A stretch of DNA of 64,000 bases from Symbiodinium natans (Eukaryota; Sar; Dinophyceae; Suessiales; Symbiodiniaceae), in the NCBI GenBank assembly GCA_905221605.1, contig CAJNDS010002399.1:381513-445512 (forward strand). Direction: 5' to 3'. This document shows positions 1 to 64,000 of the stretch, in pieces. The notes under the pieces are model-generated. The model was not told the DNA's origin, did no database searches, and was given only the letters and a program-made list of their open reading frames with translations. Both the position numbers and the translations under genes were made by a program. The stretch's first letter is position 1. Each line of letters starts with the position of its first letter.

Positions 1-259
1 TAGCATGTAGGGTTTAGGGTTTAGGGTTTAAGGGTTTAGGGTTTAAGGCGGCTGTAGGGTGTTAGGGAGTTTGTTTCTTGGTAGCCCAGTGGTACCCTTG
101 TGCCCTTTCTGTTGGTTCTAGGTCCTCGCGAGGGAATCCGTGCATGAGAGCGCTAAACCCTAAACCCTAAAACCTAAACCCTAAACCCTAAACCCTAAAC
201 CCTAAACCCTAAACCCTAAACCCTAAACCCTTTTGTGTTGGTTCTAGGTCCTCGCTGGG

Positions 260-358
260 GAGAGTGAACGGGCCATGCCGGAACGTCGTCCCATCGAGTT
301 CGACGTCGCGGTCCGCCATGACCAAGTCTTGGCAGACTGGTGGCACAGTGCAGTGCGG
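260..358 (+). CDS. Exon-like island, unknown protein
   Basis: Open + frame reading ESERAMPERRPIEFDVAVRH and on to DWWHSAVR, in a GC-rich block lying between CCCTAAA tracts. Its composition matches the better supported exons. The splice sites are not clear, and no family is recognised. Confidence 0.35.
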
Positions 359-414
359 AACCCCAAACCCTAAACCCCAATCCCTAAACCCCAAAATTCT
401 AAACCCTAAACCCT

Positions 415-520
415 AAACCCTAAACCCTAAACCCTAAACCCTAAACCCTAAACCCTAAACCCTAAACCCTAAACCCTAAACCCTAAACCCTAAACCCTAA
501 ACCCTAAACCCTAAACCCTA
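415..520. repeat. CCCTAAA array, about 15 units
   Basis: Nearly perfect run of CCCTAAA heptamers immediately left of the next coding-like island. Confidence 0.95.
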
Positions 521-521
521 C

Positions 522-805
522 ACGGATGGGACCCCTTGGCCGGCAGTCGTGGGCTACATCGCGACGCAGTCCAGCAATGTCCGCCTGCAGATGCACCGGA
601 GCCCCACTTTGCTCCCGCCACCAGAGATCGGGAGTGGGGAGGTTGCGAGATCCGAAGAGGACCGCCAAACCCTATGAGGCTGCAGCGTGGGGGAGGCCTG
701 TGTGCTCACACGCATCGATGGCATGGAGACTTGCAAGAGGAGCGGACCAGCATTTACAAAGTTTCGCGCACGGGCTCCGCGTGTCTAAGAGCAGTTCGCA
801 AGTAG
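522..805 (+). CDS. Exon-like island or two exons, unknown protein
   Basis: A 280-bp GC-rich block free of telomeric repeats. One + frame reads TDGTPWPAVVGYIATQSSNV and runs to a TGA near 675. A second + frame in the right half includes QEERTSIYKVSRTGSACLRA. This suggests one or two exons with a junction around 670-690. No family is recognised. Confidence 0.35.
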
Positions 806-2791
806 CCCCAAAAAGGCATGGTTATTGAGCTACCCTACCAAGGTTTTGGGCTTTCATTTTCAGAGTTTAGGCTTCAGGGCTCAGGGCTTGACTTTGCTTC
901 TGAGGTAGTTCCTAGTTACGGTTCAGGGTTTACAGGGTTTAGGGTGTAGGGTTTAGGGTTTAGGGTTTAGGGTTTAGGGTTTAGGGTTTAGGGTTTAGGG
1001 TTTAGGGTTTAGGGTTTAGGGGTTTAGAGAAGCCCAGCACTCCAAACCTTTTTAGCTAACGAAACTCCAAAGCCCAAACAGCGCTCAAATCTCATCTTCC
1101 ACACTCTTTAGCTCCAAGCCCACCCCACAAACTTGGGATGTTCCCCCCATTAGACCAACAGTCCTTAATAGGGATGATACTAGGGGGTACGATCATCCCT
1201 ATTGAGGACTGTCAGCATAAGGGGGATCATCCCAACCAAAGGCGCTTAAAGCCCAAACCCTCAACCCAGACCCCGAACCATTGAACCCCAACCCCCCAGA
1301 CTGTTAAGCCACAAACCCCTGAAACCCCTAAGCCCCCAAGGTGTAAGCCCAACCTCCAAAAGCTCCACCCCCCAACAAAAAAGAACAAACCTGGGTTTAG
1401 GGTTTATATAGGGGTTGGGAGGGTTTAGGGTTTCAGGTTTTCGCCCAAACCCTCAAGACCCCCTGGAACCCGAAACCCGAAGTGTTAGGCACGTGGAGAT
1501 GCTGGGAAAGTTGCCTCAGGCTCGCACGTTCCTGCATAGGTGCAGGGTTTAGGGTGAAGATAAGAAGCTGGCTAGGCCTGTGGGGCATTTTTTCCGCCGT
1601 TTAAACCCTAAATCCTAAGCCCTAAACCCTAAACCCTACCATCTAGGACCATTCCGGAGGTATCAGTTTTTTTGCTGGTCTTCCAGGTTCCGTAAACCGA
1701 AACCCCAAGCCCTGAAAGATAACCCTAATTCCTAAACACTAAACCTTAGACTCTAAACCCAAACCCTAAACCCTGAACCCTGTGAATCCTTGAACCGGAA
1801 GCCATCTGAGAAACCCTAAACCCTAAACCCTAAACCCTAAACCCTAAACCCTATATACCCTAAACCCTAAACCCTAAACCCTTAACCCTAAACCCTAAAC
1901 CCTAAACCTAAACCCTAAACCCTAGGGTATACCCTATACCCTATACCCTAAACCCTAAACCCAACTCCTAGGTTCGAAATTCGGCTGTAGATGCTTCTCG
2001 TGTTGCTTCGCCCCCCCAGCCCTCAACCCTCAACCCCGCTTGGAGGCTCAGAGGGTTTAGGGCTTAGGGCTTAGGGTTTATGGGTCTAGGGTTTAGGGTT
2101 TAGGGTTTAGGGTTTAGGGTTTAGGGTTTAGGGTTTAGGACCCAGTCATGGCTGCACTCATAAGCCCCCCTAAGTCACCTAAGCAGGTTATAAGTCCAAC
2201 AACAATTGCGGTTCTGAGTACCCTTGGACCTCCCAGTCGTTGCTGGTATGTGTTGGGTTTTAGGTTTTTTTTCTGGGGCATTGCTAAGTAGGGTTCAGGG
2301 TTTAATCTGTTGCTACGTTTTAGGTAGTTGGTTGTATGTCCCTGAATATGCCACCTAAAACCTAAACCCTTAAACCCTAAACCCCAGAAGTACGGGCCCT
2401 TGGGCTGTATAGGGCATATAAGGGGTATACCAGGGGTCTTTCTAAGGTCCATGTAACTACCCTGAGGCACGTAGGGCTTAGGGTTTAGGGTTTAGGGTTA
2501 AGGGTTCAGGGTTCAGAGTTCAGGGTGTAGGGTTTAGGGTTTGGGGTTTAGGGTTTAGGGTTGAGGGATGGGGCTCGGCCTGGGGCGAAAGGCTGGTCGG
2601 TGAGGACTTCAGCCCCTCAGCCCTGAGCCCTAACCCTAAACCCGAAACCCTAAACCCTAAACCTTAAAACCCTAAACCCTTAAACCCTTAAACCCGTAAA
2701 CCCTTACACCCTTAAACCCCAAAACCCTTAAACCCTTAAACCCTTAAACCCCTAAACCCTAAACCCCAACCTGCACCTCAGCAGCAGTTAG
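806..2791. other. Repeat-rich stretch without a supported gene
   Basis: Contains TTTAGGG/CCCTAAA tracts, a short inverted-repeat element at 1134-1234, fragments of other dispersed elements at 2150-2470, and no convincing coding frame. A third segment of the element at 2388-2465 matches the palindromic family seen again at 41342 and 51884. Confidence 0.6.
1134..1234. mobile_element. MITE-like palindromic element, family 1, copy a
   Basis: Imperfect inverted repeat of about 100 bp. The left end begins GGGATGTTCCCCC and the right end finishes GGGGGATCATCCC. The inner arms AGTCCTTAATAGGGAT and ATCCCTATTGAGGACT are also inverted. Related copies lie at 42745-42844 and 49636-49735, with a half copy at 45826-45870. 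No coding capacity, so it would be a non-autonomous element. Confidence 0.7.
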
Positions 2792-2845
2792 GCCCACACC
2801 TGCACCAACACCCTCGAGCTGCCGAACTACTACGAGTCACTTCAG
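2792..2845 (+). CDS. HECT-domain E3 ubiquitin ligase, exon with catalytic cysteine motif
   Basis: Eighteen codons read AHTCTNTLELPNYYESLQ. HECT ubiquitin ligases carry the pattern AHTC-x-N-x-L-x-LP-x-Y near their C-terminus. The Cys takes ubiquitin as a thioester before passing it to the substrate. The acceptor is GTTAG at 2787-2791 and a GC donor follows at 2846. A following exon at 4614 ending RLIRDRTEG might give the last helix, but that is a guess. The rest of the HECT domain, and the N-terminus, would lie upstream of the window or in unrecognised exons. Confidence 0.65.
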
Positions 2846-2975
2846 GCTTGCGTAGTGCTCTAAGGGTGTTAGGGTTTGAGGGTTGTTTTTTTTTTCAGGT
2901 TTTAGGTTTGAGGGTTCTGGTTTTTTGAATTTAAAGGCTTTACGGTTTCTGGCGTTATTGTTTTCTTTTTGTTTT

Positions 2976-2994
2976 GGGGGGGGGGGGGGGGGGG
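2976..2994. repeat. G homopolymer, 19 bases
   Basis: Unbroken G run inside a T/G-rich segment (2870-3480) of degenerate GGTTTTAGGG-like repeats. No gene is seen between 2846 and 3517. Confidence 0.9.
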
Positions 2995-3517
2995 TGTTTT
3001 CTTGTTTGGGGGGGTTGGTGTGTTTGTTGTTTTAGGGTGCTTCAGGGTTTCAGGGTGTTTCAGGGCAGATTTGTAGGGTTTTAGGGGCTTTTAGGGTTGT
3101 CGGGGTTTAGGGCTTTAGGGTTTTAGGGTTTTATTTCCTTAGGATTTTGGAGTTTTTTTGAGGTTGTTCAGTGCTTTAGGGATGTAGGGTTTTGGGTTCA
3201 GTTTAGGGGTTTAGGGTTCTGGGGGGGAGGGGGGGGTGGGGGTTGGGGTTTTCGGCTTCTCGGGTGAAGGGTGCTAGTGTTTGGGTTCGGGGCATTGGCG
3301 ATGGTCGGTAGAGCAAGGGTTCCACGGCTTTGGGTTAGGTTTAGGGTTTAGGGGGTCAGGGTTCAGGGCTGAGGCTTTAATAGTTTTGTTTAGGGGTTTG
3401 AGGGCGTAGGGCTTTTCGGTCTTACAAAGGGTTCTAGGGCTTGGGACTCTCGGAGGTACAAGGATTCCCTAAACCCTAAACCCTAAACCCTTATAAACCC
3501 CTAAAGGTTTCTTTAGG

Positions 3518-3595
3518 GGCCCCCTCGAGGAGTCCGGACAGTTCGAGGACCAAGAGGCCAGTGATGGGACTTTTGATGCCGGGATTACTGTGGAG
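3518..3595 (+). CDS. Exon-like island, acidic peptide
   Basis: Frame reads PLEESGQFEDQEASDGTFDA then GITVEG, after a TTTAG acceptor at 3512-3516. It is bounded by CCCTAAA on the left and GGTTTAG on the right. Function unknown. Confidence 0.4.
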
Positions 3596-3599
3596 GGTT

Positions 3600-4613
3600 T
3601 AGAGACGGTTTAGAGGGTTTAGAGGATTTAGTTTAGGGTTTAGGGTTCGGATTTAAGGTCAGGTTTACGTGCTACAAGAAGACCCACAGGCATAAGGTTT
3701 AGGGTTCAGGGGCTTTACGAGGGCGTTAAGGACTCTTTGTGTCTTGGGGTGTCCACAAATTTGTAGCAAACCTGAACCTGAACCCTAAAGCCAAACCCTA
3801 AACCCTAAACCCAAGCCCCAGGTCTCCCTCCAACCCAGAAACACTACAACTTTTGGAGCCCCCCGACATCCACAGTCCCTTACGGTTCGCCGGTTTAGGG
3901 TTTAGGGTTCAGGGTTTAGGGCTTAGGGCTTAGGGTTTAGGGTTTAGGGTTTAGGGTTTAGGGCTCTGAATGCCCCCCCCACCCCCCAAGACTCTCAACA
4001 CAACGGAAACCTTCAGAAGGAGCTTTAGTGCCCTTAAAACCCCTAAGCTCCGAAACGCCAAAGGGTTATGACAATGAGGACCCAGAATATAGGGTTCGGG
4101 TTTAGGGTTTAGGGTTTAGGGTTCATAGTCCCCCAAATAGTAGGACACTCCCTTATAGACAAGGGCCCCAAGAAGGTACCCTTAGTTTCGGAAACCCCCA
4201 CATCTGTCCTTGGCCGCCAGGTTGCAACTTGAGGGAGTCCCTTCAACTTCAACCCACCCTAAACCCAATCACATCTGGCTCCATGACTATAGCCTCCTTC
4301 AGAATGATTCTCATACTTATTATTTATCAGGGAGTATCAAAAAAACATTTATTTAGGTTCTAATGAAGGGGAGTATAGATGAATATCATGAATTCCAAGG
4401 TAGAGTTCTAAGTGAAACGAAACATCCGACTTGATGACGTTACCCACAAACCACGAACCGAGTCGAGCAAGCTCTAAATTGAAAATGCCTAAACCTGCTA
4501 AACCCCTGCACCCCCAGCCTAGTTACTAAACCCTCAACCCGAAACACCCTAAGCTACAACCCCCCCAAACCCTAAACCCTAAACCCTAAACCCTACACCC
4601 CCTGCGCCACCAG
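3600..4613. other. Intron or intergenic stretch with telomeric tracts
   Basis: Holds TTTAGGG tracts (3900-3960, 4095-4125), CCCTAAA tracts (3780-3810, 4565-4595) and an AT-richer part at 4290-4480. I see no supported gene. Confidence 0.5.
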
Positions 4614-4677
4614 GGCAGAGCCAGCAGGCCGCTCATGAAAGAGCTGCAGCGGCTCATTCGGGACCGGACGGAGGGCG
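4614..4677 (+). CDS. Exon-like island
   Basis: Frame reads GRASRPLMKELQRLIRDRTE. Acceptor CACCAG before 4614, donor GTGTGT after 4677. It is flanked by CCCTAAA on the left and TTTAGGG on the right. It could be the last part of the HECT lobe (compare the family's usual ending with Gly-Phe-Gly), but the match is weak. Confidence 0.45.
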
Positions 4678-5511
4678 GTGTGTAGGGTTTAGGGTTTAGG
4701 GTTTAAGGGTTGAGGGTTTAAGGGTTGAGGGTTGAGGGTTTAGGGTTTAGGGTTTAGGGTTTAGGGTTTAGGGTCTTTTTGCAGCCTAGGGCTTGGGAGG
4801 GTTTAGGGCTTAGGGCCTGTTGTTGAGGTACGTAATCCGCGCTTTGCAGGTTTGGGGTTTACGGCTTGGCAGGTCCTAGGCGTACATGTAGTTACCTTGG
4901 GATGTTTTAGTAGGGGGGCGTGGTGTTTTTTTTGTGAGCGTTCATGAAGCTGACTGTACATGGGGTCAGTGTCGGATTTGGGCAAACTTCTTAAACCCTC
5001 AACCCTACTTAGGGTTGAGGGTTTGGGGTAGTTTAAGGGGGGGAGGGAAGGAAGGACTAGGTGTCTCTACTGACGCCAGTTGAAAGGAACAGGGGGACCT
5101 TTCGTCTTTTGTTCGGCTGCCGGATTAGTGTTTAGGGTGTAGGGTTTCGGGTTTAAGGTTAACCCAAAAGCCTACTGAGCCCTAGACCCGAAACCCCCAA
5201 AACCCTAAATCCTTAACCCCCTGAACCCTATCTTTCTTAAGCCCTCAACCCGAAACCCCTGAACCCCATCACTCGAAGCCCTACACCCTAAACCCAAAAC
5301 CCAAACCCTAAACCCGCCTGAACCCCATCACTCGAAGCCGCAGGAGAGGCTGTCCACTGCGATCAATGAGACGGAAGGCTCCAGAGTTGGGTGAGACACG
5401 CGCCCGCGCACTTAGGGCTTATAGGGTTTAGGGTTTAGGCTTTAGGGTTTAGGGTTTAGGGTTTAGGGTTTAGGGTTTAAGGTTTAGGTTTTAGGGTTTA
5501 GGGTTTAGGGT

Positions 5512-5550
<39 letters not shown>

Positions 5551-5806
5551 TGTAAGGTTTAGGGTTCAGGGGTTTAGGGTCCGGGCTTATCGGCTTACTG
5601 CTCTTCTGGGACATTCCGAGTCATGCGAGCCAAAGAAGGAAGCCCCTAAAGCTTGACAAGTTGGGAGCCATCTTCGGTTTAGGGTTTAGGGTTTAGGGTT
5701 TAGGATTTCGGGTTTAGGGTCTAGTGGTGGTGCAGTTTGCTTAAACCCTAAACCCTAAACCCTCAACCCTGAACCCTAAACCCTAAACCATACCCCAGAA
5801 AATCCC
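4678..5806. other. Telomeric tracts, no supported gene
   Basis: TTTAGGG tracts at 4680-4775, 5420-5550 and 5675-5705, the last two mixed with TTGAGGG. CCCTAAA at 5740-5790. No convincing coding frame. Confidence 0.5.
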
Positions 5807-5880
5807 AGACAAAATCCGGCGGAGGCTACGAGCTGGATGCCACCGGCGCTGGCACTGGGCCCGCCTCTCGCGCTGCATCC
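5807..5880 (+). CDS. Exon-like GC-rich island
   Basis: GC-rich 70-bp block between CCCTAAA tracts. Two + frames are open (one reads KIRRRLRAGCHRRWHWARLS), so frame and even coding status are uncertain. Confidence 0.25.
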
Positions 5881-6007
5881 CTAAACCCTAAACCCTAAAC
5901 CCTAAACCCTAAACCCTAAACCCTAAACCCTAAACCCTAAACCCTAAACCCTAAACCCTAAACCCTAAACCCTAAACCCTAAACCCTAAACCCTAAACCC
6001 TAAACCC
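5881..6007. repeat. CCCTAAA array, 18 units
   Basis: Perfect heptamer run of about 127 bp. Confidence 0.97.
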
Positions 6008-6059
6008 CAGCCTCGGGTTCACCCTAAACCCTAAGCCCTAAGACCTATCAACACAACCT

Positions 6060-6155
6060 GGCCGATAGCAAGGATGCAGAGCGTTGTTCGACGCCCGTGG
6101 TCGCTCCCTGGCGAAAGAGATGGCAATAGCTGCTTCCAGAGGGCTGAATATGTCT
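6060..6155 (+). CDS. Exon-like island
   Basis: Frame includes ALFDARGRSLAKEMAIAASR. It is bounded on the left by CCCTAAG repeats and on the right by a palindromic element. Low support. Confidence 0.3.
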
Positions 6156-6352
6156 AAGGGTAGTTACATACCCTACCCTAAACCCTAAGCCCTAAACCCT
6201 AAACCCTAAACCCTAAGCCCTAAACCCTAAACCATGGTCCCTTACCTTCTTTAAAAGGGTTCTGAGGCATGGGTCCGTGGCGTTATATAGGGTACATAAA
6301 GGGTATATGTATGTGTATATATATATATCCCCTTTTCAGGGCCCATGTTCAG
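6156..6352. mobile_element. Palindromic element family 4, split by a telomeric tract
   Basis: The left piece ends GGGTAGTTACAT (to about 6170). A CCCTAAA/CCCTAAG tract follows at 6171-6233. The element then resumes as CATGGTCCCTTACCTTC and continues to the region with TATATA and GGGCCCATG. The uninterrupted copy at 51884-52026 reads GTAGTTACATGGTCCC at this point. The tract is therefore an insertion, with CAT present on both sides. Confidence 0.6.
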
Positions 6353-6803
6353 GGTTTAGGGTTCAGGGTTTAGCGTCTAGGGTTTAGGGTTTAAGGTTTA
6401 GGAGAACCAGGAAACTACCCCAAGAATCTCGCTCACTACAGAATTCAGCCTTCATTCACCAGCAGGATCCCTTGATGCCCTTTCAGTTGGAGTTGTGCCT
6501 GAACTCACAATCATGATCCCTAAGCCCTAAACAATGAACCCTAAACCCCTAAACCCTAAACCCTAAAATCTTCAGGACTTCCGTGGGCTCTCAGAGGAAC
6601 CTCCCTTGGATTTACCAGGATGAGAAACCCCTTACCGAACCCAAAAGGGTTTAGGGTTTAGGGTTTATGGTTTAACCCTAAAGTCTTCACCCAAAACCCT
6701 AAACCCATGCCCGAACCTCTGAACCCTTAACCCGACGCCCTAAACCCAGAACCCTACACCCTTAACCCTAAACCCTACACCCTAACTGCCATTCACACCC
6801 CAG

Positions 6804-6850
6804 GTGCCGCTGCCACCCGCACCGTGGGAGCCTCCCAGGCGGCGACTCGG
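6804..6850 (+). CDS. Exon-like island, Pro-rich
   Basis: Acceptor CCCCAG, frame VPLPPAPWEPPRRRL, donor GTTATA. CCCTAAC lies to the left and TTTAGGG to the right. Confidence 0.4.
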
Positions 6851-7312
6851 GTTATAGGGTTTAGGGTTTAGGGTTGTTACAGGGTCTTTGGGTTATAGGG
6901 TATAGGGTTTTAGGTTTTTAGGTTTTTTAGGGTTTAGGGTTATAGGCTTGTCTTAGGTCCCTTTCTATGGTCCCTTACCTTCTAAGCGTTCTGATGTATG
7001 GGTCGTGGGTTGGTCTTTTTTCGTGGTGAGGAATTTCTCTATTCTGTGGGCACATGTTCAGGGACCCTTAGCTACCCTAAGAGCTTGTGGGCTTTTAGGG
7101 TGTTCGGGTTGAGGGTTATGAGGAGTTTGGCTTAGAGGGGCATAAGGTGTATCGGGATGTAGGGTTACAGGTTCTTATGTGCTTTAGTGTTTTGGAGTTT
7201 AGGGTTCAGGGTTATAGCTAAGGGTGGAGTTGAGGGTTTAGGGTTTAGGACTTATGGAGCTAGGGCTTTGGGGCTGGGGGGGGGGGGGGGCCGGGTTTTG
7301 GCATCAGCAAAG
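6851..7312. other. Repeat-rich stretch
   Basis: TTTAGGG variants, a degenerate copy of palindromic family 4 at about 6955-7080, and a 15-base G run at 7276-7290. No gene seen. Confidence 0.5.
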
Positions 7313-7385
7313 GCCGGGCCGCGCTGCAGGCGTTAGAGGGAGGCGTAATGGTGAATGTACGCGTTGCCAGCGCAACGTTTGGTTT
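7313..7385 (+). CDS. Exon-like island
   Basis: Frame reads GRAALQALEGGVMVNVRVAS then AT, after acceptor GCAAAG. The GC content fits the exons. Family unknown. Confidence 0.4.
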
Positions 7386-7575
7386 AGAGCGTAGGGTTTC
7401 GGGCTTAGGGTTTAGGCTTTAGGCTAGCCTATGGCCAGATGAGTGAAGGAGTGGACAGCGCGAACCGTACACCCTTTGATTTTCTGAGAGCACCCTTTTT
7501 GTTCCTAGGTTACTCTTGTTGGGTTAACTTAACCTACACCCTAAACCCGAAACCCTAAACCCTCTACCTTGTCCA

Positions 7576-7945
7576 TCGGGACGGCAACACTCTGGATAAC
7601 AAGCATCCGATCGCGAAAGGGTTACATACAATCCAACCTGGTCGGCTTGCTACGGATAGAGACTGGCGATCTTTTGCGACAGCTCTATCTGTTGCAGAGA
7701 CTACCATGTACTGGGTGTAACAGAGTAATCACGCTGATGCACGTGAGATGGGATCGAGATACACTCTTCAATTCCTGTCACGTGGTACCTTTACCGAGCC
7801 AGTGAGGACGGCCGGTGGAGGTTATCTCCAGATGCATCCTTTATCCCTTGGACAAAGGTGAACTTCTGGACGGATAGAGTCTCGACAGAGTTTAATCAAC
7901 TCTGGCCTGACTTTTCTCAGGACAATTCACTCGACCACAGCCCTA
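7576..7945 (+). CDS. Unknown coding-like segment, perhaps two exons
   Basis: A 370-bp block without telomeric repeats. Frame 1 includes LDNKHPIAKGLHTIQPGRLA and DWRSFATALSVAETTMYW up to 7714. A different frame from 7759 reads IHSSIPVTWYLYRASEDGRW and then DASFIPWTKVNFWTDRV. A 44-nt intron (GTGTAA at 7715, ATCGAG ending 7758) would join them in frame. Alternatively this is a frameshifted relic. It is less GC-rich than other exons and could derive from a mobile element. I do not recognise the protein. Confidence 0.35.
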
Positions 7946-8061
7946 AACCCTAAACCCTAAACCCTAAACCCTAAACCCTAAACCCTAAACCCTAAACCCT
8001 AAACCCTAAACCCTAAACCCTAAACCCTAAACCCTAAACCCTAAACCCTAAACCCTAAACC
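7942..8061. repeat. CCCTAAA array, about 17 units
   Basis: Nearly perfect heptamer run immediately right of the unknown coding-like segment. Confidence 0.96.
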
Positions 8062-8093
8062 TCGCTTTCATATATAATTTAAATGTTAAGGAG

Positions 8094-8584
8094 TTACTGG
8101 GCAAGGTAATTTTTTTTACTGGGCAAGGTCATTTTTTTACTGGGCAAGGTCATTTTTTTACTGGGCAAGGTCGTTTCGTCCAAAAAAACGACCTTGCCCA
8201 GTAAAAAAATGACCTTGCCCAGTAAAAAAATGACCTTGCCCAGTAAAAATGTTACTGGGCAAGGTCATCTTTTTACTGGGCAAGGTCATCTTTTTACTGG
8301 GCAAGGTCATCTTTTTACTGGGCAAGGTCATCTTTTTACTGGGCAAGGTCATTTTTTTACTGGGCAAGGTCATTTTTTTACTGGGCAAGGTCATTTTTTT
8401 ACTGGGCAAGGTCATTTTTTTACTGGGCAAGGTCATTTTTTTACTGGGCAAGGTCATTTTTTTTACTGGGCAAGGTCATTTTTTTACAGGGCAAGGTCAT
8501 TTTTTTTACTGGGCAAGGTATTTTTTTAACTGGGCAAGGTCATTTTTTTACTGGGCAAGGTCATTTTTTCACTGGGCAAGGTCG
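8094..8584. repeat. 21-22-bp minisatellite ACTGGGCAAGGTCAT(T)n with an inverted block
   Basis: About 23 units of ACTGGGCAAGGTCAT plus a T-run. Units before about 8180 and after 8250 are in + orientation. Three units at about 8182-8249 are inverted, which creates two large hairpins. Because the unit is often 21 bp long, all six frames stay open; the long open frames here are artefacts, not genes. Sub-variants (ATCTTTTT, ATTTTTTT) are clustered. Confidence 0.95.
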
Positions 8585-8787
8585 TTCCAGAAGTGAAATA
8601 TGTTCTTAATGTTGTGGGATTCTTCGGGCGGGTGGGTATTTTTCTGGAGTAATTTCTTGACTAGTGAATGCTTGGACTTGAGATGCTGAACCCTAAACCC
8701 TAAACCCTAAACCTTAAACCCTAAAACCCTAAACCCTAAACCCCTATGCCTAGTTCAAGCCTCCTCTACCAAACCCCCCTCTTTCAG

Positions 8788-8824
8788 GAAGCCGATCCCA
8801 CCCCCGTCGCTGGACTTCGCGAAG
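8788..8824 (+). CDS. Gene 2 exon (Pro-rich start)
   Basis: Acceptor TTTCAG, frame KPIPPPSLDFAK, GC donor at 8825. It joins in phase to the exon at 9339. Confidence 0.45.
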
Positions 8825-11800
8825 GCCCGCACAGAGCATCGTAGACTGAGGTTTAGGGTTCAAGGTTTAGGGTTTAGGGTTTAGGGTTTATGGTTCTGAA
8901 CTTCGCGTGGAAAGTGGTGTTGAGGGTTCATGTAGGGCTCAGTGTTTGGGGTTTAGGGTTTAGGGTTCAGGGGGAGTTTAGGAATTTGGGGTTTAGGGTC
9001 GGCGTTCTAATCGGGTTATGAGGCGGGGGACCTATGCACCCCCTTGTATCGCCCTATCGACCCTGATTTTCCTATTTCCCTCCCAAGAAGGACTGCTAGG
9101 TCGGGATGCTGGGCTTTAGGCTTTAGGGGATGTGCGGGATATGACGCGTAACTTGGTTCTTAGTAGCGAGTTGGTGAGAACTGGGTTTTCCCGTGGAATC
9201 CTGTTTCGGGTAGGGTCCGGCACCTGCTGACACGGAATCCTTGGTTTTGGGGTTTAGGGTTTAGGGTTTAGGGTTTAGGGTTTAGGGTTTAGGGTTTAGG
9301 GTTTAGGGTACAGCGCGCCTCTTTTGCTCGAATCCAAGGTGCCGCGCAAACTGCAACGAAGTTCCCTCAGCAGATCTTGTTGGAAGCCGAAGTCTATGTC
9401 CCAAACAATCCCTGGGTTTTGGAGTACTAGGGTTTAGGGTTTAGGGTTTAGGGGTTCGGGTTTCGGGTTTAGGGTTTAGGGTTTAGGGTTTCGGGTTTCG
9501 GGTTTCGGGTTTAGGGTTTAGGGTTTCGGGTTTCGGGTTTCGGGTTCAGGGTTTAGGGTTTCGGGTTTCGGGTTTAGGGTTTAGGGTTTCGGGTTTCGGG
9601 TTTAGGGTTTAGGGTTTCGGGTTTAGGGTTTAGGGTACCTGGGTTTTGGAGTACTATACTGTAATACTTTGTTTGGTTCTGGGTTCTTATTGTAGCTACT
9701 TAGACCTAAAAAGTAATTGTATACTTTTTTCCGTGGTCTACTCCAAAATAGGGATCCCTGTACACTGTATTTGCTCTCCGCTGCTTGGAGGTTCATGGGT
9801 ACTGATAACCCCAATTTATCGGTCTACTTGGATCCTACTTAGAGGACTTCTGGGGGCTTATAAGTACAGTTATGCTTCGGGTGATATTGCGGTTATAAGT
9901 AGCCTGAACCCCTAGACTCTAGACCCAGACAGAATGGTGTTCTCGGAGAGAGAGGTCCCCGTTCTAAACCCCTTTCAGGAAGCAAGACGGGATTTCTAGC
10001 GCAGGCGCAGAGTTCACAACCCCTAACCCTAACCCCTAAACCCTAAACCCTAAACCCTAAACCCTAAGCCCTAAGCCCTATGCCCTAAACCCTAAACCCT
10101 CACCCAGCTGCGGCCAGGGCGAGAGTCAGGACACGTCGGATGAAGGGCCTCCCAGTGGCTCCTCTAAGCTGTGGATCAAGGCAGGTTTAGGGTTTCGGGT
10201 TTGGGGTTTGGGCTTTAGGGTTTAGGGTTTAAGGTTTAGGGTTGAGGGTTGAGGGTTTGAGGTTTAGGGTTTAGGGTTTAAGGTTTAGGGTTGAGGGTTT
10301 TGGGTTTAGGGTTGGGGGCGGGGGGCGGAGCTAGGTTTGTTGCTTTGAACTTTAGGGCTTGAGAATTTAAGGGTTTTGATTATAGGTTCAGGGTTTTGGA
10401 GTATAACTCAAAGGTTTTGATCGTTTTTTCTCTTTTGGGGGGGGGGGGGGGGGGGGGGCTGAGGGGCGGCTTTCTTTTTTCGTAGGGTCCTCAAGGGAGG
10501 GGGGTAGGTACCCAAGGAACCTTAGGGAAGCTCGGGCAGCCTTAGGGAGAAGTGGGGAGTATCAGGGATCTTTGGCTTACATACCCCCCTTGAGCCCTAA
10601 ACCCTAAACCCTAAACGCCCCCCTTGAACCCCCAAGCCCCACGAAGATGCCACCATAGGGGCCTGTCGAGCTGATGCTCTGCATAGGACGGGTTTAGGGT
10701 TTTTAGGGCTTTTAGGTTTTTTAGGGTTTTAGGGTTTTTAGGTTTTTTGGGGGTTTAGGGTTTTTAGGGTTTTCAGGTTTTTTTTGGGGTTTTTGGGGTG
10801 TTTAGGTTTTTTTAGGGTTTTTACGGTTTTTAGATCTTTTGGGGTTTTGGGGGTTTTTAGGTTTTTGGGGTTTAGGGCAATCGCTTCAGCTGGTTCACCT
10901 ATGTAAACCCTAAACCATATAAACTGCCAGGGGTTAAGACTCGTGCCCCTAAGGTTGTACCCCTAAAGGTTCCCTTAATATACTCTATTATGGGCCGTAT
11001 ACTATATCAAGGATCTTTAAAACGGTTCCCCAAAACCCTACCTCAAGCGTCCAATGTACAACAACCCTAAACCTTAAACCCTAGACCCTTAAGAACCGTA
11101 AACCCCGGAACCTAAAGTTTAGGCCCGAAGCCCTAAACCTTAGGCCCTGACCCAAGCCCCAAAGCGTAATTAAACCCCAAACCCTATTCAAACCCGAAAC
11201 TCTACACCCCAAACCCTAAACCCTAAACCCTAAACCCCCAAACCCCCAAACCCCCCAACCCCCCAAACCCTAAACCCTAAATATCGACTCGACCACTCTC
11301 TGCGTCAGGAGATGGATCAGCGCATTACGGTGAGCGATACTGAGAGCCGCTCGCCTCCTCTGTGGAACCACACCCGCAGCCCCACCTCTAGCCCTAAACC
11401 CTAAACCCTAAACCCTAAACCCTAAACCCTAAACCCTATTTAAACCCTGAGCCCTAAATCCTACAGGGGTTGTGTCAGGGTAGGAGCTGAATGGTTGCGC
11501 TCGTTTGCTGAATGTGCCTAGTGAGCCTGACCTCTGAGGGTAGTTGCATGGTCCCTTAATGTGCTCCCTTAGGGATCTGAAGTAAGGGCCCTTAGGGTTT
11601 AGGGGGGGATGTAAGGCCTAGAGCTCCCCAATCAAGGGCCCATACCAAGGGACCCCAGACCCTAAACCGTAAGCTCAGGGTTTTAGGCTATAGGGTTCAA
11701 CCCTAAACCCTGAACCCTACATTCAATCTTCAACCTCAGAATTCTTCGACTAAGCCTTCGGTCCTGCGCATTTGCCCTGTACTACAGGGGCCTCAACTAG

Positions 11801-12965
11801 TAGAATGGGGTTTTGGGGGTTATTATACTATATTTACTTCGGGACCATAAGGGAAACAATGTTAGTAATTATTCCGACCCCTTTTTTGCTCTCAAGGCCC
11901 CTCTACAAAAAGCCCAAACCTTGGGACGTAGGGTTTAGGGCGCTCGCCCCCAAGCCCAAAAGCCCTAAACTCTCAACACTGAACTTCGCCCGGAACGAGT
12001 CGCACATTGGTGCCCCCAAGTCAACCCTGAACCCTAAACCCTAGACCCTAAACCCAGCCGAACCTGGGGTGTTAGGGGCCGAGGGGTAGGGCCCGAGGTT
12101 GGGGGGTTTCAGGTTTGCGATTGCCTTAAACCGAAACCCAAAACCCTAAGGAGCCGCAGTCATCCCGGAGCTCATTAGATCTCTTAAGCTCAACCCGTTG
12201 CTGAACCTTACGGTTGAGTTTAGGGTTTAGGGTTTAGGGTTTAGGATGTTTAAACCCTAAACTTGGCCCTAACCCTATCTTGCTCAGGTTACAAACAGCT
12301 CAGCTCACGCAGCATCCAATCCCTTCGCGACGACTTGGTCCCGGCGGACGCCTGCCTTGCGCATTCGGGGTTGAGGGTCTAGGGTTTAGGGTTTAGGGTT
12401 TAGGGCTAGCGTACAGTTAGAGACCTCAAACCCTCAAACCCTCAAACCCCCGAAACCCGGAGTGTAGGGTTTAGAGTTGGAGCCCTAAACCTCAACCCTC
12501 AAACCCCCGAAACCCTAAACCCATTCGATCGCCAAACCCTACGTACATCCCCAAAGCCCAAAAGCCTCCCAAACGCCCCAGGTCCCAAACGCACTAAACC
12601 CCTCCCTCCACCCCCTACCCCCTACCCCCTAAACCCTAAACCCTTAACCCTTAACCCTAAACCCTAAACCCTAAGCCCCTCTCTTAAACAAGCCCGTAAA
12701 CCAAAAGCTCCAGATCACGCTCCACCCCCCTCCGGAAGAGAGAAGAAGGAAGCCCAAGCCCCCAAAACCTAAACCCCCAAAACAGTTTCGGGTTTAGGGT
12801 TTAGGGCATCGGAAATCAAATACCCCTAATTCCACCAAGAGATTGGCAACATGAAGTGGTGTGGTGATCAGCTTTATAAACAACAGCTTCAAGATAGAAC
12901 CCTACGCCAAACCAAAAAGGCCTCAACCGAAGAAACGCTAATCCCCACCTCCAAAAAAAGACCTG

Positions 12966-13000
<35 letters not shown>

Positions 13001-15572
13001 ACCCCCACCCGCAAAGAAAACAAGATGAATACACCAGTAGCAACAGGAAGAAGGCACGCAAGCGCACAACGAATCAACACATAAGACCGAAAAAATGCAA
13101 ATGCCCCAACACCCCCAGAACTCAACCCCGAAACCCGAAACCCGAAGCCCTAAAACCCTAAAACCCTAAAACCCTAAAACCCTAAACCCTAAACCCTAAA
13201 CCCTAAACCCTAAACCCTAAACCCTAAACCCTAAACCCTAAACCCTAAACCCTAAACCCTAAACCCTAAACCCTACCTCAAACCCTTTAAGCCCTAATCT
13301 AGGAGCCGCTGCCGCCCCCCCGCGGACTGGATGTGGACTCGCTCCTAGAGGCTCTCGAGGAGGCGCGGGCAGTTTTTTGTTAGGGTTTAGGGTTTAGGGT
13401 TCAGGGTTTGGGGTTTTGGGCTTTAGGTTTTAGGGTTTAGGGTTTAGGGTTTGGATTGAGGGTTTGGGTTTGGGGTTTAGGGTTAAGGTTTGGGTTTAGG
13501 GTTTAGGGTTTATGTTTATGGTTTGGGGTTTGGGGCTTGGGGTTTTGGTTGATCATAACACAGACACCTGATCGTACGGAAACCCCCTAACTCGGCAGAC
13601 CCGTTGGGATACTTCACGATTTCTCTTATTGGGTTCAACGAGGCTCATATTCAGGATTTTTTTTTAAGAGCCCCCCCCCAAAAAAGAATAAACATGTAAT
13701 AGTAATAGTATAATAATATTATATAGTAATAATAGTATTAATAATAAAGCCCAAACGCGGAGAAACTCCCCATAAAAGCCAGTCTGCACCCCCCCCCCCC
13801 CTTTCATGCTCCAGCCTTCGGCCAAAATGCACCCAAAGCCCTCATAAACTTAGAAGCCCTAAACCCGAAACCCTAAACCCTGAACCCTGAACCCTCAATC
13901 CGAAACCCGAAACCCTAAACCCTAAACCCTAACCCCTAAACCCTATGAATCCTTGAACCGGAAGCCCCCAAGACAACCCAAACCCTAAAACCGCGACTCT
14001 CCCAGAGGCCCCCTGCACCCCGAAAACCTACACAACCCGAGCCCTCGACACCAAAACCCCTAAAGGGTTTAGGGTTTAGGTCTTAGGGTTTAGGGGTGAA
14101 TCCCCAAAAAACCCGAAACCCTAACCCCTAAACCCTGCACCCTAGATACCAAACCCTGCAGCCTTGCAAGGAGACGCTGAGCAGGAAGTCGCCTTCGCTG
14201 TCACCGGAAAGGCTTTGAAAACGGGTTTGGGGTTTCGGGTTTAGGGTTTAGGGTTTGGGGTTTAGGGTTTAGGGTTTAGGGTTTAGGGTTTGGGGTTTAG
14301 GGTTTAGGGTTTGGGGTTTAGGGCGAGATTTTCAGGAGTTCACCCGAAAAACCCGTGTAGAGGGCTTGCAGGGTTTAAGGTTCCTGGCGTGTTTTAGGTT
14401 TAGGGCATTAGGATTTTGGATGTGCAGACTTTTGGATTAAGGGTCCAATCTTATCAGCATCTGAAGCGGTGAACGCACTCTCAGTGGACCTTAGAAATTC
14501 GACATAACCGGAATGTCCGTATCCTGGTGGCACCGTGGTACCCTTTACTTTTATTTCTGGAGGGGGGGGGGGGGAGGGGCGTTCGGAGCCCGGCAAATTG
14601 AACACCTAAACTGGGTTCAGGGTTTAGGGTTTAGGGTTTAGGGCTGAGGGCCCTGCCTAGAACCCGTCCAGGGAGCCCTCAATCCGAGCGCACTTGCAGG
14701 CCGAGGCGGGGGCAGGACGTCGACAGCTTGCTGGAAGACTTGGCGCTGGCCTCAAGGTTCAGGGTTCAGGGTTCAGGGTTCAGGGTTCAGGGTTCAGGGT
14801 TCAGGGTTCAGGGTTCAGGGTTCAGGGTTTAGGGTTTAGGGTTTAGGGTTTAGGGTTTAGGGTTTAGGGTTTAGGGTCAGCCATCCTCAACCACCAGCGG
14901 TTCGACACCGCTTCGATGCTCCTATTTTTTCGGCCTTAGTAATTTCAGGGTTTCGGGACTACAGGCCCACCTTCCCCCCGGAACTTCCCCCACTACTAGG
15001 CAAGTTCGGTGCAGCTTGTCGACTCCGCTAAGCAAGAAAAGGGGGCTCTCCTTTTTCCGGAGTTTCTGCGGAACCTAGCAGAATCGGAGCCCACAGACGG
15101 AAACCGCAGCACAACTAGCCAGCTACTCCTACAGGCAACCCCCATTCTCATTGCAGGGCACAGCCCGAAGAAGCAGGACCCAGCAAGACTTAAACCGCAT
15201 ACTCAGAAGTTCCTTTAAGCACCCTTAAACACAAACGAGCTTCTAACGGAAGGAACAGGACACGCGACCAAGCCCAAGAGCTCTTGAAATTCTTAAAGCC
15301 CTGTACGCACCCCCACCTAAACTCCAACCCTAAAGAGACAAAACGTGCTGAAACTCTCCTTCAACGAAAAGAGTGGGCCCCCCGGTGCCCAGGACGCTGC
15401 ACTCGTCACGTAGGTGGGAGCTTGAGGGCTTTGTGGGCTTCGGGGGTCTTAGGGTTGTAGGGTTTGGAGTTTAAGGTTTCGGGTTTCGGGTTTAAGGTTT
15501 AGGGCTTATAGGGCTTAACTTAAACCGTTTAAGGCTTAGGATCTAGGCTTGAGGCTTTGAGGATTTGAGGGC

Positions 15573-15607
<35 letters not shown>

Positions 15608-15723
15608 GGGCCAGCTTCGTAAACCCCCATATGCTCCTCCTGCCGAGCTGCCAATGAAATTGCCGGCGCATCTGGCAGTGGTCAAGTGTCAACGCTGGGA
15701 AGCGCCTGACACATGCTCCACAT
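8788..15723 (+). CDS. Gene 2 model: Ser/Pro/Arg-rich protein of unknown function
   Basis: Ten exon islands on the + strand join in frame using GT or GC donors and AG acceptors: 8788-8824, 9339-9385, 10108-10180, 11309-11390, 12151-12212, 12288-12353, 13303-13371, 14171-14211, 14700-14756 and 14881-14917. The joined protein has Ser/Arg and Pro-rich stretches (SRKSPSLSPER), a Leu-rich part (VIPELIRSLKLNPLLNLT) and the motif DVDSLLE twice, at 13303 and 14700. Two more islands (15015 and 15614) could extend it to a TAG at 15721-15723. The start is not located. No family is recognised. The low-complexity sequence suggests a largely disordered regulatory or RNA-related protein, which is inference only. 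Confidence 0.45.
9339..9385 (+). CDS. Gene 2 exon
   Basis: Acceptor CCAAG, frame VPRKLQRSSLSRSCW, GC donor at 9386, phase 2. A second frame of the same island (from 9314, RASFARIQGAAQTATKFPQQ) is also open, so the frame choice rests on joining with its neighbours. Confidence 0.4.
9430..9637. repeat. Telomeric tract (TTTAGGG with TTTCGGG) between 19-bp direct repeats
   Basis: A 208-bp tract in which TTTAGGG and TTTCGGG alternate in blocks. Exactly the same 19 bp, CCTGGGTTTTGGAGTACTA, lies on each side (9411-9429 and 9638-9656), like a target-site duplication. Confidence 0.9.
9657..10107. other. Intronic stretch
   Basis: An AT-richer segment to about 9915 with a long but unconvincing hydrophobic open frame, then CCCTAAA tracts. 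No supported exon. Confidence 0.45.
10108..10180 (+). CDS. Gene 2 exon
   Basis: Acceptor ACCCAG, frame CGQGESQDTSDEGPPSGSSK then LWIK, GC donor at 10181. Left flank CCCTAAA, right flank TTTAGGG. Confidence 0.5.
10437..10458. repeat. G homopolymer, 22 bases
   Basis: Unbroken G run just left of an inverted-repeat element. Confidence 0.9.
10492..10591. mobile_element. MITE-like element family 3, copy a
   Basis: Starts TCAAGGGAGGGGGGTAGGTACC and ends CTTACATACCCCCCTTGA. It is an inverted-orientation relative of the copies at 44641-44777 and 63177-63354, sharing the GGTACC block and the GGTTCCCTAAGG-type interior. Non-coding. Confidence 0.55.
10592..11308. other. Intron with telomeric and T-rich variants
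   Basis: Degenerate TTTTTAGGG-like repeats (10690-10880), a non-telomeric part at 10910-11060, and CCCTAAA tracts up to the next exon. Nothing coding is supported. Confidence 0.5.
11309..11390 (+). CDS. Gene 2 exon
   Basis: Acceptor CGTCAG, frame EMDQRITVSDTESRSPPLWN then HTRSPTS, GC donor directly in the telomeric tract (GCCCTAAACC). Confidence 0.5.
11391..12150. other. Intron
   Basis: CCCTAAA tracts, a fragment of palindromic family 4 near 11530-11600 (GGTAGTTGCATGGTCCCTTA), and an AT-rich stretch near 11815-11880. Confidence 0.45.
12151..12212 (+). CDS. Gene 2 exon, Leu-rich
   Basis: Acceptor CTAAG, frame AVIPELIRSLKLNPLLNLT, donor GTTGAG. The next exon also begins with GTT, a short direct repeat across the intron. 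Confidence 0.5.
12288..12353 (+). CDS. Gene 2 exon
   Basis: Acceptor GCTCAG, frame VTNSSAHAASNPFATTWSRR then TP, GC donor at 12354. Other frames are open too; this one is chosen by phase. Confidence 0.4.
12354..13302. other. Intron with 34-base C run
   Basis: CCCTAAA and TTTAGGG tracts, AT-richer DNA at 12800-12930 and a C homopolymer at 12967-13000. The open frames around the C run are poly-Pro/poly-Gly artefacts. A CCCTAAA array fills 13157-13276. Confidence 0.6.
13303..13371 (+). CDS. Gene 2 exon with DVDSLLE motif
   Basis: Twenty-three codons: EPLPPPRGLDVDSLLEALEE then ARA. Acceptor ATCTAG, donor GTTTTT. It resembles the exon at 14700 (RGQDVDSLLEDL), which suggests an internal repeat. 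Confidence 0.6.
13372..14170. other. Intron
   Basis: TTTAGGG-type tract right of the exon. A segment with a TAATAG microsatellite (13690-13745). The family-5 motif TTGGGTTCAACGAGGCTCAT at 13630. A 13-base C run and CCCTAAA tracts. Confidence 0.5.
14171..14211 (+). CDS. Gene 2 exon, Ser/Pro/Arg linker
   Basis: Acceptor TGCAAG, frame ETLSRKSPSLSPE plus two bases, GC donor at 14212. An alternative frame (GDAEQEVAFAVTGKALKT) is open; phase favours the first. Confidence 0.4.
14700..14756 (+). CDS. Gene 2 exon with DVDSLLE motif
   Basis: Acceptor TTGCAG, frame PRRGQDVDSLLEDLALAS, donor GTTCAG, which belongs to the TTCAGGG array that follows. Confidence 0.55.
14756..14877. repeat. TTCAGGG array passing into TTTAGGG array
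   Basis: About ten units of TTCAGGG followed without a break by about seven of TTTAGGG in the same register. Confidence 0.95.
14881..14917 (+). CDS. Gene 2 exon (tentative)
   Basis: Acceptor GGTCAG directly right of the telomeric array; frame HPQPPAVRHRFD, GC donor. Another frame reads ILNHQRFDTASML. Confidence 0.35.
15015..15170 (+). CDS. Possible gene 2 exon
   Basis: Acceptor GGTGCAG, open frame beginning LVDSAKQEKGALLFPEFLRN. The donor is undetermined. Confidence 0.35.
15575..15606. repeat. G homopolymer, 32 bases
   Basis: Unbroken G run ending eight bases before a candidate exon. Confidence 0.9.
15614..15723 (+). CDS. Possible last exon of gene 2
   Basis: Acceptor GGCCAG, frame LRKPPYAPPAELPMKLPAHL and on to a TAG at 15721-15723. 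It would fit as the C-terminal exon in phase. Confidence 0.35.
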
Positions 15724-16402
15724 AGCTACACACACACACACACTCACACATAAACAGAGATGTATATATATATATATACTTTTACATACATACACACATG
15801 TATACATATCTTATATATATATATATATATGCACATGTATACTTGTCTATATATATATATATATATGCTTGTATTTGTTGATTTACTTGTTTGTTTTTTG
15901 GGCCTATCTGGGCTTTAGGGGGTTTCAGGGGTTTAGGGATTTCAGGTTCATGGTGGCTTGCGGCTTGAGGGTTTTGACTTTCGGGGCTTTGAGGGTTCAA
16001 GGGCTTCCGGGGGTTTTGGGGGTTTTTAACCCTCAACCCTAAACCCTAAACCCTAAACACCAAACCCCAAACCCTAAACCCTAAACCCTTGGGTTGTGTA
16101 GGGGGTTGACGGTCGGCGTTTGGCATCTTGGTATGCGGGGAGTTGAAGGGTTCTAGGACTTTAGGGCCTTTATATAGGGTTTAGGGTTTAGGGTTTCGGG
16201 TTTAGGGTTTAGGGTTTTAGAGGTTCAAGGGCTTAGGGCTTCAGAGGTGGCGTCTTAAAGCTCCTTAGTCTTCAGGGACTCCAAAATCCCAGCGCCGCAA
16301 CATGCAGAATGATCCCGAAACCCTAAACCCTAAACCCTAAAACCCTAAACCCTAAACCCTAAACCCTAAACCCTAAATCCTCGCCTATTCTGCGGTCGCA
16401 AG
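15724..16402. other. Intergenic or intronic, microsatellites
   Basis: CA and TA microsatellites at 15725-15865, then TTTAGGG and CCCTAAA tracts. No gene. Confidence 0.5.
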
Positions 16403-16429
16403 ACCCGACTCCCGGGAGGTATCCGACAA
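16403..16429 (+). CDS. Possible short exon
   Basis: Acceptor TCGCAAG, 27 bp with PTPGRYPT, strong donor GTGAGC. Confidence 0.3.
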
Positions 16430-16999
16430 GTGAGCGCTCTGGGGTCCTTTCGCTCCTCTGAGACGTCAGAAGCCCCAAGCCCCAAGCCCTAAACCCCAGA
16501 TACCCAACATGTCTTGGGAGATTTCGGATTTAAACCCGAAACCTCAACCCTAATCCTAAACCCTAAACCCTACACCCTACACCCTACACCCGCCAAACTG
16601 TGGTTTCGGGTGGGGGTAGAGTGGTGCAGGTCTCTGACAGTGCGTGGGGTGCACGTGAAGGGAGGGGGCGAGATAAAGCCGACTCGGGGGGTGGGGGGGG
16701 GGGGGTTCGACGGATAGCGACCTTTTAGTCGTCTGACTACTTAGTTAACCACAAGTTGTTTGGGCATGTGCGCTATGAGCTCTCCGATAAAAAAAAATTT
16801 GGGTGCCCTTTGACTTTGATATGTCTAGTATGCCTACTGCATCTTATGGTTTAGTTTTTTCGGAGGGCCAGCTTATGGGCACCAAGATTCAGCCCTCAAC
16901 TTCAAGCCTCAAACCCTAAACCCTAAACCCTAAACCCTGAACCCTAAACCCTAAACCCTAAACCTTTAATCCATTAGGAACTGAACATGGAAGTTTCAG
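16430..16999. other. Intronic or intergenic stretch
   Basis: Telomeric tracts, a short G-rich run near 16690 and AT-richer sequence at 16740-16860. No supported exon. Confidence 0.4.
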
Positions 17000-17047
17000 G
17001 AAGGCGAGTATAAGCGCAAGCTCCTGCAGTATTGGCCCCCTCCGAAG
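17000..17047 (+). CDS. Exon of an unidentified gene
   Basis: Sixteen codons: EGEYKRKLLQYWPPPK. Acceptor TTTCAG, GC donor at 17048. Joins in phase to 17286. Confidence 0.5.
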
Positions 17048-17285
17048 GCCTAAGGCCCTTAGGGCGTGTTCGGGGGTTTAGGGTTTAGGTTTATAGGGTA
17101 TCTAGGGTTTTTGGGGTTTGCAGGGTGTATAGGCTTACAGGGTTTTCAGGGTTTATGGGGTTCAGGGTTTCGGGTTAGTGTTTCCTAAGCCCTAAACCCT
17201 AAACCCTAAAACCCTAAAACCCTAAACCCAAAACCCTAAACCCTGAACCCCAAAACCCTAAAGCCCCTTAAGCCAAGCAAGACAG

Positions 17286-17382
17286 GGCCAAGTCGTGGTT
17301 GCACAGGCCAGTTGCGACTTGAGCTTTGCCGTGTCTCACACAGTGCCCCCCATTGGCGGGCACATCGTGGAAAGCCTGTTCC
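17286..17382 (+). CDS. Exon of an unidentified gene
   Basis: Frame GQVVVAQASCDLSFAVSHTV then PPIGGHIVESL. Acceptor AGACAG. CCCTAAA on the left, TTTAGGG on the right. Confidence 0.45.
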
Positions 17383-18157
17383 CAAACCCTAGGGGTTTAG
17401 GGTTTAGGGTTTAGGGTTTAGGGCTTAGGATGCAGAACCTTGTCCGCACAAGGAGGGATATCCTCGTGGCTTTAGGTTACCCTATATACATGCATATGGT
17501 TCCGTTTCACAACAAGATCCCTTAAATGGACCATGATTTAGAGAACCCCTCATATCCTAAGTAGCCCTAAACCCCAAACCCTAAACCCCAAACCCTAAAC
17601 CCTAAACCCACAACCCCAAACCCTAAACCCTAAACCCCAAACCCTAAACCCCAAACCCTAAGTCCATAGGCTTCGCAGGCTTTCCCCTGTAGCACGACAG
17701 CCATCAAGGATGGTTCATGCCTGAGCAGTTCTCACGCCAAAGTCGACAGGAGGGCCCGGACCTTCAGGGGTTCAGAGTTCTAGGGGTTTAGGGTTTAGGG
17801 TTTAGGGTTTAGGGTTTAGGGTCTAGGGTTTAGGGTTTAGGGTTTAGGGTTGGTAAGGTATAAGGGTTTAGGGTTTAGGGTTAACCCTTACCTTGCACCA
17901 ACGAAGCCCAAGAAAACCCTCACGCTGTCAACTCCTGGTAGCTTTCGAAGTGCTTGAGCCCCCCTAAACCCTAAGCAGTTGGACGTCAACCCAGGTATTG
18001 GAGCACCATTTAGGGTTGGAAGGGGAGGGGGGTGTAGGGGTATTCAGAAGTTTTCAGAGAGTTTAGGGTTTAGGGGTTTAGGGGTTTAGTGGTTTAGGGT
18101 TTAGGGCTAGGGGTTTAGGGCTGAGGGTTGAGGGTTTAGGGTTGAAGGTTTTGGGAG
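17383..18157. other. Intronic telomeric tracts
   Basis: Several TTTAGGG tracts (17390-17430, 17785-17890, 18060-18150) and CCCTAAA/CCCCAAA tracts (17570-17665). No supported exon. Confidence 0.5.
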
Positions 18158-18269
18158 TGGCTTGCATGTTATGGGGCCCTCTCGCGCTTTGTCGGACACG
18201 CTCCATTTGTTTGGGGCCCCGCGGCCGTTCGAAGAGCTCCCCCGCGGTCCAGCCTACTTGGAGGTTCGT
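18158..18269 (+). CDS. Exon-like island
   Basis: GC-rich 110-bp block, open in all three + frames. One reads VMGPSRALSDTLHLFGAPRP. A GTACTT donor follows. Frame unresolved. Confidence 0.4.
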
Positions 18270-18358
18270 GGTACTTACTAACCATATTAGGGTTTAGGGT
18301 TTAGGGTTTAGGGTTTAGGGTTCCATGAGCCTCCAGCCTACGAATCCTTAAATGTGGC

Positions 18359-18424
18359 ATGGCGCAAAAGAAGCTCGTGGGTGCCTGTTTCCGCTTTAGA
18401 CTCTGCGGTACTGAAGTCCTGAAG
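18359..18424 (+). CDS. Possible exon with ATG
   Basis: Frame MAQKKLVGACFRFRLCGTEV. No clear splice sites. Confidence 0.2.
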
Positions 18425-18571
18425 AGAGGGTTTGGGGTTTTGGGTTTAGGGTTTAGGGTTTAGGGTTTCGGGTTTAGGGTTCAGGAATCAGGGTTTACTG
18501 GGACCCAAAGCCCTAACCCCTAAGCCCTCAACCCTCAACCCTCAACCCTAAACCCTAAACCCTTCAAAGAG

Positions 18572-18661
18572 GTGCGGGAGGCCGCAGCGCGCTCCACGGC
18601 CGGTATCCTCCGGGCGGCGGCGCCGGAGTTGTCGGGGGAGCCCGGCTTTCGGAGGGCGCCT
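18572..18661 (+). CDS. Exon-like island, Ala-rich helix
   Basis: Acceptor AAAGAG, frame VREAAARSTAGILRAAAPEL then SGEPGF. The helical pattern resembles a HEAT-type repeat, but that is only a resemblance. Confidence 0.4.
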
Positions 18662-19741
18662 TTGTAGGGTTTGAGGGGTTTAGGGTTTAGGGTGTAGGGT
18701 GTAGGGTGTACGGTTGAGGGTTTAGGGTTTAGGGCTAGGGTTTAGGGCTAGGGTTGGGGGCTTTAGGGGTTTTAGGGGTGTTTAGGGGTTTCAGGCCTTT
18801 CCGCAGTTTTAGGGGTTTGGGGCGTTTAGGGTGTTTTAGTGGTTTTAGGTTTTTTTGGGGTTTTGGGGGTGTTTTCGGGTTTTTTAGGGGTTTCTGGGGT
18901 TTAGGCGTTTAGTGTTTAGGGATTGGGGTTTAGTGTTTAGGGTTTCGGGGTTTTGGGGTTTTGAGGTTTAGGGGTTTAGGGTCTGGGTTTTGAGGGTATT
19001 GGGTTTGGGCTTTTGAATAGGGGTCGAGGGTTTAGGGGTTTTAGGGGTTTAGGCTTTGGGGATTGGGGCTTGTTTAGGGGATGAGGGTTTAGGGATGAGG
19101 GGTTGCAAGGGATTAGGGTTTAGGGTTTGGTGTTTAGGGCGTAGGAATTTAGGGGTCGGTCTTGGGGGTTTAGGGTCTAGGGTTTGCGGGGAATTTAGGG
19201 TTTAGGTTTTTGGGGGGTTTAGGGTTTGGGGTTTGGGGTTTTGGGGGTGTGGGTTTAGTAGTTTTAGGGGTTTAGGGTTTAGGGGTTTAGGGCATGGGGT
19301 TCAATTCGGGTTTGGGGTCTTGGGGTTTTGGGGCTTAGGCTTTGGGCTTTTGTAGAGTTTAGGGTTCAGGATTGGGGTTTCGGGTTTAGTAAGGGGTTTT
19401 GGGGTTTTGGTGCAGGGTTTGGGGTTTTGGGGTGTAGGGTTTGGTATTTTAGGTGTTTTCGATTTTCGGATCTTTGCCCCATGTATGGGACAGGCGACAT
19501 GACAAGAGTAAAGCGGCTGCACTCAGGGCACCGACACAGTTCGGATCTGGGTTTGGGGTTATAGGGGTTATGGGGTTCATAGGGTTCAGGGTTTCGGGTT
19601 TTTGGGGTTTGGGGTTCACCGGGTTGTTAGCGCGTTTATAGGGTTTATAGGGTTTACAGGTTTATAGGCTTTATAGGGTTTACAGGGTTTATAGGGTTTA
19701 GAGGGTTTAAAGGGCTTGCATACGTGGCTGCGCCAACCCAG
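18662..19741. other. Long degenerate G-rich telomere-like region
   Basis: About 1 kb of G/T-rich sequence built from decayed TTTAGGG, TTTTAGGGG and TTTATAGGG units, ending in a TTTATAGGG series at 19635-19700. Reverse-strand frames here are repeat artefacts. Confidence 0.6.
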
Positions 19742-19773
19742 GTCCGGAGAAGCATCAATGCGACTCTACAAAG
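19742..19773 (+). CDS. Short exon candidate
   Basis: Acceptor ACCCAG, frame VRRSINATLQR, flanked by G-rich repeats. Confidence 0.35.
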
Positions 19774-20160
19774 GGTTTAGCGTTTAGGGTTTAGGGTTTA
19801 GGGTTTAGGGTTTAGAGTTTAGAGTTTAGGGTTTAGGGTTTAGGGTTTAGAGTTTAGGCAAAGAGCTGATCCGAACTCCAACGCGCGGGACCAGGACCTC
19901 AAAACCCTGCACCCTCAACCTTAATCTCTAAACCCTAAACACTTCCAAACTGTACAGGCATCCCTAAACCCTAAACCCTAAACCCTAAGCCCTAAACCCT
20001 AAACCCTAAACCCTAAACCCTAAACTCTAAACCCTAAACCCTAAACCCTAAACCCTAACCCTAAACCCTAAACCCTAAAAACCCTAAAACCCTAACTATA
20101 CAGCCTATCGCCCTGACAAGCTTCTGTACGACCCCCCCCCCCCCCCCTCCTCCTGCCCAG
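19774..20160. other. Telomeric tracts with 16-base C run
   Basis: TTTAGGG tract to 19860, CCCTAAA tract 19965-20095, C run at 20132-20147. Confidence 0.6.
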
Positions 20161-20203
20161 GTTCTTGGATCCCGGCACCTCGCGAACGCAGGACTGGAAG
20201 CTT
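20161..20203 (+). CDS. Short exon candidate
   Basis: Acceptor GCCCAG, frame FLDPGTSRTQDWKL, donor GTGGGG. Confidence 0.35.
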
Positions 20204-20261
20204 GTGGGGTTTTAGGGTTTAGGGTTTAGGGTTTAGGGTTTAGGGTTTAGGGTTTAGGGTT

Positions 20262-20667
20262 TAGTCTAGGGTTGTCTGGTGGAACGGTTCTAAACCCTTA
20301 AACCCCGAAATCCGAAGCCCTAAACCCTAAACCCTGCTCATTGTCCTACACCCGTAAACCTCCGAAACCCCGAAACCCTTAAACTCCAAACCCTAAACCC
20401 TGCTTATCGTCCTAAACCCCTCGTGAGGGTTTAGCGTTTAGGGTTTAGGGTTTAGTCTCGTGTTGTCTGGTGGAACGGTTCTCTACCCTTAAAACCCCGA
20501 AACCCGAAACCCTAAACCTTAAACCCTGCTCATTGTCCTAAACCCGTAAACCCCTGAACCCTAAACCCTTCTCATTGTCCTAAACCCTAAACCCCGAAAC
20601 CCCGAAACCCTTAAACTCCAAATCCTAAACCCTGCTTGTTGTCCTAAACCCCCTGTGGGGGTTTAGG
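20262..20667. repeat. Tandemly duplicated telomere-rich unit of about 190 bp
   Basis: The non-telomeric marker TTGTCTGGTGGAACGGTTCT occurs at about 20270 and 20461, each followed by decayed CCCTAAA units and several copies of CTCATTGTCCTAAACCC. The block ends in a perfect short palindrome at 20643-20667. Confidence 0.65.
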
Positions 20668-20853
20668 GTTTAGGGTTTAGGGTTTAGGGTTTAGGGTTTA
20701 GGGTTCAGAAGGGTTTAGGTCATGAACATGACCACATACGACATCGCCTGACATCGCATTGCAGCGCAGAACTTTGTTCTCCGCGCGGCAGGCTTAGGGT
20801 TTAGGGTTCAGGGTTTAGGGTTTAGGGTTTAGGGTTTGGGGTGTATGATGCAG

Positions 20854-20930
20854 CCATGGCCGACCCATCAAATGCCTTGCGCCGGTCTCTGACCATCCGA
20901 CTTGCAGGCAACAAGTCAGAGCTCACTGCT
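20854..20930 (+). CDS. Possible first exon
   Basis: Frame with ATG at 20856: MADPSNALRRSLTIRLAGNK then SELTA, donor GTAGCC. It is one of the few islands with reversed telomeric polarity (TTTAGGG left, CCCTAAA right). Confidence 0.4.
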
Positions 20931-22295
20931 GTAGCCCTAAACCCTAAACCCCTAAACCCGTAAGAGTTGAACCCCGCAGGGTGGGCGATTCGATGCTTTT
21001 AGGGTTTAGGGTTAGCGGCGAAAGGCTTTGGGTTTAGGGCTTAGGGCTTAGGGCGTAGGGCTTAGGGCGTAGGCTTTAGGGTTTAGGCATGCCCTCCAAC
21101 CCCCGAGCCCCCCTAAACCCAGAACACCTTAACCCTCAAACCCCCAGACCCTCCTAAACATGGAACCCGAAACACCCTAAACCCGAAACCCTAAACCCGA
21201 AACTCTAAACCCTAAACCCTAAACCCGAAACCCTAAACCCTAAACCCCTCTGGAGGAGGAAGGCTCCAGTGGGGCCGCCAGGGGCCCAAACAAGTTTTCG
21301 TGCAGGGTTACCTCATGGGTTCCCCTACATACCCCCCCCCTCTCTTCTACCTAAACCCTAACCTAAACCCCCCCTGGGCACCCCCCTTAAATGACATTTA
21401 TTAGGCTTAATTATCCCTATAGTAGCCTTAATTCTGGGGGAACCTAGGGGTAGTATAGAGGGGGTAGTAGGGGCACCCGCCGTCGTCCAACCCCAACAGT
21501 TTAGTGCTTAGGAATGAAACTTTCAGCCGAAACCGAAAAATCCGAAAACCCTGAATCCCTAAAACCCGAAAAGCCTAAAACCCCCCAAGAGTCCCAAGGG
21601 CTTATAACCTTGTAAATAATCATAAAGGGACCACAATGACATAGTATTAGCAATTAAGCCCTAAACCCTAAACCCTCGCCTTGGGCAGTTGAGGGGGTTC
21701 AAGGTGTGCTCTGATGACGGTTTCGATTTTGGGGGGTTTATATCGGGTTTAGGGTCCAGGGCTTAGGGTTTAGGAATTGTACCCTCTATATCGCCATTCA
21801 ACATCCTTGGCTGTGATCGGATGGATCACCGTTGAAAATCTCTAGAATCATGGCTGCCATCTCTACGCCCCAAACACACGAAGCCCTCTGCTGTCCGCGA
21901 ATCCCCACTTGACTAGGGTTTAGGGTTTAGGGTTTAGGGTTTAGGGTTGAGGGTTGAGGGTTGAGGGTTCCTAAACCCCTTAAAGGAGCCCTAAACCCTC
22001 AACCCCCGAAAATGAAGCCCCGGACCTCAGAACCCGGGATTTCCCAAAACCCAAACCTAAACCCTCAGCCCTAAGCGATACTTCGGGGTACGAAATGGGG
22101 ATCGCAAGCCGTAAACCCTAAACCCAAACCCCTAAACCCCTAAACCCCAAACCGCAAACCCTAAACCCTAAACCTTTCAACCTTTAAACCTTTTTCACCT
22201 TCAAACCTTCAAGCCTTTAAACCGTTAACCCTTTAAACCTTTAAAATCTTCAAACATTTAAAACCCAGAACCCTCGAACTTGCTACTTCAGAACG

Positions 22296-22327
<32 letters not shown>

Positions 22328-22543
22328 CCCCCTCCCCCAAAACCCCAAAACCCCAAAACCCTAAAACCCTAAAACCCTATAACCCTATAACCCTAAACCC
22401 TAACACCCTTAACCCTAAAACCCTATAACGCTAAAACCCTAAACCCTGAAACCCTAAAACGCTAAAACCATAAACCCTAAAACGCTAAAGCCCTAAACCC
22501 CAAACCAAAAACCTAAAACCTAAAACCCTAGACCCCCCTCTGC
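20931..22543. other. Stretch without a supported gene
   Basis: Telomeric tracts of both strands, AT-richer DNA at 21380-21480 and 21600-21660, a short open frame MAAISTPQTHEALCCPRIPT at 21850-21914 of uncertain meaning, and a C run of 31 at 22296-22326 followed by CCCTAAAA-type repeats. Confidence 0.45.
22296..22326. repeat. C homopolymer, 31 bases
   Basis: Unbroken C run. Confidence 0.9.
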
Positions 22544-22614
22544 CGAGTCCAGCCAACAGCCTGGGCCCGGAGGATCAAATAACCTGGTGGCTCAGCTGGA
22601 TCTGGTTTGGGGCT
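22544..22614 (+). CDS. Exon-like island
   Basis: One frame reads SPANSLGPEDQITWWLSWIW then FGA before donor GTGAAG; a second open frame reads QQPGPGGSNNLVAQLDLVWG. Frame unresolved. Confidence 0.35.
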
Positions 22615-22699
22615 GTGAAGGGGTTTAGGGATTAGGGCTTAGGGTTTTGAGTTTACTGGTGTTTAGGGCTTCCTGGTGTTGAGGAATACTTTCTAGTTC

Positions 22700-22775
22700 C
22701 CGTCTCTCTCTCTCTCTCTCTCTCGCTCTCTCTCTCTCTCATATATACAAATTTACATATATATATATATATATG
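22700..22775. repeat. TC and TA microsatellites
   Basis: CT repeats at about 22704-22740 followed by TA/TATG repeats. Confidence 0.85.
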
Positions 22776-23208
22776 TATGTATATATCCCTGTGCAGCACA
22801 AAATATAGTGTTTCTGGCTCCCCAAAATTCAATAAGGAATAGGGGCTTGGGAATTTGAGTTTGTGTTCTTTGGGGAGCTTTGCGGGATTTCGGGTTTTGG
22901 AGGTAGGTTTGGGGTTTGTAAGGCATAGAACCCCTCCAGCAGTACCCTTATGCCCTTTTCGTTTTCCAGGTTCCTTATTAAACCTGAATAGTATGAAAAA
23001 GGTACCCTTATTACGGAGTCCCTGGGGAACCTAGACAAAGTTCCCATATTCATCACTACCTGGCTCCGCATGCCACTCGATGAGTGCCTCCGCACCTCTG
23101 AATTTCCCGTGGGGTTTAGGGTTTAAACCCTAAAGCCTAAACCCTGAACCCTAGGGCCGAATAAATCCCCAAGCTGAAGTGCTCAACTAAATCCCAGCCG
23201 ACGCCCAG

Positions 23209-23285
23209 GTTCGGCATTTGATCCGAAATTTTGCGAGATCAAAGCCAGCGGCCTAGTCTCCGAAAGCACTAAGCAGTTCGGACCA
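23209..23285 (+). CDS. Exon of an unidentified gene
   Basis: Acceptor GCCCAG, frame SAFDPKFCEIKASGLVSEST then KQFGP, donor GTGACT. Confidence 0.45.
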
Positions 23286-24027
23286 GTGACTAGGCCCTTG
23301 TTCCTTTTTGTAAGGGTTTAGGTACCCTCACAAGCCCCTTTGAACCAAAAAGGGCACCCTTTTTATTCCTAGGTTACTCCGAACGGTTACTCCTAAGCCC
23401 GAAGCCCTTGTTCTTCCTAGCTTACCCTTGGGTCTAAACAGGATATGCGATGACAAGCCGCAAAGCCTCATATGGGGGTGTCCGAAATTAGGGGTACCCT
23501 TTTGGGTCCTTGTAAAGGAATCCATTGAGGATCCCTTATTTTCGGTAAACCCCCATCTCCTATAAATAGAGTCACACCAAGGGTGTTCAGTCAGGGCTTC
23601 GGGCTTGGGAGTTTTACGGTTTGGGGGCTCGTCATTGTCGACTGCAGGCGTGTAGGGTGGGCCACAGAGGTGTGCGATTGCCCCCCCCGCCTCCCGGCTC
23701 CGGCCCCCCCCCCCCCCCCCCCCACCCCCAGCCCCGAACCCCCCTAGCAATTGAGGGGTAAGGGGTTTAGGGTTTAGGGTTGCAATTAAAGGGTTAGGGG
23801 TTTAGGCTTTAGGGGTTCAGGCGCCCTCCAGGCTCGTCTTTTGCGATTCGAGGTTCAAGGATAGCAGGTGGACGGTATGTTGAGAACAGAAGGGACTTCT
23901 CGGGGGTCGGAATAATTAAGAATCGTCTTCCCTTAGATTCCCGTCATACTTATACTACAATAACCCCCCCCGCCTCCCAAAACCCTATTCTAATTTTTTC
24001 AGGCCCCCTAAATAAGGCTTCTTCGGA
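23286..24027. other. Intronic or intergenic
   Basis: A dispersed-repeat fragment (AAAAAGGGCACCC then TTCCTAGGTTACTCC) at 23345-23385, a C run of 20 at 23704-23723 and telomeric tracts. Confidence 0.5.
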
Positions 24028-24187
24028 CCAGCTGAGGACTTTCCGCAACCGGATGATCTTCATCCGCCCCTCGACGCAAGCTTTTGTGGAATTTTGGGTG
24101 GCTCTACGTCGCTGCCGGACGTCTAGGGGCTGGGGATTATGGGGTCTACTTCAACGTTCGGGTGCAGTAGGATTACAAGTACGCCAG
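24028..24187 (+). CDS. Exon-like region
   Basis: Open frame LRTFRNRMIFIRPSTQAFVE; a second frame in its right half reads LYVAAGRLGAGDYGVYFNVR. Probably one or two exons. Confidence 0.35.
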
Positions 24188-24241
24188 ATATTGTGTACCC
24201 ACTTTTTCACAACCCAAAACCCAAACAAAATCCGTCCTCAA

Positions 24242-24345
24242 AGCGTGTTGTACTCAGGACCGCAGTGACGACGACCCTGGGCCCCAAAACCCAGCACTCA
24301 CGCCCAGAATTTGGATGGTCAGTTCTCCATCATGATGGTGCTTTT
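24242..24345 (+). CDS. Exon-like region
   Basis: Open frame VVLRTAVTTTLGPKTQHSRP then EFGW. No splice sites assigned. Confidence 0.25.
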
Positions 24346-24398
24346 GGGTGAATTACAAGATGGTCCCAGAAGGGGATCAGCATGTAGTGATGCTGAGT

Positions 24399-24478
24399 AT
24401 GCGGGTGAGAAAGTGAGCGGTTGTTTTGAGTTTACCGAATCGCTGGGCCAACAAGTCGTCCGAAATCCGGAGCCAATG
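24399..24478 (+). CDS. Possible C-terminal exon
   Basis: Frame GEKVSGCFEFTESLGQQVVR then NPEPM and TGA. Confidence 0.3.
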
Positions 24479-24726
24479 TGAAAGCTGATTTGGGGTTCAG
24501 GATTTGTTACATTTTAGGGGGTTTAGGGTTCAGGGTTTAGGGGATTTAGATTTAGGGGGTTTAGGGTTTAGGTGTTCAGGTTTAGGGTTCAGGGTTCAGG
24601 GTTTAGGGTTCAGGGTTTAGGGTTTAGGGTTTAGGGCTTAGGGTTTAGGGTTTAGGGTTCAGGGTTCAGGGTTCAGGGTTTAGGGTTTAGGGTTTAGGGT
24701 TTAAGGTTTAGGGCTTAGCCAGCCAG

Positions 24727-24789
24727 GGATGTGCGACGCTGTCATCCGTGAAGCGCCGCTGCACGTCTTCACCGTCCGGCACCCCAGCG
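24727..24789 (+). CDS. Exon of an unidentified gene
   Basis: Acceptor CCAG, frame MCDAVIREAPLHVFTVRHPS, donor GTACCC. Polarity is reversed (TTTAGGG left, CCCTAAA right). Confidence 0.5.
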
Positions 24790-25120
24790 GTACCCTCAAA
24801 CCCAAAAAACCCTAAGCCCTAAACCCTAAACCCTAGCCCTAAACCCTAAAACCTAAACCCTGAACCCTAAATTCTGGGGTTGATTTTTGGATTTGGCTGC
24901 AAGGTTCTACAGGCAGGACCCAGATTATTTTGTAAAGGGGCCCCATTCCACACCAGCATTTGTGAGGGGTAAGGTTCCCTTGTGAACCACATTCGGGGCA
25001 TAAAAGGGTAAAGTTGAACAGTCTCGCCCAATAAGATCCGCTCTTGGACCCTGGCCCCGAAAGTTTAGGGTTTGGTGTTTGGGATTCAGGGTTGCCTAGC
25101 GCTGATTTAGAACAGCCCTA

Positions 25121-25140
25121 CCCCCCCCCCCCCCCCCCCC
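25121..25140. repeat. C homopolymer, 20 bases
   Basis: Unbroken C run. Confidence 0.9.
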
Positions 25141-25240
25141 ATTCATTTCCAAAGGCTTTTCTGTTTTCCTAGCTATCTGGGGGATGCGGGTTTGACTTTC
25201 GTTCGTATGTTCTGGGTTATGGTTTAGGGTGTGTAGGGTT

Positions 25241-25335
25241 TACAGTAAACTCCCAAAAGTTGGGACATCACTACCCTCATACCTCAAGAGGGATACTACA
25301 GGGATCCCGGCTCCAACTTTGCAGAGTTTACTGTA
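25241..25335. mobile_element. Tc1/mariner-type MITE (95 bp)
   Basis: Perfect 12-bp terminal inverted repeats, TACAGTAAACTC and GAGTTTACTGTA. Similarity continues inward (AAAGTTGG and CCAACTTT). The element body starts CAGT next to TA on both sides, as expected for insertion at TA by Tc1/mariner transposases. It has no coding capacity. Confidence 0.75.
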
Positions 25336-25676
25336 GGTTTAGGAGAGCGGATCACATTTAGTTTTCAGTATATGCTTTGGGTAAAACTGCATATCCATTG
25401 TTTCCAATAACCCGATCGTAAGAATTCCGGGTCATGGGTCTTAATATGCACACCATGTCGGAGATTGCTTTGCGTCGAATGAGGGTGGGGTGGGGGTTGT
25501 TGTAAAACAGGATCTTTTTCGGGTGGACCTATTCGAGTACGTACCCTGCCAACTGAAGGTGAGAACCCCCAAGAATCAGAATATTGTATAGCCGCAAAAC
25601 CCTAAACCCTAAGCCCTAAACCCTAAACCCTAAGCCCTAAGCCCTACGTGACATGTTGAGCATCGTTCGTGCCCAG

Positions 25677-25742
25677 GAGCTCTTCATGACGCCGATGCTC
25701 CGGCTGTCCAACGATCCGGTGAAAAACGTGCGACTCTGTTGG
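25677..25742 (+). CDS. HEAT-repeat-like protein, exon
   Basis: Twenty-two codons: ELFMTPMLRLSNDPVKNVRL then CW. The pattern L-x-x-L-x-x-DP-V-x-NVR is typical of HEAT repeats such as those in protein phosphatase 2A scaffold subunits. HEAT repeats form protein-binding solenoids. Acceptor GCCCAG, donor GTCGGC. It joins in phase to 26120. The gene may continue upstream. Confidence 0.55.
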
Positions 25743-25963
25743 GTCGGCTCCTCAGTCTAGGGTTTAGGGTTTAGGGTTTAGGGTTTCGGGTTTGCCCCTT
25801 TAAGCAAAAAAGGCACCCTTGCTTAATCTTAGGTTAGTGGACAAACGTGCGCTTTGTTGGGTCGACTCCTCAGTCCGCTTTTCTGGTTCGAGTGTCCTAG
25901 CAGGACCTAAACCACAAGCTAGGAGCCTCAGAAAGCTGAAGAGCTTCAGACTCAGGTGGTGAC

Positions 25964-26115
25964 CCTTAAACCCTAGACCCCTAAACCCCTAAACCCCTAA
26001 ACCCCTAAACCCCTAAACCCCTAAACCCCTAAACCCCTAAACCCCTAAACCCCTAAACCCCTAAACCCCTACAACCCTAAACCCTAAATCCTAAGCCCTA
26101 AACCCTAAACCCTAT
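25964..26115. repeat. CCCCTAAA 8-mer array passing into CCCTAAA, between 12-bp direct repeats
   Basis: About ten units of the 8-mer CCCCTAAA, then heptamers. TCAGGTGGTGAC stands on each side, at 25952-25963 and 26116-26127, and spans the exon acceptor. Confidence 0.9.
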
Positions 26116-26119
26116 TCAG

Positions 26120-26196
26120 GTGGTGACGGTCCTGCCACACCTCCGAAAGGTGGGTCGCCTGGGTCGGATTCTGAGAGGAGATGCCCGGGCTTTGAA
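26120..26196 (+). CDS. HEAT-repeat-like protein, exon
   Basis: Acceptor ATTCAG, frame VVTVLPHLRKVGRLGRILRG. A donor could be GTGGGT at 26150, or further right. Joined to the previous exon it reads KNVRLCWVVTVLPHLRK. Confidence 0.5.
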
Positions 26197-27087
26197 GCCT
26201 AAACCCCAGGGTTTAGGATTTAGGGTTTAGGGTTTAGGGTTGAGTGTTCAGGGTTTACGGTTTAGGGTTCAGGGTTTAGGGCTTCAGTAAGTCTTCTCAG
26301 TTGCCCTGCGCAGCGGGGAAGATACCTGTGGTTGCCACTCTATACTACCCACTTATGACCCGAACATACCCGAACATAAGTCGAATGTCAACTATTCCCC
26401 ACACTCCACTCAACCCTACGCGCCCTTGTCATTTTGAACCCCAAACCCCCTAAACCCTAAACCCTAAACCCTAAACCCTAAACCCTGAACGGCTTGTCTT
26501 TTTCCGGCACTCATGGCAAGAAAGGGGGAGAGCATGCTCCCCAGGCAACACAAAGCCCTAAACCCCGAAGCCTCATGAACCCTGGAGCCCTGTAGCCCCA
26601 AGCCCTCAATCCTACAACCTTAAACCCCTTACTCCCTAAACCCTAAACCCTAAACCCTGGGCCCTGAACCCTAAACCCTAAACCCTTAACCCTAAACCCT
26701 AAACCTCCAAAAGGCCTGCCCTTGCAAACCTCGAGGGTTTTGCCCAAAGGCTTCTTGTCTCGCCCCACCATGCCGCTGCCATCCAACCTCCAGTGCATGG
26801 TCCAGGGGTTTAGGGTTTAGGGTTTAGGGTTGAGGGCCTAGGGGTTCGCAGGGGTTCAAGGATTTCAGGGTACGGGATTCGGGTTTTGGGGATGGTTTGG
26901 GGCTTCTAGCGTTTTGGGGATCTAGGAGTTAGGGCTGTTAGGAGTTTCAGGGTTTAGAGTTTCCAGGACGGTAGGGCTTAGATGTCCTATTCTATCGGGT
27001 TTCGGGTTCTTTGGGAGCTAGACCCTGAACCCTAAACCCTAAACCCTAAACCCTAAACCCCAAACCCGACACCAGGGCCTAATTCAG
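26197..27087. other. Telomeric tracts, no supported exon
   Basis: TTTAGGG (26215-26280, 26810-26835), CCCTAAA (26450-26485, 26635-26705, 27025-27060) and unassigned GC-rich patches at 26500 and 26740-26800. Confidence 0.45.
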
Positions 27088-27163
27088 CCGCGGCCCATCC
27101 TCGCTTCGCCCGCATGCCGTTCGTGCGGGTGCGCGAGCGCTTCCTCTTTGTGCCGGACAGGGA
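27088..27163 (+). CDS. RCC1-repeat gene, probable early exon
   Basis: Acceptor ATTCAG, frame with RMPFVRVRERFLFVPDRE, GC donor at 27164 in the phase needed by the next exon. The Met at 27114 is a possible start, but the frame is open upstream. Confidence 0.5.
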
Positions 27164-30100
27164 GCTCCATCTTCTCTGCTGGATCCTGATAGATCTGCGC
27201 CAGCAACGGCCCGCGCACGCAGAAGTGTTTCTTAGGAGCCGAATGAGTTACACTTTACACTTTTTGGGATACTACAATCCGCCTAAAGAATTGAAAGTGT
27301 GCACTCTTTCGGGGGCTTATGAACCCAGCAACTAAGCTAAGCCCCAAACAACCCCCAAAAGCCCCAAAACCCTTAAGCCTAAAACCCCGAAATTCTAAAA
27401 CCTGTTTAAACCCCTAATTTTTTTGGGGGGCTTATGAACTCAGCAACGAAGGTTTGCGGGCTTGGTGCATGACCTGGTGCTGCCGTTTCTGGCCTCCTGG
27501 CGGCAGCCCTGCGCTGCGCTCGCTGCTGGAGGTCACCACACCTGCGTGGTGACGAAGGACAGGGAGCCTAGGCAACATCCCAGATCCTATTTACTACCAA
27601 TGCTTAAGAACTCCCAAGACATAAAGAATTATTCCTTATGAGGGCAATTTAGGGATTACTTTTTCTGGGGTTCTCAAGCACATAGTAGTTGAGGGTACAT
27701 ATGGCTTACATAGAGTTCTTGCCTTTGCTTGCCAGCCGAGGAACTGGTGTGCTTCGGGCACAATGACTTCGGCCAGTGCACCGTGCCCGCCAGCCTGGGT
27801 CCTGTGCTCGCAGTCGCGGCGGGGGCCGAGCACACCTGCGCCCTCTCGGCCGACGGCAAGGTCGTGTGTTCCTTGTTGGGCACGACGTGAGACCCTAAAC
27901 CCTAAACCCTAAACCCTAAACCCTAAACCCTAAACCCTAAACCCTAAACCCCTCGACGATTTTTGGGGCCATTCCAGGGGGCCCATTAGGGGCTCCCCTC
28001 TTCTTGCGACTCCTTGTCTTCAAAGGGGGTTGTAGATAAGTATCAACTTTCTGACATTTTCATGTGCCCTGTGCTGCTGTGCATATATGTATGTGTGTGT
28101 ATACACATATATTTATGCACACACACACACACACACAATCCCTCCGCTAAACGCCCCCCCCCCCCCCCCCACCCACCAAAAAACAAAAAAAACAGAGAAG
28201 GCCTGTTTGGAGGGCCTCCTTTTCACGCTCCCCCCCCCACCCCCCTCATAAAAAGGTTTTGGGAACAACGAGTTCGGCCAGTGCGACGTGCCTGCAGACC
28301 TGCGCCCGGTGGTGGCGGTGGCAGCCGGCGGTTCGCACACCTGTGCCCTGCAGAGGAGCCCCTGAAAAGGTGTACTTAAACTATAGCCCCCTTCGAAATT
28401 AGTTGGTGCTTTGGAGTAAAATTTCGAAGGGAATGTTAAGCAACTGTTTTTAAGGGGTTCTAAGCGGAGTGCCTTACAGAGGAGCCCTGAAAAGGTTTGC
28501 TTTAAGTCCTTGTCGGCGTCCAAGAGTTTGGGGCTTCCTGGGTTTTAGCCGCTCTAGCGCTTAGGGCTTTTTGGGGTAGATTCCTCAAGGCTTCTAGGAT
28601 TTTTAGGGGCTATAGGGTTTAGGGTCTTTTTGGGGTAGTTTTTTCAAGCAAGGGGGGAGCTCTTGCGCGCCCTCGTTGTGCCTTGCGGAGGAACGGCGTC
28701 TTGGTCTGCTTCGGCCACAACGGCCTTGGGCAGTGCGATGTTCCTCTCGACATCGACCCGGTCGTGGCCGTCTCCGCAGGCCCTAAACCCTAAACCCTAA
28801 ACCCTAAACCCTAAACCCTAAACCCTAAACCCATCTCCGCAGGGGGCGCCCACACGTGCGCGGTGACGGCGGCTGGCAAGCTCGTTGCTTTCGGAGACAA
28901 CGACCGGGGCCAGGTGGGATACCGCAGCCTAAGCATCTATCAGTTTTATCCCCTTGCTAGCCCCTATATGTTGAGCATGTAATATCAAAACATGACCCTT
29001 TTTCTTTGCAGATGGACACTTTTTTTAGACCTGGACTTTTGGGACTAGAACATCAAACAGATCAACAACGAAAGACACGGAATAACCCTAAACCCTGAAT
29101 CCTAACCTCTAAGCCCTGAACCCTAAGCCCTAAAATCCTTGAACCCTAATGTCTAAATCAACCCTAAGCCCTAAACCCTAAACCCTAAACCCTAAACCCT
29201 AAACCGAAGGTGGATGTGCCGCCGGAACTGGGCCCAGTGGCGGCCGTGGCTGCCGGAAGCCACCACACCTGCGCCTCTCACTCTGCGATTCAGGGTTTTA
29301 GGGTTTTAGGGTTTTAGGGTTTTAGGGTTTTAGGGTTTTAGGGTTTTAGGGTTCGAGGGTTTGAGGGTTTAGGGTTTAGGGTTTAGGGTTCAGGGTTCAG
29401 GGTTTTTAGGGTGTAGGGTTCAGGGTCACAGGGTTTAGGGTTTAGGGTTTGCGGGCCGCTCCCTCTCTCAGGTTTTTAGGGTTGGGGTCATAGGGTCTTT
29501 GGGGTTTTGGGGGTGAGATTTTTGGTGAGGTTTAAGGTGGAGGGCTTAGGCATTGGGGGGTGCATCAATGTTTGAGGGTCTAGGGTTCAGGGATTGGGGC
29601 GTTTCGGGTTCGAGGGTTTAGGATGTGGTCTGCATGATGTAGTGCTTCCGCGTGCTCGTGGGATGCACAAGAAGGGTCCCCTTAGCAGTGGCCCCCGAGC
29701 TCTAGTAGTTGGTCTTATGGAGCTTGAGGACCACCACCAAAAAATCTCTCTAGAAAGGGACCCTGAAACCTGCTACGCCGCATAACCCAGCCATGCCTGC
29801 GATCGGCTCTTTGACCTCGGAACCCACGAAAAAGCTCCTACGGAACCCTATGGGTCCCCAAGAGTCCCTGACTTTGCTGTTTTGGGCTTAGGGCTTAGGA
29901 ACAATGAGTCCTAAACCCTATAAATCCTAAACCCGAAGCCCTAAACCCTAAACCCTAAACCCTAAACCCTTAACCCTAAACCCTAAACCCTAAACCCTAA
30001 ACCCTAAATTCTGTGATACCCTTGAAGACCCACTGGGACAGACTTCAGGCTATTACGGCAGTTGGGGAGTTGGTCTGCTTCTGGGCTGCTGATATGGATG

Positions 30101-31517
30101 AAGATGTTTAGGGTTTAGGGTTTAGGGTTTAGGGTTTAGGGTTTAGGGTTTAGGGTTTAGGGTTTAGGGTTTAGGGTTTAGGGTTTCGGGGTGTAAGGGC
30201 GTTAGAATTTTTGGGTTGCGGGCTTCGGGTTTTGGATTTTTGGGTTTGGGGTTTGAGGTTCAGGGACACCATGCCATTTTACCATGTTTCTCAGTCTACC
30301 CGTTTAGTTCAAGACAGCTCCTTACTGCAACAGGCGCACCGTAACAAGAAAGCCATGCTAGCTTGTTGTTCTCCACGTATTCTACACCCTAAACACGGCT
30401 AACTTTGGGCTTCGGGTTGCCAGAGTACGGCAATCTCACACAATGTTTGACCACTCCGTATGAGTGTTCTCCCAACGTAGGGCCGGCCGCTGCTGTGCAG
30501 CCGCACAGACGAGAATCCTTTAGAATGACCGCGCCTTCAAAAAGCAATACCCCTAGACCCTAAACCCCAAGCCAGAAACCTTAAACCCCAGACCCCAAAC
30601 CCTAAACCCCAAACCCCAAACCCTAAACCCTAAACCCTAAACCCTAAACCCCAAACCCCAAACCCTAAACCCTAAACCCTAAACCCTAAACCCTAAACCC
30701 TAAACCCCAAACCCCAAACCCCAAAGCCCTGCTCTTCATATCCCCGACCTTGTCAGCCCAGGCTTCGGCGGCAACGTCCTCGGCCAGTGCGACGTGCCTC
30801 CGAACCTGGGCCCCGTCAGGGCAGTGGCGGCAAGGCTCGGGTCTACGGTTCATTAGGGTTTAGGGTTTAGGGTTCATAGGGTTTGGGGTTTAGGTTTAGG
30901 GTTTAGGGTTTTGGGTTTTGGGTTTTGGGTTTTGGGTTTTGGGTTTTGGGTTTGTAGGGTTTGTAGGGTTTATAGGGTTTATAGGGTTTATAGGGTTTAT
31001 AGGGTTTATAGGGTTTATAGGGTTTTTAGGGTTGGTTTATAGGGTTTAGGGCTTAGGGTTTAGGATTCAGGGTTTATAGGGTTTTACCCCCAACCCTGAG
31101 CCCTAAACCCCACAAGCCCCGATAAACCCTACAGACCCCAGAAGCCCCTACAGACCCCGTACGCAGCCTCTATAGACCCTGTAGCCCTAAACCCTAAACC
31201 CCTAAGCCCTTGAACCCAACTTTTGGGTTCACGGTTTAGGGTCTAGGTTCCCTGGGCTGCAAGGCTTCTCTACACCTGCGTCGTGACGATCACGGGAGAG
31301 CTGGTCTGCTTTGGCTGCATCGACTTCGAGGCTATCGTTGCGGGTTTTTGGGCTTATGGTTTGGGGCTTAGCAAAATCAAGAAGCGCCAATTTCTCTTAC
31401 TGCCTGCTTCAAGGGGTGCGCTTTGGGAAGGAGGCTCAATAAAGAGACCTCTTGATAAGTAACTTTGAATGGGATCTTAACCCCAAACCCTCAACCCTAA
31501 ACCCTCAACCTTAAACC

Positions 31518-31577
<60 letters not shown>

Positions 31578-33107
31578 ACCCTAAACCCTAAACCCTAAAC
31601 CCTAAACCCTACAGGAGATCCACCAGCCTCCCGGCCTTCATGCTGTGGTGGCCGTGGCGGCGGGCACTTGCCACGCCTGCGCGGCCAAGGAGACGGGCGA
31701 GGCCCGCTGCAGTACTAAACCCTAAACCCTAAACCCTAAATCCTAAACCCTAAACCCGACACCCGACCCAAAATGTTGAGGGTTAGGGTTTCGGGTTCCT
31801 GGTTTAGGGTTTAGGGTTTAGGCCTAAGGGTTGACCCCAAACCCGAACCCAAGCCTAATTTCCTCCCACTTTCCGCCTATCATTTGCACTCGCCGTTGTT
31901 GATATTTTGATGTTAGCAAGGCGGGTGAGTACGTTGCCCAGCAAGTTCCGAAATGCCGCGCCCCGAGCCCTAAAACCCTAAACCCTGAACCAGACCCGAA
32001 GCTGAGCCCACTACCAACACCCCTAAACCCTAAACCCTAAACCCTAAACCTTATAAGCACTTACTGATAACGGTATAATGAACTAGGCTGCCCTTATAGC
32101 TGCTCCGTCCCTAAACCTCAAAACCCCGCGGCCCGCAACTACCCTCTCTTTATTCCTCAATACGTGCTATTGGGAGCTCTAGAATCCCTATGAAGAGGAG
32201 TTGAGCCTAGAGTGAAGCCCCGATTCCTACGCAGGCTCTTGGGACCTCTTATATATCCCTTTTTGGGTATACGCGGATCATATTCAGGAACATTTTGCAG
32301 AGGGTTTTTCAGGCCCGTCCTCGATTCTGAACTCTTTTCCCTGAGAGATTTTTCTTGGCGACAGGTGGTATGTTTTGGGCACAACGACCTCGGCCAATGT
32401 GCGGTTCCCACTGGTCTCCTGGTGCCTTGGGGGCGTTGGGGAGCACTAAACCTAAACCCCCAAACCCCTAAACCCCTAAACCCCTAAACCCCTAAAACCC
32501 CTAAACCCCTAAACCCCTAAACCCCTAAACCCCTAAACCCCTAAACCCCTAAACCCCTAAACCCCTAAACCCCAAACCCCCAAACCCTTAAACCCCTAAA
32601 CCCCTAAACCCCCAGACCCCGAGCCTGGCTACCTGAACAGCTTAAACCCTAGACCCTACACCCGAAGGCTCCATAAAGCCTGAAGCTGGGGTTCTTAGGG
32701 TTTAGGGTTTAGGGTTTAGTCTTTAACCTTGTCAACCCATAGACAGTTGAAGTTTCTTCGGGCCACCCAAGGCACCCTAAACCCTCCAAGACCTTATAGA
32801 CCCCTGCAAACCCGGAAAAACCCTGAAAAACCCTAGAAGCTCTAAGAGCCATGAAAACCCTAAAATTAACAGCCCTACAAAAACTAGTAAGAAATCCCTG
32901 AACAGCCCGAAGAGCCCTAAAAACCCTTAAGCCCCTAAAGCCTCAACCCCTGAAGCCTCAAACCCTAAACCCCAAACCCGAAACCCGAAACCCGAAACCC
33001 GAAACCCTAAACCCTAAACCCTAAACCCTAAACCCTAAACCCTAAACCCTAAACCCTAAACCCTAAACCCTAAACCCGCCAGGTGGCCACCGCAGGCTCC
33101 TTGAGAC
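27088..33107 (+). CDS. RCC1-repeat (regulator of chromosome condensation-like) protein gene
   Basis: Exons at 27088-27163, 27452-27563, 27741-27867, 28256-28355, 28691-28779, 28843-28913, 29210-29272, 30049-30076, 30762-30834, 31264-31330, 31615-31701, 32365-32421 and 33083-33107 join without a frame break. The product has about seven RCC1-type repeats, each with the pattern VCFGHND-x-GQC-x-VP followed by V-x-AVAAG-x-HTC. RCC1 repeats form a seven-bladed propeller that in other proteins binds chromatin, GTPases or ubiquitin-ligase partners. Such proteins are abundant in dinoflagellates. Donors are GC (7 of 12), GT (3) and GA (2); all introns end in AG. Further RCC1-like or adjoining exons may run on to 35.6 or 37.2 kb. 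The start, stop and partner domains are not settled. Confidence 0.8.
27452..27563 (+). CDS. RCC1 gene exon, first repeat
   Basis: Acceptor ACGAAG; frame FAGLVHDLVLPFLASWRQPC then AALAAGGHHTCVVTKDR. The AAGGHHTC core is RCC1-like. GA donor (GAGCCT). Confidence 0.75.
27741..27867 (+). CDS. RCC1 gene exon
   Basis: Frame ELVCFGHNDFGQCTVPASLG then AVAAGAEHTCALSADGKVV. Acceptor GCCGAG, donor GTTCCT. It joins to the next exon as VVC-FGNN. Confidence 0.85.
27868..28255 (+). other. RCC1 gene intron with telomeric tract and CA/poly-C repeats
   Basis: 388 bp: a CCCTAAA array at 27894-27950, a CA/TG microsatellite at 28080-28136 and C runs at 28154-28170 and 28231-28248. Open frames here are not genes. 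Confidence 0.7.
28256..28355 (+). CDS. RCC1 gene exon
   Basis: Frame FGNNEFGQCDVPADLRPVVA then VAAGGSHTCALQ. Acceptor ATAAAAAG, GA donor (GAGCCC). Confidence 0.85.
28342..28506. repeat. Insertion with long flanking direct repeat at an exon end
   Basis: The exon end plus the start of the intron (core CAGAGGAGCCCCTGAAAAGG, 28351-28370) recurs imperfectly at 28469-28506. Between them is a small hairpin element with perfect 12-bp arms CCCTTCGAAATT (28389-28400) and AATTTCGAAGGG (28420-28431). Confidence 0.7.
28691..28779 (+). CDS. RCC1 gene exon
   Basis: Frame NGVLVCFGHNGLGQCDVPLD then IDPVVAVSA. Acceptor TGCGGAG. The GC donor is the first base of the telomeric intron plus C. Confidence 0.85.
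28780..28842 (+). repeat. 63-nt intron made of CCCTAAA repeats
   Basis: GC...AG intron consisting of CCCTAAA units plus CCATCTCCGCAG. TCTCCGCAG stands both before it (28771-28779) and at its end (28834-28842), exactly 63 bp apart. Removing 63 bp restores VAVSAGGAHTCAV, a textbook RCC1 core. Confidence 0.85.
28843..28913 (+). CDS. RCC1 gene exon
   Basis: Frame GAHTCAVTAAGKLVAFGDND then RGQ; donor GTGGGA. The next exon starts GTGGAT, so AGGTGG is repeated across the intron. Confidence 0.85.
29210..29272 (+). CDS. RCC1 gene exon
   Basis: Frame VDVPPELGPVAAVAAGSHHT then C. Acceptor CCGAAG; GC donor GCCTCT chosen by phase. Confidence 0.8.
29286..29352. repeat. TTTTAGGG 8-mer array
   Basis: Eight uniform 8-base units just right of the exon. 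Confidence 0.95.
30049..30076 (+). CDS. RCC1 gene exon (28 bp)
   Basis: Frame AITAVGELV plus one base; acceptor ACTTCAG, GC donor (GCTTCTGG). The next exon begins GCTTCGGCGG, so GCTTC is repeated across the intron. Confidence 0.7.
30106..30186. repeat. TTTAGGG array, 11 units
   Basis: Perfect array in the intron after the 28-bp exon. Confidence 0.96.
30762..30834 (+). CDS. RCC1 gene exon
   Basis: Frame FGGNVLGQCDVPPNLGPVRA then VAA. Acceptor AGCCCAG, GC donor. GCAAGGCT occurs both at this exon end and at the next exon start. Confidence 0.85.
30907..31082. repeat. TTTTGGG and TTTATAGGG variant arrays
   Basis: Six TTTTGGG units followed by eight TTTATAGGG units: two monotypic blocks side by side. 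Confidence 0.9.
31264..31330 (+). CDS. RCC1 gene exon
   Basis: Frame LLYTCVVTITGELVCFGCID then FE. Acceptor CTGCAAG, GC donor. Confidence 0.8.
31503..31612. repeat. CCCTCAA array passing into CCCTAAA
   Basis: About ten CCCTCAA units then five CCCTAAA units, ending at the acceptor of the next exon. Confidence 0.95.
31615..31701 (+). CDS. RCC1 gene exon
   Basis: Frame EIHQPPGLHAVVAVAAGTCH then ACAAKETGE. Acceptor CTACAG, GC donor. Confidence 0.85.
32365..32421 (+). CDS. RCC1 gene exon
   Basis: Nineteen codons: VVCFGHNDLGQCAVPTGLL. Acceptor GCGACAG, donor GTGCCT. Confidence 0.85.
32456..32610. repeat. CCCCTAAA 8-mer array
   Basis: About 17 mostly uniform 8-base units. Confidence 0.95.
32998..33077. 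repeat. CCCTAAA array, 11 units
   Basis: Perfect tract (preceded by CCCGAAA units) directly before the next candidate exon. Confidence 0.95.
33083..33107 (+). CDS. RCC1 gene, short exon (tentative)
   Basis: Acceptor CCGCCAG, VATAGSLR, donor GTGGAG. VATAG fits an RCC1 core; the phase fits. Confidence 0.45.
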
Positions 33108-35588
33108 GTGGAGATTGAGGTGTTGGAGAGCTTGGGGCGCGGAATCGAGGCGATTGGGAACCCGGGTTTAGGGTTTAGGGTTTAGGGTTTAGGGTTTAGG
33201 GTTTAGGGTTTAGGGTTTAGGGTTTAGGGTTTTTAGTTTAGGGTCTAGGGTTCAGGAAATTTAGGGTTCCTAGGGTTTAGGGCGTTTAGGGGGTTTAGGC
33301 GGGGCGCCTTTCTTGAGAAGGTTAAAGGGGCTTGCTGAGGGGGAAGATCTGAGTCTTACCCCAAGGGTCCATGTACCTAAATTCGGAGTATATACGGAGT
33401 ACTTGGGCCTTCAAGTATTTCCTTTGCAAGGACTTTGGGGCTTAAGTACATCATAATGAGGTACATGCTAAACCCTAAACCCTAAACCCTAAACCCTAAA
33501 CCCCTAGGGTTATACGTCGCGAGTCAGGCCTTGCCTCTTGCCGGCGGAGACTGAGTGAGCCAGAGTGTCCAAGCGACCCAAAGTTTAGGGCTTAGGGCTT
33601 AGGGTTTCGGGTTTAGGGTTTAGGGTTTCGGGTTTAGGGTTTAGGGTAAGCTCTAAGACCCTGAACACTGAGCCTCGAAAACCCTCACTCAACCCTGAGC
33701 CCCATGCTTTTGAGGTTGGTGGGCTCGGCGACAATGTTAGGAGTCAACAACGAAGGTAGTGTAGGCTCAGCCGCAACCACAAATATTGGGTGCTTGGATT
33801 TCGCTGGGTGATCACCATATGGAGGGGGGGGCACCCTCCTCAGAAGCAGGCCCGTACCTTAAGACCCCCGAAAGCTATACTCTCTTTTTTTGCCGGTTGT
33901 TTGCATAAAAGCCCTTGAAAGATTCTTAGCCGGCAGACCCCCAACCGAACCGAACCTTATGCCTGGCGCTTTGTGGATTAGGGTTTAGGGCTGTGCATGC
34001 TGCGGAGTGTAGTTTCTTCTCCCCCGTGCCTGGGGGCAGCGCCTTGGTAACAGACTGGAAGACCCTATATACGCCCTACTTGGAGGACCGGGGGCCTTCA
34101 GTATCGTATCTAAGGGTTTGGGGTTTGGTCGGTTTAGGGAGGTTTCCGTGGAGTTATAGGGCTACTGAGTAGGCAGCCCCAACAAGGGTCCCTGTGTTCG
34201 GGTACTAAACCCTAACCCCGAAACCCCAATCCCTTGGAGTTCTCATGTTGTTCCCATGAACAGGGGAACTAGGGGCCTGAGGAGTTCACCTACAGAACGC
34301 TTTAAGGGAATATGTGGTCAGTTCTCTAAAATCTGGTCCCTTGCCGGATTCCCTAAATCTAAGGCGCCGCCTTGTAACAGTAACCCCAAGAAGGGGACGC
34401 TAATTCCGAGACTCCCCTCATGTAGGGTAGCTAACGAATGCCTCCTTCCCGACTAAGAGCCTCAAGCCCTGGAAATGCAAAGCCTGAACGCGAACCCCCA
34501 ATTCCCACAAGACCTTAAAACCCTGGAACCTCAGAAACCCTAACATGTTTAACCCTGAAGCCCTAAACCCTAAATCCTCTAAACCCTAAACTAAACCCTA
34601 ACGCCCAGACCCCCTAAACCCTAGACCCTAGACCCCAGACCCTACACACGAAGACACACTGACATCCTCAAGATTTGGGGCGCGGCCTCGGGTCCCAGAA
34701 TTCGGAGCGACTGCTTCGGGTCTACCTGGAGGATCGGGGGGGACTTAGTAAGTAGGGCTTACAGGGTTTGGGGGGTTTGGGGTCTGGGGTTTTGGGTCTA
34801 GGGTGTAGGGTTGAGGGCTTATTGTTTAGGGCACAAAGTAGGTTAGAAGTGCCCGAAAAGCAAACCTAGTTGCGCTTTTCCTACTTAAACAGCAAATATC
34901 TGCCTCCCAAGACCCCCGATGCTCCAAAGTGAGCTCCGGTCAGACTGCGGTCCTTGTGGTTTAATTTTAGGGTCTAGGGTTTAGGGTTTAGGGCTTCAGA
35001 AAAAAAGGTTCAGGGTTTAGGGTTTGGTGTTTGGGGTTTAGAATTTAGGGTTTAGGCCTCATCTGGCACGCAGCTTGAAGTTTTTGCTTGGAAGAGTGGG
35101 CGCGACTTGCGGAAACGCACCGAAGCCCCGAAGCCCGCTGGTAGGGTTGAGGGTTGAGGGTTGAGGGTTTAGGGCTTACGGCACTTCTGTTTCGAGCTTG
35201 GCCACAAACTAGAGCGGCTAAGGCCTATTAAGAACACCCCCCCATACCTCCCAAGGCCATGGGAAATCCTGAGCCTTGAATGCGGGAGTTTACGAAATAA
35301 GATACCCTTAACATAAACCCCAAAATAATTATCAGGATTCCCTGATAATGCGGACCCCAATAAAGTACCACTAATTTCGGAAACCGTCAAGGTGCTTCAA
35401 AGAAGATGCCATGTTGATCAGACGGGGGGGACGGGTTTGGGGCTTAAGGTTTAAGTTTAGGGTTTAGGAGGAATTAAGACATGCACCCCCCCTCATTGGA
35501 CCCCCAAAACCCTGACAGCGGACTCTTTGAATCGCCGTGGCGGGCCGCCTCATGAGGTGACCTGCGCCACACCCCGAATTGCCCGCAG
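33108..35588. other. Mixed region, no firm exon
   Basis: Telomeric tracts (33166-33232, 33470-33505, 33600-33645). A palindromic element with CATGTACCT and AGGTACATG ends at 33370-33467. Two short islands contain YLEDRG-like peptides, near 34060 (TDWKTLYTPYLEDRG) and 34670-34740 (GSQNSERLLRVYLEDRG), which may be related small exons. The rest is unassigned. Confidence 0.4.
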
Positions 35589-35648
35589 GCAAGCTTGTGA
35601 AGAGCTGCCCCTATCGGGCCGCGAGCCCTCCCGAGCCCACCGACGAGG
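35589..35648 (+). CDS. Possible later RCC1 gene exon
   Basis: Acceptor GCCCGCAG; GKLVKSCPYRAASPPEPTDE. The block just before it includes HEVTCA, like an RCC1 core, but in an unresolved frame. Confidence 0.45.
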
Positions 35649-36489
35649 GTTTAGGGTTTAGCGTTAAGGGTGCAGAACCTTATAAGCCCTAGACCCTAAA
35701 CCCCGCAACCCTGAACCCTAATCCAAGTAACGTCGACTCGAAACACTGCACAAGCCCAAATGTGTTCGAACATTTTTTGGGGGTATTTCCTGAAAGCCTT
35801 CAGCAAACAAGAAAAGGGGCCAAACATCAATTCCTCAACACCCCCTGACCTTTTTCTTATGCCCTAAGCCCTAAACCCTAAACCCTAAACCCTAAACCCT
35901 AAACCCTAAACCCTAAACCCTACAACCCGACACCCGGCACCTTGACCCTGCAAGGTTTAGAGCTGTGTTGCGAGTGCGAGGGCTGAGGGGCATGAGGGGC
36001 ATGAGGGGGACTTTCATGCGGAAAGGGGGCTCAGAGCTTTGGGTTTTGGGATCTTGTTGTTTTGTGTGGACGACTAGTTGTTTTTGTTGGGGGGGGAAGT
36101 CTTAACCTAGAGTAGGGTTTTAGGGTGTCAGGGTTTGAGGGCGTAATCCTAAACGATCAGAATCCTAAGCGGCCATAACCACTTCCTAAATGTCAGGGTT
36201 CGAGGGCTTATCTGGCTGAGACATTGGAGACGCCTCCTTTGGAGCAAAAAGGCGCCCGAAGAGGGGCTTCAGGGTTTCAGGGCTTGTCGCAGGGTTTCGG
36301 GTTTTCGGGTTTTGGGTATATGTAGGGTTTAGGGAGGGTTTAGGGTTTAGGGCTTGGGGCTTAGGGCGGAGGGCTTCTCAGGGATAAATGTGTTGCCGGG
36401 GTATAGGGCCGGCAGAGGGTGGAAACTCGAGTGTAATCTTCAAACCCTGAGCCTATCCTTAATAAACCTTAAAACCCTAAACCTTGAAG

Positions 36490-36574
36490 CGCCAGACCCC
36501 ACGAACCATTGGCCATGGGCGGAACCTTTTGCGGATCCTTTTTGACGAATTCCTTGGGGAACATTTGGGGCTGC
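36490..36574 (+). CDS. Exon-like island
   Basis: Acceptor TTGAAG; RQTPRTIGHGRNLLRILFDE then FLGEHLGLQG. Family unknown. Confidence 0.45.
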
Positions 36575-36679
36575 AGGGAGTATGTTCAGAGTTTAGGGTT
36601 CAGGGTTTAGGGTTGACAGCTGTAGGTCAACTTGGGATCGCTGGCTCAGTCAGAAGTGCAGAACTGCAAGGGAAGAGAG

Positions 36680-36812
36680 AGAGAGAGAGAGATATATATA
36701 TATATATATGGATGAGGCCCAAGCATGCGGAAGAGAAGAAGCAGAAGGGTTTAGGGTATAGGGTTTAGGAAGAAGAAGAAGAAGAAGAAGAAGAAGAAGC
36801 AGAAGAAGAAGA
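36680..36812. repeat. GA, TA and AAG microsatellites
   Basis: GAGAGA at 36676-36691, TATATA to 36709, and an AAG repeat at 36768-36811. Confidence 0.9.
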
Positions 36813-37149
36813 GAGAGTGGGGAGTCTGCAAACGACAGGCTTTCAATCCTAAGCCCACCCAGTGCAGGACCTGAACCCTGACCCCTAAACCAAAGTCGGA
36901 GCTTGGATTGTTTTTTCGATTTTCCTTATTGGGTTCTGAGAGTCATTTGGGAATACTGTCTTGAGACCTTCATATTGTTTGAAGTTTGAGAACCTGCTCA
37001 ACGAAAACCCCCCAAACCCTGCCCGGGTCGCCAAATACTAGCGAGGGAACGAACTCCTAAACCCCAAACCCCACACCCTAAACCCCAAACCCTAAACCCC
37101 CAACCCTAAACCCTAAAGACCTAAACCCCGACATCTTCAAGGCCAGCAG

Positions 37150-37227
37150 GGCCCCGTCCTGGCCGCTGCCGCGCGCCTGCGGCAGGCCGTCCACGACGCC
37201 GAGGCGTACTTCTTTAAGATCTTCGGG
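37150..37227 (+). CDS. Exon-like island
   Basis: Acceptor CCAGCAG; GPVLAAAARLRQAVHDAEAY then FFKIF. CCCTAAA lies left and TTTAGGG right. It may end the RCC1 gene or belong to another gene. Confidence 0.5.
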
Positions 37228-37924
37228 TCCAGTTTTGGGGTTTAGGGTTTAGGGGTTTAGGGTCTAGGGTTTAGGGGTTTAGGGTCTAGGGTTTAGGGGT
37301 TTGGGGTTTAGGGTTTAGGGCTTAGAGTTTAGGGCGGGTCTATGGGGCTTAGGATTTCGGGTTTAGAGGTTTAGGGTTTCGGGTTAACCCTGAAAGCCCA
37401 GACCAAAGCCCTCAACCCTCTGCCGATCCTTATGGGGTTAGCGATTCTTCACGTCGAATAACCCTAAACCCTAAGCCCTAAACCCGAAACCCTAAACCCT
37501 AAAGCCTAAGCCCTAAACCCTAAACCCTAAACCTGGACTCAGAGAACTTACTAGCTAGTGGTTGTGGTGAATCTCGCAGAATACGTACGTGGGGTATCCT
37601 GTCCAAGGCCATTGAAGGCGATGATAAGCAGGATTCGAGTATCACCTAAACCCTAAGCCCTGGGCCCTGAACCCTGAACCCTCCCTTAAGACGCCTATAA
37701 CATCTGTCAATTTAAGTCGCAACCCCCTAAGCCCTAAAAACCCGAAGGCCCTTCTACGCGAAGCTCTAAAGCCTTCCTGCAACTCTGAACTCTCAGCCCT
37801 TGAACCGATGAACCTTCAAACCTTCAAGGGTGTAGGGTTTAGGGTGTCGGGTTTCGGGTTTAGGGTCTCCCTTGGAGCCGTTGTGATTTCGGGATCCTGC
37901 GGAGTGTGGGAGCTTTGGCGAGAT

Positions 37925-38075
37925 CCCTGAATCTCTAATCCCTGAATCCCGAAACCCAAAATCCTTCAACCCTGAATCCCTAAACCCCGAATCCCTAAAC
38001 CCTATATCCCTAATCCCTGAGTCCCTAAATCCTAAATCCCTAAACCCTGAATCCCTAAATCCTAAACAACCCCAG
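37925..38075. repeat. Decayed CCCTGAAT/CCCTAAAT array
   Basis: Seven- and eight-base variants in series. The reverse-strand frame with repeated FRDSG is an artefact of it. Confidence 0.8.
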
Positions 38076-38272
38076 AGTCGCGTAATTGAGCTCCAGAAGA
38101 GGCCAAGGTTTCCCAAAACTCCTACAAGTCAGGGCCCCAGTGATATACCGACCTTGTTTAAGGGACCTTGAACCTAAGTTGGAAGTGGGTTGCTTAAGGG
38201 CCTTACAGAACCTAACTTACAGAACCTATGTTTTTTTGGTTTGAAGTTGAAACCCGAAGCCAGCAACTATGA

Positions 38273-38349
38273 AGGCGCGCCCCCGGAGGTGTCGGCTCAA
38301 CGTATCGCCGTGTCACAAGAGTGTTTTGCCCTTTTTCGGGGTTTTCGGG
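38273..38349 (+). promoter_or_regulatory. 5' UTR of gene A, conserved in gene B
   Basis: From GGCGCGCCC to the ATG this matches 63454-63528 with several indels that are not multiples of three, whereas the sequence after the ATG keeps frame. Both copies have an AG just before the block (CTATGAAG; TTTAG in copy B), so it may begin at a cis- or trans-splice acceptor. Confidence 0.5.
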
Positions 38350-38387
38350 ATGGCCACCAACGCCCCTCTCTTGGGAGGAGACAAGAA
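38350..38387 (+). CDS. Gene A exon 1
   Basis: ATG then MATNAPLLGGDK; GC donor after AAGAA, conserved in copy B. Similarity to copy B falls off right after this donor. Confidence 0.65.
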
Positions 38388-41080
38388 GCCCCTTGGCGGT
38401 ACAGCTCAGGTCTTTAGGGGGTTCCTCGGGTTTAGAGTTTAGGGTTTAGGGTTTAGGGTTAGGGTTTAGGGTTTAGGGTTTAGGGTTTAGGGTTTAGGGT
38501 TTAGGGTTTAGGGTTTAGGGTTTAGGGTTTAGGGTTTAGGGTTTAGGGTTTAGGGTTTAGGGTTTAGGGTTTAGGGTTTAGGGTTTAGGGTTTAGGGTTT
38601 AGGGTTTAGGGTTTAGGGTTTAGGGTTTAGGGTTTAGGGTTTCTAGGACCCAGAGTAGGCTCTTAATTCCCTTTTTTGTTGGGTTTGGGTTCCCTGACAA
38701 CCCCCTGCAAACCAAAAAGGGCACCCCCTTTGTTCCTGGGTTACTCCTGGGTCTGGTTTTCAGGGCATCTAGGGACCTAAACCCCAAACCCCAAGCCCCA
38801 AACCCCAAACCCTAAACCCGAAACCCTAAACCCTAACCCCTAAACCCTGTGTTAGGAGAAGATCCCTGAAGCCTTGGTGCAGTCTTAGGGGGTACGAGTT
38901 TGGATCGCCACTTCAAAGCACCCCAGTTGGAGGATCGCTGGGACTCAGTAAGAAAGTAGTTATAAAGTAGAGCGCTCCGTAGGGTTTTGCCCTAAACCCT
39001 AAACCCTAAACCCTAAAACCCTAAAACCCTAAACCCTAAACTAACCCTAAACCCTAAACTAACCCTAAACCCTAAACCCTAAACCCCAAACCCCAAACCC
39101 TAAACCCTAAACCCTAAACCCTAAACCCTAAACCCTAAACCCTAAACCCTAAACCCTAAACCCTAAACCCTAACCCTAAACCCTAAACCCTAAACCCTGC
39201 CCCCGCCGGAATCCGAGGAAGCAGGCGCACTCCAAGGCGTCGATCTTCTACGGCGCGGATGAGTACCTCGAGGAGCGCGTTGTGTTGAGGGGTGCAGAAA
39301 TTGAGGGCTCACGTAGGGTTTAGGGTTTAGGGTTTGGGGTTTAGGGTTTAGGGATTGTTCCGGGATACCGGAGTGTTTACACACCATCCCTAAACCTGCC
39401 CAGCCATTGCGGATAGACAGACCTTCCATGTGGCATTGAATGTATTTCTTGTCAGCCTCTAGACTGCTTCGACTCTGGCTATAGGTCCAGGGCTTCAGGA
39501 ACCCTAACCCGAAACCCCCTAATCCCTAAACCCTAAACCCTAAACCCTAAAGCCTAAACCCTAAACCCTAAACCCTAAACCTAAACCCTAAACCCCTCCT
39601 AGCGAAGCCAGTGCACTCAAACCTCATCTTCCCACCTCTACTACCCACCACTGCACCCAACCTTAGGCTCTACTACCCACCCAAACCCCATCAACTGGAA
39701 AAGCCCTAAACCCTAAAACCCTAGAACCCTAAAACTTGGGTTTTTCCACTGTGTCGGTTTTTTTGCCCTAAATCGCTTAACTCCTCCAGCCAAACCCCAA
39801 CCCCTAAAGCCCTGACCCAGGGCTCATAAATACCCTAAAGTCTCAAGCAAAAAAGCCCTCCTCTCCCAGGAGCCATTAACCTGAAATAGTTATGCTCATG
39901 TGTTCGTACGTCACATGAATCACTGCCCTGGCATCTAAGAACCAAAAACGTTCAGACCCTGAAGCCCTTAAAATTGCTCTTTGTCCCAGGAGCTGAAGAA
40001 GAAGCTGGGCTCTCCAACACGGCTTCGGAACATAGAGATCACCCTTTTTGAAGCCCTAACCCTGAAGTAGAAGTTGGAACATGCTCACCCACTTGCAGCT
40101 GCTTAGTAAGTCTCGCGAAGCCTCAAGTTGCGCTCCTGGAGTCACGGGTTCAGTTGAGGGTTTAGGGTTTAGGGTTTAGGGTTTGGGGTTTTGGGTTTAG
40201 GGTTTAGGGTTTAGGTTTGAGGGTTTGAGGGTTTGAGGGTTTGAGGGTTTGGGGTTCTGACGTGCTTTGGGAGTTGAAGCTTTTTAGGAGATTTCCGGGT
40301 TATTGGGGTTGAGGGTGCGTGTCTGCTAGGACCCAGAGTCGGCCCCCTAAACCCTAAACCCTAAACCCTAAACCCTAAACCCTAAACCCTAAACCCTAAA
40401 CCCTAAACCCTAAACCCCCTACCCCCTAAACCCTAAACCCTAAACCCTAAACCCTAAACCCTAAACCCCCTAAACCCTAAATTATTGGGGTGGAGGGTGC
40501 GTGTCTGCTAGGACCCAGAGTCGGACCCTTTTCTAGGCTACTCTGGGGTCAAGCTTGAGGTTGTCCTGTAGGGTGGCTACAATTACCTACAGAAGCACCT
40601 GAAAATCCTTGTACACTTCGATAGACCCTCAACCCTGAACCCTAAGCCCTAAACCTTATCCCTCATGCAGAAACCCTGGTCTAATATTCTGATAGGTGCG
40701 CACAGGAAGTAAGGGGTTTTCACGGAGCTTTGACTTCGGAAGCTTTGGGGATGTCACGCTTGAGGGTTTGGAAACGGTGGGAGGGGTTTAGGGTTTAGGG
40801 TTTGGGGCTTGGAGTCTAGAGGGAGCAGGTAAACTTGTGCGGTGTCCTGGAGCATCCTCCCTGCCATGGAATTTCGGAACCTAAAGCCTAAATGCTAAAG
40901 CCTAAGCCCTAATCCCTAAGCCCTAAACCCTAAACCCTAAACCCTGAACGCTGAACCCTAAACCCCGAACCAAAGCATCCGAGGAAGTATGCCCACGATC
41001 ACGAGATCGCGGCCATGAAGAACCTGCTTCCTGGTGGGCCCTGCAGGGTGCAGGGCTGCCCTAAACCCTAGCCCTAAACC

Positions 41081-41119
<39 letters not shown>

Positions 41120-42956
41120 ACCCTAAACCCTAAACCCTAAACCCTAAACCCTAAACCCTAAACCCTAAACCCTAAACCCTAAACCCTAAACCCTAAACCC
41201 TAAGCCCTAAGCCCTAAACCCTAGCCCTAAACCCCACACCAAACTTCACCCCTAGCTAAGGCCACTTAAGGGAGGGCATGTTGGAGAGGGTGGGCGGGGG
41301 TAGCACTGCAGGTGATCCGATGGAAGTGTTGAAGGATCTTGGGGTAGTTACATGGTCTCTAAGTATGGGCTCTCAAAAAGGGGACCTCCTATATGCCCCT
41401 TATATACCCTATACAGTCCAAGGGCCCAGACGTCAGAACCCTTCAAGGAGCTAAGGGACCATATTCAGGGCCCGTGAAACTACCCTCAGAAAGGGTAAGA
41501 GACGGTTCCTGGGACTTTCTAGCAGTTGTAGTTTAAAATGGTTATTCCAGGCTTCATTATTTGTAGTTGGGGTAACCCAGAATATGAGGCCAGTAACCTC
41601 AGTTATCGCCCGCTCGTAAGTTCAAGGAACGAAACACTAAACCCTAAACCTTAAAGTAGGGTTTCTTTCGGGTCGAGGGTTTTAGGGTCCCGTGGTCCGG
41701 AAATGGACCGTTGAACCCAGACTGTAACGAGGGGAGAAGACCTCGGTTGGGTTCCGTCGCGCGGCGGGTTGGGTTTAGGGTTTAGGGTTTAGGGTTTGGG
41801 GTTTAGGGTTTAGGGTTTAGGGTTTGTGAACTTCGACGATCCCAAGCCAAGGGAGGATCTCCACAGTGTCGACAGACTGAAAAGAAGGGCTGGAGTGTCT
41901 GCATGCCGAAGGCATCTGGGCTTCAGAGGCGACAGCGCCTGTGCATTCAAGCGAGAGCCTGACCTCACACAGCTCGACGTGGATTTCCTTCATCATCTTG
42001 GGGTAGTTGTTTTTGTTTCGACCGCGGTCATGCCTCTAAACCCTAAACCCTAAACCCTAAACCCTAAACCCTAAACCCTAAAGCCTAAACCCTAAACCCT
42101 AAACCCTAAACCCTAAACCCTAAACCCTAAACCCTAAACCCTAAACCCTAAACCCTAAACCCTAAACCCTACGCATAAGCCATCATCTAGTTGTCTTGCC
42201 TCAACCTGGAACCCTCGCCCTGAGAATTGAAGCTGCAAACTGTTCGACCCCAACCTTTTGCAAGGCCCTAAACCCTCAAGGGTGCCAGGGTTAGGCTTTA
42301 GGGAGGTTTAGGGTTTGGGGTTTAGGGTTTAGGGTTTAGGGTTTAGGGACCCTGAACCTAAATCCTAAACCCTACAGCCCACAGCCCTAAACCTTCAGAC
42401 CAAAGCCGCAGGTGAGAACGACCCCAATGCTGCCGGTGTCGGCGAGTCCAAGGATAAGATGCTCAAGGTGGAGAAGAACAACGAAAACAGGAGTGGGTTT
42501 CGGGGGAGGTTTAGGGTTTAGGGTTTAGGGCTGGGGTTTAGGGTTTAGGGTGTGGGGAGTAGGGCGTAGGGTGTTTAGGGTTTAGGGTAAAACCGCAGGC
42601 TCCAAATCCTGGCCCATCCCCCATCCCGCATCCCCCCCCCAAAAAAACAAAACACAAAAACTCGCAAAACAGGCTAAAAGCCCTGAGCCACTGGAAAACG
42701 AAGCCCACAAGACCTTCAACCCCAAACCTTAAGCTCTAAACCTCGGGATGTCCCCCCCTTGTACTCACAGTCCTGAATAGGGAGCATATAGGGGGTACTA
42801 GAATCCTTATTAAGGACGGTTTGTGAGTATGAGGGGAACATCCAAACCTAAACCCCTAGCCCTGCAGGAGCCCGCCCCAAACCCCCAGAGCCTGCACATC
42901 CTGACTAGTTTTTGGGAACACTGTGCGGGAGACAGAGAGAGAGACAGAGAAAGAGA

Positions 42957-42989
<33 letters not shown>

Positions 42990-45900
42990 TGAGAGAGTGA
43001 GCGAGAGAGAGAGAGAGAGAGAGAGTGAGAGAGTGAGAGAGTGAGAGAGTGAGAGAGTAGAGAGAGTGAGAGAGTGAGAGAGTGAGAGAGTGAGAGAGTG
43101 AGAGAGTGAGAGAGTGAGAGAGTGAGAGAGAGAGCTGGAGAGGGGTTTGGAGGATTAGGGTTTTGGGCGTTCAGGGGGTTTTGGGGTTTTGGGGTTTGTT
43201 TTGGGGGTTTAGGGGGTTTTAGGGGGTTTTAAGGGGTTGAGGGGTCTTGGAGCCCCCCGGACGTCAGGTTCAACTGTCCAAGAGATTTTTTTGGAGGTAA
43301 TTTCCAGCCCAGCTTTGAGTTGTGTCATGCTGCAAGTGTCGATGTACCTGTGTGTACGAAGTAGTGGAGGAAGGGGCTTGGCGCTTGCTGTTATCTGCAG
43401 ACCTCGGCTCTTTCTTGGTTCGCGAAACTCAAAATCCTCAGCCCCCAGACAACGCCCCCAGACAAAGCCCCCAGACAACCCCGAACACCCCAAGCACCTT
43501 AGGGTTCAAGGTTCAGGGTTCAGGGTTTAGGGTTTAGTGTTTCGGGTTTGGGGCTCAGGATCTAGGTCTTAGGGCTTAGTGTTGCGCAGGAGCTTGAAGA
43601 CCAACCGGCTCTTCCCAACACCCAACAAGCCCGACCCTATGCCGCAAAACTTGGCGCTTCCCGGCAGCTCAAGAACGAGGGTCCCTACACCCTACACCCC
43701 AAACCCCAAACCCTAAACCCTAAACCCTAAACCCTAGACCCTAGACCCTAAACCCTAAACCCCCTAAACCCCTAAACCCCGAGCCCTAAGCCCTAAGCCC
43801 TAAGTTTTAAGCCCTAAGCCCGAAGGCCTAAGCCTTGAGCCCTGAGCCCTAAGCTGCTCTAAGCTCTCAGCTCTAAGCTCCAAGCCCTAAGTTCTAAGCC
43901 CTGAGCCCTAAACCAAGCCCTAGCTCTTCGGGGTTTGGGATTTTGAGGCTTTAGGACCTTTGTGTAAGTAGGGCGTGGAAGTACCGTCCCACCCCAAGCC
44001 CCCAAGTAAAGTAACGTTGGGGTCGGGACCAAGTACTACCATTACTCCCTTATGGCCCCTATGTTAATTGTACTATAAGAGCCCCCGAAACCCGATTGTA
44101 ATCATGAAGGCCCCTCTCGTACCCTAAACCCTAAGCCCTAAGCCCTAAACCCTAAACCCCAAACCCTGAACCCTGAACCCTTCTCGTAGCAGTGTCAGCC
44201 CTTAGCCCCTAAGATCATACCAGACCCAAACCCTGGCCCTAGACGCTTTTGACCCCCCCCCCCCCAAAGTACCTTCAACCCTAAAAACCCCTCAACCCTT
44301 TAAAGCCCTAGTTTTTTTTCAAGCGCCTCGGAGTTTAGGGTTTCTTTGATGTCTTTTTGGGACCATGGTCGGTTGCTAAACCCTAAGCCCTAAATCCCAA
44401 ACCCTAAACCCTAAACCCTAAACCCTAAACCCTAAACCCTAAAACCCTAAAACCCCGCCCAAGCCTTGAGTTGCCCCGGCATTTTGGGCGTCAGGGGCCA
44501 AGAATTGGAGCTTTTCAGGGGGCTGGGGACGGGGGTTTCGTTTGGAGAGTTTAGGGCTTAGGGCTTAGGGCTTGGGGTTGAGGGCTTGGGGTTGAGGGCT
44601 TAGGGCTTAGGGCTTAGGGCTTAGGGTTCTAATTTCTAGGGTTCTTAAGGGGGGGAGGTTCAAGCACAGGGTGCCTAACCCAAGGTTACCTCGTCTCCTC
44701 ACAACTCCCTAAAGCTCCCAAAGCTTCCCTAAGGTTATCTCGGTACCTACCCCCATGAACCCCTCCTCCCTTAAGAACCCGATAGTGAGTAGAGGCAGGC
44801 CATGCCTGTCCGCAAGGCGCACGCACCAGGACTTAGCACGGTTTAGGGTTTAGGGTTTAGGGGTTAGGGGTTTAGGGGTTTAGGGGTTTAGGGTTTAGGG
44901 TTTAGGGTTTAGGGTTTAGGGTTTAGTTTCCCCACACCGTGGCCGCGGTACTTGACGACCTTGAGGACCTTGGGGACCACATGAACCCCAAAACTTGGGC
45001 CCTATACCCTCTACTACGATTAACCCCTGTTAAGGTATATGAACCATAAATCCCTCTTAAGGTTCATGTGGTCCTTTTCTAAGGGACAGTGCGCAAGACC
45101 TCCGCAGCGTGCTCCGCGTGATCTCACTTGAGGAGGTCCACGTGGCCCTTCTGCTTCGGGTGGCGAAGGCTGCCAGTGATGAGGAATGACCGGTTTAGGG
45201 TTTTGGGGTTTAGGGTTTAGGGTTTAGGGTTTAGGGTTTAGGACCACATGAACCTTAAAAGGGATTTATGGTTCATATACCTTAATAGCGATTATAGTAG
45301 TAGAGGGTATAGGGCCCCAGTGTTAGGGTTCATGTGGTCACCAACAATGAGGAATTAACGGCACATGGAGGACTACCCTGCTGACGGTGGTGTTTCGAGT
45401 CTATCCTGCTCCCCAAACGAGCAGGAGAGAATTGCCAGGGCCATTGCGCTGTGTGAGCGCTTGATCGTGGACTGTGACAACATGATTCGCACAGCGTGTC
45501 AGTGGTCATTCACCATCGCCGCGCTTGCAAAACAGCTGCATTTGAGTCCCAAGGCTACCCGGCTACCCCACAAGGAGCATTGTCAGACGCTTGCGGAGTG
45601 ACTGGAGAGCAGAAATTTGCCACCTGGCCATGTCCACGCAGAAGAAGGAAGCCATCTCCTTTTTCGCTTTGTAGAGGCCGCGCGGAACATGCGCAAGAAG
45701 TTTCATGAGGACGCCTGTTGCGGGCTGGAACCTTAAACCCGACACTTCATGAAACCCTGAACCCTAGAAACCCTAAACCCTAAATCCCGGCCCAGACAGC
45801 TTGGTGGTATGAACAGGAATGCCCAAATCCCTATCAAGGACTGTTAGTATAAGGGGCAACATCCCAACCTAAAGGACCTAAACCGTAGATTCGCTCGCCC

Positions 45901-48900
45901 GCCATGAACCATGACTGAGCAAGGTTCCTGTTCACGAAGATCACGCCGGAGCAGATGATGTACATGCGCCTCTGCAACCCTCGTAAACCCTCAACCCCAA
46001 AACCCTAAACCCGAAACCCGTGAACCCTAAACCCTAAAGTCGACAACCTCAGTAATCAAGGAAGAGGCTGTGGAGTAGCCGCAGTAACTCGGGAAGGGGG
46101 TTTCCTGAGCCTGAGCAACGAACTACTACGAGACAGAGTAGGCCCCTAGTCCTTTTCCGTTTTGTAGGGTTTAGGTTCCCTTAGAAGCCCCTTCTTGGGT
46201 CACCCTAAACCCTAAACCTTAAACCCTAAACCCCTGTCCCTTTGGGGTGTTATGGTCTAGGGGAGTCTAGGGCTTAGGGAAACCTTTTCAACGGGGCATC
46301 CATGGCTGCACCCTAACTTTACAACAGCCCGAGAGGTGGACCTCGCACCCGTTGTTGTATCATGACCCTACACCCTGAACCCTCAGAAAGTGGGCATGCA
46401 ACCGGAAATAGTACGGGCTTCGGGGATACATTAGGACTCGTTGGCCACCCCAATCGGCCCTGATCGACCGTCACAAGGTCCATGTCTTCGCTAGCCCTGA
46501 AATTCAACCCAAAACCCGAAACCCCACACAGGCAGTCCTTACTTAAACCCTAGACCTTAAACCCTAGCCCCTTATACCTTAACGCCGGCCCACTCCGCAA
46601 GACCTGAGGTGGAACGTGCTCACGTTCATCTTTGTGGCCCAGTGCACCATGATCGCGGCCCGGTTGGGATTGAAGCCGCGAGCATAGGGTTTAGGGTTTA
46701 GGGTTTAGGGTTTAGGGTTTAGGGTTTAGGGTTTAGGGTTTAGGGTTTAGGGTTTGTGCCAGCGGCCAGAGTGGGCCCTACGCACTCTAAGCTTGGTAGC
46801 CCAGTGCTTTTCCCTTTGTTTACTTTACAAGGTTCCCTTATAACGTCACCCATCCCCAAAAAAGGGTGGCCCTTTTCTAATATGGGTTACTGGGCTACGA
46901 AGTAAGAAGTCCTCAAAGCATCGAGCACCGAAGCCCCCTAAACCCTGGAGACCCCGAAGCCCCTAACTCTTACACCACCGTTTAGGGTTTAGGGTTTCGG
47001 GTTTAGGGTTTAGGGTTTAGGGTTTAGGGTTTAGGGTTTAGGGGCTCCCCTTTAGACCTGTACACCCTGATCCCCTCACAGCCTTTGTTTGCCCCTAGTT
47101 CACGGGATTAGGTACCCTAAATGCTAAACCCTACTCCCTTAACCACCCTGAGGCCCTGAGGCTCCGAAAAACCAAGTCTTAAAGACCCAACTTCAAGGAT
47201 TTACATTCTGGTTCGGGGTGTAGGGTTCAGGGTTCAGGAGATTTAGGGGGTATAGGGTTGTAGAAGCTCCCAAGACCTCAACCCGAGACCTCAAACCCGA
47301 CGGCCGAAAAGCCCAACTGGATTCTTTACTGCTCCCAACCTCTGATGTGGCTCGTATCCCCAGGGAAAGGGAATGGGTGAGCCAGCTGTCAAGGCACTCA
47401 GAACCGTGGCCCCTGCTCCCAAGGTTCTGAGACAGGGTTGTGGATAGCCCAGACAAGGCTAAAACTTGCAAGAAATCCCCTGCCCTAAGCCCTCAACCCT
47501 ACATCCTAACCCCATGGCCTTGAACCCTACACCCTAAACCCCTGCCGAAAGATGCCCTTCCTTTCACCCTAGAGATCACTACCGTGAGCCCTCCTGAGAA
47601 CAAGCCCTCACCATTAGGGTTTAGGGTTTAGGGTTTAGGGTTTCGGGTTTCGGGTTTAGGGTTTAGGCTTTTCCCCAACCACCGGAAGGAGTTGCGGGAG
47701 ATGCCCCACGGAACAGCGAGAGGGGCGAGGCCGAGGGCCTGAAATCTGCGCAGCCAGAGTTCAAGGCGGGCCAGCGTGGCAGCCCTGCCCAAGGAAGGAG
47801 ACGACGCAGCAGCAGGAACCGAGGATGCGGAGCAAGTGCTGCACGATGGCCGCCCGGACATCGGCATTGACCTTGGCGCCAGAAAAGATCCCGGCGTCTA
47901 CGTATTTGTGGGTGGAGCGCCTTCTCAAGTCGCTGGTTCAGTGGGTTTTTTGGGGGGTTCAGGGGGGTTGAGCCCTAAACCCTAAACCCTAAACCCTAAA
48001 CCCTAAACCCCTAAACCCCTAAACCCTAAAACCCTAAAACCCTAAACCCTAAACCCGAACAACGTGCATTTGAGGTCCTCTACTGCGGGGCCCTGGCGCT
48101 CTTCCCGGACATGTGGTGGACTTGCCCCCTGGGCTGCAGTATGTTCGGTTTAGGGTTTAGGGTTTAGGGTTTAGGGTTGTAGGGTTTTAGGGTTTTAGGG
48201 TTTTAGGGTTTTAGGGTTTTAGGGTTTTAGGGTTTTAGGGTTTTGGGGTTTTAGGGTTTTAGGGTTTAGGGTTTAGGGAGTAATACAGCAACGTGGCGTA
48301 TTATCCTTGTAGAAGTGTAGTAAGTTAGCATTGTAGCATATAAGTGTAGCACAGCACCCTATAGCATGCCATCGTACGTTATCACTACATCCTAAACCAC
48401 CACCCTGTGCAGTTCCCATATACATGTACAGTGAACCAAAACTACCACACTTGCAAATGCATGGTCTATGTATATATGCACACACATACATAGATGTATA
48501 TGTATATTCCTAATATGCACATCTATATATGTATATATGTACACACAGATAGCCCCCCTCACATACCCTAAGCCCCAAAACTCCGAAGTTCCTCTCCTTT
48601 CTTTTCTTTGTACTTTTGTACTTGGCGCTCTCTTTTGTTTTTTTTTTTGGGGGGGGGGAGGTGTGCACAAACTTCTTGGCTCCGGCCAAGCCACGCACAC
48701 CGTAAACCCTATCCCTACACCCTAAACCCCAAACCCTAAGCCCTAAGCCCTAAACCCTAAACCCCAGAAATCCTAAACCCTAAACCCTAAACCCTAAACC
48801 CTAAACCCTAAACCCTAAACCCTAAACCCTAAACCCTAAACCCTAAACCCTAAACCCTAAACCCTAAACCCTAAACCCTAAACCCTAAACCCTAAACCCT

Positions 48901-50699
48901 AAACCCTAAACCCTAAACCCTAAACCCTAAACCCTAAACCCTAAACCCTGACCAAGCCTCCCTGAGTTCCAGGCACCCTCTGCTTCGGCATCCCGTGCCA
49001 CGGCTGGCACTCAGAGGCCTTCAGCTTGTTGCATATAGGGCCTGGAGTTTAGGGCTGGGGTTTAGGGTTTAGGGTTTCGGGTTTCGGGTTTAGGGTTGAG
49101 GGTTCAGGGTTCAGGGTCCAGGGTTCGAGTTTTTCCGGGCTGTGAGGGTTCAGTGGTTCCAGGGTTGAGGGGTAGGGCCTGCAGAGGTCGAGGGCTTCAC
49201 AGGCTTCGAATCTTGGGGGCTTTGGGTTTGTAGGCTCAGAGTTTTGATGGAGGTGTTTGGAGGCTTCGGGTTTTCCGGGTTTAGGGTTCGTAGGCGTGCA
49301 GTGCGTGCTGGGGCTTCGGGTTCCGGATCCAGCGGGCTCACGGCGGTTTCGGGTTGGATTCCTGGAACAATTGGCACACTAAATCGTCAACACAGAAGGG
49401 CTAATTAGTGCTTAAGGCAAGAAACCTATACGCACCCTATACCGTTTATCAGATGCTCATGTAAACAGCGCCGATCCAGCTGTGATTGTCCTTCAGCAGA
49501 CGCGTACAAAAGTCAAAGGGCCTAGTATGGTTCAGATAACTCAACCTTCACGTCTTCTAGGGATATGTGTATGTGCGCGTAAGCGTGGGCTCCTCAATCC
49601 TTTTTCTTGAATATTATTTCGTTAGGGCCAAGGCTTTGAGATGTTCCGCCTTATACTACCAACAGTCCTTAATAGGGATTATAGTAGGGGGTATGATAAT
49701 CCCTCTTAAGAACTGTTTGAGGGTGAACATCCCAACCAAGGTCTGTTAGGCTCTTAAGGGGGTTTAGGGTTTAGGGTTTAGGGTTTAGGGTTTATGGCCG
49801 TCTTGCGGCCTTGCGGCCAAGGTTCTCGTACGTGGCGATCCAGCAGATCTACATCGACCACGATGTCGCCCTGGCTTATAGGGTTTAGGGTTTAGCGTTT
49901 AGGGTTTAGGGTTTAGGGTTTAGGATCTAGGGATCCATATCAGGTGGAGGGGAGGTTCCCAACCCTTGTGTATAGCCCAAAACCCTAAACCCCATGTCGC
50001 CTTTCATGGAACCATTATGTAAGGCGTCTCTCTTGGAAAATCCCCTTGATCGGAGATCCTTGTATAAGGTACCCACCTGCATACTCCCTTGCTAAAAAAG
50101 TGCTTGCTGCAATGTAACAACCACCCTTGACGTGAGGGCATTTAGGTTTATAGGGTTTATAGGGTCTTGGCAGCCCAATGGTATTCTTTGCCCTCTTTTT
50201 GTTTCTGGGTTCCTTTGCAAAGCAGCCAACCCCAAGAACATGATACCCTGACTATAGACTATTTGCCTAATTCCTAAACCCTAAACCCTTACAATTACAA
50301 TATGGCTTTTATGGTAGCCAGGTTGTAAGATGGTTACTCAACCACCAAGGGGTTGAGGGTCGAGGGTTGAAGTCGGAGAGTTGGTAGTTGCTGTCTGTGT
50401 GTGTGTGCGCCCGACGTAACCCTAAGCTCCACACCCCAGAAACCCTAGCCCTAAACTCAACCCCGAACCCGAAACCCGAATCCCCTCAAGATGCACAGGT
50501 GCAACCGCACACGGCCACCCCTAAACCCGAGGGCAACGATTCTTGGCCCTAAGCCCTACAAACCCAGAACCCTTAATTCCACCAACGTCAACCCCGCACG
50601 CTTTTCAGAAACCTTAAACCCTTCTGCCCCGAAAACCGATAAACTCTACCCCCTAAACCCTAAACCCTTAAACTCAACCCATTCCGCCCAAAAAAACAA

Positions 50700-50730
<31 letters not shown>

Positions 50731-52933
50731 CACGGGCATGCATCCTCTAAAGCCGGCAGCCCTCTCATGAAGTCCCAGCGCAACACCCTAAACCCTAAAC
50801 CCTAAACCCTAAACCCTAAACCCTAAACCCTAAACCCTAAACCCTAATGACCCTAAACTCTAATGACCCTAAACCCTAAACCTGCTCTATCAGGTGATGC
50901 ATGGCGCAACTTTCCCTGTCTACGAGTTCCAGAAGTTCTTGACCCATCCGCCAGCGGGCTTCGACTGGGGGACTGGTGGAATGATTATACTTCTAACCCC
51001 ATCTAGAACTGTACAGGTTCAAGGGACCTACTGAGGTTCATAGGGTATAGGGTTTAGAGTGTAGGGTTTATGGGTACTTCTATCCCCATGTAGAACTGCA
51101 CTTAGAAGCCCCCCAAGTCCCCTAAGTAGCTGTTTAGGGTTATAAGTACCCTTGAACCTCCCAGTCTGTTGTGGACTTGCGGGGGCTCAGGCGGGTCTTC
51201 TTGGAATATGGGTTTTCAAGATTTAGGGGCTTTAGGGTTTGGGGTTAGGGTTTAGGGTTTAGGTGTTTTTTGTGGGTTTGTGGTTGAGTTGTTTTCCTGG
51301 ATGCCGAACAACTCGTGCCTGAACCGGTTACACCCTAAACCCTTAGGCAAAAAGCCCCAAATCCCTAATCCCTTGGACGCACAATCTTAAGCCCCAAAAA
51401 TCCTACACCTCAACCCCAAACCCGAAACCCTAAGCCCTTCAACAAAAACACTAAGGCTCTAAGGCCTCTTGTTTTTCGGTTGTTTGGGCCTGAAGGCCTC
51501 CTTCAACAGGGGTTTTTGGGCCATTTTGAGCCGAAGGGGAGTAGGGACTCATTAGGGTTTAGGGTTTTAATTAGGGTTTAGGGTTTAGGGTTTAGGGTTT
51601 AGGGTTTAGGGTTTAGGGTTTAGGGTTCAGGGTTTAGGGTTTAGGGTTTAGGGTTGAGGGACTCCTTTTCCAAGCTGGAAGCCCAGGTTCGCGGACTTCT
51701 TTTCCTTGCCGTGGGAGGAGTTCGTTCTGGAGCACAACAGGCGCCCCAACGCCCTGCGCAGTTGTGGGCTTCGGGATTCCTGGGAACCTCCAAACTCCAC
51801 AAAAGCAGCCAGGGTTGTAAAGGATAGGGTTTAGGGTTCAGGGTTTAGGGTTTAGGGTCTAGGGTTTAGGGTTTAGGGTTGCTAAGGGTAGTTACATGGT
51901 CCCTTTATTAATATGGTCCCTTACCTCCTTTAAAGGGTTCTGAAGTATGGGCCCTTGGGTATATAAGGGGTACATGAGGGGTTCTCATTTTCGGGCCCGT
52001 ATTAAGGGACCATGGAACAAATCTAAGAATTTCGGGATTAGGGTTAGTGTAAACTCCAAACCCAACCGTGCAAACCCTGAACTGCAAGACCCCAGACCCC
52101 ACCCGAGACCCTAATTCCAAACCCTATAAGCCCCAAAACCCAAAACCCTAAACCTAAACCCAAAACCCTAAACTTAATCCTCAGCCAGAATGTCGACAGG
52201 CACCATGCGTCCACTGTAGACCTGCTGATCCAGGGTGAGTTTGGCTGGGACCCTGAGGACCTGCCAGCCATTGGCGTTTAGGGTTTAGGGTTTAGGGTTT
52301 AGGGTTTAGGGTTTAGGGTTTAGGGTTTAGGGTTTAATTAGGGTTTAGGGTTTAGGGTGCAGGGTTTAGGGTTGAGGGTTTAGGGTTTTCGGGTCGTGTT
52401 GTTTTAAGGCTTCGGGGTTTCACGTTTCGGGTTGAGAGGGGTCCTAGTCTTGTTTGCGAATTGACGGGCTTGAAGTTGAGAGAGTATGGGTTTTGGGGGG
52501 GGGGGGGGCAGAGCGTGTGGGGTGGAGTGGCCAGAAAGAGTTCCCCGAACAAGGGACTGATTCGCACCACCCTAAACCCTAAGCCCGAAGCCCCAAGCCA
52601 TACAAGCCCTAAGCCCCTACGCCTCGAAGCGCGCACTAAACCCTAAACCCTAAGCCCTAAGTCCTAAACCCTAAACCCTAAGTTCTAAGCCCTAAACCCT
52701 AAACCCTAAACAAAGCAAGAAGAAGAGGAGTTCCACTACGCCCTGCAGCAGTGGGCCGGGCCATGGAGCAGCAACTGGTACAAGCCGCCCGGAAGGGAAA
52801 GGAAAGAAGGGTTTAGGGTTTAAGGTTTAGGGGTTTAGGGCTTAGGGTTTGGGGTTTAGGGTTTAGGGTTCAGCGAAGAGCATGCAATTGGTACGTAGGA
52901 GGTTCCCTACTTTGAAGGTGTAGGTCTTTTCTT

Positions 52934-52968
<35 letters not shown>

Positions 52969-55900
52969 GGGGGGGGGGGGGCAGCGTTGTGTTTAGGGTA
53001 GCTCCTGGTCGCTTGATCGGCAAGCGCGGCAATCGGGGGTTTGGGGTGTATTGGTGAGGGTTGAGGGTTTAGGGCCCCCCCCTCCGTGTAAGCCTTATGG
53101 AAATCAAATTGGCAACTCTTCACCAACCACCACCTGCCTTCAGATAGCCCTTGCAAGACCTTTCGTGCCCTTATCCCCCCCCCCCCCCACCCGGAAACTC
53201 CCGTCCTGAAGTTGCGATTGACTGATTTGTTTTGAGGTACCTCCTGACGGTTCCCGAAACCCTGTGTCCTACACCCTTGTTGTTACTACGTAGGATACCG
53301 AGGAGCCGTAGGATACCGAGTATTTTCGTAGCTGCCCTTGTCTTGGTAGCCCAGCGGTACCCTTTCCCCTTGTTGGTTCCGGGTTCCCTTATAAAGTAAC
53401 CCCAAGAAGGGTGCCCTGATTGCAAAAAGGGGTTTCCGAAATTAGGGTACCTTACTGTATTGGGGTCCTTTTATAAGGGAACCCTACTATTTGGGCTGAA
53501 CCCTGAGCCTTAAGCCTTTGTTGTGTTTAGGATGCCGAGGAGCCGAGTAGTTTCGTAGCGGCCCTTTGAGGTACCTCCTGACGGTTCCCTTCATTCCGAT
53601 CATCCACTTCTTTGGCCTCAACGACACGGGCTCCCTCTTCGCCCTGGAGTGGTGGATGCACTTCCCGGACACTGCGCCGGGGAAGGGGGGGGCGGGTTAT
53701 GTGTAGGGTTTAGGGTTGAGGGTCGAGGGTTCAGGGTTTGGGGTTTATTGGGGTTTCTTGTGGTTTATTGGGGTTTATTGGGGTTTATTGGGGTTTATTG
53801 GGGTCTATTGGGGTTTATTGGGGTTTATTGGGGTTTATTGGTGTTTATAGGTTTTAGGGTTTAGGGTTTGGAGTGAAGAGCTTTAAGTAGTCCTCGCCTG
53901 CTGATCACCGGCGTGTTCGCTTCCAGGTTGAGGGTTGAACTGAGGGACTCGTGGGTCGTGGGTTTCGGTTTGTTTCGGGTTTCGGGTTTAGGGTTTAGGG
54001 TTTAGGGTTTAGGGTTAGGGTTTAGGGTTTAGGGTTTAGGGTTTAGGGGCCCGGGTAAACATCGATCGAAAGAAACTCCAGAACAGGAGACAGCTGCGAC
54101 TGTCCCTCAGCGGCCGGAAAGCTTGACTAACTCCAAAACCTAGACATGCTGAAGCCCAACCCCTTCCTTCCTTCCCCCCCCCCCCCCCTCCCTAAACCCT
54201 AAACCCTGAACCCTAAACCCTAAACCCTTAACCCTAAACCCTAAACCCTAAACCCCCATCCGAAGTCCCGCTTGGCTGGGGCTATTCCACGCTGTGCACC
54301 GCCCTCTTCCGTCCACAGGATGAGGGTGCGGGCGGCAAGTGCAACAAGGAGTTCTGGTCCAAGCCGCACGGCCGGTTCTCGAAAGAAACCTTGTAAGACC
54401 CTACGTATTTAAGCCCTAGCACCCATCACTTGATTAGAACAAAGTTCGCATCGTAAATACCTGGCATAATTAAAGACCCTGATATAAAGACCCGTGCACA
54501 CAGATTTGTATGTCGGATATTTGACATTGTACTGTAATTCTGCTGTTACTCATTTCGAGATTGTAGTGGGATGCCGTGTTGCAGTAGTTCGCCCAAAGGA
54601 CCAAAGGGCTTCAGGGCTTATGGGCGGTTAGGGTAAGAAACAGGGGTTTAGGTTGTTCGGGTATTTACCGTCTGTGCACGTCCCTCCTTCAGGTCTAGGG
54701 CTTAGGGTTGGAACTGGAGGGCTCCAGCTGGGAGCAGAAGATTTTGAAAGGGTGGTCGCCCGAAACTAAGGACGACGGACTTCAAAGGGCGTCGGGGTTG
54801 AGGGACTTAGGCTGGAGGGTTTATGGGTTTGCCCAACTTCAACCCCATCCCTAAACCCTAAGTATTACCCCTTTGAACCCTGAACCCTCAGCCCTAAACC
54901 TCAAACCCTAAATACCTAAACCCTAAACCCTACACCGCAGATGCTCAATATCAGGTGGGTGCCACGCCGCGTCAAGCACAACAGCTTCGTGTTGTCCTGC
55001 TGGGCCCACCGACCTCCATTTTGGCTTGCCTTAGGGCTTGAGGGTTTAGGGTTTAGGGTTCAGGGTTTAGGGTTTAGGGTTTTAAGTTTAGGGTTTAGGG
55101 TATGGCAATCTCTAAAATTTAGACCCTACGCCCTAAACGGCCGAAGCTATCAGCTAGGTAAGGGTATGGTAATCCCGTAATCCCTAAACCCTAAGCCCGA
55201 ACCGAACGAAGTCAGACGAAGTTCGAGACCCTAATTAAGCCCTAAACCCTAAACCTTAAACCCTAAACCCTAAACCCTAAAGCCTAACTAATGGCACAGG
55301 CCTACTTCTGGCTGCCCAGGGGTCGAGAGCAGCGCCCGACCGAGGGCTTAGGGTTTAGGGATTAGGGTTTGGCGGTTTAAGGGTTTAGCTTTTAGTGGTC
55401 CTGAGCCCTCTAAGCCCTTATCCTGCCCACGGGCTGAGATGACATGGTTTGGTGTGTGGGACAATCGCCCTAAACCCAAAACCCTAGCCCTATAAACTCC
55501 AAACCTCAAGCATCGTGCACCGGCATCACACCTCGAGCACCCAGACCGCTCCCCGAAAAAAACCCAAACCCTAAATTTAAATCCTAACCCTAACTTCTAA
55601 ACCTTCGGAGTTGAGGTTTCTCTTGTTCTGTGTTTTTTCGTTTCGAACGTTCCAGTATCCTTCTCCAAACCCCTAAATCCCGCAAACGCCCCCTGAACCT
55701 TCAAACACAGCAACCCCCACCCGCCACCCACCCCAAACAACCCTACATGCGGTTTAGGGGTTGGGTTTAGGGTTTAGGGTTTAGAGGTTTTAGGGTTCGG
55801 GGTTAGGGTTTAGGGTTTATCGAAATTGTATAGGGTTTGGGTCCCAATAAAGTTTTTGAGCGAAAGCTTGGGGCAAAAGGTTAGGGGCGGGGCTGGGGGC

Positions 55901-58900
55901 GGGGGGGGGGGGGCTAGGGGGGGTGGGGGGAACCACTCGAAAAACAAAAACAAAGAGTTTTCATGAGCGAGGATAGAAAAACAAATCTATTTAAACTCTC
56001 CTTGTCAGCGGTTTAGAAAAATGACCACATACACTCTGCTTGTCAGCTGTTTAGACAAAATAACTTGTCAGAATGATACCACATACAATTTCTATGTCTT
56101 TTGTCTTGAGGGTTCAGGGTTTAGGGTTTAGGGTTTAGGGCCCTCAGAATCCAAGGCCTGCGTGTGGCTGCTGGGCACCTATCCTCTGGGCCGCCCTCTG
56201 AGCGACTCGGCTTTCTTTTGGGGTTTGGGGTTCAGGGTTTAGGGTTTAGGGTTTGGGGTTTAGGTTTTGTATAGGCCAACAGAAGCCTGACACCACCCCC
56301 CCCCCCCCTTTTCCCGCCGAAACCCTACACTCCAAGCACCAACAGCCGAACCCCTGGCGCCCCCCTGGGGTCTTCGTGGTTCGAGTCCCTGCATTCGGGG
56401 CTTGAAGGTCTTGGCCGGAAATCTCCAACCACTCAACACCCTCCAGTCCCTCAAGCCCTCAAAGCCCAAAACCCCAAACCCCAAACCCTAAACCCTAAAC
56501 CCTAAACCCCAAACCTCAAAACCCGAGCCCCCACACCTCAAAGCCCCCAAGCCCTTGGTCTTCGCAGCGTGAGCTGCAGGTGAGGGATGGCGCTTCGCCT
56601 TCACTGTGCCTCGCCTTGAGAGTTCGAGTGTTCTGGGTTTGAGGCTTTATAAGGTTTTAAGGTTTAAGGTTTTAAGGTTTAAGGTTTAAGGTTTAGGGTT
56701 TTTGGCCTGAGGGTTACGGATTTAGAGCCGGTTTTTGCTTGGCGTTCGGGTTTTGGGCTTCGGCGTTTAGGGTTCTTGGCTTCAGGTTTAGGGTTTCAGG
56801 GCTTCGGGCTTGAGGGTGGCTTCTTCTTTTTCGCTATACACCTCATTGCTAATAGTAGTCCCTACAAGAGGGTAGGTTAAGTCGTATCTTCTTGTGTGAA
56901 GTCGTATCTCGGGCGCGTGCACACTGTGTATCTGGCAATGATTCTTCAGCTGTGACTATCCATTTTATGGCCCCAAAAGCTCAAAAACAAGTCTGCAGGA
57001 CCTTGAAGCCCTAGACGCTTCAAACCCTAAACCCTAAACTCTAAACCCTAAACCCAAAGCCAACATTCGTAAGGTGTCCTTCTTCGCCCGATGCGGCTTC
57101 TCTGCCGCCTGGCCACTGGGCACGCAGATCCAGGTAACTTCGGGCGGCTCAGGGTTGACGTGTGTGGGGGTTTTGGGTTTAGGGTTTAGGCTTGGGGGGT
57201 TGTAGACTGTAGGATTAGCCAGGTCTCATCTAGGGTTATTCGAGGCATAGGGTTTCGGGCTGCTAAGGGCCAGAACGTTGTTTTAGATGGTGCTAGGGTT
57301 TGAGGGTTCGCGTCTTTTGATGTAGGGCTGCGGGGTAGTAGACGTGCGGGGACGCATCTTCTTCTCAGTAAGTTCTTTCATCCTTGCTGGACTCTATTGC
57401 TTTTGTGATCTCTATGTAACCAAGCCCTCTGACAAACCAGCGAACTAACAGTTCCCTTTAAGCAGAACTGAAGCCAAGCTCCCCCCCCCTGAAAGCCCTG
57501 AACTTGCGACACATCGTTGTACTTGGATGGGTTTTCGGTTTGGGCCTGGGGTTTGAATGTCCGTCCTACATGCGGGCTCATGATTAGTTTGCGCTCGGCG
57601 CTACAGTTGGCTAGGACCTTGCAGGGGTTACTTTTCGAATCTTGCAACCACTTACCTACGACCTTCAGATCTGAACCCCAAGACCCCACAACCCCGAAAC
57701 CTTACGCATCCAGGATGAATCCCCCCCCCCCCTCCCCAGCCCCGAAACCCCCAACCACCGCCCCCCACCTCCCCAACAAATGGAGAAGCAAAACTGTAAA
57801 TAAATACATATAATACTATCATATCATAGTAAAAATTCAAAACAAATGTAAATAACGATCCAACCCTAAATCCCCTAAGCATTCTAAACCCGAAAACAAA
57901 GGATGTTCATCACCAACTTCACGCACTCCCTGCCTTGGAACGAGTTCCTGGCGCAGGACCGGCCAAACTACCAGAAATAGGGGCCCAAAAGACCACATAA
58001 ACATAAGGCTCCTACTATTGGGGTACAAGGGCCCCTATAAAAAATGCGAAAGACCCTGTGTGTAGAAGCCTTATGATTGTGGGGTTTTTGGGCCCCTACA
58101 ACATCACGGTTGAGAGCTCATATTTCATGGGTCTAGCTAACCTGGCTGTAGCTAAGGTGGGTTTAGGGAACTTGGGCTGGGGATTGACGGTTGCTTGGGT
58201 GGGTGTCGCGATTCTAGTCGTGACTCGTTTTTAGGCTTCATGATGGTTAATGTGTCTAATTGTTTAGAGGGCATGGTTTAGGGTTTGGGGCTTAGAGTTT
58301 AGGGTTTAGGGTTTAGGGTTTAGGGTCAGAGTTGCCCCGAAGTCTTAACCTCAAAACGCCCACACTTTCGAATCTAGCCAGCTGCTGCTCCATACGTCTG
58401 ACAGCTCCTCTCCTACCCTAAACCCTAAACCCTAAACCCCAAACCCCAAACCCCAAACCCCAAACCCCAAACCCCAAACCCCAAACCCCAAACCCCAAAC
58501 CCCAAACCCCAAACCCCAAACCCCAAACCCAAACCCCAAACCCCAAAACCCCCCCCCCCCCCCCCCAAAAAAAAAAAAAAAAAAGAAACTATAAATAAAA
58601 ACAACAAAAACTATAAATAATAACTAAAACGAATCATAATAATTTCCAAATGCCGCAAAGAAGCCTTCAGGACCCCGGCCGCACCTGGCCCTGCCTGCAC
58701 AACATCATGGCCCTGGCTGCCCGGTTGGGTTTTGAGGGTTTAGGGGTTTAGGGGTTTAGGGTTTAGGGTTTAGGGTTTAGGGTTTTGGGTTTTGGGGGTT
58801 TAAGGGTTTAAGTTTAGGGTTTAAGGTCCGGAATTGGGGGTTTACGGGTGGGCCTTGAGGTTCAGGGGTTCAGGGTTTAGGGTTTAGGGTAGGGAGTTGG

Positions 58901-61497
58901 AGGTTTGGTGGTTAGGGCTTGGGGTTTCGGGTCCAGGGCTTATGGGCTGCAGACAATATAAGCCACGAATGCTACATCCTGAGTCTGATCCTAAACCCCG
59001 AACCCTGAACTCTGAACCCTCGCCCTAAACCCTAAACCCTAAACCCTAAACCCTAAACCCTAAACCCTAAACCCTAAACCCTAAACCCTAAACCCTAAAC
59101 CCTAAACCCTAAACGGGGCACCATTGCTAGTCAGGGATTTGGGGCTCCGGGTGTCGCATTCAGAGTTGAGGGCTGAAGGGTTTAGGGTTTAGGGTTTAGG
59201 GTTTAGGGTTTAGGGTTTAGGGTTTAGGGGCAGAAGGTTCCGAGTTTCTAGTTCGAAGGTCCCTTAAACCCTGAACCCTAATCTTTAATCTCTATACCCT
59301 AAAGCCCGTTCCGAGAATGAGGTCTTGGGCGGAAAGCACCGCTGGAATGAGATGCTTTTCCACGCAGCTTGGCGCAAGCCGGTACTCCCCCAACGGGTTT
59401 AAGAGTTCAAGGGTTCGAAAGCTTTAGGGTTTCAGGGTTTAAAGATGTAAGGGAGTAAGGGTTTTGAGGGTTTAGGATTTAGGGTTTAGGGTTTAGGGTT
59501 CGGGGTGCACGGCTTGGGGTTTGAGGTTGAGGCCTTTTTGCCCCTCCGCTTTGTCTGAGGTTCCGGAGCTTCATGGGTGCCATAACCATTATAATTGCCT
59601 CAAGAAAGGATTGAGGGTTTAGGTTTTGTAGGGTAATTACAGGGTATAGGGCGTAGGGTTCGGGGGTTCGGGGGTTCGGGGGTTCGGGGGTTCGGGGGTT
59701 CGGGGGTTCGGGGGTTCGGGGGTTCGGGGGTTCGGGGGTTCGGGGGTTCGGGGGTTCGGGGTTCGGGGTTTGGGGTTTGGGGTTTGGGGTTTGGGGTTTA
59801 GGGCGCTGCGCTGCTTTCAGAATGCGGCGTTGTTCCTCGGCAGTTTGTCGCCGAACCCTGAACCGTCAACCCAAGCCCCTAAAACCTGAACCCCGAAAAC
59901 CCTAAGCCCCCAAACCCTAAACCCTCTAGACTCCTAAACCCTATAGACCCACAAACCCTGGACCTTACACCAAAGAACGACCTAACCCACCAAACCCTAA
60001 ACCCCCAACCCTAAACCCTAAGCCCTAAGCCCTAAGCCCTAAGCCCTAAGCCCTAAGCCCTAAGCCCTAAACCCTGACCCTTCTCGACCTTGTGCCCAAG
60101 AGCGACCTCACGAGGACGTGCACCACGCCTTCCCCAACGCGGTGGGCACGCTGAGCCAGCGTGGCCGCTTCCATGGATGGGCCGCCCTGGCGCAAGGGTT
60201 TAGGGTTAGGGGTTTAGGGTTAGGAGTTTGGGGTTAGGGTTTAGGGTTTAGGGTTTAGGGTTGAAGGTTTGGGGTTCAGGGTTCAGGGTTTAGGGTTCAG
60301 GGTTTAGAGAGTTTAGAGTTTATCGTGCTGGCTCTTAGTAGGGAATGAGGGGAATGAAGGGAGGTATTTAATTATATTGGGGGGATATAAGAAGCCTCTC
60401 TCTCTCTCTCTCTCTGATTCCCTACAACCACCGGTTTATGGGATAGGGTTCAAGGTTGGGGTTGTAAACCCTAAACCCTAAACCCTAAACCCTAAACCCT
60501 AAACCCTAAACCCTAAGGGTTCCGAAGCATGGGTTGTCTGGGGTATATAAGGGTATATAAGGGGGCGGCCATGGGAGGTCCCATACTAAGCGACCATGTA
60601 ACTGCCCTAAGATGAAAGCCCCATCAACACCGCCACCCGCCCCATCCAACCACCTCTCCGTAAGCACCACAGATTTCCGGGACCCCTCAATCCCCGCAAC
60701 CCTGACCCCCTTGACATCCTCTATAGTTACAGTTGCTATCGTCGAGTGTATGCTGTAAGGGTTCCCATATTGGCGCGCGTTTATATGGAAAGTGCAGGTA
60801 CTCGTCCCTAAACCCTGAACCCTAAACCCTAAACCCTAAAGACCCCACATGTCACCCAGGAGAAGGTGCACGACGCTGCGGCAGAGGTGCTCCATCGCGG
60901 CCTCTGGAAGCCCAACGGCCACTCCTCTTAGGGTTTAGGGTAGGGTTTATGGTTAGGGTTTAGGGTTTAGGGTTTAGGGTTGAGGGTTGAGGGTTGAGGG
61001 TTTAGGGTTTCGGGTTTAGGGCCCTAAACCCGAAACCCTAAACCGTCAACCCTAAACCCCTCTCAGGGTCTAGGAGGGGGGGGAGTTAGGGTTTAGGGCT
61101 TAGGGTTTCCGGGTCTAGGGCTGCCGGGCTGGTTGTGGATTCAGGGTTTCGGGGGCCTTTCAGCCCTCCGGGTTAGAGGGCTTTAGAGGGCTTTCGGGTT
61201 TTTGGACTCTAGGGCCTCCTCTTCCACTTCATAACACAGACCAAGTCCCCCCCCACATCCCCCAGGTAGGGTTTGTAGTTTGTAGGAGGGGGTTTGGGGG
61301 GCGTGAAGTTCACGTGAAGGTTTTAGGGTTTGGGGGGAGTGGTGCTTTGGGATTTCAGAAGTTTTGAGGAGGGTTCAGGGGCGGGTTGTGCTGTAGGGGT
61401 GTATAGAGACGTTGTCATGCCATCCTGAGGCGACGAAGAGACGCAAATGCAGAAGACCCAGAGGAAGCGCTCCCTGATGATGAAGCAGGGCAAGTGA
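38350..61497 (+). CDS. Gene A: large many-exon gene, unknown repeat-containing protein
   Basis: Over 30 short exons on one strand across 23 kb. The 5' chain (38350 to 41615, seven exons), a middle chain (45924, 46602, 48075, 48973) and the 3' chain (52189 to 61497, fifteen exons) each join in frame; links between the chains are less certain. Fourteen introns in the 3' chain use GC (8), GT (3) and GA (3) donors. The protein begins MATNAPLLGG and ends MMKQGK. It is rich in Trp and repeats two motifs: SLPW-x-EF (51687, 57902) and W-x-KP/WKP (51673, 52716, 54319, 59322, 60860). Several hydrophobic segments could be membrane-spanning. I know no family with this pattern. A second copy starts at 63529. 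Confidence 0.6.
38437..38642. repeat. TTTAGGG array, about 29 units (longest in the window)
   Basis: Almost perfect run in the first intron of gene A, with one GGGTTAGGG irregularity at 38458-38466. Confidence 0.97.
38993..39198. repeat. CCCTAAA array with minor variants
   Basis: Fills the 3' part of gene A intron 1. Together with the TTTAGGG array at the 5' part it forms complementary intron ends. Confidence 0.96.
39218..39272 (+). CDS. Gene A exon 2
   Basis: Acceptor CCGAG; KQAHSKASIFYGADEYLE; GA donor. Almost identical to 63850-63904 in copy B, confirming exon limits. Confidence 0.75.
39990..40034 (+). CDS. Gene A exon 3
   Basis: Acceptor GTCCCAG; ELKKKLGSPTRLRNI; GA donor. Confidence 0.6.
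40343..40481. repeat. CCCTAAA array between 43-bp direct repeats
   Basis: 139-bp telomeric tract. The 43 bp before it (40300-40342, core GTGTCTGCTAGGACCCAGAG) recur with one mismatch right after it (40482-40524). Confidence 0.95.
40572..40610 (+). CDS. Gene A exon 4
   Basis: Acceptor CTGTAG; GGYNYLQKHLKIL; donor GTACAC. Confidence 0.6.
40671..40708 (+). CDS. Gene A exon 5
   Basis: Acceptor TCATGCAG; KPWSNILIGAHR; strong donor GTAAGG. The 60-bp intron 4 is one of the shortest. Confidence 0.6.
40984..41033 (+). CDS. Gene A exon 6
   Basis: Acceptor CCGAG, as in exon 2; KYAHDHEIAAMKNLLP; donor GTGGGC. Confidence 0.6.
41077..41224. repeat. CCCTCAA array passing into CCCTAAA
   Basis: Six CCCTCAA units then about 14 CCCTAAA/CCCTAAG units. 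Confidence 0.95.
41342..41496. mobile_element. Palindromic element family 4, full copy
   Basis: Begins GGGTAGTTACATGG and ends GTGAAACTACCCT, with TATATACCCTATA in the centre and GGGCCC blocks. Related copies lie at 51884-52026, 60522-60612 and 6156-6352. Confidence 0.65.
41551..41615 (+). CDS. Gene A exon 7
   Basis: Acceptor TTATTCCAG, perfect donor GTAAGT; frame FIICSWGNPEYEASNLSYRP by phase. Confidence 0.6.
41814..42004 (+). CDS. Gene A probable exon with telomeric acceptor
   Basis: Open frame with FVNFDDPKPREDLHSVDRLK and DSACAFKREPDLTQLDVDFL, donor GTAGTT or further right. Upstream acceptors are only the AGs of the TTTAGGG tract. Using the AG one unit back gives the phase required by exon 7. 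Confidence 0.45.
42033..42171. repeat. CCCTAAA array, about 19 units
   Basis: Nearly perfect run. Confidence 0.96.
42412..42490 (+). CDS. Gene A probable exon
   Basis: Acceptor GCCGCAG; ENDPNAAGVGESKDKMLKVE then KNNEN; GA or GT donor. Confidence 0.5.
42745..42844. mobile_element. MITE-like element family 1, copy b
   Basis: GGGATGTCCCCCC to GAGGGGAACATCC with inner arms AGTCCTGAATAGG and TTATTAAGGACGG. Confidence 0.7.
42925..43135. repeat. GA-rich microsatellite (GAGAGAGT)n
   Basis: About 210 bp of GAGA with a regular GAGAGAGT 8-mer in the right half. Open frames of alternating Arg/Glu are artefacts. Confidence 0.95.
43136..43589. other. Intronic stretch, GGTTTTGGGG-like repeats
   Basis: G-rich degenerate repeats to 43240 and an open + frame at about 43300-43400 (SCVMLQVSMYLCVRSSGGRG) that could be an exon but has no clear splice sites. 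Confidence 0.35.
43590..43680 (+). CDS. Gene A probable exon
   Basis: Acceptor TGCGCAG; ELEDQPALPNTQQARPYAAK then LGASRQLKNE; donor GTCCCT. Confidence 0.5.
43681..44640. other. Intronic telomeric variants
   Basis: CCCTAAA and CCCTAAG tracts, a decayed CCCTAAG block (43780-43920) and TTTAGGG/CTTAGGG blocks (44545-44630). No exon seen. Confidence 0.45.
44641..44777. mobile_element. MITE-like element family 3, copy b
   Basis: Termini GTTCTTAAGGGGGGGAGG and CCTCCTCCCTTAAGAAC are inverted. Interior with CTCCCTAAAGCTCCC and GGTACC. Confidence 0.65.
44974..45074. mobile_element. MITE-like element family 2, copy a
   Basis: Starts GGACCACATGAACC, ends GGTTCATGTGGTCC (perfect 14-bp inverted ends). 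The 101-bp copy is the inverse of 45241-45339. Confidence 0.75.
45084..45183 (+). CDS. Gene A probable exon between two inverted elements
   Basis: Acceptor TTCTAAG; DSAQDLRSVLRVISLEEVHV then ALLLRVAKAASDE; GA donor possible. Confidence 0.5.
45241..45339. mobile_element. MITE-like element family 2, copy b (inverted)
   Basis: Reverse complement of the element at 44974-45074, nearly identical over its whole length. Confidence 0.75.
45365..45735 (+). CDS. Coding-like block with one in-frame TGA
   Basis: One frame runs MEDYPADGGVSSLSCSPNEQ, then ERIARAIALCERLIVDCDNM, then a TGA at 45599-45601, then ESRNLPPGHVHAEEGSHLLF and VEAARNMRKKFHED to TAA. Either an intron removes the TGA or this is a decayed or separate small gene. 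It lies inside gene A in the same direction. Confidence 0.4.
45924..45982 (+). CDS. Gene A exon (middle chain 1)
   Basis: Acceptor GAGCAAG; FLFTKITPEQMMYMRLCNP; donor GTAAAC. It joins in phase to 46602. Confidence 0.6.
46602..46657 (+). CDS. Gene A exon (middle chain 2)
   Basis: Acceptor CCGCAAG; LRWNVLTFIFVAQCTMIA; GC donor GCCCGGTTGGG. Hydrophobic, possibly membrane-spanning. It resembles the exon at 58671, including the donor sequence. Confidence 0.6.
46686..46754. repeat. TTTAGGG array, 10 units
   Basis: Perfect array at the 5' part of this gene A intron. Confidence 0.96.
46755..48074. other. Long gene A intron with an ambiguous island
   Basis: Telomeric tracts plus a GC-rich block at 47690-47940. 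That block is open on both strands (+ frame GDDAAAGTEDAEQVLHDGRP; - frame YVDAGIFSGAKVNADVRAAI). It has reversed polarity (TTTAGGG left, CCCTAAA right) and is not needed to join the neighbouring exons. It may be a nested or unrelated gene piece. Confidence 0.4.
48075..48138 (+). CDS. Gene A exon (middle chain 3)
   Basis: Acceptor ATTTGAG; VLYCGALALFPDMWWTCPLG then C; strong donor GTATGT. Hydrophobic, Trp-rich. Confidence 0.65.
48171..48273. repeat. TTTTAGGG 8-mer array
   Basis: About ten uniform 8-base units within heptamer ends. Confidence 0.95.
48773..48950. repeat. CCCTAAA array, 25 units
   Basis: Perfect run of about 178 bp ending shortly before the next exon. Confidence 0.97.
48973..49035 (+). 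CDS. Gene A exon (middle chain 4)
   Basis: Acceptor GTTCCAG; TLCFGIPCHGWHSEAFSLLH; joins the previous exon through a split Ser codon. Donor uncertain. Confidence 0.6.
49036..49821. other. Intron with element family 1 copy
   Basis: Contains G-rich variants at 49045-49130, AT-richer DNA at 49380-49630 and the MITE-like element at 49636-49735. Confidence 0.5.
49636..49735. mobile_element. MITE-like element family 1, copy c
   Basis: GAGATGTTCCGCC to GGTGAACATCCCAA with inner arms ACAGTCCTTAATAGGGAT and ATCCCTCTTAAGAACTGT. Confidence 0.7.
49822..49873 (+). CDS. Gene A exon
   Basis: Acceptor GGCCAAG; FSYVAIQQIYIDHDVAL; GC donor. Joins in phase to 50894. Confidence 0.6.
50701..50729. repeat. C homopolymer, 29 bases
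   Basis: Unbroken C run inside the intron. Confidence 0.9.
50894..50975 (+). CDS. Gene A exon
   Basis: Acceptor TATCAG; VMHGATFPVYEFQKFLTHPP then AGFDWGT; donor GTGGAA (the phase with the next exon is unresolved). Confidence 0.55.
51673..51750 (+). CDS. Gene A exon with SLPWEEF motif
   Basis: WKPRFADFFSLPWEEFVLEH then NRRPN; acceptor TTCCAAG or GCCCAG; GC donor. Related to the exon at 57902. Confidence 0.6.
51884..52026. mobile_element. Palindromic element family 4, copy
   Basis: AAGGGTAGTTACATGGTCCC to GGGACCATGGAAC, with a GTATATAAGGGG centre. Confidence 0.6.
52189..52266 (+). CDS. Gene A 3' chain exon 1
   Basis: Acceptor CAGCCAG; NVDRHHASTVDLLIQGEFGW then DPEDLP; GC donor (GCCATT). Confidence 0.65.
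52276..52335. repeat. TTTAGGG array, 8 units
   Basis: Starts ten bases after the exon end. Confidence 0.96.
52716..52801 (+). CDS. Gene A 3' chain exon 2
   Basis: Acceptor CAAAG; QEEEEFHYALQQWAGPWSSN then WYKPPGRE; GA donor. Confidence 0.65.
52936..52981. repeat. G homopolymer, 32 + 13 bases with one T
   Basis: G runs 52936-52967 and 52969-52981. Confidence 0.9.
53231..53589. repeat. Insertion of about 309 bp between 25-bp direct repeats at an exon start
   Basis: The 25 bp around the exon start (core GAGGTACCTCCTGACGGTTC) occur identically at 53231-53255 and 53565-53589. The insert itself carries a second, imperfect direct repeat (GCCGAGGAGCCG blocks at about 53297 and 53534) around a dispersed-repeat piece beginning CTTGGTAGCCCAGCGGTACC. 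Confidence 0.8.
53571..53673 (+). CDS. Gene A 3' chain exon 3
   Basis: Acceptor CTTTGAG; YLLTVPFIPIIHFFGLNDTG then SLFALEWWMHFPDT; GC donor. Hydrophobic start. Confidence 0.7.
53733..53841. repeat. TTTATTGGGG 10-mer array
   Basis: About ten units; a telomere-like but longer unit. Confidence 0.9.
54319..54392 (+). CDS. Gene A 3' chain exon 4
   Basis: Acceptor CGTCCACAG; DEGAGGKCNKEFWSKPHGRF then SKET; strong donor GTAAGA. W-x-KP motif. Confidence 0.7.
54955..55003 (+). CDS. Gene A 3' chain exon 5
   Basis: Acceptor AATATCAG; WVPRRVKHNSFVLSCW; GC donor. Confidence 0.65.
55300..55345 (+). CDS. Gene A 3' chain exon 6
   Basis: Acceptor GGCACAG; AYFWLPRGREQRPTE; GC donor GCTTAGGG. Confidence 0.65.
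55346..56147. other. Gene A intron
   Basis: Telomeric tracts at both ends, a G run near 55895-55915 and AT-richer DNA at 55930-56100 with two similar pieces containing CTTGTCAGCGGTTTAGA and CTTGTCAGCTGTTTAGA. Confidence 0.5.
56148..56209 (+). CDS. Gene A 3' chain exon 7
   Basis: Acceptor CCCTCAG; SKACVWLLGTYPLGRPLSDS; GC donor. Confidence 0.65.
56568..56579 (+). CDS. Gene A 3' chain microexon, 12 nt (tentative)
   Basis: TCTTCGCAG acceptor, CGT GAG CTG CAG (RELQ), donor GTGAGG. Both splice sites look strong and the phase fits on both sides. Skipping it would also keep frame. Confidence 0.45.
57074..57126 (+). CDS. Gene A 3' chain exon 9
   Basis: Acceptor TTCGTAAG; VSFFARCGFSAAWPLGT; GA donor (GATCCAG) needed to join the next exon in frame; a GTAACT donor nearby would shift it. 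Confidence 0.6.
57902..57956 (+). CDS. Gene A 3' chain exon 10 with SLPWNEF motif
   Basis: Acceptor AACAAAG; MFITNFTHSLPWNEFLAQ; GA donor. CAGGACC occurs both here and at the next exon start. Confidence 0.65.
57957..58670. other. Gene A intron with CCCCAAA array and C18A18 run
   Basis: A uniform CCCCAAA array of about 16 units at 58435-58547, then C18 (58549-58566) and A18 (58567-58584). The reverse-strand frame with repeated FGVWGLG is an artefact. Confidence 0.8.
58671..58718 (+). CDS. Gene A 3' chain exon 11
   Basis: Acceptor CCTTCAG; DPGRTWPCLHNIMALA; GC donor GCCCGGTTGGG, as at 46658. Confidence 0.65.
59025..59114. repeat. CCCTAAA array, 13 units
   Basis: Perfect run in the intron 3' half. 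Confidence 0.96.
59322..59381 (+). CDS. Gene A 3' chain exon 12
   Basis: Acceptor AATGAG; VLGGKHRWNEMLFHAAWRKP; donor GTACTC. Confidence 0.7.
59657..59761. repeat. GGGGGTTC 8-mer array
   Basis: About 13 uniform units. Confidence 0.95.
60008..60070. repeat. CCCTAAG array
   Basis: Eight uniform CCCTAAG units. Confidence 0.95.
60103..60189 (+). CDS. Gene A 3' chain exon 13
   Basis: Acceptor CCAAGAG; RPHEDVHHAFPNAVGTLSQR then GRFHGWAAL; GC donor. Confidence 0.65.
60522..60612. mobile_element. Palindromic element family 4, partial copy
   Basis: GGTTCCGAAGCATGGG, GTATATAAGGG centre, ends GACCATGTAACTGCCCT. Its left end adjoins a CCCTAAA tract and is missing. Confidence 0.55.
60860..60917 (+). 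CDS. Gene A 3' chain exon 14
   Basis: Acceptor TCACCCAG; EKVHDAAAEVLHRGLWKPN; GC donor (GCCACT). Confidence 0.65.
60993..61049. repeat. Head-to-head telomeric palindrome
   Basis: TTTAGGG units meet CCCTAAA units at 61021/61022. The 29-bp arms are identical except for one base, including the TTTCGGG variant at the same place in both arms. Confidence 0.9.
61430..61497 (+). CDS. Gene A last exon
   Basis: Acceptor CCTGAG; DEETQMQKTQRKRSLMMKQG then K and TGA at 61495-61497. Basic C-terminus. Confidence 0.65.
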
Positions 61498-62419
61498 TGG
61501 CAGAAGGGGGGGTTTGGTCTCTAGGGTTTAGGGTTCAGGGTTCAGGTTTAGAGTTTAGGATTTAGGGCGTTTGGTCTGCGACTTTTGGATCACTGGCCCA
61601 CGTCTGGGATCGTTCGGCAGGCTCTTGTCCTCAAGAGCGCCTGGATTTGGCGGCTGTTCCCCAGAAGCTGCCCATCATGGGCCGCTTGCAGCCTCCCTAT
61701 CTCGTTTAATCTTACCTGGGTGGGCTGGGAGCTTGGAGGACTCTGTCATCGTGGGGTAGCATTTTGCATTTTTCAGGGCACTAAAGCTCAATCAGGAATA
61801 GAAAGTTCTATTTTGAAAATTATCCCAAGCACGAACTAGAGGAGAGTCGTAGCTTGTCAGAGCTTTAGCTAGTAACCCGGGCACCGGATGTGGGCTCTAG
61901 CGCCGCCCTTCATCCTCCTTGGCCAGGTCTCAGCCCATCTAGGCACTCTGTGGGTCGGGACGTAACGATCCCACAGGGGACTCGCACAGCTTTGAAAAAG
62001 TGTCCCGCTAGGGTTTAGGGTTTAGGGGTTGAGGGTTTAGGGTTTAGGGTTTAGGGTTTAGGGGTTGAGGGTTTACGGTTTAGGGTTGCTTTGAAAGAAG
62101 TTTCCCGGTGCGCCAGCCCTTCTGAATGGCCTCGACCGACGCATGGTGCGTGAGGGGCGGCACATAACTTAATCCGTAGGCCCTTGAGACTTTTTTACTT
62201 TTTTTCTTGTCCCTTTATTGGGCTTTAGGGGGTCATATTCAGGAGTATTTGTTCAGAGCGTTCTAAGGGGCATCCTCGTTTGAATAAGCACTCGTTTGCA
62301 GGTAGGTGTTGTTTTGAGTCAGGGGGACCATCATTCCTAAACAGCAAGCCTCTGTCGGTATGTCCTTGGGATCCTTCTCGAGGACTTCCCCGTGTACAGA
62401 CAACACTAACCCTAAACCC

Positions 62420-62531
62420 TAAACCAACAAGCCCGAAGCCCTAAACCCTGAATCCCTCAGTCTCTCAAATCACCCTAAACCAACAAGCCCTAAGCCCTAA
62501 ACCCTGAATCCCTCAGTCTCTCAAATCACCC
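62420..62531. repeat. Tandem duplication, two 56-bp units
   Basis: Unit begins TAAACCAACAAGCCC and ends CTCAAATCACCC; the copies differ at about one base. Confidence 0.9.
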
Positions 62532-63176
62532 TTCGCAAGCCAAAGGCCCTAAACCCTAAACCCTACACCTACAACCCCACTGAAACCCTTAAACTCTGCC
62601 CAAGCACTGAAACCCCAGACCTTAAACCCGAAATCGTAAACCCTAAACCCTGAACCCTAAACCCTAAACCCTAAACCCTAAACCCTAAACCCTAAACCCT
62701 AAACCCACTTACACGTCTTCATCCCCTATGTTTTCGGCTCTAGGGCTTAGGGTTAGGCCAGTTTTTCGGGTTGGGGGGTTTAGGATATTGAGTTCATTTT
62801 TTAGGGCTTAGGGTGTAGGCTGTTGGGGTTTCAGGGGTTTATGGTTTCAGGATTTGTTGGGTTCTTAGGGGTTTAGGTTTCAGGGTTTCTGGGGGTGTCG
62901 TAGGTGGACCCTAAACCCTAAACCTTAACCCCTAAACCCTAAACCTTAAACACTAAACCCTGAACGCTAAACCCTAAACTAGGAGTTGAGGATTTGGGGC
63001 TTAGGGTTGAAAAGCCCGAAACCCCGAGACCTTTAACCCGCCCAGGGACTTATAACCTAGGTTTTGAAAGGGACTTAGAACCTAAGTGCGAAGTACGGGT
63101 TCTTGAATGGACTGAGGACCTAAGCTAGAAGTATGGTTTGTCTAAGGGACCTGCCTGAGTAACTGCGAATTATAGA

Positions 63177-63354
63177 GCTCTTAAGGGAGGGGCGGTTCTG
63201 AGGGGGTATGTAACCCAAGGTTCCCTAATGCTCCCCACTACTCCCTAAAGGATTCCTAAGCTTCCCTGAGCTTCCCTAAGGTTCCCTAAGGTTCCCTAAG
63301 GTTCCCTAAGGTTCCCTAGGTACCTACCCCCCATGAACCTCCCTCCCTTAAGAT
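63177..63354. mobile_element. MITE-like element family 3, copy c
   Basis: Termini GCTCTTAAGGGAGGGG and CCTCCCTCCCTTAAGATC. The interior holds five or six tandem TTCCCTAAGG units (63271-63319), an expansion absent from the other copies. Confidence 0.65.
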
Positions 63355-63453
63355 CTCTAGGGTTTAGGGTTTAAAGGGTTTGGGGTTTAGGGTGTAGGGT
63401 TTGGGGTTTAGGGTTTAGGGTTTAGGGTTTAGGGTTTAGGGTTTAGGGTTTAG

Positions 63454-63528
63454 GGCGCGCCCGGAGGTGTCGGCTCAACGCATCGCCTTGTCACAACGTG
63501 TTTTGCCTTTTCGGGGGGGTTCTGCGGG
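63454..63528 (+). promoter_or_regulatory. 5' UTR of gene B
   Basis: Matches 38273-38349. It abuts a TTTAGGG array, whose last TTTAG could serve as acceptor. Confidence 0.45.
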
Positions 63529-63566
63529 ATGGCGACCAACGCCCCTCTCCTGGGAGGAGAGAAGAA
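63529..63566 (+). CDS. Gene B exon 1 (second copy of gene A)
   Basis: MATNAPLLGGEK; GC donor in the same place as in copy A. Confidence 0.65.
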
Positions 63567-63960
63567 GCGTCCCGGGCTGCCTTGGGGTTTAGGGTTTAGG
63601 GTTTGGGGTTTAGGGTTTAGGGTTTAGGGTTTAGGGTTTGGGGTTTGGGGTTTGGGGATTGGGGTTTCGGGCTTCGGGTTTCGGGTTTGGGGTTTTCAAC
63701 CCTAAAACCTTAACCCCCCCACCCTCTACACAATCTCAGTAAACCTTTGAACCCGAGAAGCCTCACGTTAAGCAAAAAAAACCTAAAAACACAAGCCCTT
63801 CCCTTCCTTTCCCTCCCCCCCCCCCCCCTTCCCGCCCCCCAAATCTAAGGAAGCAGGCGCACTCCAAGGCATCTATCTTCTACGGCGCGGATGAGTACCT
63901 TGAGGAGTGAGGTTTAGGGTTAAAGGGTTGCGGGTTTGGATGCACAAACTAACTTTGAGC

Positions 63961-64000
<40 letters not shown>
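63529..64000 (+). CDS. Gene B: start of a tandem copy of gene A, cut by the window end
   Basis: Exons 1 and 2 correspond to those of gene A, whose ATG lies 25,179 bp upstream. Exonic identity is high while the introns differ in length and repeat content (283 bp here, 830 bp in copy A). Head-to-tail gene arrays are common in dinoflagellates. Confidence 0.65.
63850..63904 (+). CDS. Gene B exon 2
   Basis: Acceptor TCTAAG; KQAHSKASIFYGADEYLE; GA donor (GAGTGA) as in copy A (GAGCGC). Confidence 0.7.
63962..64000. repeat. C homopolymer, at least 39 bases
   Basis: Runs to the window end. It may be longer, or may mark a break in the assembly. Confidence 0.9.

Follow-up and report, generated by a model that had tools for sequence, protein, structure and literature searches.

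Work by Roy in 2023 reportedly placed introners in dinoflagellates. According to the prevailing view, as given in the available text of PMC11453091 and in a further review, recent intron gains are mostly transposon-like introners or breaks filled with DNA of unclear origin. The same source states that introners are very active in dinoflagellates, and that GC or GA donors are found at 25–74% in Symbiodiniaceae (PMC11453091). For introners, target duplications of 3–9 bp have been reported, and some of these elements are without inverted repeats (PMC9860276); repeated boundaries are mentioned for dinoflagellate introns (PMC7789003). The locus described here is like the introners of Micromonas, Aureococcus, Amoebophrya and other dinoflagellates with respect to new introns, many of which have direct repeats at their boundaries. 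In contrast, introners form families of related elements, many of which carry inverted repeats (PMC7789003, PMC9860276, PMC11453091), and neither feature is seen here.

The neointrons of Daphnia pulex have been described as gained through the repair of staggered double-strand breaks, with direct repeats (PMC4202315). The available text of that paper contains no word beginning with "telomer", whereas the filler at the present locus is one defined, genome-wide repeat. In horse, 3 of 66 loci with telomeric repeats inserted at breaks show a target duplication and no other change, and two more show one combined with other changes; in the available text the authors attribute direct duplications to staggered breaks (PMC7215372). 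The same text reports that no human interstitial telomeric sequence lies in an exon, which did not surprise its authors given the stop codons. The present locus is like the short interstitial telomeric sequences of human and horse in having a telomeric array at a putative break, with target duplication at some loci. Unlike in the human cases, the insertion is in an exon and is apparently rescued by predicted splicing (PMC7215372).

Intron gain by break repair, telomeric insertion at breaks and dinoflagellate introners are thus already known; what would be new is the joining of telomere and intron. The original prediction knew of no description of telomeric DNA as an intron source, and a search of the open-licence literature agrees, since no such paper was found among the matches listed.

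A telomeric insert between direct repeats in an RCC1-repeat gene

The window, a stretch of 64,000 nucleotides at the end of its Symbiodinium natans contig, contains an RCC1-repeat gene that was modelled with ten exons and nine introns (Table 1). The splice sites were set by hand with the repeats in view, and the model leaves out an upstream exon near 27507–27560 and both gene ends. The ten joined exons comprise 762 nt and are stop-free; pieces of matching lengths taken at random elsewhere in the window gave no open frame in any of 20000 joins. GC3 of the model is 0.81 overall, the two shortest exons having lower values of 0.56 and 0.58. The spliced predicted protein is recognised by Pfam as RCC1_2. 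At each of the nine acceptors the AG precedes a G, and the donors comprise two GT, six GC and one GA. Telomere-like sequence makes up 3% of the exons and 26–86% of the introns. Rfam and tRNA scans of the whole window gave no matches.

Table 1. Positions of the RCC1 gene model, of the 63-nt candidate intron and of further duplication-flanked telomeric inserts in the window.
Feature	Position	Strand	Basis
RCC1-repeat gene model, ten exons, nine introns	27741..32421	+	hand-placed splice sites; PF13540 E 3.4e-51
Intron 2, 335 nt, 36% telomere-like, diverged in-register repeat (17/28 positions)	28356..28690	+	gene model
Exon 3, RCC1 gene model	28691..28779	+	gene model
Left target-duplication copy TCTCCGCAG, last exon bases	28771..28779	+	sequence match
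Putative intron 3 of RCC1 gene model, 63 nt, GC donor, AG acceptor	28780..28842	+	excision restores VAVSAGGAHTCAV
Insert G(CCCTAAA)7CCCA, 54 nt	28780..28833	+	sequence
Right target-duplication copy, source of AG acceptor	28834..28842	+	sequence match
Exon 4, RCC1 gene model	28843..28913	+	gene model
Intron 7, 429 nt, 84% telomere-like, in-register duplication GGC(G/T)GCAAG|GCT, 12 nt, one mismatch	30835..31263	+	gene model
Left copy of TCAGGTGGTGAC, 12 nt	25952..25963	+	sequence match
Right copy of TCAGGTGGTGAC, 12 nt	26116..26127	+	sequence match
Second candidate telomeric intron, 164 nt, GT-AG, 94% telomere-like	25956..26119	+	excision gives open reading EPQKAEELQTQVVTVLPHLRK
Telomeric insert between 20-nt copies of TGTTGGTTCTAGGTCCTCGC holding acceptor-like TTCTAG|GTCC	110..255	+	sequence match
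Telomeric insert between exact 26-nt copies (41 nt, one mismatch, telomere-like bases counted)	40317..40524	.	sequence match
Telomeric insert between two TCCAGCCTAC copies	18248..18341	.	sequence match

Between exons 3 and 4, two exact copies of TCTCCGCAG lie 63 nt apart, as had been predicted; counting the G that follows each copy, the exact match extends to 10 nt. The direct repeat at the end of exon 3 thus recurs at the opposite end of the putative intron, which is the arrangement expected of intron gain by break repair. The DNA between the copies is telomeric, again as predicted. It does not consist of the nine heptamers originally assumed: a G is followed by seven perfect CCCTAAA units and CCCA, that is, seven units plus 5 nt, and 63 is the spacing of the copies and the length of the intron. 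The array is non-terminal, with a perfect run of 52 nt about 35 kb from the contig end. At each junction a single non-repeat base was seen by eye, a G on the left and an A on the right. These end bases leave the telomerase register unclear, which weighs against a break-repair origin.

Excision of the 63 nt yields GTC TCC GCA G|GG GGC GCC, corresponding to VAVSAGGAHTCAV, and brings the RCC1 repeat core back in frame. The predicted roles of the boundaries were borne out as well: the right copy of the duplicated target supplies the AG acceptor, and the first G of the insert together with the following C gives the GC donor. At the level of the gene model, the stretch therefore behaves as a spliceosomal intron of the GC-AG class.

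In a protein search that returned 530 homologues, all 120 of those listed align through the junction without an insert, which agrees with the predicted restoration of the core. Gaps within six residues of the junction occur in 10 of these 120, all upstream of SAG and none at the junction. A regular expression for the contiguous RCC1 core matched 71 of the 120 listed homologues; this pattern is too strict for these repeats, and the alignment test was therefore used. Among the matches listed, the best homologue with a named organism is from Symbiodinium; two more Symbiodinium matches follow, and bacterial names appear lower down. The single S. natans protein among the matches listed shows 61% identity across 58% of the query.

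If retained, the 63 nt would introduce two in-frame stops into the predicted RCC1 protein, and one could therefore suppose that the stretch is unspliced and marks a decaying gene copy or a recent null allele. The two best-scoring listed homologues, which are merely 56 and 67% identical across 79 and 68% of the query, would also agree with such a copy. However, the ten exons join in an open frame with the GC3 values given above, Pfam still recognises the RCC1 repeats, which a dead gene would lose, and GC donors are normal in dinoflagellates according to the available text of PMC11453091. We consider this explanation highly improbable.

The eight other introns of the gene are 284–776 nt long. 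Intron 3 is therefore the sole intron shorter than 284 nt, and its 63 nt are unusual within the gene, which weighs against its formation by break repair. It is also the sole RCC1 intron made purely of telomeric repeat plus target duplication. When donor and acceptor flanks of all nine introns were compared, they were alike in register (permutation p 0.007 for matches and 0.0014 for runs), in a comparison that was not blind, as intron 3 was included and the splice sites had been placed with the repeats in sight.

Telomere-like sequence in all nine introns, and in 46% of the window compared to about 8% in three mononucleotide shuffles (one-mismatch heptamer mask), would be consistent with an older, ordinary intron that was swept by telomeric expansion, like much of the genome's non-coding DNA, the 9-bp repeat being due to likeness of the splice signals plus chance. 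Three observations argue against this origin. The exact in-register run of 10 nt at intron 3 is longer than any among 72 mismatched donor-acceptor pairs, where the longest is 7 nt; the common CAG|G accounts for at most four of the 10 bases; and four of the six repeats with this RCC1 core, those near 27.8, 28.3, 29.25 and 31.66 kb, have no intron at this position, as judged by eye on the gene model. An older intron is for these reasons quite unlikely.

Intron 7 breaks one other RCC1 repeat, by eye one base from the position of intron 3, and probably represents an older case of this type of intron. Within it, repeats of the TTTAGGG type are followed by repeats of the CCCTAAA type, which is the arrangement of a head-to-head telomere joint. 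Near the donor of intron 2, CAGAGGAGCCC is present at 28351–28361 and again within the intron at 28477–28487; this recurrence suggests more than one round of duplication there.

Telomeric repeats and target duplications in the window and the genome

In the genome (759,417,921 bases in 2543 contigs), exact (CCCTAAA)3 occurs 1,184,385 times in forward and 1,185,204 times in reverse orientation; the pattern read backwards occurs 33 and 41 times. Telomeric 21-mers are therefore found at about 2.37 million places, dispersed and nearly equal in both orientations. The mean density of (CCCTAAA)3 is 3.1 per kb in the genome and 6.8 per kb in the window; in 16 separately sampled stretches it ranges from 0 to 11.3 per kb, five of the 16 containing none. 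With telomeric 21-mers spread across the whole genome, introns that contain telomeric DNA are common in it. Internal telomeric DNA is thus a property of the genome and not of intron 3. What is special to the intron 3 site is a purely telomeric insert that is abutted directly by a target duplication.

Other telomeric inserts of the window also lie between direct repeats. For the second candidate intron (Table 1), both splice sites (AG|GT) are inside the 12-nt duplicated target; retention of the insert leads to stops, and excision leaves an open frame. This second intron-like case with AG|GT in the duplication counts in favour of break repair. Its peptide, taken together with an upstream exon, shows weak similarity to the end of the PP2A scaffold subunit A (E 0.02), and PP2A-A was named in 18 of 18 hits, the spacing between the two query pieces having been chosen by the analyst. 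Pfam found no domain in this HEAT-like peptide, and queries of structure databases gave no match. When the surroundings of 13 candidate duplications were scanned for open frames, RCC1 was the only clear gene, and the preferred frame of the second candidate was left unranked. Next to the HEAT-like exon, an approximately 30-nt repeat with few mismatches (GTGCG..TGTTGGGTCG.CTCCTCAGTC) surrounds a telomeric array at 25720–25885.

Near the start of the window, the insertion at 110–255 seems, from its sequence, to have doubled an intron acceptor and may therefore have been neutral; a likely exon follows the duplication. The exact duplication lengths at the telomeric inserts of the window are 9, 10, 12, 20 and 26 nt. 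Among seven duplication spacings, those of the sites at 110, 18248, 28771 and 40317 (126, 84, 63 and 182 nt) are multiples of 7 and three (86, 32 and 164 nt) are not, which is possibly due to chance. Two further observations concern repeats in the window. A 21-nt telomeric array at 10586–10627 is bordered on both sides by CCCCCCTTGA, a C-rich repeat left unscored in the masked tests described below, and a 21-bp satellite, TTACTGGGCAAGGTCATTTTT, occupies 8094–8583, with the part of the array at 8182–8249 inverted.

To assess duplications at telomeric arrays, flanks were compared with permuted flanks. In an unmasked comparison of 164 perfect arrays, repeats of at least 10 nt were present at 19, compared to about 19.5 expected. 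This absence of an excess arises because the flanks of arrays often are degenerate telomere sequence and match each other. Telomere-like bases were therefore hidden, and the flanks of telomeric islands were compared with permuted flanks. In the window, a score of at least 10 was then reached at 6 of 316 islands (0.32 expected), and abutting repeats with a score of at least 9 were present at four (0.08 expected), one of which, at 62471, is by eye a tandem duplication. For 503 islands in 20 further stretches totalling 193 kb, the corresponding numbers were five (0.49 expected) and two (0.10 expected). Repeats of at least 10 nt that hold AGG were found near 3 of 858 islands in the window and in stretches L001 and L009–L024, compared to 0.07 expected; the three cases are the intron 3 site, 25962 and 40344. 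A chance 9-mer as the source of the TCTCCGCAG pair was rejected on the basis of the masked permuted-flank tests.

Compared to random non-telomeric intervals, the islands show no lead as long as tandem repeats are kept: scores of at least 10 were reached at 136 of 4914 random intervals and at 11 of 819 islands. The higher count in the controls is due to the abundance of satellites in the genome. Both sets were therefore cleared in the same way of tandem arrays and of repeats that also occurred outside the pair. After this filter, 8 of 819 islands and 22 of 9828 random intervals (16 of them distinct) reached a score of at least 10, and abutting repeats with a score of at least 9 remained at 5 of 819 islands and 3 of 9828 random intervals. 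Two of the eight, 20289 and 62471, were judged by eye to be tandem duplications and were discounted as insertions, though they stand inside the masked and filtered counts; without both, 6 of 819 remain. As 62471 is also among the five abutting cases, four are left without it. The filter further dropped three of the five cases from the independent stretches (L018 8069, L027 1702 and L027 256). The islands' lead appears only after tandem filtering, and the enrichment therefore depends on the filter. Target duplications are thus rare, yet with tandem repeats filtered out they are enriched at telomeric islands: about 1% of the islands carry a recognisable duplication, and most have no detectable one. 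This rate is low, but in horse, too, the available text of PMC7215372 gives few such loci.

Proposed origin of the candidate intron and its meaning

In our assessment, the 63-nt stretch is likely to be a young spliceosomal intron that was made in one step by telomeric fill of a staggered break. A staggered double-strand break would have occurred in the coding exon, with overhangs of about 9 nt at TCTCCGCAG. Its repair would have introduced about 54 nt of telomeric repeat, either through synthesis by telomerase or through capture of a telomeric fragment, and fill-in of the overhangs would have duplicated the target. The 3' splice site would then derive from the duplicated CAG|G, and the GC donor from the G at the junction together with the C that begins the repeat. 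On the CCCTAAA strand, CTAAA recurs every 7 nt, and its last copy is situated about 14 nt upstream of the acceptor. The CTAAA of each repeat, which we take to resemble the branch point consensus, could play a branch-point-like role. As the C-strand of the telomere contains neither GT nor AG, both splice sites must derive from the duplicated target or the junction. This would explain why AG|G is present in the duplication wherever an insert seems to have persisted in an exon.

The original prediction had placed the insert among introner-type origins. Insertion with target duplication, 9–10 nt and exact, holds for this site, whereas membership in an introner family was rejected. By eye, the ends of the insert (GCCCTAAA... 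and ...TAAACCCA) are not mutual inverted repeats. The duplication lengths listed above vary, assuming that the inserts are of one kind. As for a family of elements, the telomere unit alone is common, and the window holds one further close case, the second candidate intron. It could still be argued that a dinoflagellate introner was inserted with target duplication and that telomeric repeats subsequently took the place of its interior or enlarged it. Introners abound in dinoflagellates according to the available text of PMC11453091, and 9 bp lies within the reported range of duplications, some introners having no inverted repeats (PMC9860276, available parts). However, the duplication abuts the telomeric repeat directly, with just a G and an A between, the insert lacks terminal inverted repeats, and duplications of 10 to 26 nt stand at other telomeric inserts of the window. 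We regard such a replaced introner as unlikely. Because the duplications vary in length and no terminal inverted repeat is present, capture at a staggered break fits better than a transposon-like introner; because no more than about 1% of islands (8/819) carry a duplication, break repair also fits better than a transposase.

If telomeric fill of a break is the true origin, this gene appears to have gained an intron from telomere scrap, an intron source that was not found in the literature searched. The filler here has a known identity and a regular unit and is present at millions of genomic places, so that it could become possible to date and count the transitions from insertion to intron. The finding also bears on an expectation of the telomere field, expressed in the available text of PMC7215372, that exons are free of telomeric insertions owing to stop codons. 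A duplicated AG|G may allow the cell to splice telomeric insertions out of exons. More tentatively, and with considerable doubt on our side, telomere synthesis might be a standing, genome-wide source of introns in this lineage: an overhang bearing AG|G would let the insert be spliced at once, via CTAAA, and intron-rich genes, in which several introns consist largely of telomere-like sequence, would partly be a record of breaks patched by telomerase.
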